From: a virus
IMG/VR virus record: IMGVR_UViG_3300027896_000061
Location: 1 to 50,498 of that record
DNA length: 50,498 bases
Reading direction: 5' to 3' (one strand)
The stretch's first letter is position 1. Each line of letters opens with the position of its first letter. Below the pieces are notes generated by a model. The model worked only from the letters and a program-made list of their open reading frames with translations, made no database searches and had not been told where the DNA came from. Positions 1-50,498 of the stretch are shown here, piece by piece. The translations under genes were made by a program, and so were the position numbers.

Positions 1-544
1 GATCTGTATCGCTGACGGTTGACGCCGTTTCCGAGACATTCGGGGATGGTGAACCAACGGCAGGGGCGGTAGGTGTATCCGTAACCGCAACAGCCGTCTC
101 TGCTTTGTTCGGATTGGACGGCCCTTGGATGGTCGGGGTGTCAGTTACCGTAGATGACGATTCCGAAACGCTTATGCCGATACTCGAAAGGGCCGCAAGA
201 CAACTCTCCGAGAGGGTGATGGCTGGCTCGGCCTTGCTCGGGTTTGACGGACCCTGGATAGTGGGGGTATCCGTCACCGTGCTTGCGGACTCCGCGACGT
301 TTACGTTCGACGGCCCCTGCATAGAGGGCGTGTCCGTAACCGAAATGCACTCTTTGATGTGCGGGATGGTATCGGAGACAGCCGATGCATCAGCTACGCT
401 TAGGGAGAGCAGGATGGATAGGACTACGGCGGTCGATGTGACCGTGATGGCTGGTTCGGACTTGGTCACGCTAGGGTCGATATGGACCGCTACGGACTCA
501 GATACGGTCTTTGCCGACTCCGCCTTATTGATACTATAAGCCAT
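1..544 (-). CDS. Ser/Thr-rich repeat virion protein, N-terminal part (continues at the other contig end)
   Basis: An ATG at 544 follows an AGGAT Shine-Dalgarno five bases upstream. The frame stays open to the contig edge and resumes in frame at 50372 when the 126 bp overlap is merged, giving 752 aa ending at 48653. The first 180 residues alternate degenerate units of about 22 residues of the type V-T-D-T-P-T-x-Q-G-P-S-N followed by an S-E-S/A-E-T core. No catalytic motif, signal peptide or clear membrane segment is seen. It lies between lectin/beta-helix genes and neck genes, so a fibrous or adhesive virion protein is the best guess. That role is inferred from context and not from a recognised family. 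Confidence 0.8.
   Translation of the reverse strand, partial: MAYSINKAESAKTVSESVAVHIDPSVTKSEPAITVTSTAVVLSILLSLSVADASAVSDTIPHIKECISVTDTPSMQGPSNVNVAESASTVTDTPTIQGPSNPSKAEPAITLSESCLAALSSIGISVSESSSTVTDTPTIQGPSNPNKAETAVAVTDTPTAPAVGSPSPNVSETASTVSDTD
6..131. repeat. Terminal direct repeat, left copy (circle overlap)
   Basis: These 126 bases are identical to 50373-50498 by direct reading. Merging the two copies keeps the minus-strand reading frame open across the joint, whereas simple end-to-end joining shifts it. The five bases outside the repeat (1-5) do not match 50368-50372. The overlap therefore either closes a circular or circularly permuted genome with a small end error, or marks a collapsed copy within a repeat array. 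Confidence 0.9.
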
Positions 545-547
545 CGC

Positions 548-1207
548 TTATCCTATGATGATCCTCTGCGCCGGTTCGATCCTGTCCTCGTTGACGGAGA
601 CGCTTAGGGTTGTCCCGGTATCCGCGCCTATCGGGTAGTCTCCCGCCGTCTGAGAGAGCTTGATGTCGTCATAATAGTAATCGCGGCTAGCCGAAAGGAC
701 GCTCCCGAAACAGACATAGTTCGTGCCGGAAGCGGCGGTATCTGCCGCAGAAAATTGCGTCGCCGCGCTCCCGTCTATCTGGAAATCCATCGTCCAGGTA
801 GTCGTATTCCATGCGATCTTGTAATCGAAACAGTACCATGTCGTCAAACTGAGAGTTTTGTTGAGGTAGGTTCCGAGGCTACCCCCAATGTCGGCGCAGA
901 CCTGTTTGGTCGATGTATTGAAATAGAGGTAGCCCGAGTCTGAGTCGTTGGCTACCTTCATAAGCAGGTCGTTGTTGTCGGGCCACGCGGCAAAGTACAT
1001 ATAAAACCTGCCGACGTTCACCGCCGCTTGCGCCCCGCAATTATACAGGGCGTACTGCGCTACGTCGGAAGGGCTATAGACACGGAGGGCGTGTGTCCCG
1101 CCGTGGTAGATGGATGTCTGAATAGCGACAGTCTGACCGCCATTCGTCACCGACATATCGGCTAGGCTGTTGTCCTCGAAATCCTTAGTCCAGATTAAAG
1201 TAGACAT
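548..1207 (-). CDS. LamG/lectin-like jelly-roll protein
   Basis: This 219-aa protein starts at ATG 1207, one base before the stop of the upstream beta-helix gene, with the SD AAGGTG inside that gene. It opens with W-T-K-D-F-E-D and has the F-E-D...G..A.....H-G-G-T-H-A-L-R-V pattern of concanavalin-like/LamG and carbohydrate-binding domains. A late Y-Y-Y-D-D-I motif, typical of the last strand of that fold, follows. It has no signal peptide and no catalytic residues that I can identify. Between two extended surface-type proteins in the late block, it probably binds glycans on the virion. The fold is assigned by pattern only. Confidence 0.6.
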   Translation of the reverse strand: MSTLIWTKDFEDNSLADMSVTNGGQTVAIQTSIYHGGTHALRVYSPSDVAQYALYNCGAQAAVNVGRFYMYFAAWPDNNDLLMKVANDSDSGYLYFNTSTKQVCADIGGSLGTYLNKTLSLTTWYCFDYKIAWNTTTWTMDFQIDGSAATQFSAADTAASGTNYVCFGSVLSASRDYYYDDIKLSQTAGDYPIGADTGTTLSVSVNEDRIEPAQRIIIG

Positions 1208-2557
1208 TTATGACACCTTGACCTTTATTCCCTCGTAGATGTGGGTTGTCGGGGAGTTGTACTCGCAGGCCCCCATGTCGGGAGCGCCGTCCCTGTCCAC
1301 GCCGTAATAGTCCGTTGTCACTTCGGCCAAGATAGCCGCTTTGTTGATGCAGGGTGAACTAGCCTGCAACTTGAAATAGGCCGCCGTCAGGTTCCCCGGC
1401 GTGAACGAACCCGTCTTTGTGATCTTGGGGTCGACCGTCACATCGCCCGTTCCTTGACAGGTTGCTATCGGGGCCTTCGACCAGCCGTTGTAGGAGAAGG
1501 TCAGGCCGGAGTGCGATGACGGGCAGGAAATAGGCACCCTGCCAGCGACTTCCTCGATGACGATATTGTTCTCGAAAATCGATCCCGAGAAGGTCGTCGC
1601 ATTGGGTCTGTAATAGACACCCATGTTGTAGCCGTCACCTGCGTTCCCCGTGGAGTTGACGAATGTGTTGTACATCACATGGACATTGGAAAGGTCGGTC
1701 ACATTCGAGTCGATGTGGAAGTTGACCTTGCACCCGATAACTAGGTTGTTATAGACGGACATACTCAGGGGTTGGCCGCTCTCGGCTCCGATGGTCATGC
1801 CGTATTGGTTGTAAACCCCCGTCGAATAGACAATGTTCCGCCGCACCGTACCGCCGTTCGTGGAGTCCTGGTAGAAGTTAATGGCCTGATTATCGTAGGA
1901 GGTGCAATCTTGAATCGTTGAATTATGGGCTGACGAGTAGGCGTTGAAACCCTCGCCCCAGTTGTTGTGGGAGACGCAATTCTGAATGATGGTGTCAGTT
2001 CCTACTGTAGCGATGGCCGACCCCCAACCGTACTGCCAACTAGCGTCGTAGTGGGGGCTAGAGGGGTCGAGCATCTGGCCGTTTTTGGTCATCGTGCATC
2101 CATCGAAAACGCATCCCGTCCATCCTGCGATGAGGCCGGATTCCATGCAGTAACTCCCGGCTATATTTATGCCGTAAACATAGTTTCCGTTGAGGACGAC
2201 GAGAGCGCCGGACGAGTTCCTGGCCGCTATGCCCTGTAAGGTGACATAGTCGGCGTTGATGTTTACTAGGAAGTTGTAATATGAGCCACCGCCCGGAAGC
2301 GTCCAATTACCATCAACGATGGGTGTTTCATTCGGATAGTTCTGGATACTGATTCGGCTTCCAGCCGTTCCAGCAGATGTCCAGGCTATCGCCTCTTGAT
2401 AGGTTCCGGAGCGGACTACAAGAGTATCCCCAGGAGACAGCCGACCGTTGCCGTGCATGATAGTCAGCCACGGCCCGATAGAGCCCGTCGTGTGGTGGTC
2501 TAGGAGGCCGTTGTAACTATCGCTACCGTCAGCCTTCGAGACGTAGTAAACACTCAT
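1208..2557 (-). CDS. Right-handed beta-helix protein (tailspike/adhesin-like)
   Basis: I chose ATG 2557 (449 aa) because it overlaps the stop of the upstream glycosyltransferase as ATGA; a longer in-frame start at 2689 would overlap that gene heavily. The protein starts M-S-V-Y-Y-V-S-K-A-D-G-S-D and has a W-L-T-I...G-D-T-L-V-V-R-S-G-T-Y segment, the usual opening of parallel beta-helix (PbH1/pectate-lyase-like) proteins. Successive N-N-x-V/I turns follow (I-Q-N-C-V, I-Q-D-C-T, Y-N-N-L-V, E-N-N-I-V). The end has the D-Y-x-G-x-x-R-D-G-A-P-D-M-G-A-C-E-Y motif common to many such proteins. It is probably a receptor-binding or glycan-degrading virion component, but its substrate cannot be read from the sequence. 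Confidence 0.75.
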   Translation of the reverse strand: MSVYYVSKADGSDSYNGLLDHHTTGSIGPWLTIMHGNGRLSPGDTLVVRSGTYQEAIAWTSAGTAGSRISIQNYPNETPIVDGNWTLPGGGSYYNFLVNINADYVTLQGIAARNSSGALVVLNGNYVYGINIAGSYCMESGLIAGWTGCVFDGCTMTKNGQMLDPSSPHYDASWQYGWGSAIATVGTDTIIQNCVSHNNWGEGFNAYSSAHNSTIQDCTSYDNQAINFYQDSTNGGTVRRNIVYSTGVYNQYGMTIGAESGQPLSMSVYNNLVIGCKVNFHIDSNVTDLSNVHVMYNTFVNSTGNAGDGYNMGVYYRPNATTFSGSIFENNIVIEEVAGRVPISCPSSHSGLTFSYNGWSKAPIATCQGTGDVTVDPKITKTGSFTPGNLTAAYFKLQASSPCINKAAILAEVTTDYYGVDRDGAPDMGACEYNSPTTHIYEGIKVKVS

Positions 2558-3411
2558 TTTTTCTTCTTGGGAATGAACGCTCCGTCCTCTCCCGCAGTAG
2601 GATACTGTATGCCCTCCCAGTCGATGTGGCGGCAGTAAATCCCAGTGTCCACCATGTAGGGAAACTGCTTCTTCTCGTATTCGGGCCATCCCGCCTTCTT
2701 GAAGATTCCGTCCTTCATAATCCTAGACAAGAACTCCAAGTCCTCAGTCCCGACCGCCGTATGGAACTCTTTTTCCTGAGGGTCATACCACGTTCTGACG
2801 GGCTGTGCGTAAATCCTGCGGACGTAATCTCGATTGGCAAAATTTCCGGGATACGGTTCGCTCTCTTTGTAGAGCGCCTTGAGAATAGAAACGTGGATGA
2901 CGGTCGCGCCCATGCCGAGTCCGTCAACCCAAATCTTATCCCCAAATTTCCAATCCTTGTAGTAACTGTTCCCACGCCCTCGATAGACGAGAGGTTCCGA
3001 TGGGATGCTCTTTGTCCAATATAGGCCGCCGAAAATAGGGACGTTCCCCTTCAGCATGTGTTCGTTGATTTGAACAAGGAATAGGGGTGGCAAGCAAACG
3101 TCGTGGTCGATGAAAACAAGCCACTCGTAATCCTTCTTCACGGCATCGCTGGCGATGATGTTCCGGGCATCGGCCACCTGAAACTGCATGGGCGACCATT
3201 GATCTATCCATTGGATAATATCCACCTGTGACCAATTACAGGGGATGACCTGTCCGTATCGGGCCATCATCCATTCCGAACGGATAACACCCGTCATCGG
3301 GACGCCCACGCAGACTCGGTTTTGCGGTTTGGCTTCCCGGGAAATGATGTACCCGTTACGATACCCGTTCATCTCCGTCAGTTTTTCCGGGTTCTTCTTT
3401 GTCTTTTCCAC
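2554..3411 (-). CDS. GT-A type glycosyltransferase-like protein
   Basis: The start is GTG 3411, with AGAGG six bases upstream; ATG 3372 is an alternative. The 285-aa product has a nucleotide-sugar binding strand (V-C-V-G-V-P-M-T-G), an A-R-N motif, and W-L-V-F-I-D-H-D-V at about residues 97-105. That last stretch sits where GT-A enzymes carry their metal-binding DxD. F-G-G-L-Y-W and G-M-G-A-T-V-I-H further along are also typical of phage GT-A proteins. It overlaps the beta-helix gene by 4 bp and follows a methyltransferase, forming a sugar-modification pair inside the late block. The target could be virion glycans or host surface polymer. Donor and acceptor are unknown. Confidence 0.7.
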   Translation of the reverse strand: MEKTKKNPEKLTEMNGYRNGYIISREAKPQNRVCVGVPMTGVIRSEWMMARYGQVIPCNWSQVDIIQWIDQWSPMQFQVADARNIIASDAVKKDYEWLVFIDHDVCLPPLFLVQINEHMLKGNVPIFGGLYWTKSIPSEPLVYRGRGNSYYKDWKFGDKIWVDGLGMGATVIHVSILKALYKESEPYPGNFANRDYVRRIYAQPVRTWYDPQEKEFHTAVGTEDLEFLSRIMKDGIFKKAGWPEYEKKQFPYMVDTGIYCRHIDWEGIQYPTAGEDGAFIPKKKK

Positions 3412-3428
3412 CTAGCGCCTCTTTAGCC

Positions 3429-3992
3429 TTAGCCCCGTCCTCGACCGACAGTTCGAGCGGGGGGCATTTCTCCTGTTCCTGGTTTGGCATGTTTCTCATC
3501 CTTTAGTTTAGTCATCAGGACTTCCATCGTCCCTGAAACTTGATACATCGGGTAGCCGCGCTGAATCAGCCAAGGTTTAGGACGATAGATTCCCCACAGC
3601 GGGTAGCGCGGGTCAAAGTACTGCCAAGTCGCCTGATTGCACGGATTACAATGCGTGGGGTCTTGAATAAACAAGTCATTCACCCCGAACGGATGGGCGA
3701 TGGCGAGAAGGCCACCTGGCTCCATGATTCTCCACCACTCATCCATCACCGAGATGAACTTCCACGGCTTGATGTGTTCCACGATATGCGAGGCGACCAT
3801 CTGACAGGCACAGGCGTCGGGAAAAGGAAAAGGGGGAGCCTCCAAGTCGCAGATAACATCCACGCTCGGAAGCTCCCTTAAATCAACTCCAATGTGTCCC
3901 GTCATCTTGTCCTGTCCGCACCCCCAGTCGATACGCACCTTGGCCTTGCCCTTGAGCAAGGCAGATACTTCCCTCACCGTCCTTGCGGCCAT
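3429..3992 (-). CDS. Class I SAM-dependent methyltransferase-like protein
   Basis: This is a 187-aa product starting at ATG 3992. Motif I is R-I-D-W-G-C-G-Q-D (about residues 20-28), followed by H-I-G-V-D-L-R as the acidic strand-2 residue and a D-x-x-x-P-P-F-P-F motif. H-I-V-E-H and L-E/M-E-P-G-G-L-L-A-I match the FkbM/type-11 small-molecule methyltransferases that act with glycosyltransferases. It sits 17 bp upstream of the glycosyltransferase gene, suggesting joint action on a sugar. The extreme C-terminus is basic and Gly/Pro-rich. The substrate is not predictable. Confidence 0.7.
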   Translation of the reverse strand: MAARTVREVSALLKGKAKVRIDWGCGQDKMTGHIGVDLRELPSVDVICDLEAPPFPFPDACACQMVASHIVEHIKPWKFISVMDEWWRIMEPGGLLAIAHPFGVNDLFIQDPTHCNPCNQATWQYFDPRYPLWGIYRPKPWLIQRGYPMYQVSGTMEVLMTKLKDEKHAKPGTGEMPPARTVGRGRG

Positions 3993-4007
3993 GATTCTGA
4001 TGTCCTC

Positions 4008-4358
4008 CTACTCAGCCATAATCTCTAACCGTTTTGGATGTTCGGGCGTATAGATAAGCCATCCGATTGGATGCTTGCTCCGACCACCCTTCCAATTTCC
4101 AGCCTCCTTGCCGGTGCGACCTTCAGGCCAGCGATTAGCATAGGCTTGCTTTAGTATCCGCGACCATTCCTCTGGATTTTTCTGCGGACGCTGTTGCTTA
4201 CCGTCTGCTTTCGCCGGTTTCAGTCCACCCTTAATTGCCCAATATCGAACCTGTGTGTAAGTACACCCAAGTTCATCGGCAATAAAGTGCATAGACTTTT
4301 TCGCCATCTCCGACCGAAGCCACTCAACGTCTTTAAGCCTTTCGTTTTGTATTCTCAT
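4008..4358 (-). CDS. HTH protein, probable remnant of an HNH homing endonuclease
   Basis: The 116-aa product begins with a helix-turn-helix stretch (I-A-D-E-L-G-C-T-Y-T-Q-V-R-Y-W) near residues 27-42. It ends with G-N-W-K-G-G-R and G-W-L-I-Y-T-P-E-H-P, the segment that normally precedes the catalytic HNH domain in phage HNH_3-type endonucleases. Here the protein stops before any HNH motif. It therefore looks like a decayed homing endonuclease that kept its DNA-binding half. It has its own promoter (4365-4393) with the ATG only six bases past the -10 box, so its mRNA is probably leaderless. It may now act as a small DNA-binding protein; that is inference. Confidence 0.6.
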   Translation of the reverse strand: MRIQNERLKDVEWLRSEMAKKSMHFIADELGCTYTQVRYWAIKGGLKPAKADGKQQRPQKNPEEWSRILKQAYANRWPEGRTGKEAGNWKGGRSKHPIGWLIYTPEHPKRLEIMAE

Positions 4359-4364
4359 GCCACC

Positions 4365-4393
4365 ACTATACCATAGTTCAATTCAGATTGCAA
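4365..4393 (-). promoter_or_regulatory. Sigma70-type promoter, leaderless configuration
   Basis: On the minus strand TTGCAA (4393-4388) and TATAGT (4370-4365) are separated by exactly 17 bp. The ATG at 4358 begins six bases after the -10 box, so the predicted start of transcription falls at or next to the start codon, and no Shine-Dalgarno is possible. The same TTGCAA -35 hexamer appears in the divergent promoter at 13889-13941. Confidence 0.6.
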
Positions 4394-4406
4394 CCATGGT
4401 GAGAAT

Positions 4407-4886
4407 CTACGAAAAGGAAATGTCGTAAGTACAATTACAGGCTTGATTCGAGGCGCAGGAACTTGTCGCGTAGGTGTTGCCAGCGAACAACTGGTTGTCG
4501 GTCGTGGTGGCCGCATACAGCCCGATGTTCTGCAACGTGCTGGTCGTAGACAAGAAGCCTGACGGGAAAGTGGCCGTAAACCTGACCTTCTTTGAATCCG
4601 AACTAACAGCCACCGTGACAGCCGTGCGCTTCGTGGACGACATAACCTCTCCATCCAGAGTGACTCCGGCCACGGCGGGGGCCGTCCCCGTGCCGAGAGC
4701 CATGAAACCCACCTGTTTGGAGTTGGTCGTGTTGCCGAGAAGGGCGCACAGATAGTAGTTGTAGCCCAGGTTCGTGATCTGGTTCGGGCCGCAGTAACCG
4801 CTATCGCCAGCTACGGTGCCGTCAGGGTTGACGATTCTGACGTGATAAAATCCCTTCGCCTTCGACTTTTCTTTTGGGTTGCCCAT
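4407..4886 (-). CDS. Virion-associated hypothetical protein (Ser/Thr-rich beta protein)
   Basis: A 159-aa product starting at ATG 4886 with a strong AGGAGG SD seven bases upstream. It is rich in Ser, Thr, Gly and Val, with G-F-M-A-L-G-T-G-T-A-P near residue 63 and alternating hydrophobic residues suggesting beta structure. This style is common in small phage tail or head accessory proteins. Its overall look resembles the 128-aa protein at 46040-46426. An intrinsic terminator lies directly upstream at 4911-4930. No specific function is recognised. Confidence 0.65.
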   Translation of the reverse strand: MGNPKEKSKAKGFYHVRIVNPDGTVAGDSGYCGPNQITNLGYNYYLCALLGNTTNSKQVGFMALGTGTAPAVAGVTLDGEVMSSTKRTAVTVAVSSDSKKVRFTATFPSGFLSTTSTLQNIGLYAATTTDNQLFAGNTYATSSCASNQACNCTYDISFS

Positions 4887-4910
4887 TAAATCCTCCTAAA
4901 TCGTATAAAA

Positions 4911-4930
4911 GGGGGGCATTTCAGCCCCCC
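4911..4930 (-). terminator. Intrinsic terminator
   Basis: GGGGGGC (4911-4917) pairs perfectly with GCCCCCC (4924-4930) around a six-base loop. On the minus strand the stem is followed directly by TTTTAT. It closes the capsid-proximal genes before the ATG at 4886, so it should reduce transcription of the appendage genes relative to capsid genes unless antiterminated. Confidence 0.75.
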
Positions 4931-4937
4931 GTCATAA

Positions 4938-5144
4938 CTAATCAACCTTGTCAATAAGGTCTTGCCTGAATTGAGTTGGACGGTCGATGCCATACTTCTT
5001 CGCCTGTCGCTCAAGATATTCACACTTATCTGCCTGTTCATCCGTCATCCCTGCGCCTCCCCATCCTTCATCTTTCAACATTCTGTGTGTATCTGACCTG
5101 CCCCTGCTCTTGAGCCTACTGCGAATGATAATCGTCGGTGCCAT
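4938..5144 (-). CDS. Small hypothetical protein
   Basis: A 68-aa, basic and polar product starting one base after the stop of the beta-helix gene at 5146, with no strong SD of its own, so it is probably translated by coupling. It contains an R/K-rich N-terminus and a C-terminal stretch of charged helix (E-Y-L-E-R-Q-A-K-K-Y-G-I). It ends just before the terminator at 4911-4930. No family is recognised. Confidence 0.5.
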   Translation of the reverse strand: MAPTIIIRSRLKSRGRSDTHRMLKDEGWGGAGMTDEQADKCEYLERQAKKYGIDRPTQFRQDLIDKVD

Positions 5145-5145
5145 C

Positions 5146-6105
5146 TTACGTCAGGAAGCCCTTCTGTCTCATGCTCCCGGCTTCGAGTTCTCCGGTAAGC
5201 GTCATAAGGCTGGTGAGGGCCGTAGTCGCCGTCGCAAAGAAGTTGTTGGCAACAATTCCCGTGTTGGTTCCACCAGCCGCCACGCTGTAGATATACTTGG
5301 CATAACCGGCACTCGGGATGGCGTGGTCAAAGATGTTGTCCCTAATGATAGTTCTCAACACCCCTGCCGAACCCGCGAAAATTACAATATCCCCGTAGGA
5401 ACTTGCGCCACCAACACCAGAAAACTCATTACCCGCAATCTCTAGACCCTGAACGTCTGCCGTAGTTGCCGCCGTAGAAACGCCAAGGGCGCACCTGTCA
5501 AATAAATTGTTGGCGATGGTTACATACCATGCGCTGTCAACGCACACCGACCCGATTCCATAGGTCGTCCCGTCACCCTGATTGAGCTTGCAGTTGTAGA
5601 GAACAGAGCCAAAGGGAGTCCCAGAAAATAGAACCAAAGGCTGTGCCGTAACGCTACCCTTCTTAATGTGCAAGTTCTCAATGTCCGTATAGGGTCCGAG
5701 AATCTTCAAAACCGGCGTGTTAGTAACGGTCGCCGACCCCTGAATCGTGGTGATATAGCCCGAGGAGCGAGGCCCACGCCCCGTCCCGGTGCCGATGATG
5801 GACAGGCCATACTGCGTTGCCGTAGTAACTAGATTAGCCGCCGCCTTGGGAGCAAAACCATTAGGGTCGCCACCGGCATAATCGGGAATCCTGGGCCTGA
5901 CGTAAATGGTCGCCCAAGCGTTAGCCTTGGCGATGGCCGTGTCCAGATACTTACAGGCATCATAAGGTTGTGTGCCGGTATTGGACGCTACGCCATTATC
6001 ATAATCCACAAAGATATTCTGGCCGCCCCAAAAACCCGCGAACTGCGGACTTTGACCAACAGGAACCCCACCCATGCCGAAAATCATGTCAGGAATAACA
6101 CTCAT
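5146..6105 (-). CDS. Beta-helix virion protein near the capsid gene
   Basis: A 319-aa product starting at ATG 6105, with AGGAG eight bases upstream. Residues 130-300 show repeated beta-helix turns (I-E-N-L-H-I-K, L-Y-N-C-K-L, I-A-N-N-L-F, I-A-G-N-E-F, I-R-D-N-I-F, V-A-N-N-F-F). The N-terminus is Gly/Pro-rich (F-G-M-G-G-V-P-V-G), suggesting a virion anchor. Before the homing endonuclease insertion it would have been the gene next to the capsid gene, which suggests a capsid decoration or head-spike protein. No lyase active site was identified. Confidence 0.65.
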   Translation of the reverse strand: MSVIPDMIFGMGGVPVGQSPQFAGFWGGQNIFVDYDNGVASNTGTQPYDACKYLDTAIAKANAWATIYVRPRIPDYAGGDPNGFAPKAAANLVTTATQYGLSIIGTGTGRGPRSSGYITTIQGSATVTNTPVLKILGPYTDIENLHIKKGSVTAQPLVLFSGTPFGSVLYNCKLNQGDGTTYGIGSVCVDSAWYVTIANNLFDRCALGVSTAATTADVQGLEIAGNEFSGVGGASSYGDIVIFAGSAGVLRTIIRDNIFDHAIPSAGYAKYIYSVAAGGTNTGIVANNFFATATTALTSLMTLTGELEAGSMRQKGFLT

Positions 6106-6169
6106 TTCATTCTCCTATGTAATCACTTGATTCATATGTATCCTCATTAGAATCAGTTAATTACGTCTT

Positions 6170-7135
6170 TCATGTGTTACCTATGTAAAGTAACCTCGGG
6201 TCCATCCCACTTCGGCTTTCGCCGCCGTTTCCGTTCGTGGTCTGGCACATATCTTCATCCATTAAGGATGCGCCCTGTTTGTGCTCTACACCTTCCCGAT
6301 TGCTCGGTATTGGCTCGGTATTACCTCGCTCTTTGAGCAGGGGCTTCACCGAATTTAAGGCGTGTTTGCCATTCGATTGCTCTGAATGGACGGCGATATT
6401 GACGATTGGCATATCGCAATAAGTAAGACTATCATGACAAGTCTTGCAGAGAGTAAGGCCATTCTCTATATCGAAACGCTTTTCTAGATACATGGCAAAT
6501 GACAAAATGTGGTGAGCGTGTAAATAACCACCTTTACGCTTGCACTCTTGGCAAGTATAATTGTCTCTCTCAAAAACAGATACCTGCCACATTTTGTATT
6601 TTGTAGAATTACGAATCTTTCTATTCTCCGGGGTTATACCACCCTTCCATCGGTAACTCTTTTCTCCGCGATGAGCCGCACCTATCTTTTCCCGGTGTTC
6701 CTCAGAAAATGTTTTACCAAAGGTGTGATGATTCTCACCGCGATATGTTTCACTTCTCCATTTACCGGAACATTCCCTAGAACAGAAATTTGCCTTTCCC
6801 CGTTCAACGTCATAAATAAAAGCCTCGAACTCTTTTCTGCAAATTCCACAAACCTGAGTTGTTCGCCGTTGCTTATATTCATAACCACATTTGTAAGAGC
6901 AAAATCTTGCACCGCCGCGACCGTATTCAGAACTATAAGCAACAAACGATTTTCCACAGGCCATGCAATAATACTGAGACTTGCCACCGTGCCAACAAGG
7001 ATTGTCCTTGCCGACCTGTTGCTTCGCCATGAATTTTCCCTTACATGGTTTAGAGCAAAAGATATTCTTGGCCGACCCATAACGGTATCCAAGAAATTCC
7101 TTACCGCAGGTCGCGCAAGTCAAGTTTTGTGGCAC
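6170..7135 (-). CDS. HNH homing endonuclease with zinc fingers; 3' end reads into a group I intron core
   Basis: The start is GTG 7135, with AAAGGA seven bases upstream. The N-terminal 120 residues of this 321-aa product hold repeated C-x2-C ... C-x3-C zinc-finger units. A NUMOD3-like S-E-E-H-R-E-K-I-G segment follows, then W-K-G-G-I-T-P-E-N, then the nuclease (C-Q-E-C...L-H-A-H-H-I...N-G-L-T-L-C-K-T-C-H). The last 75 or so residues (from about 247) do not look like protein: they are the translation of intron helices P3-P9. The final eight, R-L-L-Y-I-G-N-T, copy the capsid C-terminus R-L-V-Y-I-A-N-T. The enzyme should cut an intron-less capsid allele and promote its own transfer. Confidence 0.9.
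   Translation of the reverse strand: MPQNLTCATCGKEFLGYRYGSAKNIFCSKPCKGKFMAKQQVGKDNPCWHGGKSQYYCMACGKSFVAYSSEYGRGGARFCSYKCGYEYKQRRTTQVCGICRKEFEAFIYDVERGKANFCSRECSGKWRSETYRGENHHTFGKTFSEEHREKIGAAHRGEKSYRWKGGITPENRKIRNSTKYKMWQVSVFERDNYTCQECKRKGGYLHAHHILSFAMYLEKRFDIENGLTLCKTCHDSLTYCDMPIVNIAVHSEQSNGKHALNSVKPLLKERGNTEPIPSNREGVEHKQGASLMDEDMCQTTNGNGGESRSGMDPRLLYIGNT
6194..6362 (-). ncRNA. Group I intron catalytic core (P3-P8 and a P9-like hairpin)
   Basis: Reading the minus-strand RNA, the canonical helices occur in order. P3 CGCCUU (6362-6357) pairs with AGGGCG (6276-6271). P4 is UUCGGU/ACCGAG near 6348-6353 and 6315-6319. P5 GCUC-aaa-GAGC is at 6338-6328. P6 CCGA-GCAA-UCGG, with a GNRA loop, is at 6307-6296. 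P7 GCACA (6284-6280) pairs with UGUGC (6249-6245). P8 CAUCC/GGAUG is at 6270-6256. J8/7 is AAGAUA. A P9-like CGGC-GAAA-GCCG hairpin is at 6224-6213. The order and the R- and S-like segments are diagnostic of group I introns. The last intron base is probably G at 6194. Confidence 0.85.
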
Positions 7136-7176
7136 TCGTAAGTCCTTTATTCTCAGGTATTTGCGATGTAAACCAA
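6194..7176 (-). other. Candidate complete group I intron in the capsid gene 3' end
   Basis: Group I introns leave a U at the 5' exon end and end in G. Joining the capsid codon CGU (ending at 7177) to UUA at 6193 keeps the capsid frame. It gives G-R-L-L-Y-I-G-N-T-stop in place of the unspliced G-R-L-V-Y-I-A-N-T-stop. Splicing would thus leave capsid length unchanged. I could not find a convincing internal guide sequence (P1) near 7176, so the 5' part may instead have been replaced by recombination, leaving a dead intron and a free-standing endonuclease. Confidence 0.4.
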
Positions 7177-8097
7177 ACGTCCGTCACCGAACCCGTAGGA
7201 GAACGCCTGATGCCCAAGCACGATGGTGTCGATGGAGTTATCCGAAGCATCCTTCGTCAGAATGTCCGGTTCAGCCAGCGTGAAGCACTTAAGGTCGTAC
7301 CGCGAGTCTCCGACCGCCGCAACGCCCCATGCCGTCGTGGAGGACAACCTGCGATAAACGTAAGGCTCAAACCGGCCCTCCCAGAAGTTCATCGTGTTGG
7401 AAATTTCCCAGGGCTTACCAGTTGACCGACCAAGTTCCGCCACTCTCACCTTGAGAGAAGGATGATGGTAAAGAACCATGCCCTTGGTGTTGACAAAGAA
7501 AATTGCGCCCTGGTCATCCTTGAGCGTGTCGAAATAAAGCTCAGCCGCCGTGACAGCCGCGAGGCTCAGGTCAGCCGAACCGAGGTTGGAATAGGTGGAA
7601 CCCGCGTCATCAAGGCAGGAGTGCAGGGCATAGCCAAGCACAAAAGCATCGTAGCCCACGTTGATTTCCCTGCCGCCCCTCGAAACAGATGAAGTGGGGG
7701 CATTAAACAGCCGCGCCAACTCGACATCTTTAGTCTCGTCGAGCTTCATGCGGAGGCTGGTCGTCCAAGACTTCACCAAATCCCATTGGTTAGTCTTCTT
7801 CATCATCCAAGAAACGCGGAAGCCCATGCCGTATTCGTTCTGATACCAGTCAAGCGTCCCGCCGAACTTCGGGTCATAGAGGGGAACCTTGCCCGACTCG
7901 ACAACGTAGTTGCCGTAGGGCATACCGGCCATCCTCATGCCTCTCTCGAACAGCTTGTCGCTCGTCTTCATCTTATAGAGTTTCTCAGACTCCATAAGGG
8001 CGTCGCGCTTCGTATTGTCGAATACGTCACGAACCAAGCGCCTGAAGACATCTTTACCAGAACTAGTATCCCATACTGTCAAAATTGGTGATGCCAT
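7153..8097 (-). CDS. Major capsid protein
   Basis: A 314-aa product downstream of portal, scaffold and decoration-type genes, in the order expected for a head module. It has no signal or membrane segment. The N-terminal half is helical and charged (V-F-R-R-L-V-R-D-V-F), with an extended middle segment. A C-terminal A-F-S-Y-G-F-G-D-G-R-L-V-Y-I motif resembles the end of HK97-fold capsid proteins in environmental podoviruses. Assignment is by size, gene order and overall style, not by a catalytic motif. The final codons are duplicated beyond the homing endonuclease (6170-6193). Confidence 0.85.
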   Translation of the reverse strand: MASPILTVWDTSSGKDVFRRLVRDVFDNTKRDALMESEKLYKMKTSDKLFERGMRMAGMPYGNYVVESGKVPLYDPKFGGTLDWYQNEYGMGFRVSWMMKKTNQWDLVKSWTTSLRMKLDETKDVELARLFNAPTSSVSRGGREINVGYDAFVLGYALHSCLDDAGSTYSNLGSADLSLAAVTAAELYFDTLKDDQGAIFFVNTKGMVLYHHPSLKVRVAELGRSTGKPWEISNTMNFWEGRFEPYVYRRLSSTTAWGVAAVGDSRYDLKCFTLAEPDILTKDASDNSIDTIVLGHQAFSYGFGDGRLVYIANT

Positions 8098-8115
8098 TGT
8101 CTATCTCCTCATTCC

Positions 8116-8553
8116 TCAAATCTGACTTCCGATTACAGAGACAGCCGGGAAGTGAACGATGAGGCGTCCGCCACTAAGCGCTACGGCATCCCTAGCATCC
8201 AAGTCAATAATCGCACAATCGTTGCTTGCGTCGTCGGTTGCATTGACAACCTGTGCGCCAGCCGAAAAGGTGATATTGTGTTGGGTACCCTTGAGCGTGA
8301 CCGCCGTGGTCGTGACATACTTCATAATGAAATCTGAATCATCCGGGGCGATAACGTCCACCGGGATAACATCGGTCGCGGTGCCCGTGCAGGTTTTGAG
8401 GGCGATGCCAAGAATGTTGGCGTGCGCCCCGATAACCAAGACACCGCTAGTAAGACCGACCAAATCACCGGCATAGAACGTATTTACAGCCGCCGCAGAT
8501 GTATAGTTGTGGATATTCGGAGGCCCCGAAATCCTATAAACACCTGTTGCCAT
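8116..8553 (-). CDS. Capsid decoration/stabilisation-like protein
   Basis: A 145-aa product starting at ATG 8553 with AGGAG upstream. It is Ala/Thr/Val-rich, of predicted all-beta character, with Y-A-G-D-L-V-G-L-T-S-G-V-L-V-I-G-A near the N-terminus. That pattern is common in small head-decoration proteins, which insert between capsid hexons. It lies 18 bp upstream of the capsid gene. A gap of about 70 bp separates it from the preceding gene, with no clear promoter or terminator. Confidence 0.6.
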   Translation of the reverse strand: MATGVYRISGPPNIHNYTSAAAVNTFYAGDLVGLTSGVLVIGAHANILGIALKTCTGTATDVIPVDVIAPDDSDFIMKYVTTTAVTLKGTQHNITFSAGAQVVNATDDASNDCAIIDLDARDAVALSGGRLIVHFPAVSVIGSQI

Positions 8554-8621
8554 TTCTATCTCCTGTCTGCCGAATTCCTATGCCCTGACTAAGAGACAGA
8601 GAATTAATTAAGAATTAGTCG

Positions 8622-9083
8622 TCAAGACGACGGAAGTTTGGGTAGCATGGTTTCGATTTCCGCCTTGCTCAGACTCATCGGTCCGCACTCGGCAGAAAAC
8701 GATGCCGCTACAGAACCAGTAGCCAAATTAGACCTATCTACCTCAGTTTTCCGTTGGGCGATATAAGCCGACAGCGGAATCTTCATGCAGATAACATCCT
8801 TGAAAGTATAGTGACCATCCTTGGCGTTTCCACCCTCGGGCCAATAATCATCATTGATCGAGAGAAGTTCTGCCCCAGGCCACTTCTGTTTCCAATCTTC
8901 TATGGCATCCGGGCTGTTATAGCACCACTCAAACCACCACATCGGTCGGGGGGCGCGGACTGAACGATAATCCACATAGACCTTCTTCTCGAAGAAATAG
9001 ATGCCCTTCTCACGGTTGGATGCATCCTTATCCCACTTAGACGCCTTGAGGTCAACGTACTTTATATCGTTAAGGCTTAACAT
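8622..9083 (-). CDS. Hypothetical head-module protein
   Basis: A 153-aa soluble product, rich in Trp and Tyr in its central part (W-W-F-E-W-C-Y-N), between scaffold and decoration genes. It starts four bases after the scaffold stop codon. The C-terminus is Ser/Ala-rich and then helical (K-A-E-I-E-T-M-L-P-K-L). No family is recognised. Its position suggests a head assembly or minor head protein. Confidence 0.65.
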   Translation of the reverse strand: MLSLNDIKYVDLKASKWDKDASNREKGIYFFEKKVYVDYRSVRAPRPMWWFEWCYNSPDAIEDWKQKWPGAELLSINDDYWPEGGNAKDGHYTFKDVICMKIPLSAYIAQRKTEVDRSNLATGSVAASFSAECGPMSLSKAEIETMLPKLPSS

Positions 9084-9086
9084 AGA

Positions 9087-9860
9087 TTATCTCCTGCCCC
9101 TTTTCCGATCTTCCTTTAGGTTCTTGACAACATCCTCCTTCTTCAATCCCATGTCCTTAATCGCCTGTTCAAACTCGGGTTCCATGACGACGGGTTCCTC
9201 ATCGGACTCGTCTCGCCTGGGCCGAGCGCCAGCGGGTTGCTCAGTAAATGTCGGGGAAGTTGGAGATACAGCCCCACCGAGGCTGAAATTTCTGTCGATA
9301 CCGTGCATGACATAGGCCATAGAAGTCCACATCTGCGGGTTTTCGACGAGCGCCGGGTCAACACTCCCGCTTCTTAGGGCGTTTTGCATAAACGAATCCA
9401 CTTTACCCTCTGCTTCTCCCGAGAAAAGCTCGGGATGTTGCTGTTTTGCCATGTTTTTGGCATACTGCATGTTCGTTTGTGCTTGTTGAGTGCGGATTGT
9501 CCGGTAAAACTCACCCAATTTTCTGTCAACTCTCTTGTCCGCAATCTGAGCGGCGGCTTCGTCCGGCTTTTCCCAATCCCATTTAGGCTCGGGAACGGGG
9601 GCCGGTGGCCTCTGTTGCTGTTGGGCCTGGTTCGCCACCTGCTGTAGAAAAGTGGTTAACTGTTGGTTCTCGCCCCTGAGTTGTCCTAGCTGTTGGCCCT
9701 GTTCTCCGAGCTTCTTTTCTAGGGCTTCATAGGCGTTTGCCACATCCTCAACCGTTTTTCCGGCAAATTTACCACCAATTACCGGGGCGGTTTCAGCGGG
9801 CTTAGTTTCCGGGGCCGGAGTACCCTCGACGGGGGCCGGTTGTCCCAATTCATCTGCCAT
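9087..9860 (-). CDS. Scaffolding protein
   Basis: A 257-aa acidic product with the composition typical of phage scaffolds. It has a Pro/Glu/Ala-rich disordered start, a Gln-rich coiled coil at about residues 45-85 (L-E-K-K-L-G-E-Q-G-Q-Q-L), and an A-D-K-R-V-D-R-K-L helix. A charged C-terminal helix ending K-E-D-R-K-R-G-R-R is the usual capsid-binding tail. It lies between portal and capsid genes, its expected place. No protease gene was recognised nearby, so it probably exits without cleavage. Confidence 0.8.
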   Translation of the reverse strand: MADELGQPAPVEGTPAPETKPAETAPVIGGKFAGKTVEDVANAYEALEKKLGEQGQQLGQLRGENQQLTTFLQQVANQAQQQQRPPAPVPEPKWDWEKPDEAAAQIADKRVDRKLGEFYRTIRTQQAQTNMQYAKNMAKQQHPELFSGEAEGKVDSFMQNALRSGSVDPALVENPQMWTSMAYVMHGIDRNFSLGGAVSPTSPTFTEQPAGARPRRDESDEEPVVMEPEFEQAIKDMGLKKEDVVKNLKEDRKRGRR

Positions 9861-9868
9861 AATTTCTC

Positions 9869-10120
9869 CTATTTGAGCGAGGCCGTAGTATCTACAGTTC
9901 TCTCGCCCATGTATAGACGGTCGGGATTATCCAAGAGGCCAAGCACCACGCCTAGCGCCCTGGCTTGTCCCTGACATCGACGTATCTCCATTTCATCGTT
10001 GTTGGTAGCGCACCTGTTCATGGATTGGGCTAGATTATCCTCTACCCTCTTTCTGAGCAGTTTCCATAATTCCATGCCGCTTACTGTCTGCCACTCAACA
10101 TAGAACTGTTCTTTAGTCAT
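9869..10120 (-). CDS. Small helical hypothetical protein
   Basis: An 83-aa product overlapping the preceding membrane-protein gene by 4 bp (ATGA). It begins M-T-K-E-Q-F-Y-V-E-W and is mostly charged helix (L-W-K-L-L-R-K-R-V-E-D-N-L). Two cysteines are spaced about 11 residues apart. It is comparable in size and place to small proteins found between portal and scaffold in many podoviruses. No function is assigned. Confidence 0.6.
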   Translation of the reverse strand: MTKEQFYVEWQTVSGMELWKLLRKRVEDNLAQSMNRCATNNDEMEIRRCQGQARALGVVLGLLDNPDRLYMGERTVDTTASLK

Positions 10121-10299
10121 TTACCAGAACCGGGAACAGGAGCAACGGGCTTCTTGCCAAAGAGTTTCTTAATCTCTGAGACAATAAAGATGGCAATATT
10201 CTTGAGCGGGACGTGAAGAAGCACCCCCGCCACTAGGCCAGCCAAGAACTTCAACGAGAACACAAACACAAGAATGGAGCCGATAATCTTAAACATCAT
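10117..10299 (-). CDS. Small membrane protein
   Basis: A 60-aa product with two hydrophobic segments (about residues 3-29 and 32-44) and a basic, Pro-rich tail (K-K-L-F-G-K-K-P-V-A-P-V-P). It starts six bases after the portal stop codon and overlaps the next gene by 4 bp. It could be a small holin or inner-membrane helper, but the head-gene context gives no specific role. Confidence 0.55.
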   Translation of the reverse strand: MMFKIIGSILVFVFSLKFLAGLVAGVLLHVPLKNIAIFIVSEIKKLFGKKPVAPVPGSGK

Positions 10300-10305
10300 T
10301 TCTCC

Positions 10306-12483
10306 TTATTGCATTGGCGGAGGATTCATGCCTGGGGGCGGTCCCTGCGGTGGACGAGGTGCGCCCATCGGCGGCATTCCCTGTTGAGGTGGCCTACCGG
10401 GGGGCCCCTGCGGTCCACCACCATGCGGCGGAGGGCCACCTTGAGGCGGCCCACCAGGACCAGGGGGGCCACCCTGCCCCATGCCCGGAGGCGGCATCTG
10501 GGGGGGCGGTGGAGGCTGAAGTGCCTTCATTAAATCCACGCTCTTGCCAATATCCGGCACCAGCGTATCGCTATCGCGCTTGCCCATGTCGTCCAAGAAC
10601 TCGCGGAGCAAACGACCACCCTGTATCGCCACGTCCATCAAGAACTTCTTGAAGTCGGGCGGCACCATCGGGTTAAGGATGGTCTGAACCATACCCGCCA
10701 ACTTCGTATCATAATCGCTCAACATCTGGTAGGCGATAAGGTTATTCTCGCGCCGCGTCTCGGTGTTCTGTAGCTCGCTCGAAGCCATAAGTTCGATACC
10801 AACGGCGTCACGCAGGAACTCGAAGGGGAAGTCCATCGTCTGCTCTTGCATCGCGCCCTTGTCGCCAGCCGTATAGTAGGTGTACTTGGGCTGGTATTGG
10901 GCCATCATCATCGCGGCCTTCATGCCGATCTCGCCAAAGCGGTCGCGCATATTATCGTTACCGAACTTGAACTTCTTATTCATCTCCTGTTGGAGCTGGT
11001 ATGTCTCTCGGGCGACGGGTCGTTCAGCCGTTGGCAAGCCAAGGGCCGACGGGCCGATGCCCAATGCCTGTTGCATATAGTCCGTGATTATCTTTTCCTC
11101 TGTGAAGGTTGAGGTGTAAACATCAGGGAATTCGAGGAATTTGACACAGTTTTCAAGGTCGTCGCTCGTTACCTTGACGAGTCCTGGGGCAAGTCGGAAG
11201 TCTTGCTCAAGTCCTGAACCCTCTCGTACCAGAACCATCGGGGCGTTGATTTGGTCAAGTTTGTCGAGGCGGGCGTTATGAAGGTTGTCGAGTTCTTCTT
11301 GGAGTTTTTCAAGGATTTCGCAGGTGCCTTCACCTTCGATGCTGAACTCTCTTGGAGCATAACGCAGAGCCACGAAAGGTCTGAAGCCATAAAATAGCGG
11401 GTTATAGATGGCTCTAAGTATGGTTTTGGTTTTGAGATGAAACGTAACAACGATGTCGTCTTCTTCGCCGTCTTCGTCAACATCATATCGGAGCCACAGT
11501 TCCCACACTTCGTACTTGTCTTTTTCTTCACTCTTGACCTCGATGCCCTTGCTGTCTGCCCGACTAATCTTGGTCTGGTCTATCTGGTCGGGAGCCGAAA
11601 TCTCATCATACGCCTTTCCGTCATACAGCCCCTGCAATACTCGCGCCTTGATCTCGGGCTTCCTGAGATACACCCTATGACCGCAGAACAGGCAATCGTC
11701 AAGGTTCGTGGCGTCAGACGAGTAAACGAAGTCCTCGCGGCTGATGGGCATAACGTCCGGCCCATTATAGTGCGTCATCACCTTCTTGATGCCGTACTGC
11801 CCGTTCTTAAACTTGAACAGGCCGGGGTCTTTCTGTGACACTTCGGCAGGTGACGCATATCGGTAATTTGTCCTGTTGCGCTGGACATAGGACAACTTAA
11901 CGAAACTCGTCCCCGTCTTGATGGCTTGCATGGTTGGCGAGAACAACTTGTCCTTGAGGTGGGCAACATCCTTCTGCCACCAATCAAGGGCGTCCTCTAA
12001 CTGCTTAGCCGTGTCGATATAGTCGGCCTTACGCGCCTCACAGATAAAGAGCTTCTTCTGTCCCCATGCGTTGTCGAATATCCTGACAACGATGGCATCG
12101 GTTACGATGCGCGTTTCAGGGATGGCGCAGTTATTGACCCCGAGGTAGGGATATGCCTTCTCGCGCTTCTTACCGCTATACTGCTTATCCCAAATGGCTA
12201 GTTTATCAACGAGGCGTGATTGATTGTCTAGTTCCTGCTGAAGCCACTTGGCGAGGTTGAGGGATAGTTCATCGCGGAGGTTGCCCCCCTCTTTCATCTC
12301 TCGGTCGAGATTGATGGGCAATTCCCCGACAAACCCGTTAATATCCCCCTTGTAGATATCGGGGGCGTCTATGTCTTCGTCTGTAGACGAGTTAATCTGA
12401 TCGTCGGGGGAGCCGCCGATGGGCGCGCCAGGGCGGTGTGTTTGGTTTGGGTCTGTCCCCGACTTCTTTTTTCTTTTTGCCAA
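10306..12483 (-). CDS. Portal protein
   Basis: The start is a TTG at 12483 with AAGGA nine bases upstream; no ATG in frame fits better. The 725-aa length is that of P22-type portals. The central region has the long helical wing and stem segments of portals (W-L-Q-Q-E-L-D-N-Q-S-R-L-V-D-K and E-L-D-N-L-H-N-A-R-L-D-K-L-D). A Q-Q-E-M-N-K-K-F stretch corresponds to the crown/barrel helix region. The last 70 residues are an extreme Pro/Gly/Gln-rich tail (M-P-P-P-G-M-G-Q-G-G-P-P), unusual for a portal and probably disordered in the capsid interior. It forms the dodecameric DNA channel at the head vertex. Confidence 0.9.
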   Translation of the reverse strand: MAKRKKKSGTDPNQTHRPGAPIGGSPDDQINSSTDEDIDAPDIYKGDINGFVGELPINLDREMKEGGNLRDELSLNLAKWLQQELDNQSRLVDKLAIWDKQYSGKKREKAYPYLGVNNCAIPETRIVTDAIVVRIFDNAWGQKKLFICEARKADYIDTAKQLEDALDWWQKDVAHLKDKLFSPTMQAIKTGTSFVKLSYVQRNRTNYRYASPAEVSQKDPGLFKFKNGQYGIKKVMTHYNGPDVMPISREDFVYSSDATNLDDCLFCGHRVYLRKPEIKARVLQGLYDGKAYDEISAPDQIDQTKISRADSKGIEVKSEEKDKYEVWELWLRYDVDEDGEEDDIVVTFHLKTKTILRAIYNPLFYGFRPFVALRYAPREFSIEGEGTCEILEKLQEELDNLHNARLDKLDQINAPMVLVREGSGLEQDFRLAPGLVKVTSDDLENCVKFLEFPDVYTSTFTEEKIITDYMQQALGIGPSALGLPTAERPVARETYQLQQEMNKKFKFGNDNMRDRFGEIGMKAAMMMAQYQPKYTYYTAGDKGAMQEQTMDFPFEFLRDAVGIELMASSELQNTETRRENNLIAYQMLSDYDTKLAGMVQTILNPMVPPDFKKFLMDVAIQGGRLLREFLDDMGKRDSDTLVPDIGKSVDLMKALQPPPPPQMPPPGMGQGGPPGPGGPPQGGPPPHGGGPQGPPGRPPQQGMPPMGAPRPPQGPPPGMNPPPMQ

Positions 12484-12556
12484 TCTTTTTATCCTTGGTC
12501 CTCATGCCGACAAAGACTTCCTTGGAGGGGGAAGTATCCCATCCTGTTAGGGGCAT
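12392..12556 (-). CDS. Doubtful small basic ORF overlapping the portal start
   Basis: An open frame of 54 codons from ATG 12556, which overlaps the stop of the HNH gene, and running 92 bp into the portal gene. The first 30 residues are Lys-rich. They show a loose likeness (S-P-x-K...V-F-V-G-M-R) to the C-terminus of the 49-aa protein at 13122-13271, on the other side of the HNH insertion. It may be residue from the insertion event rather than a gene. Confidence 0.25.
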   Translation of the reverse strand: MPLTGWDTSPSKEVFVGMRTKDKKIGKKKKEVGDRPKPNTPPWRAHRRLPRRSD

Positions 12557-13125
12557 TATGCTAATCCATGTAATTGCATGTGACAGATATAATGTAGGCA
12601 TGAACCATTTTCCAGGTCATATCTTTTTTCTGGAAACCTACTCCACGCCTCTAGATGATGAGCCGATAACTTTCCACCGCGAACACCACACATCTGACAG
12701 GTGTAGTTAAACTTTCTTAGAACAGACTTTCGCCACTGTAAATACTGATAATCCTGTCCCCGGCTGTCTTTAGCTATACCGCCCTTCCAATTCCAATGAT
12801 TAGCACCAAGATGTAGGGGCGGCCTATTTCCCCGGCTCTTAATCAGGTCACTCTGTCTGTCCTTGAAGTCTTGGTCGTTCTTAAGTTTCCCGCCAATCCA
12901 TTTGGCCTTACAGCGTCTATCACAGAAATGGTATTTTCCCTTTCCCCAATAAGACGGCTCCCTGATAATTGGGTTCCCACAGAAGTCACACTTGCCACTT
13001 ATTTTATCTGTGCGATGGGGATTATCAACCCTGGAATTATGGCCAGATACAAACCTTCTAGTTCGTCCCCTAGAATCCTTATCCTCGAAGACTTGACCAC
13101 AACCGCAGGGACAAGTTAAAGTCAT
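12556..13125 (-). CDS. HNH homing endonuclease
   Basis: A 189-aa product starting at ATG 13125, overlapping the preceding small gene as ATGA. The N-terminus carries C-P-C-G-C-G-Q-V-F and a C-x2-C...C-x3-C zinc finger (C-D-F-C-G-N-P ... F-C-D-R-R-C). The nuclease core is W-K-G-G-I, Y-T-C-Q-M-C-G-V-R-G-G-K-L-S-A-H-H-L, then L-E-N-G-S-C-L-H-Y-I-C-H. In the last part N-G-x-x-L-C-x-x-C-H has become N-G-S-C-L-H-Y-I-C-H, so the second zinc-binding pair is altered. It sits between a small conserved-type gene and the portal gene, a classic free-standing homing site. Confidence 0.85.
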   Translation of the reverse strand: MTLTCPCGCGQVFEDKDSRGRTRRFVSGHNSRVDNPHRTDKISGKCDFCGNPIIREPSYWGKGKYHFCDRRCKAKWIGGKLKNDQDFKDRQSDLIKSRGNRPPLHLGANHWNWKGGIAKDSRGQDYQYLQWRKSVLRKFNYTCQMCGVRGGKLSAHHLEAWSRFPEKRYDLENGSCLHYICHMQLHGLA

Positions 13126-13271
13126 TTACCTTTCTTTTCTCTGTTGGGCTTCCATCCCACTTTGTGACGCATCGTCCCATAGACGTAGGCTCGGCCCTTC
13201 GGACTAGCCGAGGAGCCGAACTTCTTTTGGGCCTCTTTCTTGAGTTTCCTTTCCAATGCAAGGGGAGCCAT
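13122..13271 (-). CDS. Small basic protein upstream of the portal
   Basis: A 49-aa, Lys/Arg-rich product from ATG 13271 to TGA 13122. It contains E-R-K-L-K-K-E-A-Q-K-K-F-G and A-Y-V-Y-G-T-M-R...G-W-K-P, a pattern I associate with small phage proteins of unknown role encoded near the portal or terminase. Its start overlaps the preceding stop (TAATG) and its stop overlaps the HNH start (ATGA), showing close translational coupling. Confidence 0.6.
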   Translation of the reverse strand: MAPLALERKLKKEAQKKFGSSASPKGRAYVYGTMRHKVGWKPNREKKGK

Positions 13272-13471
13272 TACCCGATGTGACCTACCCTGATGCCCCC
13301 AAGGTTATTAGGCAGGATACCGAATACGCTGAGAAGCCACAGCACCACGACCACGATAACCACGACATTCAGGATTTTCTTAATCGAAGGTTGCATGGGC
13401 AGATAAGTGTTGATCGCCCACAGCAACAGATCAACTAAGGCCAAAAAGATGATGATTGAGATGAGGGACAT
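13271..13471 (-). CDS. Small membrane protein (two transmembrane helices)
   Basis: A 66-aa product. Residues 3-20 (I-S-I-I-I-F-L-A-L-V-D-L-L-L-W) and 33-52 (I-L-N-V-V-V-I-V-V-V-V-L) are hydrophobic helices separated by a short loop. This layout is common in phage proteins annotated as holin-like or inner-membrane proteins of unknown role. It sits at the head of the leftward late block between two small genes. Confidence 0.6.
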   Translation of the reverse strand: MSLISIIIFLALVDLLLWAINTYLPMQPSIKKILNVVVIVVVVLWLLSVFGILPNNLGGIRVGHIG

Positions 13472-13473
13472 GG

Positions 13474-13695
13474 TTACGCTTGGGGCGCAGGAGCAACCGG
13501 CGTGTTAGCCGCAACCGCATCGGCAATAGCGGCGGCCTTGGCCTTCAGGGAGTCGGCAAGTGCTTGGATAGCCGCGGGGTCTTCCTTAGAGGCGGCAAAT
13601 GCCGCTGATAGGTCGTTGCAAAGCTTAATGATGGAGTCTGCCTCGCCCTCGATGTTAGCGACGGCGGCGGTGATGGCATCCAATTCGACTGTCAT
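13474..13695 (-). CDS. Small Ala-rich helical protein
   Basis: I chose ATG 13695 because AGGAG lies six bases upstream. The 73-aa product begins M-T-V-E-L-D-A-I-T-A-A-V-A-N-I-E and is a long amphipathic helix with Ala-rich heptads, ending in an Ala/Pro tail. Small coiled-coil proteins of this type are common next to phage structural genes, with no known role. It is the first gene of the leftward late block behind the divergent promoter. Confidence 0.6.
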   Translation of the reverse strand: MTVELDAITAAVANIEGEADSIIKLCNDLSAAFAASKEDPAAIQALADSLKAKAAAIADAVAANTPVAPAPQA

Positions 13696-13776
13696 GTGTT
13701 TCTCCTTGTCTTGGATAGATTTCAGCATACTGATAATCATATCCAGCTTTTGATTAACCGAGTACCACTTGCGAGA

Positions 13777-13834
13777 GGGAATCAGGAGGCCTCCTGTTTA
13801 TTCATTCCCTATATTTTTAACCCCTAAAAAGGGG
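13777..13834. promoter_or_regulatory. Palindrome cluster between late operon and divergent promoter
   Basis: A perfect 14-bp palindrome (CAGGAGGCCTCCTG, 13783-13796) lies inside a second inverted repeat AGGGAAT/ATTCCCT (13777-13783 and 13804-13810). CCCC-taaaaa-GGGG follows at 13821-13834. The stems sit in the leader of the leftward late transcript, so they could be a regulatory hairpin, an operator or an antitermination signal. No protein partner can be assigned. Confidence 0.45.
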
Positions 13835-13888
13835 CCAACTTCCATACCGCTAATAGTGTACCGTATAATGGTAATCACTCTATCTTGT

Positions 13889-13918
13889 ATTATACGCCCG
13901 AGGTCAAGGGGCTTGCAA
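13889..13918 (-). promoter_or_regulatory. Leftward late-block promoter (shared -35)
   Basis: On the minus strand TTGCAA (13918-13913) and a perfect TATAAT (13894-13889) are 18 bp apart. Transcription would start near 13882, read the palindromes at 13777-13834 and enter the late block. TTGCAA is its own reverse complement, so the same six bases also serve the rightward promoter. Confidence 0.6.
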
Positions 13919-13941
13919 TTTATCCTCCGTGATGGTATAAT
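13913..13941 (+). promoter_or_regulatory. Rightward promoter sharing the TTGCAA -35, leaderless
   Basis: TTGCAA (13913-13918) and TATAAT (13936-13941) are exactly 17 bp apart. The ATG of the next gene is at 13949, about where transcription should begin, and no SD precedes it. Confidence 0.65.
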
Positions 13942-13948
13942 GGTTTGC

Positions 13949-14191
13949 ATGAAGATAACTTGGCTTAACAAACAAAAAATCAATCCTTACATCCTCAAAA
14001 AGGGAAAGTCAATAGAGGCGTCTATTGATCGTTGGGACGACAAACAGAACAAGATGGTTCACGAAAGGGTCTTGGGAGATTACCTGGATGACCTTGAGAT
14101 TGATACTATTGCCGTTTTCTATGCAGAGGATTGGGAGGGGTGCGAGAAAGGTTATGGAGGATTCTTCTTTGGAAAGAGAAAGAAAGGATGA
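13949..14191 (+). CDS. Small hypothetical protein, first rightward gene
   Basis: An 80-aa product, Lys-rich at its start (W-L-N-K-Q-K-I-N-P-Y-I-L-K-K-G-K) and acidic in the middle, with D-T-I-A-V-F-Y-A-E-D-W and a Gly/Phe/Lys tail. I chose ATG 13949 because it lies just past a -10 box. A longer in-frame start at 13769 would run through the promoter. Translation is probably leaderless. No family is recognised; place and promoter suggest an early function. Confidence 0.65.
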   Translation: MKITWLNKQKINPYILKKGKSIEASIDRWDDKQNKMVHERVLGDYLDDLEIDTIAVFYAEDWEGCEKGYGGFFFGKRKKG

Positions 14192-14538
14192 CCACCACCG
14201 CTGATAAGCGACTATACCGCAACCACCTGAACCTAATTGCGGCCATCCTATTCCGAGCCGTTGACGACCACTTTACACTTCCCGATATGCTTGACCAAAA
14301 CTGCTATGCTGTCAGGACTAAGCGCACCTGCATAGCAACCGTCTCCAAGCAGATCATCGAGAACGACCTGTGGTTCAACGCCGACGACGAATCGTGGACA
14401 TTCTCATACTATCGGGTATGCAAACTACTCGATATAGAGCCGGAGAGATTTTACGCCAAGATGATGACTATGACACCGGATGAGTGGAAGAAATCAAAAG
14501 AACGGATACACTCTATTTACGGCCCGCTTGTTTCTTGA
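14188..14538 (+). CDS. Small phage protein (possible regulator)
   Basis: A 116-aa product starting at ATG 14188, overlapping the previous stop as ATGA. Its layout (L-N-L-I-A-A-I-L-F-R-A-V-D-D at the start, S-W-T-F-S-Y-Y-R-V-C-K-L-L-D-I-E-P near the end) recalls a widespread small phage protein with F-S-F-x-x-V-C-x-x-L-G-x-D-P, whose role is unknown. It may carry a helical DNA-binding fold. Its 3' end overlaps the convergent gene at 14513-14692 by 26 bp. Confidence 0.6.
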   Translation: MTTTADKRLYRNHLNLIAAILFRAVDDHFTLPDMLDQNCYAVRTKRTCIATVSKQIIENDLWFNADDESWTFSYYRVCKLLDIEPERFYAKMMTMTPDEWKKSKERIHSIYGPLVS

Positions 14539-14692
14539 CGGGCTTCTTGACCTTCAATACCTTGCCGCTTTCGAACTCGATATTAGCCAACTTCTCGCTC
14601 AGGTAGCTGATGGCGTTCCTGATACCCTCAATGTCCGCCTCCTGAGCATCCGCCCTGGCACACAACGCCCTTACCCTACTGAATATGCCCAC
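14513..14692 (-). CDS. Small coiled-coil protein
   Basis: GTG 14692 is preferred because AAAGGAG lies just upstream, overlapping the end of the gene at 14695-14886; GTG 14716 is an alternative. The 59-aa product has a helical region (A-I-S-Y-L-S-E-K-L-A-N-I) and a Lys-rich tail (V-K-K-P-V-K-K-Q-A-G-R-K) that may bind nucleic acid. It is driven by the consensus promoter at 14910-14938. Confidence 0.5.
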   Translation of the reverse strand: MGIFSRVRALCARADAQEADIEGIRNAISYLSEKLANIEFESGKVLKVKKPVKKQAGRK

Positions 14693-14694
14693 GC

Positions 14695-14886
14695 CTACTC
14701 CTTTGGCAGAATACACCGAGGATGATCTGCCACAATAGCCTCAAGCCTGTTTATGGCCTCAAGGCACTCACCCTCCGAACGTTGTGGCCCGTTCCACCCA
14801 ATAACCTGCACACCATTCCCCGAATGAAGCGACCAATAAAAACAACCCATACCCTCATCCCGTATCTCGTAATACGCTTTACTCAT
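14695..14886 (-). CDS. Small hypothetical protein under a consensus promoter
   Basis: A 63-aa product from ATG 14886 with AGGAGG six bases upstream. The sequence (Y-Y-E-I-R-D-E...F-Y-W-S-L-H-S-G-N-G) suggests a small beta-strand fold similar in rhythm to the YegP-type (DUF1508) repeat, in which a W-x-L-x-x-x-N-G turn is followed by a helix (E-C-L-E-A-I-N-R-L-E-A). That likeness is weak. Strong promoter and SD point to early, high expression. Confidence 0.6.
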   Translation of the reverse strand: MSKAYYEIRDEGMGCFYWSLHSGNGVQVIGWNGPQRSEGECLEAINRLEAIVADHPRCILPKE

Positions 14887-14909
14887 ATTGTCCTCCTATC
14901 ATGCTATCA

Positions 14910-14938
14910 ATTATACGCCCCCGTATCATAAATGTCAA
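14910..14938 (-). promoter_or_regulatory. Perfect-consensus sigma70 promoter
   Basis: On the minus strand TTGACA (14938-14933), a 17-bp spacer and TATAAT (14915-14910) match the sigma70 consensus at all 12 positions. Transcription from about 14903 gives a short leader with AGGAGG and ATG 14886. It faces the rightward transcript from 13941. Confidence 0.9.
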
Positions 14939-15304
14939 CACTTCTCCGTAGATGTTAACATATCTATACATTTCTACAATACCCCGCTACTACCCTACCG
15001 ACCCCCATCCACAAAACCCCAAACTAGCCACTACGCATAGCCTCAACACCATAAAAACCACATTCTACGCACCATCACCCACCACATAGAATACCCATAT
15101 GCCTAAAAATATAATACGAATGTACTCGTAGTCTATTTCATCTGGCGCGCGTCATGGGGATAATGGGTCTAATGGTGTCATGGTCCATTGTCAATGATCT
15201 ATGAGTATCTACATTGTATCTACAATGGTAAGGCTAGTCGTATGGATATACTATGTAGTAAGAGTATAAACTATGTAGTATAAGATATACGATATAAGTA
15301 TATA

Positions 15305-15329
15305 GGGGGGCGGGGTGGGGGAATGGGGG
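15305..15329 (+). other. G-quadruplex motif
   Basis: Four G-runs of 6, 4, 5 and 5 separated by loops of C, T and AAT within 25 bases (15305-15329, plus strand). Short loops and long runs predict a very stable quadruplex. It lies 15 bp before the palindrome at 15345-15358. Confidence 0.8.
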
Positions 15330-15676
15330 ATTGCTGCCGGAGCTAGCTCGATCGAGCTGGAGATGATCTGGATATGATGCCGCATATCTAATAAGACAAT
15401 ATATCCAAATATATCTATATATCCCCAATGTGGCCTATTTTCATGATTTGCGCCTAAAAACATCGCGTCAGGATTGCGCTGGTGAGGCGATCTCCATCTC
15501 CCCCTTATCACCCTACGGGCATTTTCGTTGATTGATTCTAGATGATCGTAGAGAGAAATTTATGTATCTGTCAGGCCGTGTTTTTGAAATTACCTATATC
15601 AAATAGTCAAAACACAATATATAGTATATATGGTTTTCTACAACACTATTTTATGTCGATTTATATAAGAAGGTTA

Positions 15677-15704
15677 TTGCTATTAGTCCAAATAGGTCTA
15701 AAAT
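15677..15704 (+). promoter_or_regulatory. Probable rightward promoter
   Basis: TTGCTA (15677-15682) and TAAAAT (15699-15704) are 16 bp apart, 18 bases before the ATG at 15723, with an A/T-rich upstream region that could act as an UP element. The match is moderate. Confidence 0.45.
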
Positions 15705-15722
15705 GAAAATTGGGAAGACAAG

Positions 15723-16136
15723 ATGAAAGCCGTAAGCGCAGACTCAAGGGAAGCTCAAGAGCTTAGGGCCGCCGTTGATATGATCATTGAAGATACCAGG
15801 CGAGGCAATCAATTGCCTTGGCACAGATCATCTTGGATGAAAGTAGAAATTAGAGACGTTCTGGCCGGTTATTGTAATGTTCGCACCGGCCTAATCGTTA
15901 TTCCCCTATGGGCATTTAATGGCGATGGCACAGACGTTGATGGTTGGCACTATCCTGAATACTTTATATATTACATAGCCCACGAACTATCTCATTGGTT
16001 TGCTAGAATAAAAAATCACGGCCCACGATTTTATGAAGTGTTTACAACGTTGTGTCCTGCTGAATATCAGCATTTTGAATTTGGCTATAAACCAAAGGCA
16101 TTTGGTAAAGCAATCAAGTCTAGTGACCTGAAATAA
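15723..16136 (+). CDS. Zinc metallopeptidase-like protein (SprT-type HExxH)
   Basis: A 137-aa product. Residues 86-92 are A-H-E-L-S-H-W, the zinc-binding HExxH. N-H-G-P-R-F-Y at 98-104 provides a third histidine 7 residues after the second, as in SprT/WLM-like and phage-encoded metallopeptidases. It is much shorter than cellular SprT and lacks a zinc ribbon. Preceded by GGGAAG, it is the first gene of the second rightward island. Such proteins are usually early phage genes; the substrate is unknown, and a role in processing DNA-bound host protein is possible. Confidence 0.7.
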   Translation: MKAVSADSREAQELRAAVDMIIEDTRRGNQLPWHRSSWMKVEIRDVLAGYCNVRTGLIVIPLWAFNGDGTDVDGWHYPEYFIYYIAHELSHWFARIKNHGPRFYEVFTTLCPAEYQHFEFGYKPKAFGKAIKSSDLK

Positions 16137-16149
16137 ACAGGAGGACAAA

Positions 16150-16428
16150 ATGAATAGACAAGAAATCGAACGGGATTACAAGGTGGACGAACGCGGGATC
16201 ATTCGCGATCCTGGCAAGTTTGAAGGCGAAATGGTCTATTCGCCGTATTTCTATGATTTAATTATGGACGGGGGATCGGATCAAACCGATTATGACGGCG
16301 ATACCGAAATTGACTATTTCGACATGAACGCCAAGGACCGAAAAGAGTTCCCCGAACTAGCCGATGTTGAGCAGGTCCGATGTTGGGAGACCGATAACGG
16401 CTTTTTCTATTGTGAAGTTATGAAATAA
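16150..16428 (+). CDS. Small acidic hypothetical protein
   Basis: A 92-aa product with a strong AGGAGG SD and 13 bp after the metallopeptidase. It is highly acidic in its second half (D-G-G-S-D-Q-T-D-Y-D-G-D-T-E-I-D-Y-F-D). Small acidic early phage proteins often mimic DNA, but no known family is recognised here. Confidence 0.6.
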   Translation: MNRQEIERDYKVDERGIIRDPGKFEGEMVYSPYFYDLIMDGGSDQTDYDGDTEIDYFDMNAKDRKEFPELADVEQVRCWETDNGFFYCEVMK

Positions 16429-16472
16429 TAGCCATAAGACCTTATATATGAGGCGGGCTAAGGGAGAATAAA

Positions 16473-16688
16473 GTGAACGCCATTAAACTCAATGCTTGTA
16501 ATGACAAAAACGGCAATCCGCGCCGCGTGTTTGTCGTGTTGAATGATGAGCGCGTGGTGGAGGCAATCGACGAGGGATATGACGGAAACTCCGACCTAAC
16601 AAGAAAGTATCCTGGGGTCAATGTCGTGTTCTATGCCGAGATCAGCCCGAGAGAGTATCGATCACTCCTGAAGGATTATGGCAAATGA
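16473..16688 (+). CDS. Small hypothetical protein
   Basis: The start is GTG 16473, with GGGAG upstream. The 71-aa product has a beta-rich N-terminus (R-R-V-F-V-V-L-N-D-E-R-V-V-E-A-I-D-E-G) and S-P-R-E-Y-R-S-L-L-K at the end. This pattern is seen in small early proteins of many phages. Its stop overlaps the next start as ATGA. Confidence 0.6.
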   Translation: MNAIKLNACNDKNGNPRRVFVVLNDERVVEAIDEGYDGNSDLTRKYPGVNVVFYAEISPREYRSLLKDYGK

Positions 16689-16816
16689 CCGCCTCCACCA
16701 TCATTCGCCTATTTCTTGCCGTGTGTCTGGTATCGTGTATCGTGCCACTTGGCATAGCTATATCACAGCTAGTCATTGGCATTAAACGGGAGTTTGGCAA
16801 GCGAGATATTTTTTAG
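16685..16816 (+). CDS. Micro-protein with one transmembrane helix
   Basis: A 43-aa product from ATG 16685 to TAG 16816. Residues 5-33 are hydrophobic (F-L-A-V-C-L-V-S-C-I-V-P-L-G-I-A) with a short basic tail. It is coupled by a 4-bp overlap to the previous gene. Function unknown. Confidence 0.5.
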   Translation: MTASTIIRLFLAVCLVSCIVPLGIAISQLVIGIKREFGKRDIF

Positions 16817-16825
16817 GAGGATAAG

Positions 16826-16915
16826 ATGCGCCGCATCATACTAGCTCTGTGCGTGTTGCTTTGGCCCGCTATGTGCGCCATACTTGGGCGCATCGTATCA
16901 AGGCGTAAGGCGTAA
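16826..16915 (+). CDS. Micro-protein, hydrophobic
   Basis: A 29-aa product from ATG 16826 with AGGAGG five bases upstream. M-R-R-I-I-L-A-L-C-V-L-L-W-P is a single membrane-type segment followed by a basic tail. It is the last gene before the terminator at 16925-16953. Confidence 0.45.
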   Translation: MRRIILALCVLLWPAMCAILGRIVSRRKA

Positions 16916-16924
16916 GGAGGATAT

Positions 16925-16953
16925 GGGCGGTCGTCGTGCCGCCCTATTTTTTT
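16925..16953 (+). terminator. Intrinsic terminator of the second rightward island
   Basis: GGGCGG (16925-16930) pairs with CCGCCC (16939-16944) around an 8-base loop, followed by TATTTTTTT. It ends the rightward transcript exactly at the stop codon of the convergent gene. Confidence 0.85.
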
Positions 16954-17366
16954 GTCTGCGCCAATATCTGTTCTAGCGTAGGCGCAAATTCCCCAAACTC
17001 ATCTAGCCCTTGCACTACATCTGCATCCTGGTTTTCCTGCGCCATCCTCTGTGCGGCGGGGGCCGCCTGGCTAACCACAATCCCCGTTTTCGCCTCTAGT
17101 ATCTCTGCTAGCCGTGCGATGATCTGCGGCAAAGTATCTAAGCCAAGTTGTATCTGCTTATTGAATTTTCCTCGCTCTCGCTGTGCGTCTGTAACCTTGC
17201 TCATGCTGTATGCTACTTGCGGAAAACCCTCTTGGTTTACGAATTTGCGTATCTCCGCGATAACCACCTTGTCCTTTTTGGAAAATTGCCCATCGGCAAT
17301 CTTAAAATATACCCTCGCGCCAAAATCTGACTCATCGGGAAAAATGTCAAAGCTAAGCTCAGGCAT
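16944..17366 (-). CDS. Hypothetical early protein
   Basis: ATG 17366 is preferred because AAGGA lies eight bases upstream. The 140-aa product has a beta-rich first half (F-D-I-F-P-D-E-S-D-F-G-A-R-V-Y-F-K-I) and then helices (T-L-P-Q-I-I-A-R-L-A-E-I-L-E-A-K). The C-terminus is Ala/Gln-rich and acidic. No family is recognised. It is the last gene of the long leftward early block. Confidence 0.6.
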   Translation of the reverse strand: MPELSFDIFPDESDFGARVYFKIADGQFSKKDKVVIAEIRKFVNQEGFPQVAYSMSKVTDAQRERGKFNKQIQLGLDTLPQIIARLAEILEAKTGIVVSQAAPAAQRMAQENQDADVVQGLDEFGEFAPTLEQILAQTKK

Positions 17367-17496
17367 GATGTTTCCTTTTTGCTCCTTTCTTTGCGTATTC
17401 TCTGGGGGCTTCTCGGCTATCGGCAAAGTCGATGCCCCACAATATCCATACCAGCAATCCAAATAGCCCTAGTCCAATGATTATTTGCTTAGTCAT
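17359..17496 (-). CDS. Micro-protein with an N-terminal membrane helix
   Basis: A 45-aa product from ATG 17496. Residues 5-21 (I-I-I-G-L-G-L-F-G-L-L-V-W-I-L-W) form one membrane helix, followed by a highly charged, mostly basic tail. The start overlaps the previous stop as ATGA and the end overlaps the next start by 8 bp. Confidence 0.55.
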   Translation of the reverse strand: MTKQIIIGLGLFGLLVWILWGIDFADSREAPREYAKKGAKRKHHA

Positions 17497-17669
17497 TTTA
17501 CTTCCCACGTTATAGTTACCTTAATGACACGCTCTTCCTTCTGTCTATCAAGCCTAGCCATTTTTCTTGTATTATAAAGACACATCATCTCCGTCGGTGG
17601 ATCATAAAGAAGTGCCTCAGGATTATCGCGTTGAATGATGGCCCAAGCCCAAGTGTCTGTTTGTCTCAT
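17493..17669 (-). CDS. Small hypothetical protein
   Basis: A 58-aa product from ATG 17669 with GGAGG upstream. It contains W-A-W-A-I-I-Q-R-D-N-P-E and a basic helix (R-K-M-A-R-L-D-R-Q-K-E-E-R), ending in a beta strand. The good SD and the ATGA overlap with the next gene support it as real. No family is recognised. Confidence 0.55.
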   Translation of the reverse strand: MRQTDTWAWAIIQRDNPEALLYDPPTEMMCLYNTRKMARLDRQKEERVIKVTITWEVK

Positions 17670-17679
17670 TTTATCCTCC

Positions 17680-18846
17680 TCAATGCCGTCCCAGGAAAAT
17701 ACAGCGAAGCCAATGCAAATAGTTGTGAGCTTGCCAAAAGTAAGAGCATGGTTTTACCGGGGGTGTAGGAGGCGTAGGCGGTACGGGTGGAGTGGGCGGT
17801 GTCGGAGGAGTCGGTGGCGTAGGTGGAATAGGTGGCGTGGGCGGAGTCCAGCCCATCGCCTTAGACATAGCCAGCATCACGGGCCACGACAATATCTCGC
17901 CAATATTCGCTGGTCGGCTACGCTTGAAGCACTCTTGGAATATGATGCAGATGCCGTAGTATCCCTTGTCCTTAACCGCCGTGCCCAGTGCAACCGCCTC
18001 ATCTGCGTCGAGCGTATGCGCACCAAATTCCGATACCGACCCGTGTCCATCTGCACCATCAGAATTGATGATGACGGGCCGATATGTTCGAGTCGGGGAT
18101 AGCGGTAGTTGAGATGGATTGCTGAAACCGTGGTCATCATAAACATCAATATACGGTTCGATCTGCGTCAGGATGGGCGGCACGGCAGAGCCGATGACCT
18201 TGTAGCCTCTAGCGCGAAGAGACGTGGCGCGTGAGGCATACCATTCGAGTTGAAGCGTGACGGGATAGGCACTCCCAGGCCCCATGTCATAACCATACTC
18301 ATTCTTGACGCCGCCCCACACTTCCGTAACGCCAGCGGCCTTGAATATGTCCATGATATCCTGGTCGAGCTTTTCCTTATAGACGTTGAGGCGCATATCC
18401 TGATTGCCACCACCGCCAGCATGATTCGTGTCACCTTGCGCCCAACCGGGATATCTGTCGGTGTTGCAGACGTAGGGGTCAAGGTGTTCCATCCACGTCG
18501 ATTCCTGCGCCTCGCTGCACCTATCCTCCATGATGACAACGGGAACGAGCTTATACTTGGCAAACATGGCGGCAAGCACTTGCATCCTCTCCGTAAACTC
18601 AGGATTGCGCTTGCTCAAATCATAGACGGGAACGCTCCGATCCCATAGTCCACCGGCGTTCCATTCGCCAGCCGGAAGATACGGGCAACACGCGGGGAGC
18701 ACGTCATTATCACCATCGAGGTAGTTGATGAAAAACAGGATTCCCTCGGTGCCACTGTCGGCGGCTGATTTGAATAGGGAATCAAGGTCATCGCCCTGCA
18801 TGGTCAGCAAGCCATACAACATTACGAGTCTAATTGGTTCGGTCAT
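17680..18846 (-). CDS. TIM-barrel glycosidase-like protein with Pro/Thr linker
   Basis: A 388-aa product. The first 330 residues read like a beta/alpha-barrel, with a series of hydrophobic strands each ending in acidic or aromatic residues. They include L-V-P-V-V-I-M-E-D, V-W-G-G-V-K-N-E-Y-G (a possible catalytic N-E pair, as in clan A glycosidases), I-D-V-Y-D-D-H-G-F and G-I-C-I-I-F-Q-E. A repetitive T-P-P linker of about 35 residues follows, then only a 24-residue Cys/Trp/His-rich tail where a binding domain would be expected. It may therefore be truncated. No signal peptide is seen. Its place in the early block is odd for a lysis or tailspike enzyme. Confidence 0.55.
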   Translation of the reverse strand: MTEPIRLVMLYGLLTMQGDDLDSLFKSAADSGTEGILFFINYLDGDNDVLPACCPYLPAGEWNAGGLWDRSVPVYDLSKRNPEFTERMQVLAAMFAKYKLVPVVIMEDRCSEAQESTWMEHLDPYVCNTDRYPGWAQGDTNHAGGGGNQDMRLNVYKEKLDQDIMDIFKAAGVTEVWGGVKNEYGYDMGPGSAYPVTLQLEWYASRATSLRARGYKVIGSAVPPILTQIEPYIDVYDDHGFSNPSQLPLSPTRTYRPVIINSDGADGHGSVSEFGAHTLDADEAVALGTAVKDKGYYGICIIFQECFKRSRPANIGEILSWPVMLAMSKAMGWTPPTPPIPPTPPTPPTPPTPPVPPTPPTPPVKPCSYFWQAHNYLHWLRCIFLGRH

Positions 18847-19133
18847 TATTCCCCTCCCTTGTCTGCGTTGGCGATGTCGCGGATGAGTTGCGGCGGGTCA
18901 ATCATGGATAGTTCCAATCTCCTCGCCCGTTTCTGCATCCCCGCAACCCACTCAGAGAGCGCGGCATGGGCGCGGAGGGTGTCTCGTACTTCTCTGAATA
19001 GGGCCACGGTTAGGGCTTCGGCCTTTGTCTCCGCTGAGTCCGGCCCCACGCACTTGGTCGTCTGCCGCAGCTGCTCCTCATGTGCTTCAATCTCTCCGTC
19101 GATAAGCTGGATTAGGACGCTCGGCTTGCTCAT
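18846..19133 (-). CDS. Small helical hypothetical protein
   Basis: A 95-aa, almost entirely helical and charged product (E-I-E-A-H-E-E-Q-L-R-Q) with an Ala-rich middle. It starts at ATG 19133 behind GGAGGGG. Its stop overlaps the next start (TAATG). No family is recognised. Confidence 0.55.
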   Translation of the reverse strand: MSKPSVLIQLIDGEIEAHEEQLRQTTKCVGPDSAETKAEALTVALFREVRDTLRAHAALSEWVAGMQKRARRLELSMIDPPQLIRDIANADKGGE

Positions 19134-19321
19134 TTGTTCCCCTCCTTGGCGCGGCGATTCCCCTTCCCCCGACTAATCCAGGTTAGCCTTGCCCGCTTTG
19201 GTTTCCCGATTCCGTAATCCTCGGCATCTTCCAATTCATCGAAAAACCATGCCCTTGGCTTGATGATGCCCTTAACCCTCCGCGAAGGATCAACTACTGC
19301 CCACCCTAATTTACTTGGCAT
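19130..19321 (-). CDS. Small basic hypothetical protein
   Basis: ATG 19321 with GGAGGGGG upstream gives 63 aa; the longer in-frame start at 19372 has no SD. The sequence is Lys/Arg-rich with W-A-V-V-D-P-S-R-R-V-K-G and W-F-F-D-E-L-E-D-A-E-D. It overlaps both neighbours by a few bases. Confidence 0.5.
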   Translation of the reverse strand: MPSKLGWAVVDPSRRVKGIIKPRAWFFDELEDAEDYGIGKPKRARLTWISRGKGNRRAKEGNK

Positions 19322-19610
19322 CTTCCCCCTCCCCGCCCTCGTCGATGGTGTAGCCCAACTCGGCAAGGCCAACCTGTAGCCAGTTTTCCACCCATGCCTC
19401 GCCGTTCACCAACTGCCCATCTCGGCCATGATGTGAAAGTCCCGCAAATATCTTGTGCGCCATTTTGCATAACCACTCCCTCGGCACTCTGCGCGTCAGG
19501 CGGGCGCGGATCGCGGCACACTTGGGGCAATCTTCATACGATTTTTGGCATGGGTCACCGTCCATGTGCTCAATCAACTCCTCGTCCGTGAACTCGCGGG
19601 GGTCAGTCAT
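19311..19610 (-). CDS. Hypothetical protein with a Cys cluster
   Basis: ATG 19610 is chosen because GGAGG lies five bases upstream (99 aa). The product begins M-T-D-P-R-E-F-T-D-E-E-L-I-E-H and has C-x6-C-x2-C (C-Q-K-S-Y-E-D-C-P-K-C), a possible metal site, and an acidic tail. The composition resembles other short zinc-finger-type early proteins in this block. Confidence 0.5.
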   Translation of the reverse strand: MTDPREFTDEELIEHMDGDPCQKSYEDCPKCAAIRARLTRRVPREWLCKMAHKIFAGLSHHGRDGQLVNGEAWVENWLQVGLAELGYTIDEGGEGEDAK

Positions 19611-19689
19611 GGGAACCTCCGTTGGTTTTCCGGTATCCGATAAGAGAGAAAACAATTAGCCACACAATGGCGAGAGCGAAGAAAATCAC
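19603..19689 (-). CDS. Micro-protein, single membrane helix
   Basis: A 28-aa frame from GTG 19689 (overlapping the previous stop as GTGA), behind GGGAGGGGAGG. It is almost wholly hydrophobic (I-F-F-A-L-A-I-V-W-L-I-V-F-S-L-I-G) with a short polar tail. The overlap pattern matches its neighbours. Confidence 0.4.
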   Translation of the reverse strand: MIFFALAIVWLIVFSLIGYRKTNGGSHD

Positions 19690-20114
19690 TCCTCCCCTCC
19701 CTCTTTCGGCGCGGGCGGGATTGCGGGGGCGTCGGGATTGTCTTTCTGAATGTGGAACCTATGCTCCTCTCCGCAATCGCAGGGAACCCTGTATCCCGCC
19801 GTACATCGCAACGGGTCCATCTGCTCGCAGGGGTTCAAGTCATCCTTTAGACAGGCACAATCTTCCCCCTCGCAGTAGAGGCCATCGTAGCCGTTGTCGA
19901 TGAGATGCTTTTTGACAATTTCCAAAACGGGCATGCTCCCTCCTTCACCGCCCGCCGTCGGGAGCGGGCAGTCGGGCGGAAACTCTCCGACCATGCAGTA
20001 GTCTGGATACTCCTTGATCCGACAGATGTAATACTGCGTTACCCCGCTATTCCTGACTGCACGATGGGGGCAGTCTTGCGGGCTTTCAATAACCACAATT
20101 CGCTCTTCACTCAT
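19686..20114 (-). CDS. Cys-rich protein, probable fusion of two small phage modules
   Basis: A 142-aa product. The first 50 residues carry spaced cysteines (D-C-P-H-R...Y-Y-I-C-R...Y-C-M). From residue 61, M-P-V-L-E-I-V-K-K-H-L-I-D-N-G-Y-D-G-L begins a second module containing Y-C-E-G-E-D-C-A-C and P-C-E-Q-M. That second module strongly recalls a widespread small phage protein (I-V-K-x-Y-L-x-x-N-G-Y-D-G-L-Y, followed by C-x-C and D-L-x-P-C). An internal Met and SD-like GGAGGG suggest the second module may also be translated alone. Function unknown; metal binding is likely. Confidence 0.6.
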   Translation of the reverse strand: MSEERIVVIESPQDCPHRAVRNSGVTQYYICRIKEYPDYCMVGEFPPDCPLPTAGGEGGSMPVLEIVKKHLIDNGYDGLYCEGEDCACLKDDLNPCEQMDPLRCTAGYRVPCDCGEEHRFHIQKDNPDAPAIPPAPKEGGEE

Positions 20115-20123
20115 GCTCCCCTC

Positions 20124-20336
20124 CTATCGCCCGCTGTCGGGTCTATCGTTCCAACACTTCCTTGCCATCGCTATCGTATCTGCCACCGGACCTTGCGCCC
20201 CACAGTTGGGACAGACGACGGCGATGCCTCCATTTGTATCATCATCATTAGTCGGCAAAAAACTGACGTATGGGCCATCCCCACATCCACAGAACGGGCA
20301 TGGTTTCAACTTAGATGTCTTCGATTTCGTTACCAT
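20124..20336 (-). CDS. Lar-like zinc-ribbon protein
   Basis: ATG 20336 gives 70 aa. It contains L-K-P-C-P-F-C-G near the start, then V-V-C-P-N-C-G-A-Q-G-P, and ends with A-M-A-R-K-C-W-N-D-R. This is the full signature of the Lar (restriction alleviation) family of small phage and prophage zinc proteins. In the Rac prophage, Lar modulates type I restriction, but most relatives are untested. Confidence 0.75.
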   Translation of the reverse strand: MVTKSKTSKLKPCPFCGCGDGPYVSFLPTNDDDTNGGIAVVCPNCGAQGPVADTIAMARKCWNDRPDSGR

Positions 20337-20997
20337 TATGATTCCCCCCGTTTTGAAGATAGTAGCATATGGGCGCAAACTCGCAATCTCGATGCTCCCA
20401 TTCCTGCACTTCAATCTCGTGCATCGGGATAGGCTCGTTATCATGGAGTGCCGCCGCCAAGACGTTGGCTCTGTGGCTAACCCTAAACCAATTCTCTCCA
20501 ATCTCTCCATCCGTAAACTCAAACCGATACGCCCGCATCGCTATGGGTTCAGCCTTTCGGTCGCCCACCCAAAAGAATACGAGCAAATTGATTACGTTCC
20601 GTTCATGGATGGAGCAATACGTCTTGAGGCGCGTAATCCACCACGGGTAGCTCTTGGCGGGGTCAAATAGATTCAGCCCCTTGCGCGTTGACTTAATCTC
20701 TAGCAACTCGCCATCGGGCGTGAACCCGTCAACCGACCCGATGATGCCATCCCTTTCCTTTGGTTCTTGCTTTGTGGGGGCAAGCCAATCCTCTACGCAT
20801 AGCCCCGACATAAAGAACAGTATCGACTTGTCGGACAGGGGCGGCGGGTCGTCTAGCGTCAGGCGATAGAACGTCTTGAGCAAGCACAGACCATCGAGAT
20901 AGGCGGCATGAATCTCTAGGCCACGCTTGTTGTCAACCTTTGCGCGAATGACGTTGAAGTAGTGCCGTGCGAGGTCTTTGTTCTCGGTGATGTTCAT
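20311..20997 (-). CDS. PD-(D/E)XK nuclease, RecB/Cas4-like exonuclease
   Basis: ATG 20997 is favoured over 21006 because GGGAT is at proper distance (228 aa). The active-site signature is clear: G-S-V-D-G-F at about 87-92 (motif II Asp) and L-L-E-I-K-S-T-R at about 98-105 (the E-x-K motif). A distal H-R-D-C-E-F-A-P-I-C keeps only part of the four-cysteine iron-sulfur cluster of Cas4. Such phage nucleases make 3' overhangs for single-strand annealing recombination. It lies two genes from the likely annealing protein at 21181-22026. Confidence 0.75.
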   Translation of the reverse strand: MNITENKDLARHYFNVIRAKVDNKRGLEIHAAYLDGLCLLKTFYRLTLDDPPPLSDKSILFFMSGLCVEDWLAPTKQEPKERDGIIGSVDGFTPDGELLEIKSTRKGLNLFDPAKSYPWWITRLKTYCSIHERNVINLLVFFWVGDRKAEPIAMRAYRFEFTDGEIGENWFRVSHRANVLAAALHDNEPIPMHEIEVQEWEHRDCEFAPICYYLQNGGNHNGNEIEDI

Positions 20998-20998
20998 G

Positions 20999-21184
20999 TT
21001 AATCATCCCACAAGTAGTTTTTGATGGCCCACGGAATCATGGAAAACAAAAGAAACGTCGGTATTCCTAGAACAACTATTTTTCCCACAAGCGTATTTGA
21101 TGCCCACACAGAAAGTAAAATTACTGCGACCACCATTCCCACGGTGATTCCAAAAGATATGGCCCACTTTATTAATTCACTCAT
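20999..21184 (-). CDS. Small membrane protein (two helices)
   Basis: ATG 21184 overlaps the previous stop as ATGA, giving 61 aa. Hydrophobic segments lie at about residues 5-27 and 33-52, separated by a short loop, with a charged end (N-Y-L-W-D-D). Function unknown. Confidence 0.5.
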   Translation of the reverse strand: MSELIKWAISFGITVGMVVAVILLSVWASNTLVGKIVVLGIPTFLLFSMIPWAIKNYLWDD

Positions 21185-22026
21185 GGTTTCATCTCCGCAA
21201 TCAGCGCATCCCATACCTTGCTCATGTCTTCAGGCTTGTGGGCAAGTTGATGTTTATTCTCGTAGCCGCACTCTCCCAATATCCTGCGATATGTTTCCTC
21301 GCCCAACTTGGCCTTGGCCTGTTCAAATAGCGTCATCGCATCGGTCATGGTGATGGTGTGTGGTCCTCCCTTAAAAAAGTTCAGCGTAACGGTAAGTGGA
21401 GGGCGGGATGTTTCGTCCGTCTTGGGGGACAATGCCGGACGCACCACCTGGGCTTGCGAGGCCACTTGTGGCTCACCCCGCCGCTCCACGATCTTATCAT
21501 CGTCATCCGTAATTTCCTCTGCCGTAACCTCGCCAAATCCTGCAAGCTCAAGGATGGCGCGATTCTTGGCCCTAGTCACAGCCGTGGCATATACATCGTG
21601 CATGATGTGGGCAAACTTGCGCTCCCGGCTAGAACAATGACCATCGCTCTCCCTGAATTGACCGTTGGGGGCAGTTGCCCTCACCCAAACGTGCCAAGTG
21701 AATGGGGTGTCGCCAGCCGGAGGGACATCGCCCAACTCTTTGTCTGCCTTGACAATCGACACGCTCAAGCCAAATATGCGGCTGAGTTTGTTGGCAAATT
21801 GCTTAGTCGGGTGCATCTTGCCCTGAATGTTTACGAAGTCTCCCTTATCTGCCAACTTCGTCTTTAGACCCTGATACTCATGCCATGCGTCGAGCGCAAC
21901 GTCCACCGTGACCACGGGGCGTATCATCTCGGGCTTAATCGGGACTAACGGCAAGTTGGCGGCGGAAACCGGATTGACCACCTCGGCCTTAGTCTCGATG
22001 CAAGCCAATGATTTATCTTCACTCAT
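21181..22026 (-). CDS. Putative single-strand annealing/recombination protein
   Basis: A 281-aa soluble product. The central region (Y-A-T-A-V-T-R-A-K-N-R-A-I-L-E-L-A-G-F-G-E-V) resembles the helix that ends many phage annealing-type proteins (Rad52/ERF-like, A-x-T-R-A-x-N-R-A). It is followed by a disordered linker and a C-terminal helical domain (E-E-T-Y-R-R-I-L-G). A neighbouring Cas4-like nuclease fits a recombinase-nuclease pair. The family match is by pattern only, so it could also be another ssDNA-binding early protein. Confidence 0.45.
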   Translation of the reverse strand: MSEDKSLACIETKAEVVNPVSAANLPLVPIKPEMIRPVVTVDVALDAWHEYQGLKTKLADKGDFVNIQGKMHPTKQFANKLSRIFGLSVSIVKADKELGDVPPAGDTPFTWHVWVRATAPNGQFRESDGHCSSRERKFAHIMHDVYATAVTRAKNRAILELAGFGEVTAEEITDDDDKIVERRGEPQVASQAQVVRPALSPKTDETSRPPLTVTLNFFKGGPHTITMTDAMTLFEQAKAKLGEETYRRILGECGYENKHQLAHKPEDMSKVWDALIAEMKP

Positions 22027-22180
22027 GTTTGTCCTCGGGCCACAGTTTTGCGATAATCTCTTGGCACTCCTCGATAATCTTCTGTAGGTCAGACGACCTT
22101 CTTTCCATTTCGCTGGCGAAGGCCCAAACCTCGTTTAGATTGACGTTCAACCTAACGTCATCGGGTATCTTGTCGCTCAC
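22019..22180 (-). CDS. Small helical hypothetical protein
   Basis: GTG 22180, behind GGAGG and overlapping the previous stop as GTGA, gives 53 aa. It is a charged helix (S-E-M-E-R-R-S-S-D-L-Q-K-I-I-E-E) likely to form a coiled coil. Its end overlaps the start of the annealing-type gene by 8 bp. Confidence 0.5.
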   Translation of the reverse strand: MSDKIPDDVRLNVNLNEVWAFASEMERRSSDLQKIIEECQEIIAKLWPEDKHE

Positions 22181-22305
22181 TTCATCCTCCCGATCATCCG
22201 TAACCTCTGCTCAAGGTCTTCTATCTTGCCCGCCGTCAGCAACGCACACAGGGCAAACCCTCCAATAAAACAGAACAAAGACCAGATGATAAGCAGGATA
22301 ATCAC
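22177..22305 (-). CDS. Micro-protein with a membrane helix
   Basis: A 42-aa product from GTG 22305 with AGGGGGG four bases upstream. The first 24 residues (I-I-L-L-I-I-W-S-L-F-C-F-I-G-G-F) are hydrophobic, followed by a charged helix. It is coupled to both neighbours by 4-bp overlaps. Confidence 0.5.
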   Translation of the reverse strand: MIILLIIWSLFCFIGGFALCALLTAGKIEDLEQRLRMIGRMK

Positions 22306-22421
22306 TTGTCCCCCCTTGGAAAATGCCTATATGCACTTACCACTGACGCCGTAGTTGCGACCAGCAAAAGAACCGCAAGCACAAACAACGATCCGAAATA
22401 TAGCCACCAAAAGATAGTCAT
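22302..22421 (-). CDS. Micro-protein with a membrane helix
   Basis: A 39-aa product from ATG 22421, overlapping the preceding stop as ATGA, with GAGGAAG upstream. F-W-W-L-Y-F-G-S-L-F-V-L-A-V-L-L-L-V is one membrane segment with a short basic tail. Confidence 0.5.
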   Translation of the reverse strand: MTIFWWLYFGSLFVLAVLLLVATTASVVSAYRHFPRGDK

Positions 22422-22621
22422 TTGTCTTCCTCGAACCGGCGCACAATGGCCTTGGCAAGACGGTAAAGACGCTGACCGCTGAGTGTGGCCCAACAAGGTT
22501 GTGTGAACCTGAAATACAGATATGTCTGCTCGCCCTGCAACATTCCCCGTATTTCTTCTTCCTCAGCCGTGGCCTTCTCGTATATCACGCTATAGTGCGT
22601 TCTAATCGCTTGGTTTTTCAT
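22418..22621 (-). CDS. Small hypothetical protein
   Basis: A 67-aa product from ATG 22621 with AGGAGG upstream. It begins M-K-N-Q-A-I-R-T-H-Y, has an acidic A-E-E-E-E-I-R-G turn, and continues with beta strand and helix. It may be a small nucleic-acid-binding or regulatory protein, though no family is recognised. Confidence 0.55.
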   Translation of the reverse strand: MKNQAIRTHYSVIYEKATAEEEEIRGMLQGEQTYLYFRFTQPCWATLSGQRLYRLAKAIVRRFEEDK

Positions 22622-22630
22622 TCCGTCCTC

Positions 22631-23344
22631 CTATGGCTTCCGATAGACATACAGCACGCCACGGACATCGCACAGCAGCCCGTAGCCCCTCTGCCACACG
22701 TCCCATCGCGCCTTGATGTGGGCGATGTGCCCTGGGTCGAGTTTTCCCCGAGGACAAATCAGCATCGAGGCATATATGGCTGCGTCCCCGGCTGCGTCCC
22801 CGGCTGCTTCCCCGGCTGCTTCCCCGGCTGCGTCCCAGGCTGCGTCCCAGGCTGCGTTCCAGGCTGCTTCCCCGGCTGCTTCCCCGGCTGCGTCCCTGGC
22901 TGCGTCCCTGGCTGCTTCCCCGGCTGCGTTCCAGGCTGCGTTCCAGGCTGCGTCCCTGGCTGCGTCCCTGGTATCAAACACTTGCCACTCGGACCTCGCG
23001 GGCCTACGCGCTGAGAACCATCTAACCTTGGGGATTGTCGTCATAAACTCATTGACCCGCACGACGCAATCCGGCGTCACCTCAGCCCCAAGCCGCGCCC
23101 TTGCCACGCGGATTTTCGTATCATCCTCGCCGAGCACGGGGGACAAGGGGACAGCCTCGAACACCCGAGCCGGGAACTTCGCGTAGCGGAAGCCATCGTT
23201 GATGCTTTTGGCTAGATGCAAGCCCACGCCGCACGGATCGCCCTTCTCGGCCTGCGTGATCTCAATGGCCTTGCGGGCGGGCCAGATGAATGACGGTTCA
23301 TGCCACGACGCTCGGTTGAGGCGTAGAATTTTGTAGTATTTCAT
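22631..23344 (-). CDS. Ala-rich four-residue repeat protein
   Basis: ATG 23344, with GGAGG five bases upstream, gives 237 aa. The first 130 residues form a globular part with C-G-V-G-L-H-L-A-K-S and V-F-E-A-V-P-L-S, resembling the N-terminal part of phage proteins that precede short Ala-rich repeats. Sixteen consecutive [R/W/G]-[D/N/E]-A-A units follow (residues about 126-189), then a short C-terminal domain (H-I-K-A-R-W-D-V-W). The repeats should form a long uninterrupted helix with alternating charged and aromatic faces. Function unknown. Confidence 0.65.
   Translation of the reverse strand: MKYYKILRLNRASWHEPSFIWPARKAIEITQAEKGDPCGVGLHLAKSINDGFRYAKFPARVFEAVPLSPVLGEDDTKIRVARARLGAEVTPDCVVRVNEFMTTIPKVRWFSARRPARSEWQVFDTRDAARDAAWNAAWNAAGEAARDAARDAAGEAAGEAAWNAAWDAAWDAAGEAAGEAAGDAAGDAAIYASMLICPRGKLDPGHIAHIKARWDVWQRGYGLLCDVRGVLYVYRKP
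22778..22969 (-). repeat. In-frame 12-bp tandem repeat (16 units)
   Basis: 192 bp made of 16 twelve-base units of types GGCTGCGTCCCC, GGCTGCTTCCCC, GGCTGCGTTCCA and GGCTGCGTCCCT (plus strand), each encoding x-x-A-A on the minus strand. Because 12 is a multiple of three, gain or loss of units keeps the frame open. Confidence 0.95.
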
Positions 23345-23508
23345 TCCGTCCTCCAATCTCGCGCCTTTTCATCAAGCCATGCGCCATGTTCAAGCTGGTA
23401 AAATTCCTCACAGGCTGGGGAGCAGAACTGTAGTTGATAGTCGATAAACTCGCCGCAATACAGACATCTGTTCTGTGACATGACCTCGCGGAATTGCTTG
23501 TCAGTCAT
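23341..23508 (-). CDS. Small zinc-ribbon protein
   Basis: A 55-aa product from ATG 23508. N-R-C-L-Y-C-G-E-F and F-C-S-P-A-C-E-E-F form a four-cysteine zinc site of the type found in small phage proteins of the Zn-ribbon/treble-clef class. Its stop overlaps the start of the repeat gene as ATGA. Role unknown. Confidence 0.6.
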   Translation of the reverse strand: MTDKQFREVMSQNRCLYCGEFIDYQLQFCSPACEEFYQLEHGAWLDEKARDWRTE

Positions 23509-23602
23509 GGCGCACACACCGTAGAATCATCTTGATAACGTCGAACAGAAACCAGCCCGTTGTAAAACACCAAAAAATATACAGGACATATGGAATCTTC
23601 AT
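23501..23602 (-). CDS. Micro-protein with a membrane helix
   Basis: A 33-aa product from ATG 23602, overlapping the previous stop as ATGA. Y-V-L-Y-I-F-W-C-F-T-T-G-W-F-L-F is a membrane segment followed by a basic end. The overlap with the next start is 8 bp. Confidence 0.45.
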   Translation of the reverse strand: MKIPYVLYIFWCFTTGWFLFDVIKMILRCVRHD

Positions 23603-23814
23603 GGTCGCCCATCCCATCCGATACAACCAAAATTCTTGCTGACAAATAATGTTGCCGCATAATTTTCAAAGTCTTCATAGTATAACCACACTTCATCTGG
23701 ATTGTCGTTTTCGTATGGTCCCCCATAAACAAACTTATCGTGGTTACATAATCCAAATGCTTGATGTTCGGATTGAACTGCAAAATTCTTGCACGTTTCG
23801 CAGGTGTTTTTCAT
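23599..23814 (-). CDS. Cys-containing hypothetical protein
   Basis: ATG 23814 (71 aa) is chosen because it overlaps the previous stop as ATGA. M-K-N-T-C-E-T-C-K-N-F and G-L-C-N-H-D-K give a Cys/His cluster, with a late C-I-G-W-D. This C-x2-C...C-x-H...C layout is common in small phage proteins of the cysteine-cluster type. Function unknown. Confidence 0.55.
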   Translation of the reverse strand: MKNTCETCKNFAVQSEHQAFGLCNHDKFVYGGPYENDNPDEVWLYYEDFENYAATLFVSKNFGCIGWDGRP

Positions 23815-23993
23815 CTTGGCCCACGATACCCAAAGCACCTCATTTCCACGCCACGGCACTTGACCATCTTGCAATCCCGCTCACAGGTCAAGCACTTGTC
23901 AAACACGCCCAACTCCTCACGCCTTTCGTTGAGGTCGCTCGTCATGTCGTCAGCATGATGCTCGGCCCACGTTCCCAAAAATTCATTTTCCAT
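23811..23993 (-). CDS. Small Cys-rich protein, first gene of the early block
   Basis: ATG 23993, with GGAGGG seven bases upstream, gives 60 aa. The end carries C-L-T-C-E-R-D-C-K-M-V-K-C-R-G, a four-cysteine knuckle, followed by M-R-C-F-G. The same frame stays open up to an ATG at 24302 (163 aa), which also has an SD. The extra 103 codons lie entirely in the structured leader RNA and look non-protein-like, so I treat the shorter start as more likely. Confidence 0.55.
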   Translation of the reverse strand: MENEFLGTWAEHHADDMTSDLNERREELGVFDKCLTCERDCKMVKCRGVEMRCFGYRGPR

Positions 23994-24007
23994 GTCTTCC
24001 CTCCATG

Positions 24008-24314
24008 AAAATAAAAGAGTCGGTTGGTGTCCATGCTTTTGTTCGACAGGTAGGCGTGTTCCGACGCCTCGTTCCGCTACCTGGCCCCCCATTTTCAAAC
24101 CGAAAGGGGTGACGCTATGTTTGGTGGTAGCCTGTTCCACGCGGTCACCGTAGGAACTCCTGCCTAGGTCACCAACCGACATTTCATTCTTAAATATAGC
24201 TCGGGAGGAGTCATTTGACACCTCAGAGATGGATGGAGGTGAATAGAGGTGGGGAAGACGGACTCCCCCCGAGTCTTGGAGGTCTTTGTTGTTGATTGCC
24301 ATCTTCGTCTTCCT
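24008..24314 (-). ncRNA. Structured leader/non-coding RNA of the early operon
   Basis: The transcript from the promoter at 24321-24350 folds as follows (plus coordinates). An 8-bp stem pairs 24306-24313 with 24253-24260, hides the SD of ATG 24302, and carries an inner GACTC/GAGTC hairpin at 24261-24275. A 6-bp stem pairs 24246-24251 with 24219-24224. A perfect 11-bp stem pairs 24170-24180 with 24019-24029 and encloses three hairpins: 24134-24157, 24087-24109 (CCCC..TTTC/GAAA..GGGG) and 24047-24083. The 11-bp stem is followed by a U-rich tail (UCUUUUAUUUU) at 24018-24008. It matches no RNA family I can name. Confidence 0.6.
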
Positions 24315-24320
24315 GATACC

Positions 24321-24350
24321 ATTATAAATCTATATAATGGCCGATGTCAA
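24321..24350 (-). promoter_or_regulatory. Consensus sigma70 promoter of the early block
   Basis: On the minus strand TTGACA (24350-24345), an 18-bp spacer and TATAAT (24326-24321). All 12 hexamer bases match consensus. It lies immediately after the stop of the terminase gene and drives the structured RNA and about 20 small genes to 16944. Confidence 0.9.
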
Positions 24351-24359
24351 CACTTATTT

Positions 24360-25994
24360 TCAAGTATTTCTTCGGCTATCCCACATGGCCTGGTTCTCAG
24401 CATTTATGTCGCGTACATCCTGCTTGACCGTGTTCGTCCAAAAGTGCTGGTCGATGAGGCTCAATGCGTCGAGTAAGTCGTTACTCAAACCAGGATGACT
24501 CGTGAACTCGGATATGAAGTCCAACATATTCTTCATCAGATATACGTTGCCATCCGAGAAGTCCATCTTGAGACTAGATATGCGCCTATTCTTGGCGTCC
24601 TCTTGCAAACTAGTCGCGTCCTTCTTGGCCCGACGCAGGGGCAGTTTACAGTCGAGCGCAACCGCCTTGTCATATAGGTCTTTATAGATATATTCCTGCG
24701 CCGCGATGGTTTCAATCAATATCGCCTGTGGCTTAAATAGTTTATATGGCTCAATAAGCAACTGCACGAAGGTCTTTGGCTCCATGATCCTGCGCGTCAG
24801 GGTGTAAAGGATGAACTTGCGCTTGCTCCTCACGGCTTGGGCGGCGATGACGAAGGCGCACTTGCTCTGCGTATTCTTCAAACCGCTACTTGCGAAGCCG
24901 CCAGGATCTATCGCCGCATACACCTGAAGGTCTTTAAGCCTATATGTTTCTCCGTCCTCGCAAATAAACTGCGGCCCCAACTCATCGCGCTCAATATGAT
25001 ACCACCGTAGCCACGAATAGCGGAACGTATTGCTGGACGATGCTTGATGCCACGGCATATTCATGTGCTGAGTCCAGAACACGCGCTCGTTTTCCTGCAT
25101 CAGCTTGTGGTAATGTTCCGTCGAGAACCGTTGTAGCCCCGTATCCTCGTCCACCACGTCGGGAAAGTTTGTCTCGCCCACCGCCTGTGTCGGGTGCTGT
25201 ATATAGACTATATTGGACTTGTCCCTCGTTGACTCTTTAATCAACTGCTCGTCAGCCTTGAGTGCGGGGACAATGCGCCACTCCCAATCATACTTTTCCT
25301 GCAACTGCATATAAACGTCGCCAACGGCCCAATAGGTGAAGTCCAAGTTTATCTCGCTCCCGTTAGGGTTCTTGGGGTTAGGCTCATCAAGCAATTCCTG
25401 TAGTGACTCGCACCACAGAAGCGTATCCATCATCGTTGTCTGTGAGGTCATGGCCTTGTCGCCAATGATGTCCGTGAGGTAAAGCCCCCTGACGTGACGG
25501 CCCTGCGCGGCCCCGCCCACACCTATGCACATGAAGGTTGGCGCAGTAGAGCCGCTTGCCTCTCGAGGCAAAACAAGCTCCTCGTCGCTGAAGGTGTGCG
25601 TGTTGATGTATCGCTTGTCTATCTGCTGAAGCTCTGGATATACCGCCCGTAGAAATTCGTGTCCCGACACTTGCGCCTTAATCCACTTGATCGAGAGGGT
25701 CGCTATGTCCTTTGTTTCCGCACCCATCATGCCCGTATAGTTGTGATCGTGGAGGTAGCGCCATAGGGGTAGCCACCTATCACAGAGTGTCGTCTTGCGC
25801 GTGTTGCGGGGCATCCCGACCCCCTTGCGCTTGAGTTTATAGTCCGATACGAAATCGCATATCTGCCTGTGCGTGATGGGCGATATGTCGCCGCCCTGTC
25901 TGTTATACGAGCCGAATATTTTGACAAAATGGTAGAACGAGCGCGAGGTTAAAGAGCGGATAAAGGCTATGCGTTCAGGATTCAAATAAATCAC
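24360..25994 (-). CDS. terL: Terminase large subunit
   Basis: The start is taken as GTG 25994 (544 aa), overlapping the HNH gene by 20 bp; an ATG at 26060 would overlap it by 86 bp. The ATPase motif is G-V-G-M-P-R-N-T-R-K-T-T (about 58-69), a deviant Walker A with Arg before Lys. The G-R-H-V-R-G-L-Y-L-T-D region supplies the Walker B strand. The nuclease domain has A-I-D-P-G-G (Asp about 363), L-I-E-T (Glu about 428) and N-D-L-L-D-A (Asp about 506-509), the RNase-H-like triad of packaging terminases. It cuts and pumps DNA into the head through the portal. Confidence 0.92.
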   Translation of the reverse strand: MIYLNPERIAFIRSLTSRSFYHFVKIFGSYNRQGGDISPITHRQICDFVSDYKLKRKGVGMPRNTRKTTLCDRWLPLWRYLHDHNYTGMMGAETKDIATLSIKWIKAQVSGHEFLRAVYPELQQIDKRYINTHTFSDEELVLPREASGSTAPTFMCIGVGGAAQGRHVRGLYLTDIIGDKAMTSQTTMMDTLLWCESLQELLDEPNPKNPNGSEINLDFTYWAVGDVYMQLQEKYDWEWRIVPALKADEQLIKESTRDKSNIVYIQHPTQAVGETNFPDVVDEDTGLQRFSTEHYHKLMQENERVFWTQHMNMPWHQASSSNTFRYSWLRWYHIERDELGPQFICEDGETYRLKDLQVYAAIDPGGFASSGLKNTQSKCAFVIAAQAVRSKRKFILYTLTRRIMEPKTFVQLLIEPYKLFKPQAILIETIAAQEYIYKDLYDKAVALDCKLPLRRAKKDATSLQEDAKNRRISSLKMDFSDGNVYLMKNMLDFISEFTSHPGLSNDLLDALSLIDQHFWTNTVKQDVRDINAENQAMWDSRRNT

Positions 25995-26265
25995 CCGCCG
26001 GTTTTTTCTTGTGTCTAAATGGCTGATCGAGCTTATTGTGGCACCTCTGGCAGAGGGCAAGCAGATTCAGGCGGCGGTTGTCCGTCGGATCGCCGTTGAT
26101 GTGGTGGACAGTCAAGATGACCTCCGAGCCAGTCTTGGGGTGGCTGTTCCCGGCCTCCGATCCGCATAACTCACATTCCCATCCGGCCTGCTCCCTAATA
26201 AGTCTTGACATCCGATCCCAATTCTCTGCGTAAAGTTTTTTCTTTTCGGGCTTAATCGGACTCAT
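25975..26265 (-). CDS. HNH endonuclease next to terminase
   Basis: A 96-aa product with W-E-C-E-L-C-G, V-H-H-I-N-G-D-P-T-D-N-R-R-L-N-L and L-C-Q-R-C-H-N-K, a complete HNH_1-type domain with both zinc cysteine pairs. HNH proteins beside large terminase genes are often needed for packaging in cos-type phages. Here it could equally be one of this genome's homing endonucleases. Unlike the others it lacks N-terminal zinc fingers and NUMOD motifs, which favours a packaging role. Confidence 0.85.
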   Translation of the reverse strand: MSPIKPEKKKLYAENWDRMSRLIREQAGWECELCGSEAGNSHPKTGSEVILTVHHINGDPTDNRRLNLLALCQRCHNKLDQPFRHKKKPAGDLFES

Positions 26266-26266
26266 G

Positions 26267-26542
26267 TTATTTTCCGCTTATGATCTTGTCAATCATGGCC
26301 TCGACCTCGGGGCGCAGTTCAAATTTCTGCACCTCGTCAACGTGCTTCGGTAGGTCGGGCGGCTTGGGTGCTGGCCTATATCCCCCATGTAGTTTCGCTA
26401 GGGCTACGGCGGCATCCGTCTTTTCCTTGGGCTTCGTGTCGAGGCTGTCGATTATCTCCAATAGCACCGCACGCAGATGTTCCAAGTCGCCAGGGTGTGC
26501 GTCCCTAAATTCGTCTATTTTCGATGGCCGCTTATCGCTCAA
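26267..26542 (-). CDS. Possible terminase small subunit
   Basis: The start is a TTG at 26542, with GAGGG upstream, overlapping the previous stop as TTGA. The 91-aa helical, charged product has D-A-A-V-A-L-A-K-L-H-G-G-Y-R-P and ends with E-A-M-I-D-K-I-I-S-G-K. Only gene order (just before HNH and terminase large) suggests a small terminase. The usual N-terminal helix-turn-helix is not obvious. Confidence 0.4.
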   Translation of the reverse strand: MSDKRPSKIDEFRDAHPGDLEHLRAVLLEIIDSLDTKPKEKTDAAVALAKLHGGYRPAPKPPDLPKHVDEVQKFELRPEVEAMIDKIISGK

Positions 26543-26775
26543 TTATCCCTCGGTGAGCTTATCTTGGAAATCTCTTTTTCCATATCCTTGCGTATCGCGC
26601 CGACAAGTGTGCCAGCATATTCCGTCAAGAGCATTTGGAACAGCATGGTTTCGTCTGATGTCATGCCCTCGCCCTTGTTTGTGGTTATAACAAGAAGTCG
26701 TCCCGTACCATGCTTAAAAACAAGGATTATGTCTCCACGCTGAATCTCGGGCATCTCCGGTTTCTTTTCTGTCAT
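26539..26775 (-). CDS. Small hypothetical protein
   Basis: ATG 26775 with GAGG upstream gives 78 aa. It has a beta-rich start (G-D-I-I-L-V-F-K-H-G-T-G-R-L-L-V-I-T-T) and a helical rest (M-L-F-Q-M-L-L-T-E-Y-A-G). It starts one base after the helicase stop. No family is recognised. Confidence 0.55.
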   Translation of the reverse strand: MTEKKPEMPEIQRGDIILVFKHGTGRLLVITTNKGEGMTSDETMLFQMLLTEYAGTLVGAIRKDMEKEISKISSPRDN

Positions 26776-26776
26776 G

Positions 26777-28012
26777 TTACACCTCGTATAGTTTTCCCGT
26801 TTCAGGATTGAAAACGCACTCAATGGCCTTGACCGGACCACGCTTATTCTTGAGAAGTTTCATCCTAATCCTGTTTTTATACTCCTCATTAGCCCCATCT
26901 TTCAGGGATGGGTTCCATAGGCCAATAATAAAATCAGAGTTCTCCTCAATCGCCCCTGAGTCTCGGGCCATGTCAATACTCACCGCCTCCCATCCCCCCT
27001 CGCCCTTGCGGGATATTTGGACTAAAAGAAAAACAACGCAATTCTGGTTCTTCGCTAACGTCTTTATTTCGTTCATCTTATATGTTGTTTTCTCATAGAT
27101 ACTATTTCCGTCTTCGCCCTTCATAAGTTGGAGATAGTCTATAAAGATGACCTTCAATTTTTTCTTTTCGACAATCCTCGCAATATCCTCGGCAGAATAA
27201 ACTTGACTCAATATTTTAACATCACGGTATAGGCGGGACACCTCGCCAAAGTCTATCTCTTTAGCATCTCTCCTTAGCACAACGTCCTGCCTGGATAGGC
27301 CGAAGTGAATCTGTGCCATCCTTTCCACGAGCGCGGCCTTAGACATTTCCATTGAGAAGAAGCCAATGTTTTGGACTCCCTGAACGACGAGGCTGGACAG
27401 GGTATGAAGCGCCACAAACGTCTTGCCGGTTGTCGTGCGCCCCATGATTGCCACCACCTCGCCATAGTTAAAATCATCCGTTGCTCTGTCTATAGTGGGG
27501 AATCCAAGGGTCACCCTTGTTCGCTCTTGAGATTTAGAGATATTGTATTCCTCGATGGCAGACTCAATGCCCGTTTCTTCTTGATTGGTTGTCTTTATCT
27601 CGGCTTCCTCACAAATCATATCAAGTTCTTTTTTGTCAATTTCGCTAAGGGTTGTTCTTTCTCTCCCTAAGAATTTCACAAAAGCATCACCTTTTCTCTG
27701 TTCCTTAATAAATTTGATCGTATCCATAAGCCTTTTTTCCACCCGTCTTTCTGCAATTCCAAATACTCCGTCTAGGGTGTCCATTATCCAAGTGAGCTGA
27801 ATCTTTCCATAGAGCAGGTCATAAATGATGGCTATGTTCACGGGGTCTCCGCGGTCTTGCCTGTCGTCCATCTCTCTCCAAACAATTCGGCAATTCTCAT
27901 CAGCAAACAAACCATTGATATTTCCACGAACAACCGGAATTAACTCTGGATACTGAAAGAGAATCCCCAGGATGTTTTTTTCACAAAATGAAGTATTCAT
28001 TGAAGCGTTCAT
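26777..28012 (-). CDS. Replicative DNA helicase, DnaB-type
   Basis: ATG 28012, with GGGAGG eight bases upstream and an ATGA overlap, gives 411 aa. The N-terminal helical domain is followed by the RecA-like core. Walker A is G-R-T-T-T-G-K-T (191-198), F-F-S-M-E-M is at about 218-223, and Walker B is V-I-F-I-D-Y-L-Q-L (288-296). V-F-L-L-V-Q-I-S-R supplies the sensor Gln, and R-D-S-G-A-I-E-E-N-S-D the arginine-finger region. It unwinds DNA ahead of host polymerase as a hexamer, probably loaded by the upstream gene product. Confidence 0.93.
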   Translation of the reverse strand: MNASMNTSFCEKNILGILFQYPELIPVVRGNINGLFADENCRIVWREMDDRQDRGDPVNIAIIYDLLYGKIQLTWIMDTLDGVFGIAERRVEKRLMDTIKFIKEQRKGDAFVKFLGRERTTLSEIDKKELDMICEEAEIKTTNQEETGIESAIEEYNISKSQERTRVTLGFPTIDRATDDFNYGEVVAIMGRTTTGKTFVALHTLSSLVVQGVQNIGFFSMEMSKAALVERMAQIHFGLSRQDVVLRRDAKEIDFGEVSRLYRDVKILSQVYSAEDIARIVEKKKLKVIFIDYLQLMKGEDGNSIYEKTTYKMNEIKTLAKNQNCVVFLLVQISRKGEGGWEAVSIDMARDSGAIEENSDFIIGLWNPSLKDGANEEYKNRIRMKLLKNKRGPVKAIECVFNPETGKLYEV

Positions 28013-28767
28013 TTCTGTGGCCTCCCTTCTGGTCCCCAAAATTCCCGATCTTCCCGCGCCCTTTTCTCCTCGTCCGTTTCCTTGTGCGGCCCGAGGTAAT
28101 TCCCGTCTTTAACCTTTGTCCAATTATCGGCCTTTATTAACCAATCAAGGGCTACCCTAAAGGGCGGTGCTCCATCCTTTCCCGGGACGCGACCAACGAG
28201 GAGAGGTGATTCCTTGATAATCCCAATTATTTTATCAAAATCAAAACCCTTTTCTGCCATTCTAGCTTTTAGATGACCAAGGCGATTTCCCTTAATATCA
28301 TCTATTTTAGGCAGATTAAATTCATCAGCTAGTTTGTTCCATTTCTCCATGATGGCCACTATACATTCTTTATATACATTAGAAGATGAAGAAGAAGACT
28401 GAAGAGTTGGCTGGTTGTTGACCCTTAGTTGAACTACCCTTGAACTACCCTTCCTAAGTCGTCTGGTTTCAACGCTTTTCAGGCCGCCCTTAGAACACTT
28501 TTCTTTCCAAAGAAGTTGCTTTCTACGTTCTTCGTCTAGTCTGTGATTGCGTAATTTACCGTCTTTTTCATAGAAACAACGAGCTATTAATGAACTACTC
28601 TTCATCCAGCTACTAACTATTTCTAGGTCGGACGAAATGCCATCCTGTATCCAGCACATAGCCAGCATCGTTATGTAAATCCCGCGATTTTCCATGCTCA
28701 TAGCGATCACGTTTTCATCAGATAAAAAGTCTTTCGCATAAAATTGAAAAGCCGGAGGTCGATTCAT
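28009..28767 (-). CDS. Replisome organiser/helicase loader (DUF1376-like N-terminus)
   Basis: A 252-aa product. The N-terminus (P-P-A-F-Q-F-Y-A-K-D-F-L-S-D, then R-G-I-Y-I-T-M-L) matches the DUF1376 winged-helix module of phage replication initiators. A basic, Ser-rich linker follows at about 100-130. The C-terminal part (W-N-K-L-A-D-E-F-N-L-P-K) resembles organiser proteins that bind the origin and recruit the helicase. It overlaps the DnaB gene by 4 bp. Its SD (AAGGG) lies 12 bases beyond the three-way-junction RNA, which probably controls it. Confidence 0.75.
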   Translation of the reverse strand: MNRPPAFQFYAKDFLSDENVIAMSMENRGIYITMLAMCWIQDGISSDLEIVSSWMKSSSLIARCFYEKDGKLRNHRLDEERRKQLLWKEKCSKGGLKSVETRRLRKGSSRVVQLRVNNQPTLQSSSSSSNVYKECIVAIMEKWNKLADEFNLPKIDDIKGNRLGHLKARMAEKGFDFDKIIGIIKESPLLVGRVPGKDGAPPFRVALDWLIKADNWTKVKDGNYLGPHKETDEEKRAREDREFWGPEGRPQK

Positions 28768-28783
28768 ATTCCCTTCGATAAAA

Positions 28784-28858
28784 ATAGACCCCCGCCTACT
28801 CTCTGGTGAGAGACCTTTACCCGGAATGGGTAAACGGACAGATTTCGGCGGGGGCTAT
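28784..28858 (-). ncRNA. Three-way-junction leader RNA with terminator-like tail
   Basis: P1 pairs 28784-28796 with 28847-28858 (CCCCCGCC/GGCGGGGG plus ATAG/CTAT, one bulged base). Inside are P2, a five-base-pair stem with a four-base loop (28799-28812), and P3, TTTACCC/GGGTAAA plus two G-C pairs with a five-base loop (28814-28837). The only long single strand is ACAGATTTC (28838-28846; GAAAUCUGU in the transcript). On the minus strand P1 is followed by TCTATTTTTATC and then the SD of the replication initiator. Regulatory attenuator is inferred; no known riboswitch class fits. Confidence 0.65.
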
Positions 28859-28912
28859 TTGTTTTGTCGGGACGCATGATTGTCTCTCACGGCAATCACA
28901 TTAACATATTAT

Positions 28913-29101
28913 CTAATCCAAGTCAAGGGAAGCACCACAGAACGGGCAAAAGTTTACCCAAATTGCCATACCGTAGTGTGTTTTCTCTTCCTCTCGGTTA
29001 CTGACCATGATAAGGACCCACTCGTTTTCTGCGTTTCTAGAAATCTTGATAAGAAAATCATTGTGTCCACCCGCCATCTCTGAACACCGATGATTAGTCA
29101 T
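28913..29101 (-). CDS. Small zinc-binding protein
   Basis: ATG 29101 with GGAGGGG upstream gives 62 aa. It ends with N-F-C-P-F-C-G-A-S-L, a single C-x2-C-G knuckle, and has a beta-rich centre (F-L-I-K-I-S-R...W-V-L-I-M-V-S). Typical of small phage proteins that bind one zinc through paired subunits. Function unknown. Confidence 0.6.
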   Translation of the reverse strand: MTNHRCSEMAGGHNDFLIKISRNAENEWVLIMVSNREEEKTHYGMAIWVNFCPFCGASLDLD

Positions 29102-29112
29102 CTTCCCCTCCA

Positions 29113-29784
29113 TCAAGTATTAGGCGTCATCGGTGGCGCGACTTTCTTCTTGCGATGCTCATTCTCTACGCGACTAGCCGTGCGGTGCGCTTCTTCATAC
29201 GACTTGCCCTTGCTCATCTCGTGGCGTTCGGTATGTTCATGGAGTGCGAACAGGGGACGCTCCTTGGGGGCCGTGGCATCGTCAATCCACACCTCTCCCT
29301 TAGGTATGAACTTGGGATACGCCTTGTCGTTACCCCCCTCGGTGAAGTTGGGCGTGATGTGGTCGCGCACGGCCTTACCGTCAACCAAGTACGCCTTGGC
29401 CTCGGGTGACGACAACTCAGCCATGGGACGCTTGTTAATCTTCCCTGCGTGAGTCATGCCCCCGATGCGCTGGCCTATTGCCGCCTTCTCTCGCTCATGC
29501 TTCTCCACCTTCACGGCTTGCCCATACGCCTTGCCGTAGGGGACGCCCTGTTCCTGCAAGCGATGTTGCACCATCAGGTTGTCGAGAAAGAATGGCACCT
29601 CTTGGCGATTGAAGCCATGATCTACCCAAAACTCGTTCTTGGGGATAAACGACATACCGGGGGCATAGTGCTGTGCAAAGTTGGTAAACTCTTTATTCAG
29701 GTTGCCCCTGACGTAGTTGCCATCTACCTCGAATACGTTGACGTCGCCTAGAGTATCAAGTTTTTTTATGTATGGTCTTTGCAT
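29113..29784 (-). CDS. Internally duplicated phage protein of unknown function
   Basis: A 223-aa product made of two copies of one module of about 85 residues. Each copy has V-D-G...F-I-P-K-x-E-x-W-(I/V)-D, then an E-x-x-x-F pattern, an H/R-rich helix, G-x-x-Y-x-x-A and V-E-x-x-x-R-x-K. The first copy (about 21-100) is the more complete. The second (about 134-213) keeps L-H-E-H-T-E-R-H-E. I have seen single-copy versions in other phage genomes without assigned function. The conserved E, H and D residues could bind metal. Confidence 0.6.
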   Translation of the reverse strand: MQRPYIKKLDTLGDVNVFEVDGNYVRGNLNKEFTNFAQHYAPGMSFIPKNEFWVDHGFNRQEVPFFLDNLMVQHRLQEQGVPYGKAYGQAVKVEKHEREKAAIGQRIGGMTHAGKINKRPMAELSSPEAKAYLVDGKAVRDHITPNFTEGGNDKAYPKFIPKGEVWIDDATAPKERPLFALHEHTERHEMSKGKSYEEAHRTASRVENEHRKKKVAPPMTPNT

Positions 29785-29959
29785 GGCTTCCCTTGGTCTG
29801 GTAAATTAACTCTGTAAAATGATTAATTACAGGACACATGGGGTCACGGTAAATCAATTTATCTAAGAAATATTGACACTCACACCCCGACCAGTGCATC
29901 GGAATCGAGACTGTTCTAGTGACCGTACCATCAGAATATTTCGTAATAATCTCGCTCAT
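29756..29959 (-). CDS. Small hypothetical protein
   Basis: A 67-aa product with a single central Cys pair (S-G-C-E-C-Q-Y-F) and polar ends, starting four bases after the HNH stop and overlapping the next gene by 29 bp. The SD is weak (GTGGA). No family is recognised. Confidence 0.5.
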   Translation of the reverse strand: MSEIITKYSDGTVTRTVSIPMHWSGCECQYFLDKLIYRDPMCPVINHFTELIYQTKGSHAKTIHKKT

Positions 29960-29962
29960 GGT

Positions 29963-30592
29963 TTACGTCCACAGCCGAAAGTCTGTCCCGTCATGGAAGT
30001 GGGCCGTCCAATAAGAGCGCCTACCGCCCGTTCTGTGATGGCACGGAGGGCATAGCGTAATTAGGTTGTCTTCGCAATTATTCTTCTTGTTGTAGTCAAT
30101 ATGATGAACATCGTGGCATCTACCGTTCTCATATTTTCCACAAAGACGACAGCGATTTCCATCTCTCGACCTGATTTTTGCTTTTAATTCCTTGGTAAAT
30201 TCCACGCCATATTCCTCAAAAGATTTTCCATTATGCCAATTAGGATTGTCTTTTCCTGACATCTTTCCAAACATGGCGTTTTTATTGCCCAACTTTGATA
30301 GCCTGATTTTCTCTCTAACTTCAGGTCGCTTGGCGGGATTTTTGTCTCCCGAAAGCCTCCCTTTCATGTTGTCAGATATTTTCTTTCTTGTTTCTTTGGA
30401 TACCGGGTGGCCCATCAATGTTTTTCTAATCTTATCTGCCCAAGGAATTGATCGACCCGTTTGACTAACCCTGATTTTCTCGATTGTTTCATCGGACATT
30501 TTATGGCCCGGCTTAAATTCTGTTTCTGGTGAAGCGTGTTTTCCCTTAAGCCCAACCTTGCTCCACGGGATATGACCTTTTTGATAGACCAT
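29963..30592 (-). CDS. HNH homing endonuclease with NUMOD3 repeats
   Basis: ATG 30592, overlapping the previous stop as TAATG, gives 209 aa. NUMOD3-type units (S-D-E-T-I-E-K-I-R-V-S, S-K-E-T-R-K-K-I-S-D) cover the DNA-binding first half. N-P-N-W-H-N-G-K-S follows. The nuclease is C-R-L-C-G, C-H-D-V-H-H-I-D-Y-N-K-K-N-N-C-E-D-N-L, L-C-P-P-C-H. It lies between a metallophosphoesterase and a small gene, and probably inserts by homing. Confidence 0.9.
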   Translation of the reverse strand: MVYQKGHIPWSKVGLKGKHASPETEFKPGHKMSDETIEKIRVSQTGRSIPWADKIRKTLMGHPVSKETRKKISDNMKGRLSGDKNPAKRPEVREKIRLSKLGNKNAMFGKMSGKDNPNWHNGKSFEEYGVEFTKELKAKIRSRDGNRCRLCGKYENGRCHDVHHIDYNKKNNCEDNLITLCPPCHHRTGGRRSYWTAHFHDGTDFRLWT

Positions 30593-31515
30593 TATTTTAA
30601 CCAGAAATCCCAATCGGTTCCAGAATGAAACAAATACGGATGGTTGTTTTTAATCATGCAAAATCCCTGCCCCCAAGATGGATGGGTAGAGGTAGATAAA
30701 CTTTGGTAGCCAACCTTATCCGGCTGAAATAGTCCACCAATATCTATTCCCATATAACGCCCACTTCTGTCCCACCGCAAAGCAAAGAAGTGTCCATGTG
30801 CATTTAATACATGACGATGGAACTTCTCTGCCAGCCTAACTGCCACGCTCCCGCTAATCTGAGAGTAGGATTTGGGATGGACGATAAGCCAATCCTCGCC
30901 CACGTTCACCCTGTCATAATCCGAATAAACCAACTTATCCGCCAATGGCCTACCGAATAGCTCGATGATATGGCGACTCTGGATACGGGCATCCGTCATG
31001 CGGGATACCCGCCCCTCGTGGTTTCCCCTGATTAGGATGGTTTCATCGAACCACGCCAGCACCTTGAGCATCGGGTCGGTATTGTCGCGCTCCATGTCGA
31101 GCGACGATTTCTCCTCGCCGTCGATGATGGCATGGAACTTGGCGTAATTCTGGTCTAGGAGGTCGCCAGCGATAATATGCTTCTTGATCTTGAACTTACG
31201 CGCCACGGCCAAAAGCCTATTTACCCACAAGGTAGAGTAGTATGGTGCGTGATAGTCACAAGATACCATGTAGTCGCCATCAGGCAGGGTGTCCTCTTTA
31301 TAGACCTTAACTTCGTTATCTGCATTTTCTAGGTATCCCGTAAGGCCGAGGCGACGGCGGGCGTTGGCTACTGTATCAAAATTAATCCACGGCTCCCACT
31401 CGTCTGCAAGGACATCGACAATCTCGGTGTTCGATTTTCCATCAAGGATAAGCTCTTGTAACCGCTCCTTGCGCCCAGGTTTCCGCCAATCAATGCGCGG
31501 ATGGTCATTTGTCAT
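30592..31515 (-). CDS. Calcineurin-like metallophosphoesterase
   Basis: ATG 31515 overlaps the previous stop as ATGA, giving 307 aa. An N-terminal helix-turn-helix-like region (N-T-E-I-V-D-V-L) precedes the catalytic motifs: C-D-Y-H-A-P (86-91), A-G-D-L-L-D (116-121), R-G-N-H-E (163-167), V-H-P (212-214) and A-H-G-H (239-242). This is the full metal-binding set of the superfamily. Phage members may act as nucleases in DNA metabolism or on nucleotides. The added HTH suggests DNA as substrate, as inference. Confidence 0.85.
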   Translation of the reverse strand: MTNDHPRIDWRKPGRKERLQELILDGKSNTEIVDVLADEWEPWINFDTVANARRRLGLTGYLENADNEVKVYKEDTLPDGDYMVSCDYHAPYYSTLWVNRLLAVARKFKIKKHIIAGDLLDQNYAKFHAIIDGEEKSSLDMERDNTDPMLKVLAWFDETILIRGNHEGRVSRMTDARIQSRHIIELFGRPLADKLVYSDYDRVNVGEDWLIVHPKSYSQISGSVAVRLAEKFHRHVLNAHGHFFALRWDRSGRYMGIDIGGLFQPDKVGYQSLSTSTHPSWGQGFCMIKNNHPYLFHSGTDWDFWLK

Positions 31516-31790
31516 CGCTGACTCTGCGTAGAATCCTGTGGGCATTGATTCAACTCACGAAATTTTTTCAAGGCGGCACTATTTCCCTTCCCCCCATGTC
31601 CCCTACGGGCAGGATTGTGTCCGTGGCGAAATTCATACAAAACACAGCCTTGATATGCTGTTTCGTCGCCAGCTTCTGCCGCTAGGCTAATATCGCCGGG
31701 ATTGGCGGTACACGATTCAACCTCTTTAGCCGAACCGCAACAATCCAAACAGAAAGACCGAATAGCGCGAAGTGGGGTTAGTTTTTTCAT
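31512..31790 (-). CDS. Zinc-finger-like small phage protein
   Basis: ATG 31790, with GGAGA about nine bases upstream, gives 92 aa. It opens with A-I-R-S-F-C-L-D-C-C-G-S-A-K-E-V-E-S-C and continues C-V-L-Y-E-F-R-H-G-H-N-P, the signature of a widespread small phage protein (C-x2-C-C-G...C-x-L-Y-x-F-R-x-G-x-N-P) of unknown role. The C-terminus is Gly/Lys-rich. It is translationally coupled to the phosphoesterase. Confidence 0.65.
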   Translation of the reverse strand: MKKLTPLRAIRSFCLDCCGSAKEVESCTANPGDISLAAEAGDETAYQGCVLYEFRHGHNPARRGHGGKGNSAALKKFRELNQCPQDSTQSQR

Positions 31791-31791
31791 C

Positions 31792-31992
31792 TTATTCATC
31801 TCCATGTAGGGCAACCCATACGTCTAGGGCTTTTCTTAGGCCGGGGGATGGATTCTTGTGGCGATTAAGTTGTGTGAGCAACCAATGTTCGCCGCGTGTT
31901 ACTTTGATAATTATTTCAGGGTCGTATGAAATATGATGCTTCTGCCATACTTGCCGCTTCTTTACTTTGCTACCCGTGTCGTCTTCACCCAT
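31792..31992 (-). CDS. Small HNH-like protein lacking its zinc cysteines
   Basis: A 66-aa product from ATG 31992. H-H-I-S-Y-D-P-E-I-I-I-K-V-T-R-G-E-H-W-L-L resembles the second half of endonuclease VII-type HNH proteins (H-H-x-S-Y-x-P-E...C-R-x-C-H), but T and E replace the cysteines. It is therefore probably not a nuclease. It may have kept a DNA-binding or structural role. Its mRNA is nearly leaderless from the promoter at 32002-32030. Confidence 0.6.
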   Translation of the reverse strand: MGEDDTGSKVKKRQVWQKHHISYDPEIIIKVTRGEHWLLTQLNRHKNPSPGLRKALDVWVALHGDE

Positions 31993-32001
31993 TTGGTAAT
32001 A

Positions 32002-32030
32002 AGTATATCACGGGTGATGTGGTTTGTCTA
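32002..32030 (-). promoter_or_regulatory. Promoter of the replication/packaging block
   Basis: On the minus strand TAGACA (32030-32025), a 17-bp spacer and TATACT (32007-32002), each one base from consensus. Transcription should start near 31995, only about three bases before ATG 31992, and there is no SD. It serves the genes from 31992 leftward. Confidence 0.75.
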
Positions 32031-32033
32031 TAA

Positions 32034-32510
32034 TTATTTTACAAATAGTCTAATCAATCCGAGTATAAGGCTGACAACGGCTACCGCCGCTGTAAACAAC
32101 AGGGAGTTTTGAGACGCCTTCCCCTTGTTTTCAAACCGAGTCCCCTGTAAATCGTGTATGGCATTATCCAGCCCCTCATGCTTGACTTCCCACTCGGACC
32201 TAGAAATACATTCTCCCAACCTCTTTTCTAGGCTATGGACATCTGCACACACAGATGCTATCCGCAAGTCCATCTCTGCCCGAGTAATAAACCTGCTTGC
32301 TTGATCTTTCAATGACTCCCTAAATTCGTTCATGCCGTCTAGCCGTTGTGACATGGTTCTTTCGGCTCTGTCAATGGCCCGCTGAGAATCCTCAAAGCGC
32401 AAGTCGATGTAATCGCGCAGGGATACCCCGTCTCGAGAGTGCATGACGGGCTTAGGGATACCGTTGTCCTCTAGCGGATGTTGCAATCCTTTCCTGTGTT
32501 CTTCGTCCAC
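32034..32510 (-). CDS. Coiled-coil protein with C-terminal membrane anchor
   Basis: A 158-aa product. The middle is a long charged coiled coil containing M-N-E-F-R-E-S-L-K-D-Q-A-S-R-F-I-T-R, a motif shared by many small phage membrane proteins near lysis genes. The last 25 residues (L-L-F-T-A-A-V-A-V-V-S-L-I-L-G-L-I) are one membrane helix. It may be a lysis helper or holin-associated protein. It is the last gene of the leftward late block. Confidence 0.6.
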   Translation of the reverse strand: MDEEHRKGLQHPLEDNGIPKPVMHSRDGVSLRDYIDLRFEDSQRAIDRAERTMSQRLDGMNEFRESLKDQASRFITRAEMDLRIASVCADVHSLEKRLGECISRSEWEVKHEGLDNAIHDLQGTRFENKGKASQNSLLFTAAVAVVSLILGLIRLFVK

Positions 32511-32532
32511 TTTATTTTCCTTTCATTACAAA

Positions 32533-33159
32533 CTATTTATTGACCAACTCGAATATGGCTACGGCGGAGAAGGCAAGGGCCGTCCACTTGCTTGCCGTTC
32601 CCCAAAACTGGGCGTTTGCCAACTCCCCCGTCAACCCATCACTCAGGGCCTTCTGGTCTGCAATCATTTTCTTCAGGCCCGAAACCTCGGCATCAAGGGC
32701 GACATTAACCTTGATTGCGGCATCGTACTTTGCCGACCAATCAGCTATGATTTTATCTTTTGCCCCAATCTGGACATAACAGAGCGACAGGTTGGATTCG
32801 AGAATCTTGATCTGTTGCGATAAGTTAACAATAATGGTATCTTTCTGCGATGGATCAATGGCGGCTAGTTGCGCCTTGAGTTTCTTGATCTCGGCGTTTC
32901 CACCCACAACCTGTGCCCCTGCCGTGTCAGACCTACCCTGCCAGTAGAGTATATCCTTGTCCTTCTCGGCCACGGCCTGATCGAACACCTTCTTGGCATC
33001 CAGGGCATCGGCGTTGAGCTTGTCTATCTCCAACTTGTCGATGTTCACCTGCGCCTGAAGTTCCTTGACCTTATCGCTGTTCACGCAAGCCCTTTGACCG
33101 ATGAAGATTGCGACCAAAACGATCGCGGCGACGATGATTAACAGCGTAGCAAGTTTCAT
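32533..33159 (-). CDS. Membrane-anchored coiled-coil protein (spanin-like)
   Basis: A 208-aa product with an N-terminal membrane helix (L-L-I-I-V-A-A-I-V-L-V-A-I-F-I-G, 5-22). A long coiled coil of about 140 residues follows (K-V-K-E-L-Q-A-Q-V...), then a second hydrophobic segment near the end (W-T-A-L-A-F-S-A-V-A-I-F). The layout resembles an inner-membrane spanin component but with an extra C-terminal helix. No outer-membrane lipoprotein partner (lipobox) was found next to it. Confidence 0.5.
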   Translation of the reverse strand: MKLATLLIIVAAIVLVAIFIGQRACVNSDKVKELQAQVNIDKLEIDKLNADALDAKKVFDQAVAEKDKDILYWQGRSDTAGAQVVGGNAEIKKLKAQLAAIDPSQKDTIIVNLSQQIKILESNLSLCYVQIGAKDKIIADWSAKYDAAIKVNVALDAEVSGLKKMIADQKALSDGLTGELANAQFWGTASKWTALAFSAVAIFELVNK

Positions 33160-33389
33160 TCCGCCTCCTTACAGGTACCGTTGTTCCCCTCGTCCTTGGT
33201 CTGAATCCCATACTTCATTTCCCGCGTATCATTGATTAATTTGCTCGTAACGATGGTTGCTAAAACACCCGCCTCGAAACCATACAGTAGGTCTAGTGGG
33301 AACGTCGCAAGAAAAGCCTTGATAAATGCCTCAATTATCCCAATGACAAAAAGGGACAAAACTAATTCATATAGTTGTTTTGCGGTCAT
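33156..33389 (-). CDS. Small membrane protein, possible holin
   Basis: ATG 33389 overlaps the stop of the large virion gene as ATGA, giving 77 aa. Two hydrophobic segments (L-V-L-S-L-F-V-I-G-I-I-E-A-F-I and G-F-E-A-G-V-L-A-T-I-V) flank a short loop, and the tail is charged. Size and topology fit a class II holin, and a spanin-like gene follows. The lysozyme gene is 8 kb away in the same block. Confidence 0.5.
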   Translation of the reverse strand: MTAKQLYELVLSLFVIGIIEAFIKAFLATFPLDLLYGFEAGVLATIVTSKLINDTREMKYGIQTKDEGNNGTCKEAE

Positions 33390-36300
33390 TGTTTCTGCTC
33401 CATTTGAGCGTTCATTATTTTGGCTATCTTTATGGATTGCCACGCCATCGTGGTTAAGATTTGCCGCTTTTGGTCGCTGGATAGTTCCTTGCTTGTGGCG
33501 ACGGCTTCCATTGACTTCCTGTTATCAGCGATATCTCGTTGCGCCGATTCAAAGGATGACGCCAACTTGAACTCGGGGTGGTCTTTGATAATCTCTTGTA
33601 TCTTTTGGACGTTACCAACCTTGCCGTAAGAGTTGAGTGCCGTTTCCCACGCCTTCGCCTTATTCAGATTATCGTAAAATTCCTGCAACGATTCGGTCTG
33701 CATGGAATAGATGGGGCGCGTCACGAATCCGCGCAGGAGCGGGTAGTCGGCTAACTCCGTGGGGCGCTTGCCAACATCCGGCCCCTTTTTTCCGAGAAGG
33801 GCATTTACTCCCTTAATCGCCAAGTCTCCGGCTTGCAGGGCATATCTCCCCGAGCCGCCCGTCAACTCTTGAACCATGTTTTCTATCTTGGCGGGACTCG
33901 CCGGAAGGATGCCGCTTACCATATAGGGGCGGGGCAGTTTGGATATTGCCTTGCCCATCAACTTGGCCGTTTCCGTAGTATATGGAGTATATTGTTCTTC
34001 TTCCGGCAACGACTCTTTACCGGCAGGAACGATGGGGCGCTTCTTAAAGAAGTTCCACCCTTGCGGAGAGGCGTTTTCCACGAGAGCCTTGAGAGCCGTC
34101 GGGACAAGTCCGCTCACGGGGTCGCCCGACCACGGGGACGCCGCCTCATAAAGTTGTGCCGCCACGTTCTCAAGTTGCTTCGGGTTCTTGGTTCGAGCAT
34201 ATTCCAATAAACCCTCGGGCATTGACCCGAATATCTGCCCCAAAAGAAACGGCTTGGGAATCCTGATAAACGTCCCATCGCCATTGGGAACATGCCAAAA
34301 TAGGTATCTATCATAAGCGGGAAGCTCTTGATAGTTGGGGTCATCTTTATTGACAAGGTAAAGAGCCAGCGAGGGGGCGGTGATGGATGCGATGGCCTTA
34401 AGGGTAAACCCTAGTTTATCATCGCGAAAGGCCCGAAGCATCCGGTCTGTTCCCTGAACCCCGGCATTAAAGAACGCCACGGCCTGATTGACGCTTCTCA
34501 TCCCCCGGCTTGCTGGCCGCAACCTGAAGTCAACCGTGGCTTCTGCCGCGTGGAATCCAGCCTCAAGCGGGCTGAGTCCCTTATTCCGGGCCGCCTTGAA
34601 CGCCGCAACTCGCGTAGCCTTCTCCAAGAGTTCGCTCAAGTCTTGCGCGTCCGTAATCGGATTCAAATATCTGATCTTGCTTGGGTCTTTCGTTATGTTT
34701 CGATAGACCCTGGCAAGTTCATCTCGGCTGTATTGCACGACCCCCGAATAGGCCGACCCGCTACGGATATAATCATCATAAATGTTCTTGTCCCCGAGGA
34801 TGTCGCTAATAGCACCCGGTAGGTCAATAAACGGCCTGAATCCAAACTTATCAAAGACATACGCATCAAATTGGTCGCGGATAGGGTTTCTGATGCTAAA
34901 CTCGGGGGTCATTGTCGCCCCTAGCCTCAACCAATGCGTCGGGACGGATATGATCTTCGGCAGGAAGCCTTGGGCCTGAACCGAGTTCAAGGATTGCATC
35001 GCGTCATAAACATTCTGCGTGACGTGGGCATACTTAGCCTCGCCATTTTCATAATACTTAATCGTTAGTGGGCCGGGGCCACTTGCCTTATTTATTTCGT
35101 CTGGCAACTTATCGGATAGCCCAACGATTGACCGAGCAATCTTATTCCTGTCGGTCGAATCCATTATCTGAAAAGTGTGTTTATAAATGCTCCCAAGTGA
35201 GTCCTCGATTTCCTTGCCGCTCCCCAATATCTGCTTTATCGGAAGATTGGTTTTTCTCGTTGGGAGGTCGGCCACCGTCTTATTCATCGGGTCGGGAGTG
35301 GGTCGTCCCGCATCCTGTTCGACCTCGCTTAATACGCGGTCAAACGGAACATAGTGGGGATTCTGTGTTATCCACTTATTTACCGTATCCTGAGAATATA
35401 GGCCAGCATCGGCCCCCATCTGCAATACGCGGTGCTGGAAGTCATAGACCCGAGGAGCAGTAGCATCAAAAACAGAAAACTTATCGCCATATTTCTGCTG
35501 AAGTTCCGCAAGGTTACCCTTCGCCACTTCAGCCTGTTCGTCTGAGACTATCGGTTCTCCGTCAACCATGCGCCTGAATTTGGGGGTTTCCCCGAACTGG
35601 AGCATCGGTTGATTAGGGTCTAGGTTCTCGACGGGTATTTCGTATAAGTCCTCTAGCGTCCGCTTTGCCTCAACGTATTTATTCCAATCCTTACGCTGTA
35701 CATCGGGGTCTTTTTCGATGTCGCTTATCTGATTCTCAAAGTCCTTGATTGCCGGGGTTAGACCTTCGCCCGTTACGTTAAAATTACCGTTGGCATCTGT
35801 CGTATATGTTCCGTTGTCGATTACGGCATCGACCTTGCCCTTATTCCCCAAATAACTCCGCATAAGGAATTGGGGGTCTTCCCCTGGCTTGGGAACAAAG
35901 CCAAGCGCCACAGCTTTCCTCTTTAGGTTTTCAAGAGAGGCATATTGATTGACGTATTTCTGATAAACTGCCTCTCTCTTTTCGGGAGAGACAATCTTAT
36001 CCATGACCTTGTTTAGAATCTTACTCTCGGGGGAAACAATGCCCATTTCGGGAGTCTGGTAAAGGCCCATCTTGGATAGGGCTTCTCCCGCCAGGTCACC
36101 GAATCTATCCTTGCCGCTTGGCCCCAACGCCCCGAGTGCTCCCCATGTCAATGCCCCCTTCATTTTCTCTTGAGCATCGCCAGGGGTTACTGCGCCACCA
36201 GCAATCCCCGACAGCATAACTTGTTGGAATTTCGGCAGAGTAGAAAGGGAACCTAACGCGCCCTTCATCAATGCGCCCTGGGCCGCACCCATCAAGCCGC

Positions 36301-36910
36301 CTTGAACGCCCCCCTGGGCCGCGCCCATCGCTCCACCATATATCGGCATACCGTATGGCCCGAGTGCCCCCATCGCCATAACATCGGGAGCCGCCGCGCC
36401 CGCCGATGTAAGCAAGTCGCCAACCAAGCCCTTCATGCCGCCCTCTTTTAACTTGTCGGCATAATATTGTTGGTTTTGAGATATGGTAGTGAAGATGCTC
36501 TTTCGTAAGGTATCTGGTTCCTTGCCCTGAATCTTGGCTAGGATGTTGGCCGCAAAATCAGCACCCTTGCCTAACGCTCCAAATATCTGAGACGTTCCCC
36601 CCATCGCTCCACCGAGCAGGGATTTTCCTTCTTGGACGGCCACCTGTGGTATGTTTTCTTCAATCGGCGTATCGGGACGTAATGCCGATGGCACAATCCC
36701 CGCGCCAATTCCCGTGGGATACCCAAACTCCTTGCGCCTAGCCGCCATCTCCTCATTAGATAGTGGCGTTCCTTCGACCTGCTTCATCCTAGCAGTAGTC
36801 GCTAGATCAGGCGTTTCAGGGGTAAGGGTATCAGGCTCATCGGGAGCTAGTTTCCACCCGCCCGATTCTTGCTGTCCCTGAGTATCGTCAGAAACAAGTT
36901 TCCAGGGCAT
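33386..36910 (-). CDS. Giant internal virion/ejection protein with an LPD38-like domain
   Basis: A 1174-aa product. The first 100 residues are polar and Pro-rich. Residues 100-280 are Gly/Ala-rich (G-A-M-G-G-T-S-Q-I-F-G, P-I-Y-G-G-A-M-G-A-A-Q). A region around 640-850 (R-N-P-I-R-D-Q-F-D-A, F-N-A-G-V-Q-G-T-D-R, Y-D-R-Y-L-F-W-H-V) resembles the LPD38-type domain of large polyvalent proteins and podovirus internal virion proteins. Such proteins travel in the head and enter the host cell with the DNA. No lytic transglycosylase motif was seen. It lies among other internal-virion-type genes. Confidence 0.75.
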   Translation of the reverse strand: MPWKLVSDDTQGQQESGGWKLAPDEPDTLTPETPDLATTARMKQVEGTPLSNEEMAARRKEFGYPTGIGAGIVPSALRPDTPIEENIPQVAVQEGKSLLGGAMGGTSQIFGALGKGADFAANILAKIQGKEPDTLRKSIFTTISQNQQYYADKLKEGGMKGLVGDLLTSAGAAAPDVMAMGALGPYGMPIYGGAMGAAQGGVQGGLMGAAQGALMKGALGSLSTLPKFQQVMLSGIAGGAVTPGDAQEKMKGALTWGALGALGPSGKDRFGDLAGEALSKMGLYQTPEMGIVSPESKILNKVMDKIVSPEKREAVYQKYVNQYASLENLKRKAVALGFVPKPGEDPQFLMRSYLGNKGKVDAVIDNGTYTTDANGNFNVTGEGLTPAIKDFENQISDIEKDPDVQRKDWNKYVEAKRTLEDLYEIPVENLDPNQPMLQFGETPKFRRMVDGEPIVSDEQAEVAKGNLAELQQKYGDKFSVFDATAPRVYDFQHRVLQMGADAGLYSQDTVNKWITQNPHYVPFDRVLSEVEQDAGRPTPDPMNKTVADLPTRKTNLPIKQILGSGKEIEDSLGSIYKHTFQIMDSTDRNKIARSIVGLSDKLPDEINKASGPGPLTIKYYENGEAKYAHVTQNVYDAMQSLNSVQAQGFLPKIISVPTHWLRLGATMTPEFSIRNPIRDQFDAYVFDKFGFRPFIDLPGAISDILGDKNIYDDYIRSGSAYSGVVQYSRDELARVYRNITKDPSKIRYLNPITDAQDLSELLEKATRVAAFKAARNKGLSPLEAGFHAAEATVDFRLRPASRGMRSVNQAVAFFNAGVQGTDRMLRAFRDDKLGFTLKAIASITAPSLALYLVNKDDPNYQELPAYDRYLFWHVPNGDGTFIRIPKPFLLGQIFGSMPEGLLEYARTKNPKQLENVAAQLYEAASPWSGDPVSGLVPTALKALVENASPQGWNFFKKRPIVPAGKESLPEEEQYTPYTTETAKLMGKAISKLPRPYMVSGILPASPAKIENMVQELTGGSGRYALQAGDLAIKGVNALLGKKGPDVGKRPTELADYPLLRGFVTRPIYSMQTESLQEFYDNLNKAKAWETALNSYGKVGNVQKIQEIIKDHPEFKLASSFESAQRDIADNRKSMEAVATSKELSSDQKRQILTTMAWQSIKIAKIMNAQMEQKQ

Positions 36911-36918
36911 CTCTTATC

Positions 36919-37926
36919 CTATTGTTTTACCCAATGATATCCCTTGGGCGCAGTTCCAGGTGGACCTTGAGCATCCTGGCCGCCCGTTGCACCAGGAACA
37001 TTCTTTCCCAAAATGGAATCAAATAGATTGCCTATGAAATCAGCACCCATATCCGGTTGTTTCTGTTCACCCGCCATCGACGTTAAATCTTTCCTCATGT
37101 CGTCAGTCAGAGGAATCCGCGCCGAGTGACTTGCATAGTGTCCACCTAGACGCTGTTCTACGTCGCTCAAATCAGATAGTTCCCTCTGTAATCTGATTGC
37201 CCTGTCTTGGATGCCGGGACTCTTTACCTCTGCAACTTGAGGGCTGGCGGACTTGTCGATGATGGACTGAACGGATTGAAGTTCTCGTTGTTTGGCCTTC
37301 TTCCTTTCCGACAACCGATTACTTGTCCAAGCCAACAGTTGAGCGTCAGACTGAAGTTGTTTATCTGTATTCTTTTGCTCTCGGGTCGGCAATTTATCTA
37401 GATAAGAACCATACCCCTGAAGCATATACTTCTTGGCATCTCTACCCGTAGCGCGGAGTTGTTCTGGTGCCATGCCCCAATGAGCCGCGACGTTCTTCTC
37501 TAAGTCGCTCCCCTCGGGGATGTCCTCGCGTTCTGGTTCACCGGGGTCTTGCCCCGTTATCTGGAACTTATCGTTTTGCTCATCCGTCCACTTGTGATTA
37601 GCGACCATGTTATCGCCAAATCTCTTGCGCTGAGCCAGTAGCCCCCGGTCTTGATTCGCCGCGTTCTGCCTATACTGCGCCATGGATTGACGTTCGGCAT
37701 CCTCGGAGGCGTAATTCTTTTCCTCTAGCCCCGTGCGTTTCTGCTCCTCGCCTAACCGCTGTTGCTCCATTTGGTTCTGGAACACCTGCTGTTCTTGTCG
37801 CCGCTTTTCCTGTTGCGCCGCCATCATCAACTGCATGATATTCTGCCATTGTTCCTGCTGTTGATTCTGCTGGTTCTGCGCCCATTCCGCAGGGCCATTC
37901 AAACCTGCTCCATAATTAAAGGCCAT
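36919..37926 (-). CDS. Gln-rich coiled-coil internal virion protein
   Basis: A 335-aa product. The N-terminal 100 residues are extremely rich in Gln, Met and charged residues (Q-N-Q-Q-N-Q-Q-Q-E-Q-W). A helical domain follows, with two charged coiled coils (R-L-S-E-R-K-K-A-K-Q-R-E, R-A-I-R-L-Q-R-E-L-S-D-L). The end (G-Y-H-W-V-K-Q) is short and aromatic. Position next to the 1174-aa gene suggests a component of the ejected core. Confidence 0.6.
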   Translation of the reverse strand: MAFNYGAGLNGPAEWAQNQQNQQQEQWQNIMQLMMAAQQEKRRQEQQVFQNQMEQQRLGEEQKRTGLEEKNYASEDAERQSMAQYRQNAANQDRGLLAQRKRFGDNMVANHKWTDEQNDKFQITGQDPGEPEREDIPEGSDLEKNVAAHWGMAPEQLRATGRDAKKYMLQGYGSYLDKLPTREQKNTDKQLQSDAQLLAWTSNRLSERKKAKQRELQSVQSIIDKSASPQVAEVKSPGIQDRAIRLQRELSDLSDVEQRLGGHYASHSARIPLTDDMRKDLTSMAGEQKQPDMGADFIGNLFDSILGKNVPGATGGQDAQGPPGTAPKGYHWVKQ

Positions 37927-37944
37927 GTGGCCCTCCTATAATTA

Positions 37945-38304
37945 TCAGAATAAGCCGCCCCCGCTTGCGCCATAGTCGCCGCCGCCACCTGACCCGCCAC
38001 TACCGATAAGTTTCTGCAAGAGCATCATAATCATCTGCGGATTCATGTTTTGGAGGCCAACGCCCATGCCGCCCGTTCCACCCGTGCCGCCCATCCCTTG
38101 CTGGCTAGGCATCTGCGGGAGTCCCGTCTGCGTAGTCTGTTGCTGTGGGCCGATGAAGTTCTGCCCGCCACTCGTCGGCTGTCCCTGTTGCTGGCCGCTC
38201 ATCATCTGCTTCATCATCAACATCTGCATAATTTGATTCATAATGCCATTAGCACCCTGCGAAAAATCAGGTGTCCTCATGTAAGGCGAATAAAAACTTG
38301 CCAT
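37945..38304 (-). CDS. Met/Gln/Gly-rich small virion protein
   Basis: A 119-aa product of very low complexity. It has helix-forming Met/Gln runs near the start (I-M-Q-M-L-M-M-K-Q-M-M-S) and Gly-rich stretches (G-G-T-G-G-T-G-G-M-G) later. It is probably an internal or neck protein of unknown function. It starts one base after the stop codon of the HNH gene. Confidence 0.5.
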   Translation of the reverse strand: MASFYSPYMRTPDFSQGANGIMNQIMQMLMMKQMMSGQQQGQPTSGGQNFIGPQQQTTQTGLPQMPSQQGMGGTGGTGGMGVGLQNMNPQMIMMLLQKLIGSGGSGGGGDYGASGGGLF

Positions 38305-38305
38305 A

Positions 38306-38830
38306 TTAGTTGCTCCTGTTTATGCCCATTTTTGAAAATAGAATAAACGCCGCCGCAAAACCCATATCGTATCCACGTTTATACATTGACCCCATTCCAA
38401 GTTGATGTTCTTGGCGGGTTGTTAAGAGAAGATTACCAGGGTTATTATTGGTCTTATCTCCGTCCTTGTGGTGAACAATCTCTCCTTTCTCCAATAGACG
38501 ACCGAGTTGGCGCTCCATGACAATCCTGTGTTCTCGGACATATCCAGAGTGATCGGCATACGGATGGTCTGGGCAGTAAAGTGAAACATAGTCCCTTCTT
38601 TTTTGTATGCCTACAAAATTGGGACTATCTTCTCCCATTCTGGGATGTTCCCGATGCCATTTTTTGACCAACTCAGAATGACGCTCCCTATCCCCCTTTG
38701 TCCATTTTCTGATATATGCATTTTTTGATAACAGTTTTTTTGTTTCCTCAGAATGTTTCCATCCAGCCCTAGCATCAAAACGATTTTTGATGTGTTCTGG
38801 GGTTTGCTTATAACCAGCATACATCCCCAT
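38306..38830 (-). CDS. HNH homing endonuclease (HNH_3-type)
   Basis: A 174-aa product from ATG 38830 with GGAGA upstream. The N-terminal part has NUMOD3-like helices (T-P-E-H-I-K-N-R-F, S-E-E-T-K-K-L-L-S). The nuclease part is Y-V-R-E-H-R-I-V-M-E-R-Q-L-G, then V-H-H-K-D-G-D-K-T-N-N-N-P-G-N-L-L-L-T-T. It separates two internal-virion genes that are otherwise adjacent. Confidence 0.9.
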   Translation of the reverse strand: MGMYAGYKQTPEHIKNRFDARAGWKHSEETKKLLSKNAYIRKWTKGDRERHSELVKKWHREHPRMGEDSPNFVGIQKRRDYVSLYCPDHPYADHSGYVREHRIVMERQLGRLLEKGEIVHHKDGDKTNNNPGNLLLTTRQEHQLGMGSMYKRGYDMGFAAAFILFSKMGINRSN

Positions 38831-38841
38831 GTTTTATCTCC

Positions 38842-40089
38842 TTAAAGCATACTTAACATTGCCAAAATAGTTGCTAGGCTCGTCCCTGTCCCCAAGAGGC
38901 TAGACAGGCCACTCTGTTGATAGGTCTGCGGTTGACCAGATGACGTTCCAAGGCCAAGCGCGGAACTGAGCCAGGGATTGTTATATCCCTGCTGTGATTG
39001 CCAATATTGGTACAACTTATCAAGCGTGTTCTGGTCACTCGTATTGAGTGCTGACCCAAGGCCACTCGCCTGACTCGCCAAGCCCTGCGCGTAATTCTGC
39101 TGATACTGCCCAAGCCCCCCAAGGCCCTGTGCCGATTGCATCTGCCTATTTCTCGCCGCCTCTTGTGCTGACATCGTCTGCTGTGCATACTGAGAGGCAA
39201 GGTTGGCCGATTCCTGACCCGCGATATTCTGCGCCGTATAACCGAGAGGCGTTGACCAGCGCGTTCCCCCAAGCCCCGCCTGTTCTGCGGCGTTAGCGAT
39301 GGCGTTGTTCACGTCATACTGCCCCGCCGTCTTGGCCGCTTCATAAGCGGGTGTCGCGCTAGTCGGCTGGCCCGATGTCATCATCCAATTATAGAGGTCG
39401 CTTGCATTGTTGAACCCGCTAGACATCGGTATCTGCGAGAAGTCAAAATTAGAGCCGTAAGTCGGCGTCTGCGTGTTAGATTGACCGCTGAATAATTGAC
39501 TAAATAAATCGCTCAATGAACTTGCTCCTGTCCCTCCGCCCCCCGCACTATTCCATCCCGCCGTGGAGTAGGAATACCCCGTGGACGGGTCGGTATAAGT
39601 CGCCCCGCTATTAGCATATCGGTCAGGCGAATAATACTGTGACCAATCGCTCCCCATCTGCTGTTTGAACGGGGCACTAGTGGTAAACTGTTGCCATGTC
39701 ACGGGGCTGGTTTGGCTCGTATAATAGTTCTTAACCGCCGATTGATCTTGCCACCCGTAGTAGGGGTTCCAGACCACGTTTCCCGCATAGCCGCCGCTCG
39801 AGGGGTCACGATACCATTGTTGCTTGACGTTCACGGCATTGGGGTCGCTGTAGTCAAACGCTAGGCCATAGTTATTGGGGTTAGTTGTCGGCTGATCCCA
39901 TTGATACGACGACCCGCTACCCGTAGTGGAGTTAATGCCGGATGCGTTATTAGTGGTCTGATTGGCCTGACCTGTCGTGGACTGAGTTTTGGCCGAGTTA
40001 TAGATATAGGGATTAGTCTCGTAATCCGAGTTGAAATACGGAACCCCAGCATCACTATTCCAATCACCAAGTTTAGATGTATCGATCAT
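38842..40089 (-). CDS. Internal virion protein, Ser/Gln/Tyr-rich
   Basis: A 415-aa product with ATG 40089 behind AGGGG. The first 200 residues are low-complexity Asn/Ser/Thr/Tyr-rich. The second half is helical (N-A-I-A-N-A-A-E-Q-A-G-L-G-G-T-R-W-S), with A-S-Q-Y-A-Q-Q-T and M-Q-S-A-Q-G-L-G-G-L-G-Q. The C-terminus is Leu/Ser-rich. This composition resembles the ejection proteins that environmental podoviruses carry between nozzle/tail genes and the giant virion protein. Confidence 0.65.
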   Translation of the reverse strand: MIDTSKLGDWNSDAGVPYFNSDYETNPYIYNSAKTQSTTGQANQTTNNASGINSTTGSGSSYQWDQPTTNPNNYGLAFDYSDPNAVNVKQQWYRDPSSGGYAGNVVWNPYYGWQDQSAVKNYYTSQTSPVTWQQFTTSAPFKQQMGSDWSQYYSPDRYANSGATYTDPSTGYSYSTAGWNSAGGGGTGASSLSDLFSQLFSGQSNTQTPTYGSNFDFSQIPMSSGFNNASDLYNWMMTSGQPTSATPAYEAAKTAGQYDVNNAIANAAEQAGLGGTRWSTPLGYTAQNIAGQESANLASQYAQQTMSAQEAARNRQMQSAQGLGGLGQYQQNYAQGLASQASGLGSALNTSDQNTLDKLYQYWQSQQGYNNPWLSSALGLGTSSGQPQTYQQSGLSSLLGTGTSLATILAMLSML

Positions 40090-40091
40090 CG

Positions 40092-40298
40092 TTAATCCCC
40101 TATGTCATTCAAGAACCCCGAGTAGTGCGACATGAGTTCCCGTGTACGCTTGCCCATGAGGTCGCTAAATTCATCCCGGGATTCCGTGAACCTAGACTTG
40201 AGTTTACCCGTCGGCATCTTCAAAAAGCGCAGAGTATCAATCTGAGTCCGATTCGCAATCGGATTATTGATCCACTTGCTGAGGCCGAGGTTCTTCAT
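40092..40298 (-). CDS. Small hypothetical protein
   Basis: A 68-aa basic, helical product (T-G-K-L-K-S-R-F-T-E-S-R-D-E-F) ending G-F-L-N-D-I-G-D, overlapping the previous gene by 4 bp. It follows the order of small internal virion genes. No family is recognised. Confidence 0.5.
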   Translation of the reverse strand: MKNLGLSKWINNPIANRTQIDTLRFLKMPTGKLKSRFTESRDEFSDLMGKRTRELMSHYSGFLNDIGD

Positions 40299-40705
40299 GT
40301 GAAGCTGAGCGGGGTGCGCTTCCTTTTCGCAGAGGAATCAGACTCGTAGCCTGTCGTCGGGGTAAAGTTTGTTCCCGTTAAAGCAGGATTGGTGCCATTG
40401 TAGTTGGCTGAACTATTGCCCGTACTGTCCGTTGCGCCCGTACCCGCACCCGTCGTCCCCGTAGTCCCCGTGCCACTTACCCCCCAATATCCGGGTTGCT
40501 GGTAGTTGCCATACCCCATCATGTTGGATAGCAAATTAGCCGCCCCCAACATAAGGGGGTTAGTCTTGGTAGCCAGCGGACCATTGTAGGCACTCGCCCC
40601 CGTCGTCAATCCACCCGATATGAGCTTTACGAGTTGCGCCCTAAGATCGCTTACATCTGCGGGTGTTCCTGAAGTGTAGGTTGTCGGATTTCCTGAACAC
40701 GACAT
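40295..40705 (-). CDS. Small Gly/Thr-rich virion protein
   Basis: A 136-aa product. Its first 40 residues are ordered (V-S-D-L-R-A-Q-L-V-K-L-I-S-G-G-L-T-T-G), followed by a long Gly/Thr/Ser-rich tail (G-T-G-T-T-G-T-T-G-A-G-T-G) and a basic end (K-R-K-R-T-P). It overlaps the upstream gene by 55 bp in a different frame. Probably structural. Confidence 0.5.
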   Translation of the reverse strand: MSCSGNPTTYTSGTPADVSDLRAQLVKLISGGLTTGASAYNGPLATKTNPLMLGAANLLSNMMGYGNYQQPGYWGVSGTGTTGTTGAGTGATDSTGNSSANYNGTNPALTGTNFTPTTGYESDSSAKRKRTPLSFT

Positions 40706-41223
40706 TGTTCTCTCCTCTTAATGAAGTTGAACTCATCGTAGGCTTCGCCATTCCAAATGAATCCATCCTTCTTAACTTCCTTGATTTCAAAGCCAAGGCC
40801 CCTGACCATCTTGGGGCTACCGGGATCGCCCGATGCCGTATCTATATCCCGAAGGTCGAATTTCTCCATAATCAGGTCAATCATGTTCCGCGCCTCTCGC
40901 GCAAGCGTCGGCCCCCACAATTTCTTGTTCCACAACTTGAGCATCATGCCACAGGTTTCATGTGGGATAATTTCCCTAAATACCAACACCCCGTCAAAAA
41001 ATCCTATCCGATAGGGCAGACTGAAAGGGGTTTCCTCGGCCCACGAAAAGTAGCGATAGATAAACTTATTGATGGTATCCATGTCTCGCCACTTGTCCTG
41101 AAGATACCACTTCTCATACATTAACTTATCGGCCAACACGCTAGTCTCGATTCGCGTCAAGCCACAAAGCGAGAACAGCGGTTGGGGGCGCATAAGTTCC
41201 GAGGGAACGATGGTTAGCGTCAT
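40651..41223 (-). CDS. GNAT-like (T7 gp13-like) protein
   Basis: A 190-aa product. The N-terminal half reads like GNAT-fold phage proteins (F-F-D-G-V-L-V-F-R-E-I-I, H-E-T-C-G-M-M-L-K-L-W). The second half has P-K-M-V-R-G-L-G-F-E-I-K-E-V-K-K-D-G-F, corresponding to the final acetyltransferase strands. The acetyl-CoA R/Q-x-x-G-x-G/A loop is not clear, so catalysis is doubtful. Similar proteins sit among podovirus internal virion genes and may be structural or assembly factors. Confidence 0.6.
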   Translation of the reverse strand: MTLTIVPSELMRPQPLFSLCGLTRIETSVLADKLMYEKWYLQDKWRDMDTINKFIYRYFSWAEETPFSLPYRIGFFDGVLVFREIIPHETCGMMLKLWNKKLWGPTLAREARNMIDLIMEKFDLRDIDTASGDPGSPKMVRGLGFEIKEVKKDGFIWNGEAYDEFNFIKRREQCRVQEIRQPTLQEHPQM

Positions 41224-41224
41224 A

Positions 41225-41635
41225 TCACCCTTCTTCCATGAGTTCTGCCAAATCGTTTGCCCTATTGCCGACTACCGTAGCCCAATGGCTGTCCAGCATT
41301 TCTCGCGCCGCCCCCGCATAATCCTTATTGTTAATATTCTCAATCATCTTCTCGAATTGCCCAAACCCATACGGCCCGAGATTAAACATCATGTCGATAA
41401 GGGCGTTCTGTCTGTTTATGGTCAGGTCGTTGAAGGCCGATGACAATGCCCGCTTGACCTCGTTCTCTGCCGTGGTGATGTCATTCTCGAACATAAACAT
41501 GGCCTCGTCGTGGGAGATGCCGTTATCCGTCAGGTTTCGCCCCACCCCGATGGTGGCATGGCCCGTCGTGTCCGTATAAAGGTCTAGGCGCAGACCTTCG
41601 TGCCGCATCAACATTTCATGTAGGGTTTCTGTCAC
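41225..41635 (-). CDS. T4-type lysozyme (endolysin, GH24)
   Basis: A 136-aa product. The catalytic triad is E13 (R-H-E-G-L-R-L), D22 (Y-T-D-T-T-G) and T28 (H-A-T-I-G-V-G), with the same spacing as T4 lysozyme (E11, D20, T26). N-L-T-D-N-G-I-S and M-M-F-N-L-G are also family motifs. No signal peptide is seen, so export would need a holin. It cleaves peptidoglycan glycan strands. It starts near the GNAT-like gene and 8 bp after the tailspike stop. Confidence 0.9.
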   Translation of the reverse strand: MTETLHEMLMRHEGLRLDLYTDTTGHATIGVGRNLTDNGISHDEAMFMFENDITTAENEVKRALSSAFNDLTINRQNALIDMMFNLGPYGFGQFEKMIENINNKDYAGAAREMLDSHWATVVGNRANDLAELMEEG

Positions 41636-41643
41636 ATCATCTC

Positions 41644-42717
41644 CTATGGCACGATAGTCAGGGGTGCCTGGACATAGATGCCCACGTTAGCCGGAGAATC
41701 ATACGCTGTCTGCAAATCGTGGATCATGTTCGTTATCGTCCCCGTAAAGGACGAAATCCCCATGAAGATGTTTCCGTAATTGACATTCCCCGCCGTCATG
41801 TTTATCCCGTATGTCTGGTCCGTATAAATCCTGAAGTTCTGATAGGTGGAATACAGCGACCCGTTAAGTTGCATCGGCACGACGCCCGTATTCAAGAGCC
41901 AAAAGTTCTGCATCCACATCTGCGTAATGTAGCCCTCGCTACCGTCCGTCACGATAGCCGGGTAGCCGTTCGCCCCTTCTATCTGAACGCAGTTGAACGT
42001 GAGGCCGACGATCTTCTGCTCTCTCGCCCCACGCTTGCTCGTAATCTTTATCCCGGTCGCTACGTTCCCTGGCAGAAGCCAAATGTTCTCGAAGTATATC
42101 GACCCCGCCCCATCACCCGAATCTCCAGGGTCAACCAAGATTCCAGGTGCTCCGTAGTAATTATAAACGATAGTATCTTTGATGGACGACTGATTGAAGA
42201 TGGCCCCGGCATAGATGACGGATTCGGTGAACTGCGCTCCGGCCCCAGCGTTGCCATCAAAGAACATATGTTCTATATAATAGTTCTGCTGGACAACGGG
42301 TGCATATTTAGCACCGATTAGGCTCTTAAATGAAGTACCCGCTTTAGCCTTGATGATAGAACTATTCCATTCCCCGGTTCCCACGATGCGCCTATCGGTA
42401 ATATCAAGATAGTCGGAAACGACGTAGGTTCCCCTCGGGAAGTAGATAACGTCACCCTTTGAGGCGGCGGCGATGGCATCCTTAATTGCCACCGTATCAT
42501 CCGTTGCGCCATCCCCCAATGCCCCATAATCCGTAACATAATATATCCCCTTGCTTGCGGCGGCGGTAGGCACGTCGGGCGACCCAATATCATCTATCAG
42601 CCTATCCACGGACTCCTCGCTCAATGCTCGATACAGCCTCGCCAAGTAATCCGTCACGCCGGGGAGGTCCGTCACCCCGTCGGGACTAGGCCACATCCTT
42701 ACGCGCTGTGTGGTCAT
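41644..42717 (-). CDS. Tailspike-like pectate lyase superfamily protein
   Basis: ATG 42717 overlaps the previous stop as ATGA, giving 357 aa. An N-terminal region of about 60 residues (M-W-P-S-P-D-G-V-T-D-L) probably attaches to the virion. V-T-D-Y-G-A-L-G-D-G-A-T-D-D-T-V-A-I-K-D-A then opens a classic pectate-lyase_3 beta-helix. It continues F-P-R-G-T-Y-V-V and T-G-E-W-N-S-S-I-I, and ends with Fn-like beta segments. Such proteins bind or degrade host surface polysaccharide. Catalytic residues were not identified. Confidence 0.8.
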   Translation of the reverse strand: MTTQRVRMWPSPDGVTDLPGVTDYLARLYRALSEESVDRLIDDIGSPDVPTAAASKGIYYVTDYGALGDGATDDTVAIKDAIAAASKGDVIYFPRGTYVVSDYLDITDRRIVGTGEWNSSIIKAKAGTSFKSLIGAKYAPVVQQNYYIEHMFFDGNAGAGAQFTESVIYAGAIFNQSSIKDTIVYNYYGAPGILVDPGDSGDGAGSIYFENIWLLPGNVATGIKITSKRGAREQKIVGLTFNCVQIEGANGYPAIVTDGSEGYITQMWMQNFWLLNTGVVPMQLNGSLYSTYQNFRIYTDQTYGINMTAGNVNYGNIFMGISSFTGTITNMIHDLQTAYDSPANVGIYVQAPLTIVP

Positions 42718-43640
42718 ATCTGGAAAATCTCCCCACCCGGCGAGATGAAGCACAGCGACCTAATGAACTGAAACTTCTTGTCGTTTGACGGTTGCTCAAT
42801 CTTGTATTGGAAACTGCCCGTAGGCGATGTCGTGACGAAGAAGAAGTCGGCAAAGTTTGTCGATCCGTCTCCATTCCCTACCGTCTGCGCCTGAGACACC
42901 CAGGTGTTTCCATCCGGCGTCACGGATACAATAATCTGCGTATTGGCTGATAGGTCAACGTACCATACCTGAATTTTGTAGAGGGACATCCAGTTGTCGG
43001 TCAACTGCTCCGATATGTCCTGCGAGGCGATAACCTTGCTTTTCCAATAGGCGTCTATGGAAGCCCCGTTATCGCCTTTGTAATCCTCGGCATAGGTGCA
43101 AACCATCCCCGAACTTGTGCCAAGGTAGTAATAGTACCCCAGGGCAAAGGTGGACGACCCGATTTCCTTGGTCGTGACGCTGATGTCTGTTGACCATGAA
43201 TCCCTGATCGTGCCGCCCTCGGCAATATGATGACCGATGCCAATGGTGACGTTGACGGTATCGGTATAGTTGATGGGAGCGGGGGGGCCGACGGGGTGGT
43301 CGGTACTGCCGGATTCAGCCGACCCCTCAGAAATCCAAGTGTTTACATCGTCCGAGAATAGACAGATATTGACTTCATTTGAGAAGTCTGACGGATTCGG
43401 TTTGATGGGACTATGGCCCCGAATCTTGTAGTGGTATCTAGTATTCGAGGATTGCGTATAATCCCAATCGGAACGCCCCTCTATATCCTCGAAGGTGTTG
43501 GCCCACGCCCCCCCCTCTGCCTTATACCAAAGTTCAAGATAATCGTAATTATCGTTATTTGTCCAAGTGAAACCGATGGAGTTTGCGCCCGTCGCAAAAA
43601 CGCGCAGATTAGACGGAGGTACAGGATATAGTGACGCCAT
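42714..43640 (-). CDS. Fibronectin type III virion protein
   Basis: A 308-aa product. The first 90 residues (P-P-S-N-L-R-V-F-A-T...I-G-F-T-W-T-N-N-D-N-Y-D-Y-L-E-L-W-Y) form an Fn3 domain with the typical Trp and Tyr pattern. The rest is beta-rich (V-N-V-T-I-G-I-G-H-H-I-A-E-G-G, Y-Y-Y-L-G-T-S). It ends at a 4-bp overlap with the tailspike gene. It may link the tailspike to the nozzle or decorate the tail. Confidence 0.7.
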   Translation of the reverse strand: MASLYPVPPSNLRVFATGANSIGFTWTNNDNYDYLELWYKAEGGAWANTFEDIEGRSDWDYTQSSNTRYHYKIRGHSPIKPNPSDFSNEVNICLFSDDVNTWISEGSAESGSTDHPVGPPAPINYTDTVNVTIGIGHHIAEGGTIRDSWSTDISVTTKEIGSSTFALGYYYYLGTSSGMVCTYAEDYKGDNGASIDAYWKSKVIASQDISEQLTDNWMSLYKIQVWYVDLSANTQIIVSVTPDGNTWVSQAQTVGNGDGSTNFADFFFVTTSPTGSFQYKIEQPSNDKKFQFIRSLCFISPGGEIFQI

Positions 43641-43650
43641 TAGATTGTCC

Positions 43651-44475
43651 TCATGGTCTAACCACCGTGGGCGTTGCAGTAACCGCCGTTGCCTCTGACG
43701 CGGAAATGTTTGGCGGACCCTGGACTATCGGAGCATCCGTAACAACGGTGGAATCAAATCCGATTAGGGGTTGCGGTCTAACCTGAACCGCCTCTAGCGG
43801 AACAACTGTCTGTACCGTATCAATGTTGATATTCGGATACGGAGGAGCCGCCGCCGGGCCAGGTACGCCTCTCCCAAGGCAGGTAATATCGTCTGCCATC
43901 TGGTAGATGTACCACTCATTGTGTTTCCAATTCCAAACAAAGGCAAGTTTCCCGATGCCGATGGCGTGGGCTACCCACATAACTTCATAGGTCAAGTAAT
44001 TAGCCCCCGCCCACACGCGCCTTAGTTCAGAGTCAGCCACGATGTCAAAGAAGGTGTGCCGGATAGACTCGCCTATGGCAACGGCTTGGTCGCCGTTGAA
44101 CTTATAGAAGTCGTCTCGCCCAAGCCACGCCACGGTTCCCATGTAGGGGACGATGCTGTAGGGGGCAGGACAGCCGATGCCAAGCCGCCATGAACTGCGC
44201 TGAATGGGGTTGGTTGCCACCCCCGTCCTATACCATATACTGTAGCTCTCGCTCTTAAATATCACAAGATATGGGCCATTGGGACACAGGCCCGTGATGT
44301 AGTCGTCGGTGTCAAGCAAGTCCATTTGACCCGCCGATGTATCCGTCCAATTCGTTGCGTCGTTTTCCTTAGACCAGCGCACGGTATAGGGCATAAGAAC
44401 GCCATCTTGTTCAAGATTGGCGATAAATAGCCGCTCGGCGTAGTTGGCGCAGTATTTAGCCTTGACGATTTCCAT
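43651..44475 (-). CDS. Nozzle/tail stabilisation-like protein, C-terminal half with repeat-module tail
   Basis: A 274-aa product. K-Y-C-A-N-Y-A-E-R-L-F-I-A-N-L, N-D-A-T-N-W-T-D and R-L-G-I-G-C-P-A-P-Y-S-I-V resemble the beta-propeller second half of podovirus tail tube B/P22 gp10-like proteins. The last 45 residues switch to V-V-T-D-A-P-I-V-Q-G-P-P-N-I-S-A-S-E-A, the repeat module of the 752-aa protein. It starts at a TAATG overlap with the previous gene. In relatives these two genes are probably one chain; that is inferred. Confidence 0.65.
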   Translation of the reverse strand: MEIVKAKYCANYAERLFIANLEQDGVLMPYTVRWSKENDATNWTDTSAGQMDLLDTDDYITGLCPNGPYLVIFKSESYSIWYRTGVATNPIQRSSWRLGIGCPAPYSIVPYMGTVAWLGRDDFYKFNGDQAVAIGESIRHTFFDIVADSELRRVWAGANYLTYEVMWVAHAIGIGKLAFVWNWKHNEWYIYQMADDITCLGRGVPGPAAAPPYPNINIDTVQTVVPLEAVQVRPQPLIGFDSTVVTDAPIVQGPPNISASEATAVTATPTVVRP

Positions 44476-45368
44476 TATGCTATACTCAACGATACGGATT
44501 CAGTAATCGCCACAGCCTGAGAAGTCCCGATGCCGCTCCTAACCGTCCCGGTTGCCGTCACCGCGACCGACTCATCGACAGAAACGTGGCACATGATGAG
44601 GTCTTGAGCGTATCCTGTTCCATCCCAAAACTGCACGGGAACCTTGGCGTTCATAAAGCAGAACACGCTTGCCGCCGCCGTAAACGACCACATATCACCA
44701 TCCTCAATGGAATAGACGTGGCGGAAGATACAGTCGGCCCCATAGGGTGGTCCTGGAATAAATTGATAACCGGCTACCCTTGTCCCCGCATAATCATCCG
44801 CAAGGGTAATCGACGTAATCCAGAGATCGCCCCATGCCAACGTGGAGGTAATGTCCGTTATCGTCCCCCATGCAGGATCGGGCTGGTAATTGGCGTGATA
44901 GTCGGGGGCATAGGAAGCATCATTGAGGATAAACTTGTCGCCAACTTTGAGATTTCCGACCTTAACGCAATATTGGTCAGACTGATGAACCGGACCACCC
45001 GGAGTTCCCTTGGGTACACCCAAAAATGTAACAACATTTCCGTTTATATCGAAAACTGCTTGAGTATGTGTATCCATCGGGGTGATGTAGGAGAACGTAG
45101 CCCCGTCCTGCTTCAGGCAAGCATCCTCATCCGTAAGGAAAATCGTATAGCGGGTGCCGTCGGCTTTCTGGTAAATGGTAATCGCCAGCACCGGAACGCC
45201 GCTTCCTACCCACCGATCCTGTGAGTACCCCCACCGCTTCATAAACGATTTCTTGTCAACCCGTCCGTTCAGGGTCCACGGCGAGAACCCCTGGGCAGTA
45301 AACAACGACGGGGCATCCGTCGCCATCATGTGGGCAAGTGGCGATACGCTATATACTATATATGACAC
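44475..45368 (-). CDS. Nozzle/tail stabilisation-like protein, N-terminal half with repeat-module tail
   Basis: A 297-aa product. The N-terminal part (T-A-Q-G-F-S-P-W-T-L-N-G-R-V-D-K-K-S) and L-T-D-E-D-A-C-L-K-Q-D-G-A look like the opening of a tail propeller protein. The last 35 residues (V-D-E-S-V-A-V-T-A-T-G-T-V, then A-V-A-I-T-E-S-V-S-L) belong to the same Ser/Thr repeat module as the 752-aa protein. The stop overlaps the next start in a different frame. The repeat seems to have been inserted between two halves of one ancestral nozzle gene. Confidence 0.6.
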   Translation of the reverse strand: MSYIVYSVSPLAHMMATDAPSLFTAQGFSPWTLNGRVDKKSFMKRWGYSQDRWVGSGVPVLAITIYQKADGTRYTIFLTDEDACLKQDGATFSYITPMDTHTQAVFDINGNVVTFLGVPKGTPGGPVHQSDQYCVKVGNLKVGDKFILNDASYAPDYHANYQPDPAWGTITDITSTLAWGDLWITSITLADDYAGTRVAGYQFIPGPPYGADCIFRHVYSIEDGDMWSFTAAASVFCFMNAKVPVQFWDGTGYAQDLIMCHVSVDESVAVTATGTVRSGIGTSQAVAITESVSLSIA

Positions 45369-45370
45369 AA

Positions 45371-46030
45371 CTATCCTCTGCCTAGCGTTATTTCCCTATG
45401 ACAATCCGTACATAGGGTCATTCCGTTGGATACGTCATATCTTAATTCCCGGGAATCTTTCCAGGAAACCTTGTGGTGAGCATTAAGTTTTTTCCCGGGT
45501 TGTCCACAAATTAAGCATATGTAAGAGTCTCTTTTCCAAACCGCCTTACGCCATTCTTTATATTGAGGGCTTGTTCTCAATTTTACGTTTTCTGGAGTTA
45601 TTCCACCCTTCCAACATGGATGCAGACATCCCACTAGGCCATTGTTTTTACCGAGAAGTGCAATCGATATCTTGCGTTTACATTCATCTGAAAGTGGCCG
45701 ACCCTTAAATGCCGCACTCAATTTATCTCGTGTTTCCTGGGACACGATTCTACCCCTATGAGATAGACTAAGGAGTTTTCGCGTTTCCTCGGAAGGATGT
45801 TTCCCGAGATTAGCCAATCTTAGTTTTTCCTTGGTTTCAGCGGACTTGGGAATGCCCCTCTTAGAAAGGCTAATTTTTAATCTAGTCTCCTCCGTCTGGG
45901 GATGACCAATGCGGTGTTTCCCCAAGCCGGAAAGAGAGATTTTCATTCTGTGTTCCGGGGAAAACCTTCTGCCTTGCAGAGTAATACTAATTTTTTTCTT
46001 AGTTTCCTCTGTAAGACGATGTCCGGACAA
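45371..46030 (-). CDS. HNH homing endonuclease with six NUMOD3-like repeats
   Basis: The start is TTG 46030 with AAGGAG upstream. The first 130 residues of the 219-aa product consist of tandem NUMOD3-like units (T-E-E-T-K-K-K-I-S-I, S-P-E-H-R-M-K-I-S-L, T-E-E-T-R-L-K-I-S-L and others). W-K-G-G-I-T-P-E-N and the nuclease (C-L-I-C-G-Q-P-G, N-A-H-H-K-V-S-W, N-G-M-T-L-C-T-D-C-H) follow. It sits between a beta-rich virion gene and the nozzle-like gene. Confidence 0.93.
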   Translation of the reverse strand: MSGHRLTEETKKKISITLQGRRFSPEHRMKISLSGLGKHRIGHPQTEETRLKISLSKRGIPKSAETKEKLRLANLGKHPSEETRKLLSLSHRGRIVSQETRDKLSAAFKGRPLSDECKRKISIALLGKNNGLVGCLHPCWKGGITPENVKLRTSPQYKEWRKAVWKRDSYICLICGQPGKKLNAHHKVSWKDSRELRYDVSNGMTLCTDCHREITLGRG

Positions 46031-46039
46031 CCTATCTCC

Positions 46040-46426
46040 TTATCCAAATATCCAGTTAATCTGCTCCGAAATAGTGTCGCCCGTCTGCATGGTGCGCGTC
46101 GATGGCAGAACGTCCCGCGACCCCATCGTGCCTCCCGATGACGCATTGTTCATCACGCAGACCGCATTAACCGAAATCGGACCACTTGTGCAAGTCCAGG
46201 ACTTATAGAACTCAAGCGTATCGTTGGAATCGCTCGTCGTTCCCCTGCTCACCGTGGCCGAAGCGCGGCTCAGTCCGCCTGACGAAATTTCTGCAACGGG
46301 ACCAGATTGGCCCTTATCGAAGGCATTGGAGCTTGAGTCTAGGGCCAACGCGCAGAAGGCGACGTAGCCGTTGAATCCACCCACAAGTGCCGTGATAGTG
46401 CTTTTTCCATCTGAAGTTATAGGCAT
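46040..46426 (-). CDS. Virion-associated beta protein
   Basis: A 128-aa Ser/Thr/Gly-rich product starting at ATG 46426. G-Y-V-A-F-C-A-L-A-L-D-S-S and I-S-V-N-A-V-C-V-M-N-N-A are alternating strands. The style recalls the 159-aa protein at 4407-4886, so both may be short tail or neck accessory proteins. No family is recognised. Confidence 0.55.
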   Translation of the reverse strand: MPITSDGKSTITALVGGFNGYVAFCALALDSSSNAFDKGQSGPVAEISSGGLSRASATVSRGTTSDSNDTLEFYKSWTCTSGPISVNAVCVMNNASSGGTMGSRDVLPSTRTMQTGDTISEQINWIFG

Positions 46427-46435
46427 GACATCCTC

Positions 46436-50498: not shown

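Follow-up and report, generated by a model that had tools for sequence, protein, structure and literature searches.

The window, that is, the whole of the analysed IMG/VR virus record (50,498 bases), is proposed to carry on its minus strand a mobile, IC3-like group I intron, which lies between a GGU (Gly) and a GAC (Asp) codon, ten codons before the stop of a probable capsid gene, and which contains a built-in copy of the exon, with splicing not being needed for the protein. This reading is assigned a probability of roughly 0.7. It is an open question by what means mobile introns persist in essential genes with high expression, for instance those encoding capsid proteins, and very efficient splicing is the answer usually given. 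The present element suggests another route, in which a working replacement of the interrupted end is carried along, so that a failure to splice would be harmless. The locus thereby brings together three phenomena that are usually treated apart, namely group I introns, C-terminal hybrid genes without introns, and HNH insertions in phages (as in ShiLan), and offers one concrete, testable case with defined splice sites.

The host gene and the ribozyme core

The minus strand carries a portal-like gene (phrog_1216; 10306-12483) and, downstream of it, small genes, a 314-aa gene (8097-7153) and then an HNH gene (7135-6170). The 314-aa gene is regarded as the probable major capsid protein gene. As the AlphaFold model of its product, based on two sequences, reached a pLDDT of 29.7, this assignment rests on gene order and on a weak match to Pfam Phage_capsid_4 (21.2 bits versus a cut-off of 27). 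Its predicted 5' exon (7186..8097) comprises codons 1-304 and ends in ...GFG, with the 5' splice site placed after U7186. An intronless homologue, 61% identical to the window capsid, was identified in sequence L004, and scans of IMG/VR and GTDB returned no further capsid relatives. Comparison with an insertion-free relative, as proposed in the first-pass annotation, was thus performed with this single relative, in which the frame is continuous across the insertion site (GFG|DPRLAYCLST*) and no covariance model match was obtained.

The first-pass annotation had described helices P3 to P8 (P6 with a GNRA loop), J8/7 AAGAUA and a GNRA-capped P9, in this order on the minus strand, and all were located at 6362-6207. 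It had also proposed an Infernal search with the Rfam model, which bore the intron out only in part: no match was observed in the whole window at gathering thresholds, and at a permissive threshold RF00028 aligned to 6414-6242 (minus strand) with 23.1 bits (E 0.0022; gathering threshold 50). In view of this sub-threshold score, a custom model was made. A sensitive blastn search of 6450-6165 against phage records revealed short conserved blocks in four phage introns, i.e. a Rhizobium phage reductase intron, huge-phage and Gordonia phage tRNA introns and an Agrobacterium phage tRNA-Leu intron, the window intron being a distant blastn relative of L015, L016 and L017. A search from the Agrobacterium intron retrieved further tRNA introns as well as an intron in the capsid gene of a Pelagibacter phage. 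The model, designated R1, was derived from an alignment (A5) of five phage tRNA-type (IC3-like) introns with the window sequence excluded; L018, L014 and L020 were omitted because extra sequence adjoins their P7, and L018 and L014 carry RF00028 matches. R1 returned a single match in the window, at 6366-6203 (minus strand; 112.4 bits, E 1.4e-30), covering all 186 model positions and ending at G6203, with a score that falls inside the span seen for viral IC3-like introns at 80 or more loci. L004, L008, L010 and L013 gave no R1 match; L013, which had been selected by a P7-pattern scan, represents a helicase gene and was discarded as a false positive.

Based on the sequence and an alignment of six introns, the catalytic core P3-P9 extends over 6207..6362 and comprises P3 (6362-6357/6276-6271), P4 (6353-6348/6319-6314), P5, P6 with a GCAA loop, P7 (6286, 6284-6280/6249-6244), P8 (6269-6257) and P9 (6240-6207, with a GAAA (GNRA) loop, L9), so that a P3-P8 core with the guanosine-binding site of P7 and with J8/7 is present. 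P1, the P2 hairpin CCAUUC/GAAUGG (6369..6389, minus strand) with its GCAA (GNRA) loop, and the guide sequence at 6396-6391 were absent from the first-pass annotation. Covariation was assessed in all six introns for 26 pairs belonging to P3, P4, P7, P8 and P9: 97.4% of 155 cells were paired, as opposed to at most 42.6% with slid partners, and 14 of the 26 pairs were altered on both sides, which was equalled in none of 500 shuffles. In P7, the window reads GCACA/UGUGC versus GACUN/NAGUC in the other introns, amounting to three adjacent compensated pairs that are found in the window only, and the guanosine-binding G-C pair and the bulged A are conserved. Judged by these sequence comparisons, the group I intron at this locus is real and structurally complete. 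The probability that HNH-coding sequence resembles a ribozyme by chance, with no real one present, is considered negligible: the Rfam score under the gathering threshold and an HNH frame that is open throughout would fit such a coincidence, but the R1 E-value and the three unique compensated P7 pairs argue strongly against it. Homology to tRNA introns, GNRA loops in L2 and L9, a compact P5-P6 and the absence of P7.1/P7.2 agree with subgroup IC3 (tRNA-type), a label that follows general features of the subgroup rather than a subgroup-specific model.

Splice sites and the duplicated gene end

In the relatives, 4-5 nt separate the P9 3' strand from the intron end (UAAG|, GACAG|, UAUG| and GAUG|), which places the 3' splice site of the window at 6203|6202 (GUGG-GAUG|GACCCGAGG). 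The last R1 position is a G in 85 of the 86 matches compared and corresponds in the window to G6203 (model position 186), the terminal G of the predicted intron. The 5' site was sought as a U with a partner beside P2, and such a pair was observed between U7186 and G6394 within the helix CGGU|GA/UCGCCG. The internal guide sequence UCGCCG (6391..6396, minus strand) is located 1 nt 5' of P2, and its UC could also pair with the GA of the 3' exon (P10). The P1 5' strand and its extension (7172..7189, minus strand) contribute CGGU|GA/UCGCCG, GACG/CGUC and UUGGU/GCCAA, with the 3' strand of the extension (6397..6410, minus strand) lying past an internal loop in the duplex fold. At -20.5 kcal/mol, the extended P1 duplex ranked first among 973 windows of the capsid gene, the runner-up at 7450 reaching -20.2, and shuffling of either strand attained -20.5 in 0.18-0.28% of trials (0.0018 and 0.0028). 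The short P1 by itself was equalled at 15 of 234 U residues, and the U.G pairing alone constitutes moderate evidence. Sister introns L051, L104 and L035 display GCC at the guide position beside P2, and GGU or a similar triplet precedes the intron in L051 and L104, the exon ends having been read by eye.

The supported junction is therefore GGU(7186)|GAC(6202), corresponding to a phase 0, IC3-like intron of 983 nt (6203..7185, minus strand) as delimited by R1 and the extended P1 helix. On this evidence, an intron with splice sites at 7186|7185 and 6203|6202 is very probable, and the intron is probably able to splice at present. A splice at U7172, for which a 10-bp pairing had been taken as evidence, was rejected because no 3' site fits it; this pairing is now assigned to upper P1. 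A perfect 7-bp hairpin (GCGAUAU/AUAUCGC) at 6417-6393 (minus strand) overlaps the guide sequence, which it would hide, and could switch against P1, with predicted energies of -6.6 kcal/mol for the hairpin versus -8.0 for P1.

A different junction, CGU(7177)|UUA(6193), had been put forward in the first-pass annotation. It maintains the frame and has a U before the intron and a G at its end, yet it is very improbable: U7177 lacks a P1 involving the guide sequence next to P2, G6194 is positioned 13 nt past P9 as opposed to the 4-5 nt of the relatives, R1 ends at 6203, and GACCCGAG, upstream of 6194, matches the L004 exon.

The same annotation had reported a duplication of the capsid C-terminus, which is genuine, albeit with homology that begins at the D two codons before RLLYIGNT. 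The 5' copy forms the first 33 nt of the intron (7153..7185, minus strand), is in frame with the capsid gene and reads GAC GGA CGT TTG GTT TAC ATC GCA AAT ACC TGA (DGRLVYIANT-stop). The 3' exon (6170..6202, minus strand), which begins right after the last R1 position and also represents the end of the HNH frame, reads GAC CCG AGG TTA CTT TAC ATA GGT AAC ACA TGA (DPRLLYIGNT-stop). The corresponding end in L004 is GAC CCG AGA TTG GCG TAT TGC CTG TCC ACC TAA (DPRLAYCLST*), with GAC CCG AG and D-P-R common to the 3' exon. The two window copies align with a BLOSUM62 score of 37, a value reached in none of 1000 shuffles of 7152-6000 (maximum 27).

Synonymous sites of the two copies are nearly saturated (pS 0.89) when compared with non-synonymous sites (pN 0.23), over only 10 codons, and twelve random substitutions retained 7 of the 10 residues in 0.08% of trials (P 0.0008). 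The pS and pN values bear the signature of purifying selection, and either both copies would have been translated over time or one was derived from a diverged relative. The sequence directly 3' of the 5' copy (AATAAAGGACTT..., 7152-7119) resembles the capsid 3' flank of L004 (shuffle p 0.0055), and no resemblance to that flank was detected after the 3' copy (p 0.41). An L004-like flank behind the 5' copy fits insertion of the element behind an intact native end, and either copy may be the native one.

Unspliced and spliced messages are predicted to encode capsid products of the same length, 314 aa, ending in DGRLVYIANT and DPRLLYIGNT, respectively; the first-pass annotation had likewise anticipated equal lengths. 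Given these equal products, splicing would seem to be optional as far as the probable capsid protein is concerned, and it is somewhat probable that a functional protein can dispense with it. If the intron were instead an ordinary obligate one, the spliced RNA would be the true message for the capsid, and the 5' copy, having arisen as a side effect of homing or of P1/P10 pairing, would have no coding role. Such an intron would have its splice sites and frame intact, as here, and likeness of an intron's 5' end to the 3' exon is described as frequent (PMC11855218). Guide pairing, however, accounts for a few nucleotides at most and not for 33, and the differences between the copies are mostly synonymous, with amino acids and stop retained at the above P of 0.0008, so that this explanation is considered distinctly unlikely.

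The HNH reading frame and proposed working of the element

The HNH homing-endonuclease ORF (6170..7135, minus strand; 321 aa) begins with GTG and resides in the P1 loop, with a probable ribosome-binding site, AAAGGA (7143..7148, minus strand), 7 nt from this start. Both an HNH motif (residues 195-237; 31.2 bits, cut-off 21.4) and a NUMOD3 module (residues 129-151; 25 bits, cut-off 20.4) were identified above the curated Pfam cut-offs, and the product matched phrog_1271 (1.2e-29). As read in the first-pass annotation, no stop interrupts this frame across the core; it continues into the 3' exon, although the known domain ends at 6425, and the chance of an open frame across the core was estimated by shuffling at 2.9%. 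Extension of an intron ORF into core sequence has been termed 'core creep' (PMC3073962), and on its sequence the window HNH frame is an instance thereof. Most group I introns possess an in-frame stop immediately past the 5' junction (PMC3073962), whereas in the window the stop appears only after a complete substitute end. Two further HNH genes, at 12556-13125 and 45371-46030 (minus strand), are 33% and 45% identical over aligned parts to the HNH of the intron; one is adjacent to the portal gene and the other is situated among small genes, with no R1 match nearby.

In the optional-splicing reading given at the outset, the ribozyme would remove the intron, yet the capsid protein would be independent of its removal, and even in a heavily expressed gene poor splicing would then cost little. 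On unspliced RNA, capsid translation would cross the 5' site and stop in the copy, yielding the full-length DGRLVYIANT protein; spliced RNA would yield the other full-length isoform, DPRLLYIGNT. The HNH endonuclease would be translated from unspliced RNA via its own AAAGGA/GTG and would carry the intron into alleles that lack it, for example of the L004 type. A ribosome within the copy would melt P1, by which translation may bias the choice between splicing and retention of the unspliced message, and the 7-bp hairpin at 6417-6393 could compete with P1. The anatomy, homology, covariation and reading frames of the element are shown by the sequence analysis, and we infer from there that the intron is spliced, that the two isoforms are both produced and that the endonuclease is active in homing. 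A more tentative proposal, for which our confidence is low, is that the intron no longer depends on being spliced out, having evolved or captured a translated stand-in for the downstream exon, that both isoforms enter virions and that the balance between splicing and endonuclease production is set by ribosomes translating into the copy, the sequence that forms P1.

Comparison with known systems and related introns

The nearest known arrangement is that of Tremella mitochondrial introns, whose 5' end encodes a counterpart of the exon behind them; by RT-PCR, one proved to be a real intron, three persisted in the cDNA and two, lying downstream, were not spliced (PMC7315562). Those are elements of fungal mitochondria, whereas in the window the gene belongs to a phage, the copy measures 33 nt and includes a stop, and an IC3-like ribozyme with assigned splice sites is present. 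Mitochondrial mORF hybrids of Allomyces, Glomus, Rhizopus and Mortierella show the order gene end, stop, endonuclease and second end, with strongly diverged copies (PMC3630166). The window exhibits the same order, its endonuclease ORF being flanked by two diverged gene ends, but its copies are separated by a complete group I core, whereas the hybrids have no intron there.

These systems suggest an alternative in which an endonuclease cassette left two capsid ends, of which only the upstream one is used, with a dead ribozyme and the 3' copy as a relic. The gene order matches that of the Allomyces/Glomus hybrids (PMC3630166) and of the Tremella 'introns' that were unspliced by RT-PCR (PMC7315562), the 5' copy retains an L004-like 3' flank, and the hairpin can mask the guide sequence. 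Nevertheless, the described fungal hybrids are without a ribozyme between their copies, whereas the core is complete here, and the compensated P7 changes, extended P1 and terminal G, together with a 3' copy that is still readable as a capsid end, make this alternative unlikely, if somewhat less so than the obligate intron. The first-pass annotation had left two options, namely a built-in copy with optional splicing or a dead intron following a homing event. With core, P1, guide sequence and terminal G in place, the built-in copy is favoured, since P7 was rebuilt by compensatory changes that would be needless in a dead intron.

Among phages, ShiLan offers a partial parallel: the HNH insertion in its DNA methylase gene opens with 11 residues similar to the 11 that follow the insertion site (PMC11855218). 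Unlike in the window, no ribozyme was detected in ShiLan, and its copy lacks a stop and is read through in frame. Mycobacteriophage LittleE carries an HNH-bearing group I intron in its major capsid gene, with splicing shown by RT-PCR (PMC3706429), and its unspliced reading frame stops early (PMC11855218). It resembles the window in having an HNH intron in a capsid gene, a U before the 5' site and a G at the intron end, and differs in its HNH gene on the opposite strand and in the absence of a duplicated capsid end. No phage intron combining a defined ribozyme with such an exon copy was found in the literature; the arrangement as such is already published for fungal mitochondria, and its occurrence in a phage gene with a defined ribozyme appears to be new.

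The capsid intron of Pelagibacter phage HTVC120P and the tRNA-Leu introns L017 and L019 share the core, P9 and the GAUG| or UAUG| end with the window intron, but possess neither an ORF in P1 nor a duplicated exon, both of which are present in the window. To survey related introns, a 25-base core pattern was used, by which at least 80 IMG/VR loci (L025-L104) were retrieved, all with an R1 match and most in tRNA genes. Among the matches listed, which comprise 81 other introns (65 tRNA-like and 16 other), none displayed a second exon copy running from the first 3'-exon residue to the stop; the useful sample is small, since tRNA introns are unable to show such a copy, and some of the 16 others may not interrupt protein genes.

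In HTVC120P (MH598807.1, 461-1458), the capsid is annotated as two proteins that are split by an ORF-less IC3-like intron of ~200 nt, the removal of which would give ...FP-V-MGRTVAAY, with the GAUG| end restoring CCC GT|A ATG GGA; a similar intron was observed in L055 from IMG/VR. In Gordonia phage Daredevil (NC_048021.1, 1260-1590), an apparent tRNA gene is split by a group I intron; the locus is unannotated in the record, was missed by ARAGORN and gave no Rfam match at E 1. Finally, the intron of a huge-phage tRNA gene, apparently tRNA-Leu (LR756511.1, 1240-1600), has in its P6 region an HNH ORF that continues directly into the core; here too, as read from the sequence, an endonuclease frame and a ribozyme overlap.
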